33,066 nucleotides of DNA, taken from contig NZ_SMCQ01000032.1 in the NCBI RefSeq assembly GCF_004343035.1, positions 1-33,066 on the forward strand, in the 5' to 3' direction. Shown here in pieces: positions 1-33,066 of the stretch. Positions within the stretch are counted from its first letter, which is position 1. Each line of letters begins with the position of its first letter. The notes under the pieces are model-generated. The model saw only the letters and a program-made list of their open reading frames with translations. It was not told the origin of the DNA and ran no database searches. This DNA is from Longibaculum muris (GTDB taxonomy: Bacteria; Bacillota_I; Bacilli_A; Erysipelotrichales; Coprobacillaceae). A program made the translations under genes and the position numbers.

Positions 1-95
1 TTATCAAAAAAGATAACCAGCTGGTAGTTTGTCATTACCATAAGTGGTAATTGTTAAACCAACCTTTTTGGTTATCTTTATTTTACCATTAACAG
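1..95. repeat. 95-bp hairpin-forming repeat, copy A (may be cut by window edge)
   Basis: This stretch matches 9308-9402 in the same orientation with only two substitutions (positions 32 and 54). It can fold into a long imperfect hairpin: AAAGATAACCA near position 10 pairs with TGGTTATCTTT near 69-79, and ATTACCA pairs with TGGTAAT around a TAAG loop. The identity stops at position 95, just where an Rpn-like reading frame starts. The true left end cannot be seen because the window begins here. It could be a small palindromic mobile element, or the end of a larger one. Confidence 0.75.
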
Positions 96-967
96 ATGTC
101 ATCCATGCGGATGAGCTGCTTCTATGCGACAGTGACGAAACAATTTATTTTGTCTATGAGAATAGAATCAATGTCATGGAAAGACGGCGTGATATATTGA
201 TGCATGCAACAGTCAATGGGATTCCTGTTTACATCGGACTTGAGATTCAGTCAACGATTAACTATTCCATGCCTTATAGGCTGCTTCTCTATGATACAAT
301 GACCTATCATTTGCAGTACAAGCTGATTGATAGGGACCATAGGGAGCATTTCAGACCTACGGGAGTCATGAGTACAGTTCTATATAGTGGAGACAGGACA
401 TGGCATCAACCCCATTCACTCCTGGATCGTATTCTGGTTCCAGAACCGCTGAAGGGACTGATGAACACCTGGAAAGGGAATATCCATGATATCAAGGAGA
501 TCGATGTAGAGTTGCTCAGAAATGAGAAGGTGAAATCACTGGTCAGTGCAGTTCAGACAATCTATAGATGGAACAAGGATACAAGTACAATCAAGGAACT
601 GGTGTTAAGCAAAGAGGTTGCGATAGTCGTAGCAGTCATGACAAACAGTGAAGAACTAGTCATAAGGATAGAGAAAGAAGAAAGGGAGGAAGTAGACATG
701 TGTCAGGTACTAGAGGAATTTAAATTAGAAAGTGAAATGAGAGGACTTGAAAAAGGTCGTAGTCTTGGATTGAAACAAGGATTGGATCAAGGAGTTAAAC
801 AAGGGAAGATCCAAACCATTGTAAATGTAATAAAAAGCAAATTTGGATTTGTATCAAAAGAATTGATTATGAAGATAGAAGAAAGTTCAGATGATAAGAT
901 AGATGCTTTAACAATCAAGATTATTGATGCGAAAAGTGAAGAAGAACTGATGAAAGTATTGTCATAA
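96..967 (+). pseudogene. Rpn/PD-(D/E)XK nuclease family putative transposase, 5'-truncated
   Basis: The frame from about position 96 encodes the middle and C-terminal parts of a Rpn-family (recombination-promoting nuclease, putative transposase) protein. A PD-(D/E)XK core is visible as the Asp of 'RRRDILMHA' followed about 14 residues later by Glu in 'IGLEIQS'. After it come 'SMPYRLLLYD', a charged helical stretch, and a tail with G-x3-G and QG repeats ('LKQGLDQGVKQGK') that is typical of the family. The usual N-terminal segment (several tens of residues) is missing. The open frame continues upstream into the hairpin repeat only by chance, with an in-frame ATG at 44. It is probably a dead copy cut by insertion or deletion at the repeat. 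A second partial copy of its 3' end follows downstream. Confidence 0.7.
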
Positions 968-984
968 ATAATTATAGGTTAGGA

Positions 985-1024
985 ATAAAGCAAAAATAGT
1001 TTTAGCCGATTATTTTTGCTTTAT
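985..1024. terminator. Strong hairpin after the Rpn-like frame (bidirectional terminator shape)
   Basis: ATAAAGCAAAAATA (985-998) pairs perfectly with TATTTTTGCTTTAT (1011-1024) around a 12-nt loop. A- and T-rich arms would allow termination on either strand. Confidence 0.7.
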
Positions 1025-1049
1025 CATTTTCTTATATTTATAAGTAAAT

Positions 1050-1382
1050 ATGAACTTATACAAAGAAGTAACTATGGTGACAAACAGTGAAGAACTAGTC
1101 ATAAGGATAGAGAAAGAAGAAAGGGAGGAAGTAGACATGTGTCAGGTACTAGAGGAATTTAAATTAGAAAGTGAAATGAGAGGACTTGAAAGAGGCCGTA
1201 GTCTTGGACTCAAACAAGGGAAGATCCAAGCCATTGTAAATCAACTAAAAAGCAAATTTGGATTTGTATCAAAGGAACTGATCATGAAGATAGAAGAAAG
1301 TTCAGATGACAAGATAGATGCTTTGACAATCAAGATTATTGATGCAAGAAGTGAAAAAGAACTGATAGAGATTTTATCTTAA
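1050..1382 (+). pseudogene. Duplicated 3' fragment of the Rpn-like gene
   Basis: From about 1078 this repeats the 3' part of the upstream Rpn-like gene (from about 639) with a few substitutions and the same stop position. It lacks the whole nuclease core. It also lacks 24 bp, equal to eight residues of the QG-rich tail ('LDQGVKQG' is present in the first copy and absent here). The ATG at 1050 lies in unrelated sequence, so the 110-residue frame probably has no nuclease function. It is likely the product of tandem duplication or of recombination between family members. Confidence 0.7.
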
Positions 1383-1404
1383 TACATAGACAAACAATTA
1401 TAAC

Positions 1405-1433
1405 TTGTACTTATAAAAAAATAAGTATATAAT
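1405..1433 (+). promoter_or_regulatory. Sigma-A promoter of the ABC-F leader
   Basis: TTGTAC (1405-1410), a 17-bp spacer and TATAAT (1428-1433). Transcription should start near 1440, about 20 nt before the leader ORF and 170 nt before the ABC-F start. Confidence 0.75.
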
Positions 1434-1458
1434 GAATTTAATGAAATGAGGTGGAAGG

Positions 1459-1479
1459 ATGTATAAATTTTCTTGCTAA
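1459..1479 (+). CDS. Six-residue leader peptide MYKFSC of the ABC-F attenuator
   Basis: ATG at 1459 opens a six-codon frame (Met-Tyr-Lys-Phe-Ser-Cys-stop). It lies seven bases after a strong GAGG (1448-1451) and about 20 nt into the predicted transcript. Its last codons are themselves one arm of the leader hairpins: 1468-1476 pair with 1519-1527. This is the expected architecture of a stalling peptide for translation-inhibiting antibiotics. No homologue is known to me; the function is inferred from position and pairing. Confidence 0.65.
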   Translation: MYKFSC

Positions 1480-1588
1480 AACTAAGTGCATACTAAAAGG
1501 ACTCTTTTTAGCGTGCTCGCAAGAAAATAGACATCCTTTTTTATATCTTTTGATAATGCGACAAGTCTATTTTCTTGTCGCTTTTATT
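1467..1588 (+). promoter_or_regulatory. Ribosome-mediated transcription attenuator upstream of the ABC-F gene
   Basis: Four segments can pair in two exclusive ways. Segment 1 (1467-1476, inside the leader ORF) pairs with segment 2 (1519-1528) over 10 bp. Segment 3 GCGACAAG (1558-1565) pairs with CTTGTCGC (1574-1581), followed by TTTTATT, which is an intrinsic terminator. Segment 2 extended (1520-1532) also pairs perfectly over 13 bp with 1565-1577, which would destroy the terminator. A small hairpin (about 1493-1511) between segments 1 and 2 brings them together. Inferred logic: free translation gives 1:2 plus the terminator (off). A ribosome stalled on the leader masks segment 1 and frees segment 2 to act as antiterminator (on). 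Confidence 0.8.
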
Positions 1589-1608
1589 ATTGAAGGGAGT
1601 GAAAAAAG

Positions 1609-3108
1609 ATGTCGCTTATTCAAGTTAATCAATTAACTTTTCAATATGAAAATCATTATGATATAATTTTTGATCATGTTTCATTTCGTTTTGATACAAA
1701 TTTTAAAACAGCGTTAATAGGTAGAAATGCAAGAGGGAAAACAACCTTTCTAAAATTGTTGATGGGCGAGTATGAATATCAGGGGGAAATTATTAAAAGT
1801 GAAGAATGTGAGTATTTTCCTTATGAAATCAAAAATAAAGATTTATTGACTTTAGATATTTGTTTAGAAATTGCACCAGAAATACAATCCTGGCAATTGG
1901 AAAGAGAATTGCATTATTTAGATTTAGAAGGTCAAGATCTTTTCTATCGACCATTTTCTACATTGTCTATGGGAGAACAAACGAAAGTTTTATTGGCAGT
2001 TTTGTTTTTGAAAAGAAATTCCTTTTTGTTAATTGATGAGCCAACCAATCATTTAGATACTTTTTCAAGAGAGGTCGTTGCTAAATATCTAAAACGTCAA
2101 AAAGGCTTTTTATTAGTAAGCCATGACCGTCATTTTATTGATATGTGTTGTGATCATATTATTGCAATCAACATGACAACAATCGAGGTTGTTAATGGTA
2201 CCTTTTCTTCTTGGTATGATAATAAAATGAAAAAAGATGAACATGAAGAAATGAAAAATGCTAGATTAAAAAAAGATATTTCACGTTTAGAAACATCTCG
2301 TCAAAAAACTGCAAGTTGGTCACAAAGGGTTGAAAACAGTAAGGTCGCACATGGAAAACGTGAGGCTGGTGTGAAGGCTGATAGGGGCTATGTGGGGCAT
2401 AAGGCGGCTAAAATGATGAAAAGGTCTAAAAATATTGAAAAACGTCAAATTCAACAGGTTGAGGAAAAGAAAAAGCTATTAAAAGATGTGGAGGAATATG
2501 ATGATTTAAAAATAACACCTTTAACATATTTTCAAACAAATCTTGTTTCTTTCTTACATGTATCTTTGTATTATCAAGAAAAGATATTGTTTAAAGATTT
2601 AACTTTTTCTATTCAAAATAAAGAACGTATTTTATTAAAAGGAAAAAATGGTTGTGGAAAATCCAGTGTGATTCGTGCTTTATTGAATCAATCAATTGGA
2701 ATAAAAGGAGAAATCAATCGAGGCAGTCGTTTAAAAATTTCTTATGTTCCTCAAGATTGTTCAATGCTTTCAGGAAGTTTCCTTTCTTTTGTAGAAAGCT
2801 ATGACGTTGATACTACTCTAGTTATGACAATCTTAAGAAAATTAGGATTTTCACGTTCACATTTTGAAAAAAACTTAGAGGATTTAAGTGAAGGACAAAA
2901 AAAGAAAGTCATGTTAGCTATTTCATTAGCGACCTCAGCTCATCTTTATATTTGGGATGAACCATTAAACTATATTGATATCTATTCGAGAATGCAAATT
3001 GAAAAAATGGTTTTAGAATATCAACCAACTTTATTATTTGTAGAACATGATTATTTCTTTCAAGAAAAAATCGCAACGAAAGTCATTGATTTCGATGAAC
3101 TTATTTGA
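1609..3108 (+). CDS. ABC-F ATPase, Lsa/Vga-like ribosomal protection protein
   Basis: A 499-residue soluble protein with two ABC cassettes and no membrane segments, as in ABC-F translation factors. Cassette 1 has Walker A 'GRNARGKTT' (residues 38-46), signature 'LSMGEQ', Walker B 'LLIDEPTNHLD' and the switch 'VSHDRHF'. Cassette 2 has 'GKNGCGKSS', 'LSEGQKKK', 'WDEPLNYID' and 'VEHDYFF'. The charged linker between them contains 'GYVGHKAAKMMKRSKN', characteristic of the Lsa/Vga/Vml-type antibiotic-resistance branch. These proteins bind the ribosomal E site and dislodge lincosamides, streptogramin A or pleuromutilins. The start at 1609 has GGGAG about 10 nt upstream. The attenuator leader strongly supports an antibiotic-inducible role. 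Which drugs are covered cannot be read from the sequence. Walker A has Ala where most relatives have Gly, still within GxxxxGKT. Confidence 0.88.
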   Translation: MSLIQVNQLTFQYENHYDIIFDHVSFRFDTNFKTALIGRNARGKTTFLKLLMGEYEYQGEIIKSEECEYFPYEIKNKDLLTLDICLEIAPEIQSWQLERELHYLDLEGQDLFYRPFSTLSMGEQTKVLLAVLFLKRNSFLLIDEPTNHLDTFSREVVAKYLKRQKGFLLVSHDRHFIDMCCDHIIAINMTTIEVVNGTFSSWYDNKMKKDEHEEMKNARLKKDISRLETSRQKTASWSQRVENSKVAHGKREAGVKADRGYVGHKAAKMMKRSKNIEKRQIQQVEEKKKLLKDVEEYDDLKITPLTYFQTNLVSFLHVSLYYQEKILFKDLTFSIQNKERILLKGKNGCGKSSVIRALLNQSIGIKGEINRGSRLKISYVPQDCSMLSGSFLSFVESYDVDTTLVMTILRKLGFSRSHFEKNLEDLSEGQKKKVMLAISLATSAHLYIWDEPLNYIDIYSRMQIEKMVLEYQPTLLFVEHDYFFQEKIATKVIDFDELI

Positions 3109-3162
3109 CAAAAGAGTCATGAATCTATAAAATAAAGGATAGAAAGTAATGAGGGTCAAGAT

Positions 3163-3669
3163 ATGAGAAATTTGGTTGTAACAGATAAAGATATTTCAAC
3201 ACAATTATTTAAAAATTCAGTCATTGTTAATCTCAATAATATTCATTATTCATCTTGTACAGGTGGCTTGGAATGTTTAAAATGTGCCGGAGCTTGTTAT
3301 TTTAAAGATGATATGAGTATTATCTCTAAATGGATGAATGATTGTCAGTTGATTATCTATATTACACGAGTAAAATATGGATGTTTTGATATTCCTTTTA
3401 AGAAGATGTTAGAAAGATTAGTGGTTAATCATGAACCGTTTTATTCACTAGTTGATGGGGAAACATGTCATTTAGGAATTAGTCAATTACGTAAAAAATT
3501 ACTCGTGATTGGTTATGGTGATGTGAATGAAGAAGAAAAGAAAATGTTTAAAGATCTTTTGGATGAATCAACACTTGGTTTTTCTTATTCTTCAGTAGAT
3601 GCATATTTTTGTGAAGAAGATGAATTAGAAGATACTTTACGAACTTTTGGAGGTGTTGATCATGAGTAA
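3163..3669 (+). CDS. Flavodoxin/NADPH-FMN-reductase-like protein with cysteine cluster
   Basis: A 168-residue protein. Its first half resembles flavodoxin-fold NAD(P)H-dependent oxidoreductases and iron-sulfur flavoproteins. A cysteine-rich loop 'SSCTGGLECLKCAGACYF' is followed by 'KDDMSIISKWMNDCQLI', the usual 'CxxC...kDDM' segment after the FMN-binding region. The usual N-terminal nucleotide-binding strand and loop ('GSPR' type) is absent, so FMN binding as a stand-alone protein is doubtful. It is translated from GAGGG before ATG 3163 and overlaps the next gene by 8 bp, so the two are coupled and may act as one redox unit. The family assignment is moderate; substrate unknown. Confidence 0.55.
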   Translation: MRNLVVTDKDISTQLFKNSVIVNLNNIHYSSCTGGLECLKCAGACYFKDDMSIISKWMNDCQLIIYITRVKYGCFDIPFKKMLERLVVNHEPFYSLVDGETCHLGISQLRKKLLVIGYGDVNEEEKKMFKDLLDESTLGFSYSSVDAYFCEEDELEDTLRTFGGVDHE

Positions 3670-4258
3670 AATTCTTTTATTGAATTCAGGATTAAAACAT
3701 GCTCAAGCCTTTGTTGATCCTTTTTTAAAGCGTTTAGAAGTTCATTTATCAAGTAAAGAAAATTGTGTTGATGTAAGAAGTGCAGAAAATTTTGATGAAC
3801 GTACATTTTTCGAATATGATCAAGTTGTCTTTTTGTTTTCTATTGCTTTAGATTCAATTCCATCATCAACATTAGAAATTTTCCAAAAGCTTGAAAATCA
3901 ATCCAAAAATCATACAGAAATCTATGCTTTAATTGCTTGTGATGAGTATGAACCAGAAAAATGTAATCTATCTAAAAAGATTATCCAAAAATGGTGTCAT
4001 CGAGAAAATTTACAATTTAAAGGGACGTTAAAAATAGGATCTGTTCTCTTTATTATGAAAAGTGCTTCTAAATTTGTTGTTTCTAATTATATAAAAAGTT
4101 TTGCTAGTGCTATTTTGAAACATGAATCTATTGATAGTCAAGTGACAATGCTGACAGATAAAATATTTATGAAAATGGCAAATAAATATTGGAATAAAGA
4201 AATTCAAAGAAAACATAAAGAAAAAATAAAAAAATTAAAACATGAAAAAGGTGAGTAG
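3662..4258 (+). CDS. Flavodoxin-like hypothetical protein, translationally coupled partner
   Basis: Start chosen at ATG 3662 because GGAGGTG (3648-3654) sits 7 nt upstream, inside the end of the preceding gene. The N-terminus 'MSKILLLNSGLKHAQAF' looks like the first beta strand and phosphate-binding loop of a flavodoxin-fold protein. A central 'EIYALIACDEYEPEKC' would suit the following strand of NADPH-dependent FMN reductases. The last 50 residues are lysine-rich and basic. It may supply the nucleotide-binding fold its neighbour lacks. No catalytic motif is clear and the protein is otherwise unrecognised. Confidence 0.5.
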   Translation: MSKILLLNSGLKHAQAFVDPFLKRLEVHLSSKENCVDVRSAENFDERTFFEYDQVVFLFSIALDSIPSSTLEIFQKLENQSKNHTEIYALIACDEYEPEKCNLSKKIIQKWCHRENLQFKGTLKIGSVLFIMKSASKFVVSNYIKSFASAILKHESIDSQVTMLTDKIFMKMANKYWNKEIQRKHKEKIKKLKHEKGE

Positions 4259-4287
4259 GATATCATAATATCGCTACTCACTTTTTT
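4245..4287. terminator. Bidirectional terminator between convergent genes
   Basis: GTGAGTAG (4251-4258) pairs with CTACTCAC (4274-4281), extended inside by GATAT/ATATC. An A-tract lies before it and a T6 tract after it, so it serves the plus-strand flavodoxin pair and the minus-strand VOC gene. Confidence 0.85.
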
Positions 4288-4750
4288 AAAAATGAATATG
4301 TTTAATATAATCAACGGGAATCCCTATTTTATTAGCCGCTTCTTCATAAGATAAACCTTGACTCAAATATCGTTTAACAACCTTTTTCAAAGTTTCACCA
4401 ACTTCAATGACATGTCCATCAGGGTCATAAAATCTTACTGTTCTTTGACCCCAAGTATGTTCTTTTAACGGATGAATCAAAGGGACATTATGCTCATTAA
4501 GTTTTATCATGAATGCATCAATATCATCAATTTCAAAATAAAGCTCACTTGCATGATTTAATAAAACAATATCATTATCATCCTTATGAATCAAATCTTT
4601 CCATATCTCATAAGATTCTAATACAATCCCAGATGAGAGTGTTACACGACCATGAAAATCTAATAACACCTTTAAATCTAAAATATGACGATAAAAGGCT
4701 TTTGAACGATCTAAATCCTGAACAATTAAAACAGTGTTTTTATAACGCAT
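4286..4750 (-). CDS. VOC-superfamily (glyoxalase/dioxygenase-fold) protein
   Basis: A 154-residue protein with the paired beta-alpha-beta-beta-beta modules of the vicinal oxygen chelate fold: 'NTVLIVQDLDRSKAFYRHIL' at the N-terminus, 'ELYFEIDDIDAFMIKL' centrally and 'TVRFYDPDGHVIEVGETL' near residue 115. The final Glu of 'HVIEVGE' and Glu in 'ELYFEI' are usual metal-site positions, but the N-terminal His ligand of true glyoxalase I is not evident. The last 30 residues ('GLSYEEAANKIGIPVDYI') form a small helix-turn-helix-like extension. A ribosome site (AAGGAA) precedes the start. The substrate is unknown; members include lyases, isomerases and antibiotic-binding proteins. Confidence 0.75.
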   Translation of the reverse strand: MRYKNTVLIVQDLDRSKAFYRHILDLKVLLDFHGRVTLSSGIVLESYEIWKDLIHKDDNDIVLLNHASELYFEIDDIDAFMIKLNEHNVPLIHPLKEHTWGQRTVRFYDPDGHVIEVGETLKKVVKRYLSQGLSYEEAANKIGIPVDYIKHIHF

Positions 4751-4773
4751 ACAGATTCCTTCTTTCGTTTACT

Positions 4774-4782
4774 ATTCTATCA
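4774..4782 (-). promoter_or_regulatory. Extended -10 promoter of the VOC gene
   Basis: On the minus strand TGATAGAAT (TGnTAGAAT) lies about 24 bases before the start codon. No good -35 hexamer is seen, as is common with extended -10 promoters. Confidence 0.5.
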
Positions 4783-4868
4783 TAATTTCTTGAATAAGAA
4801 CATATACAATATTGTAAGGATTGATTTCTCTTTGTCAGATGTTGACTGTTCTAAATATGAAAAAAAAT

Positions 4869-4876
4869 CATATATT
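4869..4876 (+). promoter_or_regulatory. Candidate sporulation sigma-factor -10 element of spoIVA
   Basis: CATATATT resembles the sigma-E -10 consensus (CATACAnT) and lies 23 bases before the spoIVA start. The -35 region is poor, so only the -10 match supports this. spoIVA is a sigma-E gene in Bacillus. Confidence 0.35.
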
Positions 4877-4899
4877 GATGTGTAAGAAGGAGGAAGTAT

Positions 4900-6378
4900 A
4901 TGCAAACAATAGATATACTTAAAGATATTGGAAAAAGATGTGATGGTGATATTTATTTAGGGGTGGTTGGACCGGTTAGGGTAGGAAAATCATCATTTAT
5001 TAAACGTTTTATGGAAAAGGCAGTTATTCCTTATATTGATGATGCTGATGCTAAAATCAGAGCAACTGATGAATTGCCTCAATCTGGTGAAGGTAAAATG
5101 ATTATGACAGTGGAGCCAAAGTTTGTCCCTAATCAGGCTGCGCATATTTTTGTTGAGGATAATTTAGGGGTGAATATTCGTTTAGTTGATTGTGTAGGAT
5201 ATGTTATTGATGGAGCAAAAGGTTATCAAGATGAACAGGGGATTCGTTATGTCAAAACTCCTTGGTATTTAGAAGCAATTCCTTTTGATGAGGCAGCTAA
5301 AATTGGGACCCAGAAGGTTATTCAGGATCATTCAACAATTGGGATTGTGATGACTTGTGATGGATCTATTTGTGAAATCCCTTCACAAGATTATGTTCAG
5401 GCAACGGATGATGTCATTCAAGAATTAAAGGATATTGGCAAACCATTTGTAATTGTAGTGAACTCAAAAGATCCACGTAGTATTCAATGTAATCAATTGG
5501 TTGAAAACCTAAAGCAAAAACATGATGTTCCAGTTATTGGTTTAAAAGTTAATGAAATGAATGAAGAAGATATTGCTCATCTATTAAAAGAAGCTTTATA
5601 TGAATTTCCAATTCATGAAGTTAAAATTGAAGTACCTAGATGGATTGCTTTAATGGATTCTTCTCATTGGCTTAAACAAACATTGGATGATGCTTTAGAA
5701 CAATCTTTACAAGAAATAAAACGTTTTAGAGATGTTGAAACTATCGCAACAAAAATGTGTGAATTTGATTTTATCAAAAAAGCTTACTTATCTTCTATTG
5801 ATACATCTTCTTCATCAGCAACTTTACGTATTCAAGAAAGAAAAGGTCTATATAATGAAATATTAAATGAAATATTAGGACAAGAAAAATTTGATTCAGC
5901 ATTATTTTTAAAACAAATTCAAGAATTAATGCAAATAGAAAAAGAATATAAAGCTTATCAAAGTGCCATTAAAATGGTTAAACAAACAGGCTATGGATAT
6001 GCTTTACCATTAATGGAAGATGTTGAGTTGAGTCAACCAGAAGTGATTAAACAAGGACCACGCTATGGAATGAAGCTGGTTTCTACAGCCTCAACAATTC
6101 ATATGATTAAAGTCGATATAGAATCAACCTTTGAACCAATTATCGGTTCAAAAGAACAAGCCGAAGCCTTTATTCAATACTTACAAAGTCATGGTGAAAA
6201 TAATAAAGAAGCAATCTTTGATTGTGATGTATTTGGTCGTAAATTAGGCGATTTAATTAATGAAGGAATGCGTGTAAAATTGGCTTCAATGAATGAAACC
6301 GCTTGTATTAGAGTGCATGATATTTTATCTAAGATAGTCAATAAAGGAAAGACAAATGTGATTGCAATAGTTTTATAA
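4900..6378 (+). CDS. spoIVA: Stage IV sporulation protein A, spore coat morphogenetic ATPase
   Basis: 492 residues, the normal family length and collinear with Bacillus SpoIVA throughout. The N-terminal P-loop domain (residues 1-240) has Walker A 'GPVRVGKSS' (24-32), the switch segment 'RLVDCVGY' and 'IVVNSKDPRS'. The C-terminal half carries the charged helical region and the conserved end '...GKTNVIAIVL'. In Bacillus it polymerises on the outer forespore membrane with ATP hydrolysis and forms the basement layer of the coat. GGAGG lies just before the ATG at 4900. HU follows directly, as in Bacillus. Presence of this gene is strong evidence that the organism makes endospores, together with CotE and SpoVS in this window. 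Confidence 0.95.
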   Translation: MQTIDILKDIGKRCDGDIYLGVVGPVRVGKSSFIKRFMEKAVIPYIDDADAKIRATDELPQSGEGKMIMTVEPKFVPNQAAHIFVEDNLGVNIRLVDCVGYVIDGAKGYQDEQGIRYVKTPWYLEAIPFDEAAKIGTQKVIQDHSTIGIVMTCDGSICEIPSQDYVQATDDVIQELKDIGKPFVIVVNSKDPRSIQCNQLVENLKQKHDVPVIGLKVNEMNEEDIAHLLKEALYEFPIHEVKIEVPRWIALMDSSHWLKQTLDDALEQSLQEIKRFRDVETIATKMCEFDFIKKAYLSSIDTSSSSATLRIQERKGLYNEILNEILGQEKFDSALFLKQIQELMQIEKEYKAYQSAIKMVKQTGYGYALPLMEDVELSQPEVIKQGPRYGMKLVSTASTIHMIKVDIESTFEPIIGSKEQAEAFIQYLQSHGENNKEAIFDCDVFGRKLGDLINEGMRVKLASMNETACIRVHDILSKIVNKGKTNVIAIVL

Positions 6379-6386
6379 ATTTGTTG

Positions 6387-6415
6387 TTGCTTTGCTGAAA
6401 TTGAAATGTTATACT
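6387..6415 (+). promoter_or_regulatory. Promoter of the HU gene
   Basis: TTGCTT (6387-6392), 17-bp spacer, TATACT (6410-6415) with an extended TGT immediately upstream. A strong constitutive promoter is expected for an abundant chromatin protein. Confidence 0.75.
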
Positions 6416-6447
6416 ACTACTTAGATTTAAGTAGGAGGCAATGCAAA

Positions 6448-6720
6448 ATGAATAAAAAAGAACTTATTGATATCGTTTCACAAAAGAAAGATTTAACAAA
6501 AAAAGATGCTGAAGCGTTAGTAGATACAGTTTTTGATACAATGATTGAAAGTATTTTAAATGGAGATAAAGTTTTAATTTCTGGTTTTGGAACTTTCAAA
6601 GTGAATAATCGTAAAGAACGTAAAGGTGTAAGCCCTAAAACAAAAGAAGCGATGATTATTCCAGCAAGTAAAACTGTTTCATTTAAGCCTAGTAATAGAT
6701 TAAAAGATGCAATGAATTAA
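6448..6720 (+). CDS. hup: HU-family DNA-binding protein
   Basis: Ninety residues, the standard HU length. Start set at ATG 6448, nine bases after AGGAGG. The ATG at 6441 is out of frame and the longer in-frame extension runs through the promoter. Visible motifs: 'MNKKELIDIVSQK', dimerisation helices, 'LISGFGTFKV' and the DNA-bending arm 'RKERKGVSPKTKEAM', ending 'SFKPSNRLKDAMN'. The arm has GVSPKT where most HU proteins have GRNPxT; the conserved intercalating Pro is kept. It compacts and bends the nucleoid DNA. The neighbour of spoIVA in Bacillus is also HU (hbs). Confidence 0.95.
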   Translation: MNKKELIDIVSQKKDLTKKDAEALVDTVFDTMIESILNGDKVLISGFGTFKVNNRKERKGVSPKTKEAMIIPASKTVSFKPSNRLKDAMN

Positions 6721-6736
6721 TATTGTATCTTTTTTC
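6705..6736 (+). terminator. HU gene terminator
   Basis: AGATGCAAT at the end of the coding region pairs with ATTGTATCT (6722-6730, one G-U), followed by T6. The stop codon lies in the loop. Confidence 0.65.
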
Positions 6737-6787
6737 TTTATATTCTGTTCATAATTGTCGTATACTATAAACGTAGAGGTGATGAAA

Positions 6788-7504
6788 ATGTGGCCATTTT
6801 ATTATGGGTTATATATGAATAAATATTATTTAATTGGGACTGTCTTTGTGATACTGGCAGCATTGTTAGCTGTGTGGGCCCAAATGAAAGTACAATCAGC
6901 TTATTCTCGTTATAAGAAGATTCCTAATTCTAAGGGGATGACAGGAGCACAGATTGCGCGTGAGATTTTAGATAGTGAAGGTTTATATAATATTCAAATT
7001 TTTGAAGTGAAAGGGAATTTGAGTGATCATTATAATCCAGGTAAAAAAACGATTAATTTATCAAGTGATATTTACCATGGGACATCAATTGCGTCTTTGG
7101 CAGTTGCTGCTCATGAATGTGGACATGCGATTCAATACAAAGATGGATATGTACCTATTTCTTTACGTAATATGATTTTACCAATTGCGAATGTTGGTCA
7201 ATATTTAGGCTGGATTGCAATTGCAGTTGGCTTGTTGATGGGACATACAAAGATTGCTTGGATGGGTTTTGCATTGATGTGTGGAATCTTGGCATTTCAG
7301 CTTGTCACTTTACCTGTTGAGTTTAATGCATCTTCACGTGCTTTGGTAATTTTAAAGACGCGTTATTTAAATGAAGGTGAATATGCTGGGGCAAAGAGTA
7401 TGTTATCAGCAGCGGCTATGACTTATGTTGCTGCCATGATTTCTACACTAGCCAGTATGTTACGTATTTTCTTGATTATATTAGGAAATTCAAGAGATGA
7501 TTAA
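6788..7504 (+). CDS. YugP-type membrane zinc metallopeptidase
   Basis: 238 residues from ATG 6788, which follows GAGGTG by a proper spacing; ATG 6782 is an alternative two codons earlier. The zinc motif 'HECGH' is at residues 109-113. The likely third ligand is Glu178 in 'PVEFNAS'. A membrane segment spans residues 14-32, with two more around 133-152 and 157-175 and one at the C-terminus. This arrangement and length match the neutral zinc metallopeptidase family typified by B. subtilis YugP, a membrane-embedded protease of poorly known substrate. It has its own terminator. Confidence 0.9.
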   Translation: MWPFYYGLYMNKYYLIGTVFVILAALLAVWAQMKVQSAYSRYKKIPNSKGMTGAQIAREILDSEGLYNIQIFEVKGNLSDHYNPGKKTINLSSDIYHGTSIASLAVAAHECGHAIQYKDGYVPISLRNMILPIANVGQYLGWIAIAVGLLMGHTKIAWMGFALMCGILAFQLVTLPVEFNASSRALVILKTRYLNEGEYAGAKSMLSAAAMTYVAAMISTLASMLRIFLIILGNSRDD

Positions 7505-7522
7505 AGACCGAAAGGTCTTTTC
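7503..7522 (+). terminator. Terminator of the zinc peptidase gene
   Basis: AAAGACC, GAAA tetraloop, GGTCTTT and a short T tract. Confidence 0.75.
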
Positions 7523-7530
7523 ATTTTTGT

Positions 7531-7559
7531 TTGGAAATTATCTGGTTTTGTTATATAAT
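7531..7559 (+). promoter_or_regulatory. Promoter of the ypmB-dnaD-nth operon
   Basis: TTGGAA (7531-7536), 17-bp spacer, TATAAT (7554-7559), 22 bases before the ypmB start. The three genes downstream are nearly contiguous. Confidence 0.7.
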
Positions 7560-7581
7560 AGATTCACTGGAGGTGCATTGA

Positions 7582-8055
7582 ATGAAGAAACATACATTTA
7601 GGATTTTAGTTGTTTGTTTAGTGATTATTTTAGCGGTCGTTTCTTTTTATATGTTATATGTTCATGTTCCTTACTATAATTATCATCATCAATTAGATGA
7701 AATCAGAAATGAAATTTGTGAGCAAAATCATTATGAATATATGGATTATTTTAGTGAGTATCGTGGCAAAAGTAAATATTATATGTTAAAGGTTAAGATT
7801 GATGGTGTAGAGTCTTATGTTGCTTATGATACGAAGCAAAAGTTAGTTGATACTTATCAAGGAGATATTGCTGATGAAAAGAGTGTTAAGAAAGCCATTT
7901 TAGATAAATATAAAGTGAATGTTGATTTAGAGATTGCATATGAAAATCAGCGTTTTGTATATTATGGTAGAGTACAGGATAAGGAAAGCTTGTTGTATGT
8001 TTATTATGATTTATCAAATGGTGAGTTTATAAAAGCAGTAAGGCTTGGTGAATAG
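7582..8055 (+). CDS. ypmB: YpmB-like membrane-anchored PepSY/DUF5590 protein
   Basis: 157 residues with a short basic N-terminus, one membrane segment (about residues 8-27) and an extracytoplasmic domain. The domain holds two PepSY-like strand-helix units ('YYMLKVKIDGVESYVAYDTKQ' region and 'ESLLYVYYDLSNGEFIKAV'). Length, topology and the place immediately upstream of dnaD and nth fit B. subtilis YpmB. The function is unknown; PepSY domains are often seen near peptidases and wall enzymes. Start ATG 7582 follows TGGAGG. The asnS and aspB genes that sit between ypmB and dnaD in Bacillus are absent here. Confidence 0.75.
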   Translation: MKKHTFRILVVCLVIILAVVSFYMLYVHVPYYNYHHQLDEIRNEICEQNHYEYMDYFSEYRGKSKYYMLKVKIDGVESYVAYDTKQKLVDTYQGDIADEKSVKKAILDKYKVNVDLEIAYENQRFVYYGRVQDKESLLYVYYDLSNGEFIKAVRLGE

Positions 8056-8057
8056 GT

Positions 8058-8654
8058 ATGGATGAATTATTGGAATATGGTTGTATTGATTTTAAGAAGC
8101 TATTGATTTTAAAAGCAAAATCAATGAAGTTAAGTGATCAGGAATGTTATGTCTTGTTGTTGATTATGACTTTGGATGAGATTGGAATAAAACCAATTAC
8201 ACCTTCACAGATTCATAAAATCTGTTCTTTATCTTTACAGCAAATTGATGAGACTTTAATTGCTTTGGTTGATCATCATTATATTGCCCGAATGAATGGA
8301 AGTCTTGATTTAAGACCAATTGAGAATTTATTGTTGAATCAAAAGAGTGAAGAAGTACAGGAAGTTGATTTGGTTTCGGTTTTTGAAGATGCTTTTGGTA
8401 GAAGCTTGAGTCAAAGAGAGGTTCAACTTATTAATTCATTGAAGTGTCAAGGACATAGTGATGATATGATTATTGATGCTTTGGATGAATCAGTTAAATC
8501 TGGGGTAATTACGTTTCGATATATTGAAAAGATATTGGATAATTGGGCTAAATATGGAGTGAAAAGAAGATATGCTCCACAACCTATTAAACAAGAAAAT
8601 ATAGATGTTGAACAAAGAATAAAGGATTATAAATGGTGGGAAAACGATGAATAA
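8058..8654 (+). CDS. dnaD: DnaD-domain replication initiation protein
   Basis: 198 residues. The N-terminal winged-helix oligomerisation domain is residues 1-100 ('LSDQECYVLLLIMTLDE', 'ITPSQIHKICSLSLQQIDETL'). The C-terminal DnaD domain is about 118-185, with 'FEDAFGRSLSQREVQLINSL' and ending 'ILDNWAKYGVKR', close to the conserved YIxxIlxxW motif. In Bacillus DnaD helps DnaA and DnaB load the helicase at origins and restart sites. It starts 2 bp after ypmB and overlaps nth by 8 bp, so it is in the same operon, with the nth partner order kept from Bacillus. Confidence 0.9.
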   Translation: MDELLEYGCIDFKKLLILKAKSMKLSDQECYVLLLIMTLDEIGIKPITPSQIHKICSLSLQQIDETLIALVDHHYIARMNGSLDLRPIENLLLNQKSEEVQEVDLVSVFEDAFGRSLSQREVQLINSLKCQGHSDDMIIDALDESVKSGVITFRYIEKILDNWAKYGVKRRYAPQPIKQENIDVEQRIKDYKWWENDE

Positions 8655-9300
8655 AGAAAAGGTAAAAAGAATATTAGATGCGTTTGATGATATGTATCCA
8701 GATGCACAGTGTGAATTGGTTCATCATAATGAGTTAGAGTTATTGATTGCAGTTATGTTATCGGCACAAACAACAGATGCCAGTGTTAATAAATTAACTC
8801 AGAGTTTATTTCAAAAATATCGTTGTGTTGAAGATTATGCCAATGCTCCTTTGTCTCAACTGGAAGCTGATTTAAGAACGATTGGTTTATATCGAAATAA
8901 AGCAAAAAATGTTAAGGCGATGGCACAGAAATTAATTGATGATTTTGATGGTCAAGTACCTTGTGATCATGATGCTTTACAAACTTTACCTGGGGTAGGG
9001 CGTAAAACGGCTAACGTGGTCATTTCAGAAGGATTTAAAGTTCCGGCTATTGCGGTTGATACACATGTAGAACGTATCTCTAAGAGGCTAGGATTTGCTT
9101 TTAAAAAAGATTCTGTTTTAACAGTTGAAACAAAACTGCAAAAAGCAATTCCTAAGGAACGTTGGATTAAAACTCATCATCAAATGATATTTTTTGGTAG
9201 ATATCATTGTAAAGCAATGAATCCTGATTGTGGACATTGTCCACTTATTGATATCTGTAAAGAACCTAAACGTAAAAAATATTTAAATCTGACTGAATAG
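8647..9300 (+). CDS. nth: Endonuclease III, base-excision DNA glycosylase/AP lyase
   Basis: 217 residues, standard family length. The helix-hairpin-helix 'LPGVGRKTANVV' carries the catalytic Lys (about residue 120). 'AVDTHVERISKRLG' carries the conserved Asp. The C-terminal cluster 'CKAMNPDCGHCPLIDIC' has the C-x6-C-x2-C-x5-C spacing that binds [4Fe-4S]. It removes oxidised pyrimidines and cleaves abasic sites. It is translationally coupled to dnaD (8-bp overlap), and its own stop codon lies in the loop region of the terminator. Confidence 0.97.
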   Translation: MNKEKVKRILDAFDDMYPDAQCELVHHNELELLIAVMLSAQTTDASVNKLTQSLFQKYRCVEDYANAPLSQLEADLRTIGLYRNKAKNVKAMAQKLIDDFDGQVPCDHDALQTLPGVGRKTANVVISEGFKVPAIAVDTHVERISKRLGFAFKKDSVLTVETKLQKAIPKERWIKTHHQMIFFGRYHCKAMNPDCGHCPLIDICKEPKRKKYLNLTE

Positions 9301-9309
9301 TCGGATTTT
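9285..9309 (+). terminator. Terminator of the ypmB-dnaD-nth operon
   Basis: AAATCTGACT (9285-9294) pairs with AGTCGGATTT (9299-9308) with one G-U, around GAAT; the T tract is short. The 95-bp repeat begins exactly at its end, so the repeat may have inserted at this hairpin. Confidence 0.6.
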
Positions 9310-9402
9310 ATCAAAAAAGATAACCAGCTGGTAGTTTGGCATTACCATAAGTGGTAATTGCTAAACCAACCTTTTTGGTTATCTTTATTTTACCATTAAC
9401 AG
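9308..9402. repeat. 95-bp hairpin-forming repeat, copy B
   Basis: Second copy of the repeat at 1-95 (93 of 95 identical). It lies between the nth terminator and a Tn916-type integrase whose recognisable sequence stops at 9403. The minus-strand reading through the repeat supplies the integrase frame with an unrelated 28-residue tail. Inner and outer inverted arms predict a stem of roughly 30 bp with bulges. Copies A and B are direct repeats 9.3 kb apart. Confidence 0.75.
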
Positions 9403-9796
9403 CTTGACAGACTTCTTCGGTCATTGGAATTTGTCTGACACCGCTTTTCGTTTTGGGTGTTTCAATATAATACCCGATTTCACTATCTTTCAATAGCCGG
9501 TGCATTACATTGACGGATTTATCCTTGAAATCAAGAACAGTCCTGTTCAATCCACAAAATTCTGAAACACGAAGTCCTGTTTCTAACAGGATAATGACTT
9601 CATCACGGTATTTCTGATAGACTTTATCCTGATCCATAAAGGCAAGCAGGTTTTTTTCCTGTTCGGGAGTTAAAATTTTCTTTGGTTTTGTATCATCTTC
9701 CAGCACCGTACTTAGGTCATAATTAAAAGGATTTTTTCTGATACAGTCATCCTCAATTTCACTATATAACGTCCAACGTATCAATGATTTTTTCAA
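9311..9796 (-). pseudogene. int: Tn916-family tyrosine integrase, internal fragment deleted at both ends
   Basis: Recognisable Tn916-type Int sequence runs from 'EIEDDCIRKNPFNYDLS' to 'GVRQIPMTEEVCQA'. It includes the first catalytic Arg in 'LETGLRVSEFCGL'. The SAM-like arm and core-binding N-terminal half is gone, deleted between the end of xis and this point. The catalytic C-terminal box (HxxR...Tyr) is replaced by the 95-bp repeat. The first residues after the ATG at 9796 come from xis sequence in another frame. It therefore cannot be a working recombinase; about 125 of roughly 400 residues remain. Confidence 0.88.
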
Positions 9797-9965
9797 ATTG
9801 TTTCCTTTTTATCTGGACACGGTTTCCATTCATAATCAGCCAGTTTGCAGTCGGTTTTTTCTCTGCTAGCTTACGCAGTTTCTTTTCTCCGATACGAAAA
9901 TATTTAGACGCTTCCTCAATCGTCAGCGTGTATTTTTCCCAGATTGGCACATCAGTATAGTTCAT
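9762..9965 (-). CDS. xis: Tn916-type excisionase
   Basis: 67 residues, the same length as Tn916 Xis and nearly collinear with it. The winged-helix DNA-binding segment '[20 protein letters not shown]' is present, as are the middle '[18 protein letters not shown]' and end '[10 protein letters not shown]'. A strong GGAGG precedes the start. In the intact element Xis binds the ends and directs Int-mediated excision. Here its partner integrase is broken, so it is an orphan that could still act in trans on related elements. Its GC content is higher than that of the flanking chromosome. Confidence 0.92.
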
Positions 9966-10031
9966 AGTGTAGCACCTCCTTTACTGTGTGTTATCAGAAG
10001 CAGGACGGCGGTTCGGAAAAGAGGTAGAGAA

Positions 10032-10265
10032 ATGTTTAATATCAGAAAACAATGCGTGATAAATTCCATTAAGGAAATAGCGAAGCGTGAGGGAATGACA
10101 GTTGCGGAAGTCCAAGAACATTTTCGGGGAGTGATTGAGGAAGTACGCACTTCTGACGACCCTGAACAACAGGCAATGTATTGCAAACTGTTTGGAAGAA
10201 AGACACCAACACCAGAAGAATTTATCTATGTGCTGTCGAAGCAGACAGGAAAAGTGAGATTTTGA
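10032..10265 (+). CDS. Small integrative-element protein, Spo0A C-terminal-like helical
   Basis: 77 residues from ATG 10032, after GAGG. It reads 'INSIKEIAKREGMTVAEVQEHF', 'SDDPEQQAMYCKLFG' and 'TPEEFIYVLS'. Such short all-helical proteins are common in Clostridia/Tn916-type conjugative elements and are often labelled Spo0A C-terminal-like; this match is from memory of the pattern and is moderate. It lies divergent to xis with only 66 bp between starts, and its base composition matches xis rather than the chromosome. It is a cargo or regulatory remnant of the element; function unknown. Confidence 0.6.
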   Translation: MFNIRKQCVINSIKEIAKREGMTVAEVQEHFRGVIEEVRTSDDPEQQAMYCKLFGRKTPTPEEFIYVLSKQTGKVRF

Positions 10266-10294
10266 ACATATTGTATGACTTTTAGATGTTGGTG

Positions 10295-10303
10295 TGGTAA
10301 AAT
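10295..10303 (+). promoter_or_regulatory. Extended -10 promoter of the lipoprotein gene
   Basis: TGGTAAAAT (TGnTAAAAT) ends 36 bases before the chosen TTG start; no good -35 is seen at standard spacing. Confidence 0.5.
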
Positions 10304-10339
10304 ATGAAAAACAGATAAACTTAAATTGAGGTGTTGAAA

Positions 10340-10822
10340 TTGAAAAAAAGAAATATATTATTTTCCATTTGCTTTATGTTTTTATTGATATTTTCACTAG
10401 CTGGGTGTGGTTCAAAAGATACTGAAAAAGATAACGATACAATATCAACCCAGAATATGAACTTGATATGCGAAGAAACGGTATCTCCAAATAAGGAGTA
10501 TGTTACAGTAGATGAAGATATAGTAAATTTTACTGTGGAAATATATCAAAATAAAAACAATAAAATTTTAGTAAATTCAAAATCTAATTCTGAATTTTTT
10601 AAACCTTTGCAATATGAATTGGAATACGATAAAGAAATAACAAAATCAGATATTGATATAGAATGGACAACGGCAATGGGAAATCCCAATCCGACAAAGG
10701 ACGACCAATTAGGTATAGCTTATGTATCTATTTCAGAAGATGGAAAAGTATTTAGTAAACGAAAAATTAGCTTTGCTAATAAGGCTATTGAAATTATCGA
10801 AGATACATTAAACAAGAAATAA
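10340..10822 (+). CDS. Secreted lipoprotein of unknown function
   Basis: About 160 residues. TTG 10340 is preferred because GAGG (10328-10331) lies 8 nt upstream; an in-frame GTG at 10331 would overlap that ribosome site. A basic start and hydrophobic stretch end in the lipobox 'SLAGCGSK', so the protein should be diacylated on Cys and anchored outside the membrane. The mature part is acidic, with 'ITKSDIDIEWTTAMGNP' and 'SISEDGKVFSKRKISF', and no domain is recognised. Codon use is very AT-rich, unlike the adjacent xis segment. It lies within the integrative-element scar and may be cargo. Confidence 0.75.
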   Translation: MKKRNILFSICFMFLLIFSLAGCGSKDTEKDNDTISTQNMNLICEETVSPNKEYVTVDEDIVNFTVEIYQNKNNKILVNSKSNSEFFKPLQYELEYDKEITKSDIDIEWTTAMGNPNPTKDDQLGIAYVSISEDGKVFSKRKISFANKAIEIIEDTLNKK

Positions 10823-11123
10823 TTCCTTTAGTGTCCTTATGCTTTTTATGAAAGGGGAAAATAAATGGACGCTCATTTCTGAACGTCTGGGAATAGAAAA
10901 GGAACGCTTTCTGTACGTTCTGTAGTCTATAAACTATTCAATTTTTTTATGTTTCTATACTGATGTGCTGTACCGTATCTTTGCATAACTCGGATTTCCA
11001 ACGTATCAAGGCTCATTCATTCGTAGTAAATAAGTAGTAAAATGTGATTTTGAAATCCTTGCAAATGCTGATAGATACTGTGTTTTAGGGGATAATATCA
11101 AGGTTTTAGTAGATTTTTTTCTT
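10823..11123. other. Gene-free remnant of the integrative element
   Basis: No complete gene is seen. On the plus strand 10848-10925 reads as a 25-codon frame ('WTLISERLGIEKERFLYVL') that looks like the tail of a larger element protein. On the minus strand 10927-11016 encodes 29 open codons ('SLDTLEIRVMQRYGTAHQYR'). A short tandem GTAGTAAA-TAA-GTAGTAAA lies at 11023-11041 and could be a recombinase or att-type motif. These are scraps only; none is assigned a function. Confidence 0.5.
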
Positions 11124-11167
11124 AAAAAAATACTCTATCCAATCAAAGTGGATAGAGTATTTTTGTT
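11124..11167 (-). terminator. Terminator of the recU-ponA operon (bidirectional shape)
   Basis: AATACTCTATCC pairs perfectly with GGATAGAGTATT around a 9-nt loop. A runs on the left read as a U tract on the minus strand, and a T5 tract lies on the right. Confidence 0.85.
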
Positions 11168-13922
11168 ATTGTGTAGATTGATTAGAAGTTGTAAATTCAT
11201 GCGAAGGTAAAGTTTGTGTATCACCATTAGCTTTTGTTTCAACGAATGTTACAGTATATTTTGTTGCTGGTGATAGATTTGAGAAAGTGATTGTTCCACT
11301 TGTTTCAAGTGTCTGTGATTGTCCATTTAAGCTAACCGTAATCTTGCTGCCACTTGGAACAACAACGCTGTAACTCATTTGTGTTGCCGTTGGATTAGCA
11401 GGTGTATAGCTTGCTGGCTGAGTACTTCCTTCAACAGTGATTGTTTGATCAATCTTGTTAGATGTACCTTCACCACTTTCAAAAGCATAATATCCTGTCA
11501 CTTTATAAGTACCAGCAGGAGGCGTATAGTTAAGCGTTGCTGTATTTGTACTTAATTTTTCACTATGAACAATTTTTCCATTTTGATCAGTAATATCTAT
11601 TGCATAAACAACTTTTCCATAAACTTGACTTAAATCACCTAAATAAGGTAATGTCCAAGAACGACCATTGATAGTATATACCTTTGTTGGTGTTGAACTT
11701 TCTGTCATACTCTTAGGATCATATTCTGTGAAGTTAACATTAATCTTACCATTTGTAAATGCGGCACTAAAGGCTGTTAAATTATTTAATCCAGCGCCAT
11801 TAGCACTACTTCCAGGCGTATGTCCTTTTTTGAAATATCCTGAAACAATACGATCACTAGGAACTCCACTACCAGGAGCAACATATGGATAAATACCAGA
11901 AATACATTGAGCACTTACGACATCTGATGGTTTTGATGGATAACTATTTTTTAAACCACCTTTGTGCACATATTTAGCAATTAAGGCTGAAATTTGATTA
12001 GCCGCTGTTGTTTGTGGATAACGTCCTTTCTTTTGATCAGCAGCAGTATAACCGACCCAAACACTCCATGAATAATCTGGAGAGTAAGCAGCCATCCATA
12101 AATCTTTACTTTTACCAACTAAGCTTTTATTAGGTGCATGTTTATCATGGTTTGATGTTCCTGTTTTGGCACCAATTTGATATCCTAAATTTAAAGCTGA
12201 GTATGCACCTGTTCCAGCTTTTACATATTTTGTCATGATATCACGAATCATGAAAGCTGATTCTGGAGATAAAGCTTGAACTTTTTCTTTTTGACATGTT
12301 TCATCAAAATTAATAACTTCGCCAGTTTCAATTAATTCAATTTTTTCAACTGTATGTGGTTCAATATATGTACCACCATTAGCAATGACTGCATAGGCTG
12401 CAGCTTGTTCTTCAGGAGAAATACCTGTATCCCAACTACCAATTGCGTATCCTAATGATAATTTTTCATTATACATATCAAAACCAAAACCTTTTAAATA
12501 TTCAGTCATTTTTTCTGTACCGATTTTATTAACAACTTCTTTTAAAGTCTGAATAGCTGCTAAGTTCCAAGATTGTGATAAAGCTTCACTAATTGAAACA
12601 TCACCATGATATTTCTTATCCCAGTTACTCGGCGTCCATTCACCTTGACTATAAGGAACATCATGCACATAATGCGCAGTTGAATAATTTAAAAATTCAA
12701 AAGCTGAAGCATAAGAAATAATTGGTTTTAATGAAGAACCAGGTTGATTTCTTTGTCCATAACGATAATTTCCACTCTTAGCCATATTTTCTTTACTTGC
12801 CGCATATGCATAAGTTGTTCCCATAGGAACATAATCCCTAGCAGCTAAAACACCAATGACACGACCAGTTGTTGATTCTTGTACGCAAGCCCCAGTCTGC
12901 AAATACTTATCAGGGAATTTAAATCCATCACCATTTGATATATCATTTAATTTTGATTGTAAATCGGTATTGATATAAGTTGTAATCTTCATAGGTGTTG
13001 TATTTGGATCATAACCTGTTTTTTCAAAGACTTCACGTGTTACTTTATCAGCATAAGCTTGATATTTACCAGAACCAGAAACTGGATTAGATTTAAGTGT
13101 GTTTTCTACTGGCACAGCTTTTGTAGCAGCACATTCCTCTTTAGAAATATAACCATGCATTTCCATTAAATCTAAAATTGTATCACGACGTTCTTGGGCT
13201 AATTTTAAATTTTTAAATGGATCATATTTATTTGGTGAATTTAATGTTCCAGCTAATAAAGCGGCTTCAGGTAAAGTTAAGTTTTGAACTTCTTTATCAA
13301 AATAATATTTACTAGCTGCATAAATACCAATCGCTTTATTTCCATAACCAAAATAAATCTTATTTAAATAAAGCTCTAAAATTTCTTGTTTTGTTGTTTG
13401 AGAAGTGGCTTCAATTGCTAAAATAATTTCGCCAGCTTTTCTTTCAATTGTTTGTTCTTCTTTTGGATAATAAGATTTCTTAATCACCTGTTGAGTAATT
13501 GTTGAACCACCACCAGTGATTCTACCAGCCACTAAATTACCCATAAAAGCTTTGACAATACGTGGCAAGTCAAAACCATTGTGTTCAAAGAAACGTGAAT
13601 CTTCAGCAGCCACTACAGCATCAATCATGACTTGAGGAATATCATCATAAGAGACATTCTTTCTAATTCCATCTTGACCATAAGAATAATATTCTTCACC
13701 GTTGGCTGAAACTTGAATTGAAGATTCGTTATTCAACAATTTCTCTTTAGAAAAACCTTCAACTTGTTTAAAAATACCAAATCCCAAATAAACACCAGCA
13801 CTGGCAACTAACAAAACAAAGACTGTTAAACAAATCTTAATGATTTTTTGTTTTTGCTTTTTCTTCGCTAAAGCTTGTTGAGGCGTTAGCTGTTTATTTG
13901 TTTTTTTGACTTTTTTCATCAT
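11166..13922 (-). CDS. ponA: Penicillin-binding protein 1A, bifunctional transglycosylase/transpeptidase
   Basis: 918 residues. A lysine-rich cytoplasmic tail (1-28) is followed by one membrane segment (about 29-50). The GT51 glycosyltransferase has 'EDSRFFEHNG' (Glu107 catalytic), 'GGGSTITQQ' (137-145), 'RKAGEIILA' and 'ILELYLNKIYFG'. The penicillin-binding transpeptidase has SxxK at 396-399 ('PGSSLKP'), SxN at 451-453 ('SWN') and KTG at 586-588. After about residue 700 come beta-rich, Ser/Thr/Pro-linked fibronectin-III-like segments ending 'HEFTTSNQSTQ'. It polymerises and crosslinks peptidoglycan outside the membrane. It overlaps recU by 4 bp, as in many Firmicutes. Confidence 0.96.
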   Translation of the reverse strand: MMKKVKKTNKQLTPQQALAKKKQKQKIIKICLTVFVLLVASAGVYLGFGIFKQVEGFSKEKLLNNESSIQVSANGEEYYSYGQDGIRKNVSYDDIPQVMIDAVVAAEDSRFFEHNGFDLPRIVKAFMGNLVAGRITGGGSTITQQVIKKSYYPKEEQTIERKAGEIILAIEATSQTTKQEILELYLNKIYFGYGNKAIGIYAASKYYFDKEVQNLTLPEAALLAGTLNSPNKYDPFKNLKLAQERRDTILDLMEMHGYISKEECAATKAVPVENTLKSNPVSGSGKYQAYADKVTREVFEKTGYDPNTTPMKITTYINTDLQSKLNDISNGDGFKFPDKYLQTGACVQESTTGRVIGVLAARDYVPMGTTYAYAASKENMAKSGNYRYGQRNQPGSSLKPIISYASAFEFLNYSTAHYVHDVPYSQGEWTPSNWDKKYHGDVSISEALSQSWNLAAIQTLKEVVNKIGTEKMTEYLKGFGFDMYNEKLSLGYAIGSWDTGISPEEQAAAYAVIANGGTYIEPHTVEKIELIETGEVINFDETCQKEKVQALSPESAFMIRDIMTKYVKAGTGAYSALNLGYQIGAKTGTSNHDKHAPNKSLVGKSKDLWMAAYSPDYSWSVWVGYTAADQKKGRYPQTTAANQISALIAKYVHKGGLKNSYPSKPSDVVSAQCISGIYPYVAPGSGVPSDRIVSGYFKKGHTPGSSANGAGLNNLTAFSAAFTNGKINVNFTEYDPKSMTESSTPTKVYTINGRSWTLPYLGDLSQVYGKVVYAIDITDQNGKIVHSEKLSTNTATLNYTPPAGTYKVTGYYAFESGEGTSNKIDQTITVEGSTQPASYTPANPTATQMSYSVVVPSGSKITVSLNGQSQTLETSGTITFSNLSPATKYTVTFVETKANGDTQTLPSHEFTTSNQSTQ

Positions 13923-14509
13923 TCGTCCTCCTTAAAATACACTTCATCAATGATTTTGAGATAATCAAGTCTAGGTTGATACCCTTGGGGAATCAAGTGA
14001 CCTAAAGATTTTATCTTATCATAAGTCATTGATTTTCTTTGAGAATGATAATAATCGCAAATTACAAAACTTGCATCAATTAAGTATACCTCATTTAGAG
14101 TCGTGAATGCAATAATAACAAAAGCAATTCCTCCATGATCAATAATTCTTTGTAAATGATCAATTTGATGTTTAGAAATATTTCCAAACGGAAATGTTTT
14201 GACTTTTGTTTCTTTTGCTTCAAAATCCACATATCTACCTTTATATAGACCATTATAGTCAGTGGTTGAAGGCGTTTTATAATAAGCCTCAACAATCTTG
14301 GCAGATTCACGACGTGGATAATCTACTTTGACAATTTGTATAGGGGTTGGCTTTTTATAAATTACAGCCAGATTATTGTCAAGATAATATTGATTAGATA
14401 AAGAAATATCTTCTTCTAATGACATCCCACGATGAGCTGTATAATGTTTACTAGACATCATTGGATTTTGTAAGTTCATCTTTTTTTTCATATTGGGATA
14501 ATTGACCAT
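13919..14509 (-). CDS. recU: Holliday junction resolvase RecU
   Basis: 196 residues, matching the family. 'HRGMSLEEDISLSNQYYL' opens the nuclease domain. The PD-(D/E)XK active site is visible as Asp in 'STTDYNGLYKGRYVDFEAKET' (D-x-EAK). 'FPFGNISKHQIDHL' follows, and the end is 'PQGYQPRLDYLKII'. It resolves Holliday junctions and modulates RecA in recombination and chromosome segregation. It shares an operon with ponA (ATGA overlap) and is divergent from gpsB, an arrangement conserved with Bacillus. Confidence 0.96.
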   Translation of the reverse strand: MVNYPNMKKKMNLQNPMMSSKHYTAHRGMSLEEDISLSNQYYLDNNLAVIYKKPTPIQIVKVDYPRRESAKIVEAYYKTPSTTDYNGLYKGRYVDFEAKETKVKTFPFGNISKHQIDHLQRIIDHGGIAFVIIAFTTLNEVYLIDASFVICDYYHSQRKSMTYDKIKSLGHLIPQGYQPRLDYLKIIDEVYFKEDE

Positions 14510-14539
14510 AACCTCATCCTTTCATTTATTGTCTCCACT

Positions 14540-14548
14540 ATTATAACA
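14540..14548 (-). promoter_or_regulatory. Extended -10 promoter of recU-ponA
   Basis: On the minus strand TGTTATAAT (TGnTATAAT) lies 31 bases before the recU start; the -35 region is weak. Confidence 0.65.
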
Positions 14549-14660
14549 TATATTTTTGCCGACTTGTCTAAATTGTGTGGGAAATTCATCTTTTTTTAAA
14601 AATATCTTGCAATTAGAAGCTAAATTTGTGAAAATATGTAGGAAGAAAGGTGGATGTGTC

Positions 14661-14996
14661 ATGGCTAATAAAATACAATTAAGTCCTAAAAAAATATTAA
14701 ATAAACAATTTCAAATTGATTTTAAAGGATATAGCGCAACTGAAGTTGATTATTTTTTAGATACGATTGTTGAAGATTATGAAACATTTGCAAATATGTT
14801 AAATGAATCATATGAACAAATTGAAAATCTTCAAAAAGAAAATGAAGCATTAAAAATGAAACTTTCTAATTTAGAAAAAGAACGCCTCATTCAACAAGAC
14901 AATATTCGTTCAATGGAAGAAAATCTTTCATCAAACGTTGATTTGTTAAAACGTATTTCCAATTTAGAAAAAGAAATTTATAAAAACAAGGAATAA
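14661..14996 (+). CDS. gpsB: GpsB/DivIVA-domain cell division protein
   Basis: 111 residues from ATG 14661, which follows GAAAGGTGG; the longer frame upstream runs through the promoter area. The N-terminal membrane-binding/partner domain reads 'LSPKKILNKQFQIDFKGYSATEVD', followed by 'FLDTIVEDYE', and then a coiled coil from residue 35 to 100. GpsB shuttles PBP1 between side wall and septum and binds arginine-rich cytoplasmic tails of PBPs, so its divergence from ponA is functionally apt. It is followed by the RNase P RNA gene, as in Bacillus. Confidence 0.93.
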   Translation: MANKIQLSPKKILNKQFQIDFKGYSATEVDYFLDTIVEDYETFANMLNESYEQIENLQKENEALKMKLSNLEKERLIQQDNIRSMEENLSSNVDLLKRISNLEKEIYKNKE

Positions 14997-15011
14997 AAAA
15001 CTTGTTTTTTT
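14982..15011 (+). terminator. gpsB terminator
   Basis: AAAACAAG pairs with CTTGTTTT around a 10-nt A-rich loop, followed by a T tract. It overlaps the gpsB stop. Confidence 0.7.
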
Positions 15012-15017
15012 ATATTA

Positions 15018-15045
15018 TTGCATTTTTTTTAAAATATAGTACAAT
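15018..15045 (+). promoter_or_regulatory. Promoter of the RNase P RNA gene
   Basis: TTGCAT (15018-15023), 16-bp spacer, TACAAT (15040-15045). The predicted start near 15051 coincides with the 5' strand of helix P1. Confidence 0.7.
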
Positions 15046-15049
15046 AAGT

Positions 15050-15390
15050 ATGCTCACGAGAACCGATTGCTACGAAAGTAGAGGAAAGTCCGGGCATCCA
15101 CAATCTGCGATGATTGTAGTGTTTGTACTGCGTCTAATAAATGCAGGTAGCATTTTGCTAACGACAGACCTAAGACCTAAACCGTAAAGGCATGGTTGAT
15201 AAGTCATAAAGTGCCACAGAAACTATGTTGTCTTGAAAAAGACAAATGAAAAGCGGTAAACTCTGCAAGGATGAAACCCAAATTTTGGTAGGGGAACTTC
15301 ATTAAAGGAAATGAACGATAATGGAGATGCATAGCATAGATAAATAATCGGTTGAAAAACAGAACTCGGCTTATCAGAGTGAGCATTATA
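15050..15390 (+). ncRNA. rnpB: RNase P RNA (bacterial, type B-like)
   Basis: The universal core is present: 'GAGGAAAGTCCGGGC' (about 15082-15096), 'ACAGAAA' (about 15218) and the 3' segment 'AACTCGGCTTATC'. Helix P1 forms from ATGCTCAC (15050-15057) and GTGAGCAT (15379-15386). The size of about 340 nt and the position directly after gpsB agree with Firmicutes RNase P RNA. It is the catalytic RNA that matures tRNA 5' ends. Reading frames across it are spurious. Confidence 0.96.
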
Positions 15391-15394
15391 TTTT

Positions 15395-15417
15395 GTCGAT
15401 GAAAATCGACTTTTTTT
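15395..15417 (+). terminator. rnpB terminator
   Basis: GTCGAT, GAAA tetraloop, ATCGAC and T7. Confidence 0.9.
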
Positions 15418-15478
15418 CTAGAAAAATTATAAAAAATTCATAACGAGGACATAAATTCATAAAATAATAGTGTTGGTG

Positions 15479-15507
15479 TTGTCAAAACGAAAAATTTGTG
15501 TTTTAAT
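15479..15507 (+). promoter_or_regulatory. Candidate promoter of the rodZ-pgsA-cinA-recA operon
   Basis: TTGTCA (15479-15484), 17-bp spacer, TTTAAT (15502-15507), leaving a leader of about 40 nt before the GTG start. Confidence 0.55.
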
Positions 15508-15554
15508 ATGATTATTATTGGGTGTTTTGCGCATGATCAAAAGGAGGTACTTTT

Positions 15555-16487
15555 GTGGATAATTTAGGTGAAAATATTCGTCGTCAAAGAGAGGCTAAAC
15601 ATTTAACAATAGAAGAACTTTCGGCTAAGACGAAAATCTCTGTTGCAGTGTTAAAAGATATAGAAAATGGGAAGTTTGACCGCTATAAAGGTGATGAAGC
15701 CTATGTAAAAATGTATTTAAAAAAGATTTCTAATGTTTTGAGTATGGATACTGATATGGTTACTCAACAATATTTAGAATTAACACGTGAAATTGAGTTA
15801 GAAGATATTAAAGATAAAGAAGTTCAAAATCAACATCAAGATGAGGTTGTTAAAAAAGGGAAGAAGTTTTCTTTTGAAGCGCCTCAACTGGCTAGAAAAC
15901 CTTCAGTTTATGAGGATAAATCACATGTGACAATTATTAGAGGAGCCATTATACTTGTGCTTGTATGTTTAGTGATTGTAGTGATTTGGTATGGTTTTTA
16001 TTCAACCCGTTCAAAAACTAAAGATCCAACTTTTGTTCCACAGAATCAAACAACAGTTGAAGGTGATGTTGATACAAATGATCAAACAAATCAAAATGAT
16101 GATAATCAGAATACTCCAACTGATCAAACAGAAGCAAAAGTAGAATTTACAAGAAAGAGTCGTTTAGATTTTCAATTTAAATTGCCAGAAGGTGTGGAAG
16201 AATTTACGTTAAAGATTGAATACAATCATGCCTGCTGGGCACAAATGTATGTGAATGGAAAATCATATGATAAATTTGTTTCTAAGGTTTATCATGATTA
16301 CAGTGATAAAGATAAACCAGAAACAGTGGAATTAACATTTAAGGTTTCAGAATTTGATAATTTAAGATTACGTAATGGAAGTAACATGGGACATCGTTAT
16401 TATATTAATAATCAGGAAATTCCATTAACAGAAGAAGATAATGTGACTGGTGTCGCTAATTTCAATTTAACATTAGAGAAGGAATAA
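15555..16487 (+). CDS. rodZ: RodZ-like cytoskeletal/cell-shape membrane protein
   Basis: 310 residues from GTG 15555, preceded by AAGGAGG. The N-terminal helix-turn-helix (about 1-70, 'NIRRQREAKHLTIEELSAKT') is the MreB-binding domain in RodZ. A positively charged juxtamembrane stretch and one membrane segment (about 126-148) follow. Then come a Thr/Asn/Gln/Asp linker (160-195) and an extracytoplasmic beta domain of DUF4115 type. The protein links MreB to wall synthesis. The rodZ-pgsA-cinA-recA order is the same as ymfM-pgsA-cinA-recA in Bacillus. Confidence 0.88.
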   Translation: MDNLGENIRRQREAKHLTIEELSAKTKISVAVLKDIENGKFDRYKGDEAYVKMYLKKISNVLSMDTDMVTQQYLELTREIELEDIKDKEVQNQHQDEVVKKGKKFSFEAPQLARKPSVYEDKSHVTIIRGAIILVLVCLVIVVIWYGFYSTRSKTKDPTFVPQNQTTVEGDVDTNDQTNQNDDNQNTPTDQTEAKVEFTRKSRLDFQFKLPEGVEEFTLKIEYNHACWAQMYVNGKSYDKFVSKVYHDYSDKDKPETVELTFKVSEFDNLRLRNGSNMGHRYYINNQEIPLTEEDNVTGVANFNLTLEKE

Positions 16488-16488
16488 T

Positions 16489-17082
16489 ATGAATTTACCA
16501 AACAAGTTAACAACAATCCGTTTAGTTAGTGTCCCATTATTTGTTATTATTTATTTAATACCTTATCAATCGTTAGGCATTTCGATGCCTACTTTTGATG
16601 TTTTATCAACAAAGTTATCTTTATTAGATTTGATTTTATTTTTAATTTTTGTTTTATCGGCTTTAACTGATTATTTTGATGGTTATCTAGCAAGAAAAAA
16701 TAATCTTGTTACAACTTTTGGAAAGTTTATCGATCCTATTGCTGATAAATTAATTGTCAATACTGCTTTATTACTATTGGCTTCATCCAATGATATTACA
16801 ATTATTATTCCAATTATCATGATTTCTCGTGATACAATTGTGGATGCTATTCGTTTAGTGGCAAGTCAGAAAAATGTTGTTTTAGCAGCGAGTTATTTAG
16901 GTAAGGCTAAGACGATGACACAGATGATTGCAATTTGTATTTTGTTATTGAATAATGTTGTTTTTGAGGCGATTGGTATTCCAATGGATCAAATCATGAT
17001 TTGGTTAGCAACTGTGATTTCAGTCATAAGTGGAATTGACTATTTCATGAAGAATCGTCAATATATCATGGAGAGTATGTAA
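16489..17082 (+). CDS. pgsA: CDP-diacylglycerol-glycerol-3-phosphate 3-phosphatidyltransferase
   Basis: 197 residues, multi-span membrane enzyme. The CDP-alcohol phosphotransferase signature DGx2ARx8Gx3Dx3D is intact ('DGYLARKNNLV...GKFIDPIAD', near residues 64-86). It makes phosphatidylglycerol phosphate, the precursor of PG and cardiolipin. The start is one base after the rodZ stop and cinA begins two bases after its own stop, so it is operonic. Confidence 0.95.
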   Translation: MNLPNKLTTIRLVSVPLFVIIYLIPYQSLGISMPTFDVLSTKLSLLDLILFLIFVLSALTDYFDGYLARKNNLVTTFGKFIDPIADKLIVNTALLLLASSNDITIIIPIIMISRDTIVDAIRLVASQKNVVLAASYLGKAKTMTQMIAICILLLNNVVFEAIGIPMDQIMIWLATVISVISGIDYFMKNRQYIMESM

Positions 17083-17084
17083 AA

Positions 17085-17546
17085 ATGGAAGAATTAGCAA
17101 AATTATTAATTGAAAAAGGAATCTCGATTAGTAGTGTAGAAAGTTTTACCGTGGGTGGATTTGCCAATATGATTGGTAGTATCAGTGGTATTTCAGCAGT
17201 TTATCGTGGAAGCTTAGTCAGCTATCAAACCCGTATTAAAAGAGATGTTTTGCATATAGATGAAAAGATTATTGATCAATATGGGGTTGTTTCAAAAGAA
17301 GTGGCTGGATTGATGGCTATTTCTGGAGCGAAGATGTTTGATAGTGATTTATGTATATCTTTTACAGGAAATGCTGGACCTACAGCGATGGAAGGTAAAC
17401 CTGTAGGGCTTATTTATATTGGTATTGCATATGCGGGAATGATTCATACATTATGTTTTGAATTATCTGGTAGTCGAGAAGATATTAAAAGACAAGCGAT
17501 ATTATTGGGAATTGAAAATATTTTAAAAATTTTAAAAGACATATAA
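17085..17546 (+). CDS. cinA: CinA C-terminal domain protein (PncC-type amidohydrolase)
   Basis: 153 residues: only the CinA C-terminal domain, without the COG1058 nucleotide-binding domain found in longer CinA. The family motif usually reads AESCTGG. Here it is 'VESFTVGG', keeping Glu, Ser and Thr but with Phe for Cys and Val for the first Gly. Later motifs 'GVVSKEVAGLMA', 'SFTGNAGP' and 'KPVGLIYIGI' agree with the family. Family members deamidate nicotinamide mononucleotide (NMN) in pyridine-nucleotide recycling. The position before recA is conserved. Activity is probable but the altered motif is worth a test. Confidence 0.85.
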   Translation: MEELAKLLIEKGISISSVESFTVGGFANMIGSISGISAVYRGSLVSYQTRIKRDVLHIDEKIIDQYGVVSKEVAGLMAISGAKMFDSDLCISFTGNAGPTAMEGKPVGLIYIGIAYAGMIHTLCFELSGSREDIKRQAILLGIENILKILKDI

Positions 17547-17573
17547 AAATCTGACTAGTAAGGAGGGAAAAAT

Positions 17574-18617
17574 ATGGCAGAAAAGAAAACAAAGAAAACT
17601 GAAAGTCCTGAAGAAAAAAAGGAAAAAGCATTGGCTGATGCAATTATTCAAATTGAAAAACAATTCGGTAAGGGTTCAGTTATGAAATTAGGTGAACGTG
17701 TAGCTGTTGATATTGATGTTATTCCAACAGGTTCATTAACACTTGATGCTGCTTTAGGTATTGGGGGTTATCCAAAGGGGCGTATTATTGAAATTTATGG
17801 TCCTGAATCAAGTGGGAAAACAACTTTGACACTTCATGCAATTGCTGAAGTTCAAAAACAAGGAGGGCGTGCTGCTTTTATTGATGCTGAACATGCAATT
17901 GATCCAGTTTATGCAAGAAACTTAGGGGTTAATGTTGATGAGTTGATTTTATCACAACCAGATAGTGGTGAACAAGGTTTGGCAATTGCTGAAACTCTTG
18001 TTAAAAGTAATGCGATTGATTTGGTTGTTGTGGATTCTGTAGCAGCACTTGTTCCACAAGTTGAATTAGATGGTGAAATGAGTGATAATTCAGTTGGTTT
18101 ACAAGCTCGAATGATGTCTAAGGCTATGCGTCGTTTATCAGGACTTATGAATAAGACTTCTTGTACAATTATTTTTATTAACCAATTAAGAGAAAAGATT
18201 GGGGTTATGTATGGAAATCCAGAAACCACAACGGGTGGTCGTGCTTTAAAATTCTATTCTTCTGTACGTATTGAAATCAGACGTAGTGAAGCGATTAAAA
18301 ATGGTAGTGAGATTGTTGGAAACAAAGTGAATATTAAGGTGGTTAAAAACAAAGTGGCACCACCATTTAAAACAACATCAGTTGATATTATTTATGGTAA
18401 AGGTATTGCAAGAGATGGAGAAATCATTGATTTAGCTGTTGAAAACAATATTATTGATAAATCTGGTGCTTGGTATGCTTATCTTGGTGAAAAGATTGGT
18501 CAAGGTCGTGAAAATGTTAAGAATTTTATGGCTGAACATCCAGAAATCATGGCTGAAGTTGAAGAAAAAGTTAAAGCAGTTTTATTTGCTGAGGAACCAG
18601 TTGTAGAAAAAGCCTAA
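17574..18617 (+). CDS. recA: RecA recombinase
   Basis: 347 residues with AAGGAGGG before the ATG. Walker A 'GPESSGKT' is at residues 76-83, Walker B is '[10 protein letters not shown]', and the DNA-binding loops include '[18 protein letters not shown]' and '[20 protein letters not shown]'. The C-terminus is short and acidic. It drives homologous strand exchange and the SOS response. Only 27 bases separate it from cinA and no promoter or LexA box is seen there, so it is probably read with the upstream operon; a promoter inside cinA is not excluded. Confidence 0.99.
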
Positions 18618-18633
18618 TTTGAAGGCTTTTTTT
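18607..18633 (+). terminator. recA terminator
   Basis: AAAAAGCC pairs with GGCTTTTT around TAATTTGAA (which includes the recA stop), followed by T's. Confidence 0.85.
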
Positions 18634-18686
18634 CTTGGCTAGGTTTTTATAGTGTTTTTTGATATAATGTTGATGGGGTGATGAAG

Positions 18687-19238
18687 ATGGCAAATTTTAC
18701 ACAAAAAGCATTGATGGCTTCATTTGCGAAACTGTTGAATGAAAAGCCTTTTGATAAAATAACTGTGCAGGATATTGTTGATGATTGTGGAGTCAACCGT
18801 AATACTTTTTATTATCATTTTCAAGATATTTATATGTTACTAGAATGTTTATTGCAGCAAGAAACAAAAAAAGTTCAGGATTCTTTAGGTGATGATTTGA
18901 CTTGGCAAGAGTATTTTGAAATTGGTTTGGCTTTTGCGGTTCATAATAAAACGGCAGTTTATCATCTTTATCAATCAATGAATAGAGAAACATTGGAATA
19001 TTATTTAGGACAAGTCATTGAAAATATTTTAAGAAAATATATTGATATTCATTATAGTGAAGCTTGCATTAGTGAGGAACGTAAGAATTTTATTATTAAA
19101 TTTTATAAATATGGGATGACAGGAATATGCTTAGAATGGATAGCTCAAGAGATGACTGATCAAGAAGTTCAAAGGCATTATATTCAAGATATTGAAAAGA
19201 GTTTTCAAAGAAGTTTAGGGGCTTCTTTGAGAAAATAA
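18687..19238 (+). CDS. TetR/AcrR-family transcriptional regulator
   Basis: 183 residues from ATG 18687, six bases after GGGGTG; in-frame starts at 18678 and 18681 would overlap the ribosome site. The N-terminal helix-turn-helix ('KITVQDIVDDCGVNRNTFYYHFQ', about residues 24-46) is classic TetR. The C-terminal helical domain ('FIIKFYKYGMTGICLEWIAQ') resembles the DhaS/TetR_C group. TATAAT at 18663-18668 may be its -10. It stands alone between recA and rny, where Bacillus has an unrelated gene, so its target is unknown. Confidence 0.88.
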   Translation: MANFTQKALMASFAKLLNEKPFDKITVQDIVDDCGVNRNTFYYHFQDIYMLLECLLQQETKKVQDSLGDDLTWQEYFEIGLAFAVHNKTAVYHLYQSMNRETLEYYLGQVIENILRKYIDIHYSEACISEERKNFIIKFYKYGMTGICLEWIAQEMTDQEVQRHYIQDIEKSFQRSLGASLRK

Positions 19239-19260
19239 GACAAGATAAAGACAGTCAAAT

Positions 19261-19300
19261 AATGGAGTGGTTATGGAAGCCATTCCATTATTTTTATATT
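19261..19300 (+). terminator. Terminator after the TetR gene
   Basis: AATGGAGTGG pairs with CCATTCCATT (one G-U) around a 9-nt loop, then ATTTTTATATTTT. Confidence 0.75.
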
Positions 19301-19303
19301 TTA

Positions 19304-19332
19304 TTGTCAATTTCACAAAAATACGGTATAAT
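19304..19332 (+). promoter_or_regulatory. Promoter of rny
   Basis: TTGTCA (19304-19309), 17-bp spacer, TATAAT (19327-19332); a near-consensus sigma-A promoter with a leader of about 50 nt. Confidence 0.85.
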
Positions 19333-19389
19333 AAATTTGTGCGTTAAAAGCACTTTATGAAATTTATCATAGGAAGTAGGAGGAATATT

Positions 19390-20949
19390 ATGCCAGGATC
19401 AGGTGGGCTTCTGACTATTTTAACCTATGTTCTAGCAGTTGGTTTAGGATTTGCAATGTATTTTGTTTTAACAAAAATCAAAGTATCGAAAGCAAATGTC
19501 GATGCAACAAAGATTGTTGAAGAAGCAACTGCCAAAGCTGATAATATAGTAAAAGAAGCGATTTTAGATGCCAAGACTCAAGCGTATGAATATAAGCTTG
19601 AAGCTGAAAAGGAAATCAAAGAACAACGCTTAGAAGTTACTAAATTTGAAAATAAACTATTGCAAAGGGAACAAAACATTGATCGTAGAGATATTGCTTT
19701 ACAAGGAAAAGAAGATGTTTTGGATGACAAAGCTAAGCAATTAGAAAAGAGAAGTGAAGAACTAGGTAAATTAGAGGCTCAATTAAAAGAACAAATTGAT
19801 GCAAAAATTGTGGAATTAGAAAAAATTGCTGCAATGAGCGCCAATGAAGCAAAAGAAGAATTATTTAAACAAGTAGAACAAAAAATGGCGACAGAAGTCA
19901 CAGCTTATATCAAAGAAAAAGAAGATGAAGCAAAATCAAAAGCATCTCTTTATGCTAAGGATATCATTGCTGCGGCAATTAACCGTTATTCTCAAGAAGA
20001 AACAATTGAACGTACAGTTAATGTTGTTGCTTTACCAAGCGAAGAAATGAAAGGTCGTATTATTGGTAGAGAAGGTCGAAATATCAAAGCTATTGAAAAT
20101 GCGACTGGTGTTGAATTGATTATTGATGATACACCTGAAGCTATTACAATTTCTTGCTTTGATCCAGTGAGAAGGGAAATTGCTCGTTTATCATTAGAAA
20201 CTTTAATTCGTGATGGTCGTATTCAACCAGGACGTATTGAAGAAGTTGTTCAAAAGACAAAAAATGAATTAAATGAAGTGATTCAAAAAACTGGTGAAGA
20301 TGCGATATTTGAATTAGGATTATCTCGTGTTAATAAAGAAATTATCATGATGTTAGGGAAATTGAAATATCGTACAAGTTATGGTCAAAATGCATTACAA
20401 CATTCATTAGAAGTTGCGCATTTTGCTGGGATGATGGCAGCTGAGTTAGGGTTAAATCAACAATTAGCTCGTCGTGCTGGATTGTTACATGACTTAGGAA
20501 AAGCAGTTGATCATGAAATGGAAGGAAGCCATGTTGAATTAGGAGCAAAACTTGCTAAGAAATATGGTGAAAATGCTACGGTTGTGAATGCAATTGAATC
20601 ACATCATGGTGATGTTGAAGCAACAAGTGTTATTTCTATTTTGGTTGCTGCTGCTGATACTTTATCTGCAGCACGCCCAGGAAGTCGTAGCGAGACAATT
20701 GAAAACTATATTCAAAGATTAGAAAAATTAGAAGAAATTTCTAAGAGCTTTGATGGTGTTGATAAAGTCTTTGCGATTCAAGCCGGACGTGAAGTTCGCG
20801 TTATTGTGAAACCAGATAAGGTTGATGATTTAGCAAGTCACAAACTTGCCAGAGAAATCAAAAATAAAATTGAAACGGAATTAACTTATCCAGGACATAT
20901 CAAAGTGACTGTGATTCGTGAAGTTCGTGCCAATGAAATTGCTAAATAG
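19390..20949 (+). CDS. rny: Ribonuclease Y
   Basis: 519 residues from ATG 19390, five bases after AGGAGG; an upstream in-frame ATG at 19357 lacks a ribosome site. An N-terminal membrane anchor (about 6-26) leads into a long charged coiled coil (30-200). The KH domain ('[15 protein letters not shown]') and HD domain ('[12 protein letters not shown]', about 364-375, plus 'ESHHGD') follow. It is the membrane-bound endoribonuclease that starts bulk mRNA decay in Firmicutes and cleaves riboswitch RNAs. It has its own promoter and terminator. The next gene, ymdB, follows as in Bacillus. Confidence 0.98.
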
Positions 20950-20973
20950 AAGATAGGTTTGACCTATCTTTTC
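20950..20973 (+). terminator. rny terminator
   Basis: AAGATAGGT and ACCTATCTT form a short-loop stem followed by TTCATTT. Confidence 0.75.
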
Positions 20974-20980
20974 ATTTACA

Positions 20981-21009
20981 TTGAAATGCTTTATTGATTA
21001 TGATATCAT
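20981..21009 (+). promoter_or_regulatory. Promoter of ymdB
   Basis: TTGAAA (20981-20986), 17-bp spacer, TATCAT (21004-21009). Confidence 0.6.
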
Positions 21010-21044
21010 AACCACGTTATACACTTTATTATGGAGATGAGAAA

Positions 21045-21833
21045 ATGAATATATTATTTATTGGAGATGTTTTTTCAGCAATTGGTAGAGAAATGATGGA
21101 AACTTATTTACCACGCTTAAAAGCTCAATATCATATTGATGTTGTGATTGCTAATGTTGAAAACGCAACGCATGGAAAAGGTTTAAATAAAAAACATTAT
21201 GAAGAATTTTTGTTTCAGGGAATTTCTTTGATGACAATGGGTAATCATACTTTTGCTAAAAAAGAATTATTTGATTATATTGACGAAGCTGATCGTTTGG
21301 TTGTGCCTTATAATCAACCTAAAGCATTACCTGGGGTTGGGAGTCGACAAATTACGATAAACGGGAAGAAAATTCGTGTAACAAATCTATTGGGAATTAC
21401 TTTTATGGATGGAAAATCACAAAATCCATTTGAAGCGATTGATGAAATTTTGGTTGACGATACGAGTGATATTCATATTGTTGATTTTCATGCTGAAGCA
21501 ACAAGCGAAAAAATTGCTTTAGGATATTATTTAGATGGACAAGTTTCTGCTGTTTTAGGGACACATACCCATGTAACAACAGCGGATGAAAGAATTTTAC
21601 CAAAAGGGACTGCTTATCAAAGTGATGTTGGGATGTGTGGCCCTTATGAAAGTGTAATTGGTTGTGATAAAGAGCTTATTATTAAACGTATGAAAACAGG
21701 TATGATGACACCTTTTGTGGTGGCTGAAAGTGAAGGACAATTTCGCGCAACATTATTAACTTTTAATCAAGAAAATCAATGTACACAAATCAAACGTATT
21801 TGTATTGATCCGGCTCATCCATATATAGCATAA
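21045..21833 (+). CDS. ymdB: YmdB-family metallophosphoesterase (cyclic-nucleotide phosphodiesterase)
   Basis: 262 residues, the family length. Metal-site motifs are in order: 'FIGDVFSAIGR' (Asp8), 'ANVENATHGKG', 'TMGNHTFAKKE', 'IVDFHAEATSEK' and 'GTHTHVTTADE'. B. subtilis YmdB hydrolyses 2',3'-cyclic nucleotides and affects biofilm and RNase Y-dependent expression. The rny-ymdB-spoVS order is the same here. It starts at ATG 21045 after a weak ATGGAGATGAG ribosome site. Confidence 0.94.
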   Translation: MNILFIGDVFSAIGREMMETYLPRLKAQYHIDVVIANVENATHGKGLNKKHYEEFLFQGISLMTMGNHTFAKKELFDYIDEADRLVVPYNQPKALPGVGSRQITINGKKIRVTNLLGITFMDGKSQNPFEAIDEILVDDTSDIHIVDFHAEATSEKIALGYYLDGQVSAVLGTHTHVTTADERILPKGTAYQSDVGMCGPYESVIGCDKELIIKRMKTGMMTPFVVAESEGQFRATLLTFNQENQCTQIKRICIDPAHPYIA

Positions 21834-21855
21834 TTTATTCTTTCATGCATATAGT
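21828..21855 (+). promoter_or_regulatory. Candidate sigma-E-like promoter of spoVS
   Basis: GCATAAT (21828-21834) and CATATAGT (21848-21855), 13 bp apart, resemble the sigma-E boxes (KMATATT and CATACAnT). They begin in the last codons of ymdB. A short inverted repeat ATGCA/TGCAT (21845-21859) overlaps the -10. The match is by eye. Confidence 0.4.
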
Positions 21856-21874
21856 GCATTAAGGAGGAATTTTT

Positions 21875-22135
21875 ATGGAAATGATTAGAGTATCTTCATC
21901 ATCTAAACCAAGTAAAGTTGCTGGAGCATTAACGAGTTTACTTAGAGAACATCAAAGTGTTCAAATTCAAGTTATTGGTGCTGCAGCTTTAAATCAAGCA
22001 ATGAAAGCGATAGCTATCGCAAGAGGCTATATGGCTCCAGGAGGATATGAGATTTATTGTACACCTTCTTTTTATGATTTAACAATTGATGATCAAGTCA
22101 TTACCTCTTTGCGTCTAAATGTAGAAATGCATTAA
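21875..22135 (+). CDS. spoVS: Stage V sporulation protein S
   Basis: 86 residues, the family length, with the hallmark 'KPSKVAGALTSLLREH', 'VQIQVIGAAALNQAMKAIAI' and 'ARGYMAPGGYEIYC' segments of an Alba-like fold. In Bacillus it is needed to leave the septation stage and for coat assembly. AAGGAGG precedes ATG 21875. It is also found in some non-sporulating bacteria, so alone it does not prove sporulation, but SpoIVA and CotE are also present. Confidence 0.96.
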   Translation: MEMIRVSSSSKPSKVAGALTSLLREHQSVQIQVIGAAALNQAMKAIAIARGYMAPGGYEIYCTPSFYDLTIDDQVITSLRLNVEMH

Positions 22136-22197
22136 AAAGGCTTTCTTTTTTGTCTCAAAATGGGTATAATAAAAGAAGAAAACAAGGAGGAAATATT

Positions 22198-22443
22198 ATG
22201 GCAAAATGTAAATTATTAATGTCTACTGCTCAAACACAAAAATTAATTGACTTTTTTGATGGGTATGAAGATGATAAAGTAAAATGTAAATTTGTTAAGA
22301 AAACAGGAATTAAAGCTGAAATTGAGTGTGAAACTGAATTAACACCAGATGAAGCTGCTTCATATTGTAAAGGATTATTCAAAAAGACACCTGATGGAGC
22401 TGTTTTATACTTCTCAATTCAACCAGATGGTTTCTTTGGTTAA
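22198..22443 (+). CDS. 81-residue protein of unknown function
   Basis: Start at ATG 22198, six bases after AAGGAGG; the upstream in-frame extension runs through the promoter (TATAAT at 22165-22170). The protein is acidic, with four cysteines ('AKCKLLM', 'VKCKFVK', 'IECETEL', 'SYCKGLF') and a pattern of alternating strands and one helix: 'STAQTQKLIDFFDGYEDD' and 'LTPDEAASYCKGLFKKTPDG'. No family is recognised. It is a real gene by its ribosome site, promoter and strong terminator, and it is monocistronic between spoVS and miaB. Confidence 0.8.
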   Translation: MAKCKLLMSTAQTQKLIDFFDGYEDDKVKCKFVKKTGIKAEIECETELTPDEAASYCKGLFKKTPDGAVLYFSIQPDGFFG

Positions 22444-22471
22444 AAAATAAGGACAATGTCCTTATTTTTTT
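22442..22471 (+). terminator. Terminator of the 81-residue gene
   Basis: AAAAAATAAGGAC pairs perfectly with GTCCTTATTTTTT around AAT. Confidence 0.9.
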
Positions 22472-22521
22472 CTTTCTTATTTTATAATATTTGATATAAT
22501 AAAGCAGAAAGTGGTGAAAAT

Positions 22522-23964
22522 ATGAAAGATTATAGTGAATATTTTAAAGGTCCATCTTTAAAAGATGCGAAACATAGAGGAAAAGATGAAATTCATCATA
22601 TTGATGATGCTTATGAAATTCCTGCTGATATGGTAGGAATTGGTAAGGGACAAAAATACTTTATCCAAACATATGGTTGTCAAGCTAATGAACGTGATAG
22701 TGAGACATTAGCTGGGATATTGGAAAGTATGGGATATCAACCAACTGATGAAATTAAAGATGCTCAAGTTGTTTTATTGAATACTTGTGCAATTAGAGAA
22801 AATGCTGAAGAAAAAGTCTTTGGAAAAATTGGCTATTTAAAAAAAGTTAAACGTACAAATCCTAATATTATTTTTGGGATTTGTGGATGTATGGCACAAG
22901 AAGAAGTGGTTGTACAAAAAATCTTAGAAAAACATCCTCAAGTTGATTTGATTTTTGGTACCCACAATATTCATCGTTTACCAGTTCTTTTAAAACAAGC
23001 TATGTTAGAAAAAGAAATGGTTTTAGAGGTGTGGTCTAAAGAAGGCGATGTGATTGAAAATTTACCAAGTCATCGTGCTCATCCTTATAAAGCTTGGGTT
23101 AATATTATGTATGGATGTAATAAGTTTTGTACATATTGTATTGTTCCCTATACGAGAGGAAAAGAACGTTCTCGTTTAAAAGAAGAAATCATTGCTGAAG
23201 TCAATGATTTAAAAGAACATGGTTATCAAGAAATTACTTTACTTGGACAAAATGTTAATTCTTATGGAAAAGATTTTGATAATGGGTATACGTTTGCATC
23301 ATTGTTAGAGGATGTCGCAAAAACTGGAATTCCACGTATTCGTTTTACAACAAGTCATCCTTGGGATTTTAGTGGTGATATGATTGATGTGATTGCCAAG
23401 TATGAAAATATCATGCCAGCTATACATTTACCTGTTCAATCTGGGAATAGTGAAGTTTTAAAGCGTATGGGTAGACGTTATAGTCGTGAACAATATTTAG
23501 AATTATTTGATAAGATTAAAAAGAAAATACCAGATTGTACAATTACAACAGATATTATTGTTGGTTTCCCTGGTGAAACAGATGAACAATTTGAAGATAC
23601 AATGAGTCTTTATGAACATTGTGAATATGATTTAGCATATACATTCATTTATTCTCCTAGAGAAGGAACACCAGCAGCGAAAATGGCTGATGATATTGAC
23701 ATTCATACCAAAGAACAACGTCTCTATCGTTTAAATGATTTGGTTAATGAAAAATCATTAATGCAAAATCAAAAGTTCTTAAATCAAGTTGTAGAAGTCC
23801 TTGTTGAAGGAACATCTAAAAAAGATCCAGAGATGTTAACAGGTTATACAAGACATCAAAAATTAATTAATTTTAAAGGTCAACCAGAACATATTGGTCA
23901 AATTGTTAAAGTGAAAGTTACTGAAGTCAAAACATGGGCATTGAAAGGTGAAGAAATTGAATAA
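22522..23964 (+). CDS. miaB: tRNA (N6-isopentenyl adenosine-37-C2)-methylthiotransferase MiaB
   Basis: 480 residues. The N-terminal MTTase domain carries the second cluster cysteines in '[11 protein letters not shown]', '[13 protein letters not shown]' and 'ICGCMAQ'. The radical-SAM CxxxCxxC is in '[16 protein letters not shown]' (about residue 199). The C-terminal TRAM domain begins near '[16 protein letters not shown]'. It adds a methylthio group to i6A37 of tRNAs. MiaA, which makes the i6A substrate, is also encoded in this window (31193-32104). Start ATG 22522 follows GTGG; TATAAT at 22495-22500 may be its -10. Confidence 0.97.
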
Positions 23965-24292
23965 AGAAATTGAAGATAAAGCTAAAAGATTAAATCAATG
24001 GATTTTAAATCAAGAAGTTGTAAAAGAATATCAAAAGTATGAACAGTTGATTAAAAATAATTCCTCACTTCATCAATTAGAAGAAGAATTAAAAGATTTA
24101 CAACAAAAAATTGTAATGTCTAAACATCAAAACATTGATTGTGAAATAATCATGAAAGAATATCAACAAAAAAGAAAAAGCTTTGATGAAAATCCTCTTG
24201 TTCATAACTATTTAGTCTTAAAACAGGAAGTCAATGACTTATTGCTTTTGATTCAAGACAATATTAATCAAGAATTGTCAAAAAAAGATTGA
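23957..24292 (+). CDS. ymcA: YmcA/YlbF-family regulator
   Basis: About 111 residues. TTG 23957 is preferred as the start, six bases after GAAAGGTG; the in-frame GTG 23948 lies inside that ribosome site. It overlaps the end of miaB. The protein is almost all helical and charged, with '[18 protein letters not shown]' and '[20 protein letters not shown]', the latter typical of the YlbF/YmcA fold. In Bacillus YmcA joins YlbF and YaaT in a complex that affects RNase Y maturation of mRNA, sporulation and biofilm. The position right after miaB is as in Bacillus. Confidence 0.85.
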
Positions 24293-24317
24293 CGAAAGCA
24301 GGAAAAATCTATATAAT
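24289..24317 (+). promoter_or_regulatory. Promoter of guaB
   Basis: TTGACG (24289-24294), 17-bp spacer, TATAAT (24312-24317); near-consensus, overlapping the end of ymcA. Confidence 0.85.
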
Positions 24318-24361
24318 TTCTTCAATAAATTACAAAAATAAACAAATAAAGGAGAGAAAAC

Positions 24362-25870
24362 ATGGCATATTTTTTTGATGAACCATCACACACATTTAAC
24401 GAATATTTATTAGTTCCAGGATACTCAAGTGCAGAGTGTCAACCTAAAAATGTAAGTTTAAAAACACCTTTGGTTAAATTTAAAAAAGGGGAAGAACCTG
24501 CATTATCTTTAAATATTCCTCTTGTATCAGCAATCATGCAATCTGTATCTAATGATACAATGGCAGTGGCTCTTGCAAGAGAAGGTGGAGTTTCATTTAT
24601 TTATGGATCTCAAAGTGTTGAATCACAAGCTGAAATGGTAAGAAAAGTAAAGGCTTATAAAGCTGGTTTTGTACCAAGCGATTCAAATATTGCACCTGAT
24701 CAAACATTAAAAGATGTAATTGAATTAAAAGAAAAAACTGGACACTCTACAATGGCTGTAACTGAAGATGGAACAGCAAATGGGAAGTTAGTAGGAATTG
24801 TCACTGGTAGAGATTATCGTGTATCTCGTATGGATTTAGATACAAAAGTATCTGAATTTATGACACCATTTGATAAATTAATTACTGCCCCAAGTGGTGT
24901 ATCATTAAAAGAAGCTAATGATATTATTTGGGATAACAAATTAAATGCTTTACCAATTATTGATGAAAATCAGAAATTAGAATATTTTGTCTTTAGAAAA
25001 GACTATGAATCAAGAAAATCTAATCCAAATGAATTATTAGATGATTCAAAACGTTACGTAGTTGGAGCTGGTATCAATACAAGAGATTATGCTGAACGTG
25101 TTCCAGCATTAGTCGAAGCAGGAGCTGATGTTTTATGTATCGACTCTAGTGAAGGATTCAGTGAATGGCAAAAATTAACAATTGATTGGATTAGAGAACA
25201 TTATGGTGATAGTGTCAAAGTTGGAGCTGGAAATGTTGTTGATGCTGAAGGATTTAGATTCTTAGCAGAAGCTGGTGCTGACTTTGTGAAGATTGGAATC
25301 GGTGGAGGTTCTATCTGTATCACACGTGAACAAAAAGGTATTGGTAGAGGACAAGCAACAGCAACAATTGAAGTTGCAAAAGCAAGAGATGAATATTTCA
25401 AAGAAACTGGTATCTATGTTCCAATCTGTAGTGATGGAGGAATTGTTCATGATTACCATATGACATTAGCTTTAGCTATGGGTTCTGATTTCATTATGTT
25501 AGGTAGATATTTCTCTCGTTTTGATGAATCACCAACAAATAAAGTCAATATCAATGGTCAATATATGAAAGAATACTGGGGTGAAGGAAGCGCTCGTGCA
25601 AGAAACTGGCAACGTTATGATTTAGGTGGAGATAAGAAGTTGTCATTTGAAGAAGGTGTTGACTCTTATGTTCCTTATGCTGGTTCATTAAAAGATAATG
25701 TTGGTTTAACACTTGCTAAAATTAAATCAACAATGTGTAACTGTGGAGCTTTAACAATCCCTGAATTACAAGAAAAAGCAAAAATTACACTTGTTTCTTC
25801 AACAAGTATTGTTGAAGGTGGAGCACATGATGTTGTTTTAAAGGATTCAACTCCATCTCATAATCAATAA
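24362..25870 (+). CDS. guaB: IMP dehydrogenase, Tritrichomonas-type
   Basis: 502 residues. The barrel core is interrupted by a CBS (Bateman) pair at about residues 105-220. The catalytic loop '[17 protein letters not shown]' places the nucleophile at Cys319 with Thr321. The flap 'NWQRYDLGG' places Arg418 and Tyr419. Asp261 ('[11 protein letters not shown]') contacts NAD. These four numbers equal those used for Tritrichomonas foetus IMPDH, and the N-terminus '[14 protein letters not shown]' and C-terminus '[19 protein letters not shown]' also look like that enzyme rather than Bacillus GuaB. It oxidises IMP to XMP, the first committed step to GTP. The gene is monocistronic with its own strong promoter and terminator. 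Confidence 0.95.
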
Positions 25871-25878
25871 AATAAGCG

Positions 25879-25910
25879 AAGGTATAGCCGATTGGTTATA
25901 CCTTTTTTTT
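25879..25910 (+). terminator. guaB terminator
   Basis: AAGGTATAGCC pairs with GGTTATACCTT (one G-U) around GATT, followed by T's. Confidence 0.9.
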
Positions 25911-25938
25911 AAAATTTGTGGTAATTTGGGGAATATAT

Positions 25939-25946
25939 CATATAGT
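25939..25946 (+). promoter_or_regulatory. Candidate sporulation sigma -10 element of cotE
   Basis: CATATAGT, identical to the element before spoVS and close to sigma-E/K -10 boxes (CATACAnT type), lies 16 bases before the cotE start. The -35 match is poor. Confidence 0.35.
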
Positions 25947-25962
25947 ATACAGAGGTGGATTT

Positions 25963-26472
25963 ATGAGCAATAACATAAGAGAGATTTATACCAAGGCGAT
26001 TGTCGCTAAAGGCAAGAAATTATCTAAGAATACGTATAATTTAGCTTTGGCACAAGTACCTAATGAGATATTAGGGTGTTGGATATCAAATCATCACTAT
26101 GAAGCAGCAATTAAAAATCGAGTTCCTAAAATTATTGGGACATTTGATGTTCATGTCTGGTACAGTTGTCATGATGAAATGGATTCAATGGTTGAAAAAC
26201 ATCAAGTCACTTATATTGATGATATGCAGGTGAGTAAAAAAGAAAATCGTGAATTTGAAGCGAGTGATCAAGTCAAAGCACGTTGTTTGTCAAAACCAAA
26301 ATGTTTATCTGCTTATCATACCAATGCAAATGTGACATTAGAGATTGAAAAAGAAATGCAGATTGAAATCAGTGGGGAAACTTGTATTAAAGTTGAAGTG
26401 AAAAATGAAGAAGAAGTTTGGGATGAGTTTGATGATATTGAAATTAATCCAGACTTTATTAAGAATTCTTAG
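25963..26472 (+). CDS. cotE: Outer spore coat morphogenetic protein CotE
   Basis: 169 residues from ATG 25963, which follows AGAGGTGG; an in-frame GTG at 25918 would run through the promoter. It is recognisable along its whole length: 'REIYTKAIVAKGKKL' at the start, 'ILGCWISNHHYEAAI', 'TFDVHVWYSCHDEMDSM', and the acidic end 'EEVWDEFDDIEINPDFI'. In Bacillus CotE forms the layer that nucleates the outer coat. Its position directly before mutS is conserved. Together with SpoIVA it argues for a layered spore coat in this lineage. Confidence 0.93.
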   Translation: MSNNIREIYTKAIVAKGKKLSKNTYNLALAQVPNEILGCWISNHHYEAAIKNRVPKIIGTFDVHVWYSCHDEMDSMVEKHQVTYIDDMQVSKKENREFEASDQVKARCLSKPKCLSAYHTNANVTLEIEKEMQIEISGETCIKVEVKNEEEVWDEFDDIEINPDFIKNS

Positions 26473-26494
26473 AAAAACGCGTGTGCGTTTTTTC
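26473..26494 (+). terminator. cotE terminator
   Basis: AAAAACGC pairs with GCGTTTTT around GTGT, then T's. Confidence 0.85.
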
Positions 26495-26515
26495 TTTTCT
26501 TTATTTGTCAAATTA

Positions 26516-26524
26516 TGCTATAAT
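26516..26524 (+). promoter_or_regulatory. Extended -10 promoter of mutS-mutL
   Basis: TGCTATAAT (TGnTATAAT) lies 25 bases before the mutS start; TTTCTT at 26496 could serve as a weak -35. Confidence 0.65.
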
Positions 26525-26549
26525 ATTGTAGTTATTAAGGAGTGGTAAA

Positions 26550-29045
26550 ATGAAGCAAAAATATTCGCCAATGATGATGCAATATTTAAAAATAAAAGAA
26601 CAAAATCAAGATTCAATTGTTATGTTTCGTTTAGGAGATTTCTATGAAATGTTTTTTGATGATGCGATTGTTGTCTCTAAAGCTTTAGATCTTGCTTTAA
26701 CTGGAAAAAATGCAGGAGCTAAAGAAAGAGTTCCAATGTGTGGAGTTCCTTTCCATTCAGTGAGTGGTTATATTCAAAAACTTATTGATTTAGGACATAA
26801 GGTTGCAATTGTAGAACAATTAAGTGATCCTGGTAAAAAGGGTATTGTTGAACGTGGTGTTGTTCAAATTATTACTCCAGGAACAATTATGGATGCCTCA
26901 TTAAATGAGAAAAGAAATAATTATATTGGAGCATTAGGAGTTTTTGATTTTAATTATACTTTAGCTTATTGTGATATTTCTACAGGAGAATTCTATGTTG
27001 TTAATTTTGATAAACAAGCTCATCTTTTAAAGAATCATATTGATGCTTTGGGATTAAAGGAAATTGTTGTAAATGATCGTTCTTTAAGCTTTGATGATGT
27101 TTTTGTTTCTTTTTATGAAAATGATAAATTTAATGAAGGATATAAAAAGATTTTTGATTCTATTACTGATTTAAAAGAAATCAAGATCTGTTCACTTTTA
27201 TTAAATTACATGATTGAAACTCAAAAACGTGAATTAAGCCATATGCAGGCGATTCAGGAAGTTAAAACGGAGGACTATATCTATATGGACTCTTATACGA
27301 AAAAGTCCTTAGAATTGGTTAAAAATGCGGATCATGAAAGTTATGGAACATTACAATGGTTATTGGATGAAACCAAATGTGCAATGGGTGGAAGATTACT
27401 TCGTCAATGGATAGAAAGACCTTTGGTTAATCGAGAAAAGATTGAAAAAAGAATGGATATTATTGAATTATTAATTGATAATTTTATTGAAAGAGAAACT
27501 ATGAAAGATATTATCAATGATATCTATGATTTAGAAAAATTAGCTGGTCGTATTGCTTTTGGAAACGTCAATGCTAGAGATTTAAAATGGATTGGTTCTT
27601 CTTTAAAAGTTATCCCTGAATTAAAACATCAACTATTAGCCTTAGATCATCCTGATACCAATCAATTAGCTCAACAACTTATTGATTTATCACATATTAC
27701 GAGTTTAATAGATGAAGCGATTGTTGATAATCCACCACTAACAATAAAAGAAGGTGGTCTCATTAAACAAGGATATAGTCAAGAATTAGATGAACTAAGA
27801 TATATTCGTGATAATGGGAAACAATGGCTTAGTGAATTTGAACAAAAAGAAAGAGAAAAGACTGGAATTAAAGGCTTGAAGATTGGTTATAATAGAGTCT
27901 TTGGTTATTATATTGAAGTGACAAAAAGTTATTTATCAATGGTAAAAGATGAATTTGAATATACAAGAAAACAAAGTATCTCAAATGCTGAAAGATTTGT
28001 AACACCTGAATTAAAAGAAATGGAAGCGAAGATATTAAGTGCTAATGATAAGATGGTTGCTTTAGAATATGAAATCTTTGTGCAAATCAGAGATTATATT
28101 AAAAAAGATGTCCATTTAATCCAAGATGTTGCAAGTGTTGTTGCACAAATTGATGTTTATCAATCTTTAGCTAATAAAGCAAGTCAAAATGGCTATGTAC
28201 GACCTACATTTAATGATCATCATACCATGCATATTGAAAATGGTCGTCATGGGGTTATTGAGCAAGTTATTTCAAGACAAAATTATGTTCCTAATGATTT
28301 AAATATTAAAGAAGATGAACCTATATTATTGATTACAGGACCAAATATGGGCGGAAAATCAACTTATATGCGTCAAATTGCTTTATGTGTTATTATGGCG
28401 CAAATTGGTTCATTTGTACCTTGTGATCAAGCTGATTTACCAATCTTTGATCAAATCTTTACCCGTATTGGAGCAAGTGATGATTTGATTTCAGGTCAAT
28501 CAACTTTTATGGTTGAAATGTTAGAAGCTAACAATGCTTTACGTTATGCTTCAAGAGATTCATTGATTATTTTTGATGAAATTGGTAGAGGAACAGCAAC
28601 CTTTGATGGTATGGCTATTGCTCAATCAATGATTGAATATATCGCAACATCAATTCAATGTATTACACTATTTTCTACACATTATCATGAATTAACCATG
28701 ATGGATGAATCTTTCCATATTCAAAATGTTCATGCAAGTGCATCAGTAGAAGGTGATAAGATTGTTTTCTTATATAAAATCAAGCCAGGACGTTCGCACC
28801 GTTCTTATGGTATCAATGTTGCTCAATTAGCCAAATTACCAGATGCAGTCATTGAACGCTCTAAAGTCATCTTACAATCTTTAGAAAATAACAATATTGA
28901 AACAGTAATCAGTGAAAAAGTGGAAATGCCTTCTACTATCCAAAAAGAAAGTGCTGTAGAAAAAGCCTTAGAAAGAATTGATCCTATGGCTTTATCGCCA
29001 TTAGATGCTTTAAGCACATTAATTGAACTTAAAAAATTATTATAA
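26550..29045 (+). CDS. mutS: DNA mismatch repair protein MutS
   Basis: 831 residues. The mismatch-wedge motif F-x-E is at residues 31-33 ('GDFYEMFFDDA'). The ATPase has Walker A 'GPNMGGKST' (about 597), 'SDDLISGQSTFMVEM', 'IFDEIGRGTATFDG' and 'FSTHYHEL'. The helix-turn-helix dimer segment 'YGINVAQLAKLPDAVIERS' follows. It recognises mispairs and recruits MutL. GGAG precedes the ATG. mutL follows after 13 bp, so they form one operon. Confidence 0.98.
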   Translation: MKQKYSPMMMQYLKIKEQNQDSIVMFRLGDFYEMFFDDAIVVSKALDLALTGKNAGAKERVPMCGVPFHSVSGYIQKLIDLGHKVAIVEQLSDPGKKGIVERGVVQIITPGTIMDASLNEKRNNYIGALGVFDFNYTLAYCDISTGEFYVVNFDKQAHLLKNHIDALGLKEIVVNDRSLSFDDVFVSFYENDKFNEGYKKIFDSITDLKEIKICSLLLNYMIETQKRELSHMQAIQEVKTEDYIYMDSYTKKSLELVKNADHESYGTLQWLLDETKCAMGGRLLRQWIERPLVNREKIEKRMDIIELLIDNFIERETMKDIINDIYDLEKLAGRIAFGNVNARDLKWIGSSLKVIPELKHQLLALDHPDTNQLAQQLIDLSHITSLIDEAIVDNPPLTIKEGGLIKQGYSQELDELRYIRDNGKQWLSEFEQKEREKTGIKGLKIGYNRVFGYYIEVTKSYLSMVKDEFEYTRKQSISNAERFVTPELKEMEAKILSANDKMVALEYEIFVQIRDYIKKDVHLIQDVASVVAQIDVYQSLANKASQNGYVRPTFNDHHTMHIENGRHGVIEQVISRQNYVPNDLNIKEDEPILLITGPNMGGKSTYMRQIALCVIMAQIGSFVPCDQADLPIFDQIFTRIGASDDLISGQSTFMVEMLEANNALRYASRDSLIIFDEIGRGTATFDGMAIAQSMIEYIATSIQCITLFSTHYHELTMMDESFHIQNVHASASVEGDKIVFLYKIKPGRSHRSYGINVAQLAKLPDAVIERSKVILQSLENNNIETVISEKVEMPSTIQKESAVEKALERIDPMALSPLDALSTLIELKKLL

Positions 29046-29058
29046 GTGAGGTGACAAT

Positions 29059-30840
29059 ATGCCCAAAATTAGACAATTAGATGATATTCTTTCTAATAAA
29101 ATAGCTGCCGGTGAAGTTGTTGAAAGACCATCAAGTGTCGTTAAAGAACTTGTTGAAAATAGTATTGACGCTTCGGCATCAAGAATTGACATTTTTATTG
29201 AAGATGGTGGTTTACAATTGATTAAAGTTGTAGACAACGGTGAAGGAATGGAAAGCGCTGATGCAAAGATGTGTTTTTCTCGTCATGCAACAAGTAAAAT
29301 AAAAGATGATCATGATTTATTTAATATTATGACATTAGGATTTCGTGGTGAAGCGATTCCTTCCATTGCTTCAGTCAGTCATTTTGATTTAAGAACATCC
29401 ACAGGTCAAGAAGGAACTTTTGTGACTTATGAGTTTGGAAAATATAAAAATGAAGGAACTTGTGATTTGCCACGTGGAACGCAAATGACAGTGACTAAGC
29501 TTTTTCAAAATGTACCTGCTCGTTTGAAATATTTAAAATCAGTTAATAGTGAATTTGCCGCTATTCATCAATATGTTGAAAGAATAGCTTTAGCTTATCC
29601 GCAGATTGCAATTAGACTTTATCATAATGACAAGGCAATCTTTCAAACCAATGGCAAGGGTCAATTGCTAGAAGTTATTGCTAGTATGTATGGAATAGCA
29701 ACGGCCAAAAATATGTTACCTATTCATTTAGCCAATGATGAATTTTCAATTGATGGTTATATCAGCAAAATTGATACATCACGTGCTTCTAAGACCAATA
29801 TTATTACGCTTGTCAATCATCGATATGTAAAAAATGCAATGAGTATAGATGCAATTAATAATGCTTATCGTGCTTATTTGGCTGATAATCGTTATCCGAT
29901 TGCTGTGATTAATATAGAAGTTGATCCTTATCTTGTTGATGTGAATGTCCATCCTTCTAAATTAGAAGTCAGATTCTCTAAAGAATATGAGTTAAGAGAT
30001 TTGATTTTTGAAGGAGTCAGTGAAACATTAAAACAAGTCAATTTGACTTATCAGGTTAAAAACAAAGAAACAGAAAGAGAAACCTTTAAACCACAGCTCG
30101 ATCAGGTAACCTTTGACTTAGAAGAAACTCCACCTCTTGTGTATCAAGAACCAGTTCAAGAAGTGATAAAAGAAGTTAAAGAAACTTCAACTCTATATCA
30201 AAAACAACCAATTATTGAAGAAAGCCAACCAATTGAAAAACCAATACAACAAAAACCAATCAAAGAAAAAATCTATGCTAAAACGCAAATTCATGGGACT
30301 TATTTGATTGGAGAAAATGAAAAAGGCATGTACCTTGTTGATCAGCATGCTGCTCAAGAAAGAATTAACTATGAATATTATAAAGAAAAATTCTCACATT
30401 TAGATTTAACAATGCAGCCTTTGCTTGTTCCATTACAATTAGAATATCCAATGAGTGAGTTTTTGGTTTTAGAAGAAAGAAAAAATGTTCTAGAAAAAGT
30501 TGGGATTCATTTGGAAGTTTTTGGTGAACATGGATATATTGTAAGAAATTTGCCATTATGGATGAAAAAAATCGATGAAAATATTTTTGTTGATGAAATG
30601 ATCCAAGAAGTTTTACATAAAAATTATTTAGATGTCGTATCACTTCAAGAACATGCGATTGCTACACTTAGCTGTAAGGCTTCATTAAAAGCGAATACTT
30701 ATCTATCACCTAGTGATATGCAAACGATTTTAGATAACTTGATGCGTTGTGATAATCCTTATGTGTGTCCACATGGGCGACCTACCGTTTTATTTTACAG
30801 TGATTATGAATTAGAAAAACTATTTAAGAGGGTGGTTTAG
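29059..30840 (+). CDS. mutL: DNA mismatch repair endonuclease MutL
   Basis: 593 residues. The GHKL ATPase opens with 'LSNKIAAGEVVERPSSVVKE', followed by 'DNGEGM' and 'TLGFRGEA'. A flexible Glu/Lys/Gln/Pro linker is at about 345-410. The C-terminal domain has the metal endonuclease motif 'DQHAAQERINYE' (about 427), 'SCKASLKA' and 'CPHGRPT'. These mark the nicking type of MutL found in organisms without MutH. The next gene starts immediately at its stop. Confidence 0.98.
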   Translation: MPKIRQLDDILSNKIAAGEVVERPSSVVKELVENSIDASASRIDIFIEDGGLQLIKVVDNGEGMESADAKMCFSRHATSKIKDDHDLFNIMTLGFRGEAIPSIASVSHFDLRTSTGQEGTFVTYEFGKYKNEGTCDLPRGTQMTVTKLFQNVPARLKYLKSVNSEFAAIHQYVERIALAYPQIAIRLYHNDKAIFQTNGKGQLLEVIASMYGIATAKNMLPIHLANDEFSIDGYISKIDTSRASKTNIITLVNHRYVKNAMSIDAINNAYRAYLADNRYPIAVINIEVDPYLVDVNVHPSKLEVRFSKEYELRDLIFEGVSETLKQVNLTYQVKNKETERETFKPQLDQVTFDLEETPPLVYQEPVQEVIKEVKETSTLYQKQPIIEESQPIEKPIQQKPIKEKIYAKTQIHGTYLIGENEKGMYLVDQHAAQERINYEYYKEKFSHLDLTMQPLLVPLQLEYPMSEFLVLEERKNVLEKVGIHLEVFGEHGYIVRNLPLWMKKIDENIFVDEMIQEVLHKNYLDVVSLQEHAIATLSCKASLKANTYLSPSDMQTILDNLMRCDNPYVCPHGRPTVLFYSDYELEKLFKRVV

Positions 30841-31200
30841 ATGAAAAAAGGAATTGTGAGTCTGGTTTTAGATTTTGTTTTAGGTGGAGCTGTTATTATG
30901 ATGATGAGTTATTTTTTTGATGGGGTTTATGTCAAAGATTTTCAAGTTGCTTTTTTAGTGGCAATTGTCTTGGCTTTACTGAATACTTTTATTAAACCTA
31001 TTTTAACGATTATTGCTTTGCCAATTACAATCACAACGCTTGGTTTATTTCAACTCGTCATTAATGGTTTTGTTTTAGCGATTGCTCAAACAATCTTCGC
31101 CCCTGATTTTTATATTGAATCTTTTGGTTTAACGGTTATAACGGCAATTGTCATTTCCATATTGTATAGCTTACTTGGAATAGGTAAGATCAATGAATAA
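30841..31200 (+). CDS. Phage holin family (PF04020-like) four-helix membrane protein
   Basis: 119 residues and almost entirely hydrophobic, with four predicted membrane segments (about 6-26, 30-50, 55-80, 88-114). The loop 'NTFIKPILTIIALPITITTLGLFQLVINGFVL' region is characteristic of the so-called phage holin/DUF family typified by YvlD. Despite the name these are usually chromosomal envelope proteins of unknown role. It begins directly after the mutL stop using a GAGGG site inside mutL, and it overlaps miaA by 8 bp, so it is part of the mutS-mutL-miaA transcript. Confidence 0.85.
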   Translation: MKKGIVSLVLDFVLGGAVIMMMSYFFDGVYVKDFQVAFLVAIVLALLNTFIKPILTIIALPITITTLGLFQLVINGFVLAIAQTIFAPDFYIESFGLTVITAIVISILYSLLGIGKINE

Positions 31201-32104
31201 GGTTATTGTGGTGATTGGTCCAACCAGTGTTGGAAAGAGTAAAATGGGGGTTGAACTTGCAAAAGCTTTAAATGGAGAAATTATTAGTGGAGATTCCATG
31301 CAAATTTATCAAGGAATGGATATTGGAACAGCCAAAGTAACAAGTGAAGAAATGGAAAATGTGATTCATCATTGTATAGATATTCTCTCACCAAAACAAA
31401 GTTATAGTGTGAAGGATTTTCAGGAAACTGTAAGAAAACAAATTGATGAAATTACGAGTCGTGGAAAGTTACCAATTATTGTAGGGGGAACAGGACTCTA
31501 TATCAAAGCAGCTTTATACGACTATGAGTTTAGTGAAACAAAAGATGATCATGAAACATATAAAGAAAAATATAAAGATTATGATAATCAGCAATTATAT
31601 GATTATTTAAAAAGCATTGATGAAAAAAGTGCTTTGACACTGCATCCACATAATCGTCAGCGTGTCTTAAGAGCAATTGAGATATATGAACAAACTGGTC
31701 AACGAAAAAGTGAAATCATTGAAGCTCAACAACATGTCTGTCTTTATGACGCTTATTTTGTTGGTTTGACATTAGAGCGAGAAGTCTTATATCAACGAAT
31801 CAATCATCGTGTTGATGTGATGAGAGATTTAGGACTAGAAAAAGAAGTGACAGATTTATATCATCAAGGCTTAAACCGTACATATCAAAGTATGAAAGCT
31901 ATTGGCTATAAGGAATGGTTTGATTATTTTGATGGTCTTATAAGTAAGGAAAATGTTTATGAAAATATCAAAAAGCATTCTCGTCAGTATGCCAAAAGAC
32001 AATATACTTGGTTTAAGAATCAATTTGATGTTCATTGGTATCATGTCAATCTTAATGATTTTCAATCAACAGTTCATGATGTTTTAAGGGATATTTTAGC
32101 TTAA
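31193..32104 (+). CDS. miaA: tRNA dimethylallyltransferase MiaA
   Basis: 303 residues. P-loop 'GPTSVGKS' at residues 9-16; 'ISGDSMQIYQGMDIGTAK' with the base-binding Asp; 'IIVGGTGLYIKA'; 'HPHNRQRVLRAIEIYEQTG'; and the C-terminal 'RQYAKRQYTWFKNQ'. It transfers the dimethylallyl group to A37 of tRNAs reading U-starting codons. The product is then modified by MiaB (22522-23964). It overlaps the preceding membrane-protein gene by 8 bp. Close linkage of mutL and miaA is ancient and also seen in Bacillus and Escherichia. Confidence 0.97.
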   Translation: MNKVIVVIGPTSVGKSKMGVELAKALNGEIISGDSMQIYQGMDIGTAKVTSEEMENVIHHCIDILSPKQSYSVKDFQETVRKQIDEITSRGKLPIIVGGTGLYIKAALYDYEFSETKDDHETYKEKYKDYDNQQLYDYLKSIDEKSALTLHPHNRQRVLRAIEIYEQTGQRKSEIIEAQQHVCLYDAYFVGLTLEREVLYQRINHRVDVMRDLGLEKEVTDLYHQGLNRTYQSMKAIGYKEWFDYFDGLISKENVYENIKKHSRQYAKRQYTWFKNQFDVHWYHVNLNDFQSTVHDVLRDILA

Positions 32105-32117
32105 AATATCCTTTTTC
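32089..32117 (+). terminator. Terminator of the mutS-mutL-miaA operon
   Basis: GGATATTTTA pairs with TAAAATATCC around GCT, followed by T5; the miaA stop lies in the stem. Confidence 0.85.
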
Positions 32118-32123
32118 TGTTCT

Positions 32124-32153
32124 GGCAACCAATGGTTGTCACTTTTCTAAGTG
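32124..32153. promoter_or_regulatory. Paired inverted repeats upstream of the XRE regulator promoter
   Basis: GGCAACC-AAT-GGTTGTC (32124-32140) is followed at once by CACTT-TTCT-AAGTG (32140-32153), with a further GGTTG at about 32156. They lie just upstream of the -35 box and could be operators for the downstream DNA-binding protein. This is an inference from symmetry and position. Confidence 0.35.
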
Positions 32154-32161
32154 GTGGTTGA

Positions 32162-32189
32162 TTGTCTTTGATAGGAATTATTGTATAAT
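32162..32189 (+). promoter_or_regulatory. Promoter of the XRE regulator gene
   Basis: TTGTCT (32162-32167), 16-bp spacer, TATAAT (32184-32189). Confidence 0.75.
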
Positions 32190-32216
32190 GGATTTAGTAA
32201 AAAGAGAGGGGATACA

Positions 32217-32990
32217 ATGAAATTACAAGAGAATTTAATACGATTAAGAAAACAAAAAGGTCTTTCACAAGAAGAATTGGCATATCAGCTAGGAATCTCA
32301 AGACAGTCTGTCAGTAAATGGGAGTCTGGTACATCGGTTCCAGAATTAGAACGGTTAGTTGAGATTTCTGAATTATATGGGGTTTCATTAGATGAACTGG
32401 TTAAAGGTGAAAATTCGGTTGTTCAAGGGATGGTGATTACAGATGAACAATTACATCGGGTCATTAGAAAAACAAGAGAATATGAATATAAGAGTCGTTT
32501 GAAAATTGGCAATTTACCACTTGTTCATATTAATTTTGGATATGGAAAAAAAGTTGCCAAAGGGATAATCGCAATTGGAAATATTGCTATTGGTGTTTTG
32601 AGTTTAGGTGGTTTGTCATTAGGAGTTTTATCTCTTGGTGGCATTGGAATGGGTTTATTAAGTATTGGAGGTTTAGCAATCGGGGGTTTGTGTTTTGGTG
32701 GCCTTGGTATTGGTTATATGGCAGTAGGTGGCCTTGCGATTGGTATTTATGCTTGTGGAGGTTTAGCGATTGGTCAAACTTTGGCAATCGGTGGAAAAGC
32801 CATTGGTCATATTGCGATTGGTGCGAGTGCGACAGGAAAGTATTGTCTAGAAGGATCAAATATTTCTGGCCGAGAGATTTTATTGTTTTTACGTACAATT
32901 CCTGAGTCGTTACCTAATTGGTTATTTAATGCTTTGACTTCTTCAAGTTTTTCAATAATGAAAATAAAAGGGGCTGTAACGAGTAAATAA
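32217..32990 (+). CDS. XRE-family HTH protein with period-5 glycine-rich repeat domain
   Basis: 257 residues from ATG 32217, preceded by AGAGGGG. Residues 1-62 are a Cro/C1-type helix-turn-helix ('GLSQEELAYQLGISRQSVSKWE'). A short charged linker follows. Residues about 116-208 form some 18 five-residue repeats of the type (A/S)(I/L)G-x-x, many as ten-residue pairs ('LSLGGLSLGV', 'LAIGGLCFGG', 'LAIGIYACGG'). The repeat has no charged residues for long stretches, so it is either a solenoid or membrane-associated. The last 45 residues are amphipathic. It is likely a DNA-binding regulator with a sensing or membrane module. Similar glycine-repeat tails occur in other Firmicutes HTH proteins, with function unknown. 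Confidence 0.85.
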   Translation: MKLQENLIRLRKQKGLSQEELAYQLGISRQSVSKWESGTSVPELERLVEISELYGVSLDELVKGENSVVQGMVITDEQLHRVIRKTREYEYKSRLKIGNLPLVHINFGYGKKVAKGIIAIGNIAIGVLSLGGLSLGVLSLGGIGMGLLSIGGLAIGGLCFGGLGIGYMAVGGLAIGIYACGGLAIGQTLAIGGKAIGHIAIGASATGKYCLEGSNISGREILLFLRTIPESLPNWLFNALTSSSFSIMKIKGAVTSK

Positions 32991-33014
32991 ACATGTTATA
33001 GTTTCATATTACGC

Positions 33015-33042
33015 AAAAAGCGCTCATTTGAGCGCTTTTTTT
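33015..33042 (+). terminator. Terminator of the XRE regulator gene
   Basis: AAAAAGCGCTCA pairs with TGAGCGCTTTTT around a very small loop, then T's. Confidence 0.9.
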
Positions 33043-33066
33043 GGTATAATTTAGTCGATGAAAACA

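Follow-up and report, generated by a model that had tools for sequence, protein, structure and literature searches.

The leader and the ABC-F gene downstream

The 33,066-nucleotide stretch of Longibaculum muris DNA analysed here (the window) carries a gene for an ABC-F ribosome-protection protein, directly preceded by a leader whose parts are collected in Table 1. The protein scored 444.6 bits against the NCBIfam model NF000355 (ribo_prot_ABC_F), above the curated cut-off of 380, and 661.6 bits over its full length against the Lsa family model NF000167, by far its best match among the ABC-F subfamilies. Because this second score is below the curated cut-off of 750, we call the gene Lsa-like only. 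The best solved relative was Lsa(A) (7nhk, E 7e-123), and the next was 8buu (8.5e-60), which is listed as ExpZ and is the VmlR2-ribosome entry of PMC10201436. The NF000355 score and the Lsa(A) match uphold, as Lsa-like, the Lsa/Vga-like ABC-F gene of the initial annotation. One copy at this level of similarity is present in the window's own genome.

Table 1. Coordinates of the leader features and of the gene that follows them.
Feature	Position	Strand	Description and basis
Leader attenuator, overall	1405-1608	+	Directly before the Lsa-like ABC-F gene (1609-3108)
Promoter	1405-1433	+	-35 TTGTAC 1405-1410, 17-nt spacer, -10 TATAAT 1428-1433; arrangement same in many relatives
uORF Shine-Dalgarno GAGGTGG	1448-1454	+	Sequence; GGTGGAAGGATG kept in most relatives
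uORF ATG TAT AAA TTT TCT TGC TAA (MYKFSC + UAA)	1459-1479	+	Sequence; MYxFSC-type in 21 same-family leaders
Anti-antiterminator hairpin	1454-1539	+	1454-1462/1531-1539 plus 10 bp 1467-1476/1519-1528; folding, covariation of the core
Inner hairpin inside the anti-antiterminator	1488-1516	+	Minimum-energy fold
Antiterminator	1520-1577	+	1520-1532/1565-1577, 13 bp, perfect; fold with ribosome block, covariation
Intrinsic terminator	1558-1588	+	Stem 1558-1565/1574-1581, 8-nt loop, U-rich tail 1582-1588
Possible extension of the terminator hairpin	1540-1603	+	Part of the ABC-F Shine-Dalgarno (about 1594-1599) is paired in it; minimum-energy fold
Lsa-like ABC-F ribosome-protection protein	1609-3108	+	499 aa; NCBIfam, structure relatives

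The initial annotation had described three pairings (10 bp between the uORF and a middle segment, an 8-bp terminator stem with U tract, and a 13-bp antiterminator), and all of them lie exactly where it placed them; its six-codon ORF and the ribosome site GAGGTGG were likewise confirmed. It had passed over the helix that includes the start codon and the last part of the uORF Shine-Dalgarno (1454-1462/1531-1539), the inner hairpin, and the possible terminator extension over the ABC-F Shine-Dalgarno. The proposed sigma-A promoter held up in part: the -10 element is perfect and the arrangement recurs in relatives, many of which have clearer TTGxxx/TATAAT pairs at the equivalent place, but the -35 element is weak (3/6 matches) and the pair is unlisted by the promoter scan. 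A scan of positions 1000-3300 gave the terminator hairpin (1558-1581) as its sole terminator-like site. Folding of 1442-1608 yielded -53.4 kcal/mol compared to -30.0 +/- 4.0 kcal/mol for shuffled sequences (z -5.8; 0/200 shuffles).

In an Rfam search the leader had no match at the gathering threshold, and the matches at E up to 10 were weak and far below gathering scores. It was also unmatched in a plasmid collection, and there is thus no sign of mobility from that search. The promoter is directly preceded by a truncated Transposase_31/DUF4351 copy (1050-1382); the end (639-967) of an upstream Transposase_31/DUF4351 (Rpn/YhgA-like) gene at 44-967 is repeated at 1077-1382.

Folding of the leader under a ribosome block

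We consider it probable that the leader is a ribosome-controlled attenuator in which arrest by LSAP-type drugs on the start codon or immediately downstream of it switches the ABC-F gene on. Without drug, ribosomes would finish the tiny uORF or would already have left; the uORF strand, which runs from the last bases of the Shine-Dalgarno through the final codon, is then predicted by folding to pair with 1519-1539, and transcription would be expected to stop at 1558-1588. Judging from studied relatives, namely the ARE5, VmlR and CplR leaders with their arrest by such drugs at initiation or on the start codon, a lincosamide, pleuromutilin or streptogramin A would block the first peptide bonds and hold the ribosome on or just after the AUG. 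The held ribosome would cover the uORF strand and leave 1520-1532 free to pair with 1565-1577, as in the fold switch seen in silico; with this antiterminator formed, the terminator would be lost and the ABC-F gene transcribed. Drug induction of the gene is proposed by analogy with the same relatives.

Folding of the transcript to 1588 gave probabilities of 0.98 for the anti-antiterminator and 1.00 for the terminator when unblocked. With a block from -15 to +15 on the AUG, the terminator fell to 0.02 and the antiterminator reached 0.98. With the block at codon 6, the antiterminator and terminator reached 0.55 and 0.44. The outcome depended on the footprint, as blocks of -12 to +12 or -15 to +12 left the window's terminator at 0.68 or 0.56.

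We applied the same simple thermodynamic test to 83 leaders, counting a leader as switched when the terminator fell below 0.5 under a start-codon block. By this measure 59/83 leaders were switched, compared with 0/83 for an equal-size downstream block and 0/83 when the middle segment was shuffled; the 24/83 unswitched leaders included 14/22 of the more distant leaders with 6-7 codons. Among 21 same-family MYxFSC-type leaders, blocks on codons 1-2 switched 16, a block at codon 6 switched 8, and a block at the stop switched 3. The idea that stalling on codons 3-6 operates the switch is therefore not supported in silico, where codons 1-2 switch best and codon 6 and the stop worst.

When the full leader to 1608 was folded, the extended terminator hairpin remained favoured at equilibrium under a ribosome block too, and the switch therefore has to be kinetic. 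This hairpin, part of the window's minimum-energy fold, also raises an alternative of mainly translational control, in which the extension would hide the Shine-Dalgarno of the ABC-F gene and transcriptional attenuation would be minor. Both layers are combined in CplR and VmlR. Nevertheless, we regard mainly translational control as very improbable: the terminator and antiterminator are conserved, unlike the Shine-Dalgarno pairing, which exceeded its shuffled control only slightly within the family (0.82 vs 0.66) and stood at 0.66 vs 0.70 in distant leaders. On these same values, Shine-Dalgarno hiding was too weak to be kept as a conserved second layer.

Conservation of the uORF and of the pairings

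Relatives of the ABC-F gene were found in 27/43 same-family genomes, and the leader DNA was matched in 22 of the 43, with a few short matches falling elsewhere. The regions upstream of the 27 loci mostly carry a uORF of the form MYxFSC (x = K, T, I, L, Q or R), usually directly after GGTGGAAGGATG; variants in the family were MYKISC, MYHTFC, MINFSCK, MKSFPY... and MSDFPDKK. A pattern combining the uORF with its ribosome site matched 20/311 same-order genomes, once in each, compared with 0 for a reversed-pattern control, and comparison of coordinates placed 20/20 matches about 120-340 bases upstream of an ABC-F gene. Since all pattern matches lie just upstream of such a gene, the leader is dedicated to it. 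A terminator candidate was present in all 84 leaders collected, although the one called in L021 looks wrong.

Two ABC-F relatives from one genus (g11) of the same family, L022 and L033, are preceded instead by unrelated leaders, in which short inverted repeats lie close to the candidate uORFs MRMYV and MRIVRYGHVASAHI. In six loci with an intact leader, namely L034 and L037 (both in genome G001, with several stops), L019, L023, L035 and L036, the ABC-F frame is broken by stops. These may be decayed genes or assembly errors; related genomes carry intact copies.

Covariation was examined in 19 distinct same-family sequences, aligned from anchors set by hand and restricted to the core strands, a design that leans towards the structure. 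In this alignment 97.4% of cells were paired in the anti-antiterminator core and 4 of its pairs had changed on both sides (0.230 vs 0.177; score reached by 1/500 shuffles), and the antiterminator had 93.9% paired cells and 5 two-sided pairs in 22 cells (0.336 vs 0.198; 0/500 shuffles), while in slid control alignments the paired cells dropped to 50-67%. Positions that pair in the antiterminator only were the most variable, one pair occurring as GC, AU, UA and UG and another as UA, CG and UG. In L021, replacement of the Phe codon TTT by ATT is matched across all three strands. Comparison of homologous leaders, the check suggested by the initial annotation, thus found the uORF and the pairings kept, with two-sided compensatory changes in both exclusive helices. 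Taken together, folding, conservation and compensatory changes bear out its description of an attenuator before an Lsa-like ABC-F gene, with a uORF that looks translated and with a terminator and an antiterminator that exclude each other. In addition, we tried cross-pairing uORF segments with the middle segments of other species, which was uninformative because of the shared core TTTCTTGC/GCAAGAAA and the greater length of the distant leaders.

The same strands encode part of the peptide, the Phe, Ser and Cys codons of the uORF being paired strand. In codon 3 of the 21 same-family MYxFSC/MYxISC uORFs, positions 1 and 2 vary and position 3, a paired base, is always A, a pattern that is the reverse of ordinary coding conservation. 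From such sequence comparisons, conservation of FSC appears to stem mainly from RNA pairing, and the peptide itself probably matters little. Codon 2 (TAT, Tyr) is invariant in 21/21 same-family leaders yet unpaired in the window's fold, and so the peptide may make some contribution.

These observations bear on an alternative in which a drug in the exit tunnel and the nascent MYxFSC peptide jointly arrest the ribosome, either late in the uORF or on its stop, like MsrDL with erythromycin. The uORF shares its length and MY start with MsrDL, and both the invariant Tyr codon and the strongly conserved FSC would fit such peptide-specific arrest. We nevertheless think it unlikely: codon 6 and the stop are the least effective stall positions in silico, the third residue, on which MsrDL depends critically, varies freely in these uORFs between K, T, I, L, Q and R, the FSC codons coincide with paired bases, several relatives lack a stop after codon 6 and have uORFs of 7-20 codons, and the same switch is present with AUG-stop uORFs. 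Early arrest at the start codon, rather than a special stalling peptide, is the likely trigger. A codon 3 that is free in amino acid and fixed at its paired third base, together with the AUG-stop uORFs of relatives, likewise speaks against the stalling peptide acting through codons 3-6 that was first proposed.

Distant leaders, start-stop uORFs and known systems

Among 80 Lsa-type loci from other Bacillota the same plan recurred often, the uORF strand carrying TTTCTTGC, the middle segment GCAAGAAA and the terminator TTTCTTG(T/C). The uORFs of these distant leaders include MRNFSC in Desulfosporosinus, MDFSC or MDISC in Brevibacillus, Paenibacillus and Cohnella, MINFSCK in Anaerotignum and MNSTFC in Dorea. 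In Paenibacillaceae, 31/38 identified uORFs consist of AUG followed directly by a stop (TAA 14, TAG 12, TGA 5), and three further ones have 2-3 codons. Examples with AUG-stop include L079, L080, L084, L087, L091, L093, L094 and L098, in which, as in others, the uORF is part of the same three-segment switch and lies some 200-300 nt before the ABC-F gene.

In all leaders, in any frame, the paired segment ends 15-21 nt from the AUG, and mostly 16 nt from it in the AUG-stop leaders. AUG-stop could in principle be a mere by-product of pairing. The stop triplet is paired in 28/31 of these leaders, and its identity could therefore partly reflect pairing; the AUG, however, is fully paired in the anti-antiterminator in just 13/31 and yet kept in all 31, so that pairing alone leaves the conservation of the AUG unexplained. 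UGG, which pairing would also allow, was never seen. The Paenibacillaceae AUGs are presumably used as start codons, and many of them lie rather far from GGAG, at about 12 nt.

The range of uORFs also weighs on a reading in which the uORF senses a shortage of aminoacyl-tRNA (Cys or Phe), as in the leaders of amino-acid biosynthesis genes. Nearly all six-codon uORFs do end in a Cys codon. Such sensing is extremely improbable in our judgement, given that the Cys and Phe codons are single and never in runs, that the AUG-stop and two- or three-codon uORFs of many relatives are free of them, and that the target gene encodes a ribosome-protection factor. There is about an even chance that the Lsa-type leaders across Bacillota represent one old switch whose uORF would only hold a ribosome, the Paenibacillaceae AUG-stop reading drug-arrested initiation or blocked fMet release with no peptide at all.

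Attenuation of ARE-ABCF genes through ribosome arrest on uORFs is an established kind of control (PMC9226507, PMC10201436, PMC10314930, PMC12421871), and by every feature tested (conserved uORF, terminator, exclusive antiterminator) the window's leader belongs to it. The vmlR leader of Bacillus subtilis, with uORF MIN and an anti-antiterminator, antiterminator and terminator (PMC9226507), resembles it in its uORF strand within the anti-antiterminator, its antiterminator, its intrinsic terminator, a possible Shine-Dalgarno-hiding hairpin and a PLSA-type ABC-F gene, and its initiation arrest by lincosamides and pleuromutilins (PMC9226507) is, by analogy, like the arrest proposed here. It differs in having a three-codon uORF of other sequence, and NusG pausing and (p)ppGpp are known for vmlR (PMC9226507). 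Reported uORF consensus sequences are MR[I/M] for cplR, MK[L/Q] for vmlR2 and, as a prediction, MAGN for lsaA (PMC10201436); MYKFSC lies outside the vmlR, cplR and lsaA consensus (MIN, MR[I/M], MAGN). The cplR leader of Clostridioides difficile, compared here by its description, shares a 5' hairpin with the uORF and a terminator that also hides the gene's Shine-Dalgarno, but belongs to another ABC-F subfamily and has another uORF (PMC10201436). The Enterococcus lsa(A) leader regulates the nearest characterised ABC-F family, through a four-codon uORF of unrelated sequence (PMC10201436).

The leader peptide of msrD, MsrDL (MYLIFM), has six codons and is arrested at its stop codon (PMC10314930). 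This leader resembles the window's in its six-codon uORF starting MY before an ABC-F gene and in transcription attenuation (PMC10314930); whereas its macrolide-specific stall at the last codon or stop needs the peptide, early codons suffice in silico for the window's leader and the peptide varies. In Streptomyces are5sc/tiaA, with an MLV uORF, LSAP drugs arrest ribosomes at the start codon; there too the uORF ribosome site overlaps the antiterminator pairing, although the host is an actinobacterium and the sequences are other (PMC12421871). The very short length of the uORF, which the initial annotation had thought new, is therefore no novelty, as MsrDL also has six codons and other ARE-ABCF uORFs have 3-4. 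The sequence itself does appear new, being described neither in Rfam nor in the open-access papers found; among the papers listed for the peptide motif (NFSC, MYKFSC etc.), none used it as a leader peptide.

We regard the start-stop variant of Paenibacillaceae as a more novel lead than the window's own leader. In the papers on bacteria that we found, no start-stop uORF was described as an antibiotic sensor. The default minimum of uORF4u is three codons, so start-stop uORFs are missed and such sensors may be under-counted. A start-stop sensor acting through ribosome stalling is described in plants, the AUG-UAA uORF of NIP5;1; it resembles the Paenibacillaceae leaders but is eukaryotic and works through boron-dependent mRNA decay (PMC11915504).

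With these results, intrinsic ABC-F genes that look switchable by drugs extend to the window's order, which includes Faecalitalea as judged by a shared leader, and to much of Bacillota. The results also separate the constraints of peptide and RNA pairing, which are usually confounded, and they provide a natural series of uORFs with 1, 2, 3, 5, 6, 7 or more codons, all built into a single architecture, with which the needs of an arrest sensor can be tested.

Elsewhere in the window, the reverse-strand gene at 4286-4750 encodes a glyoxalase/VOC-fold protein that weakly resembles fosfomycin-resistance enzymes and scores under every curated NCBIfam cut-off, and 15057-15375 matches the class B RNase P RNA of bacteria (Rfam RF00011, 231 bits).
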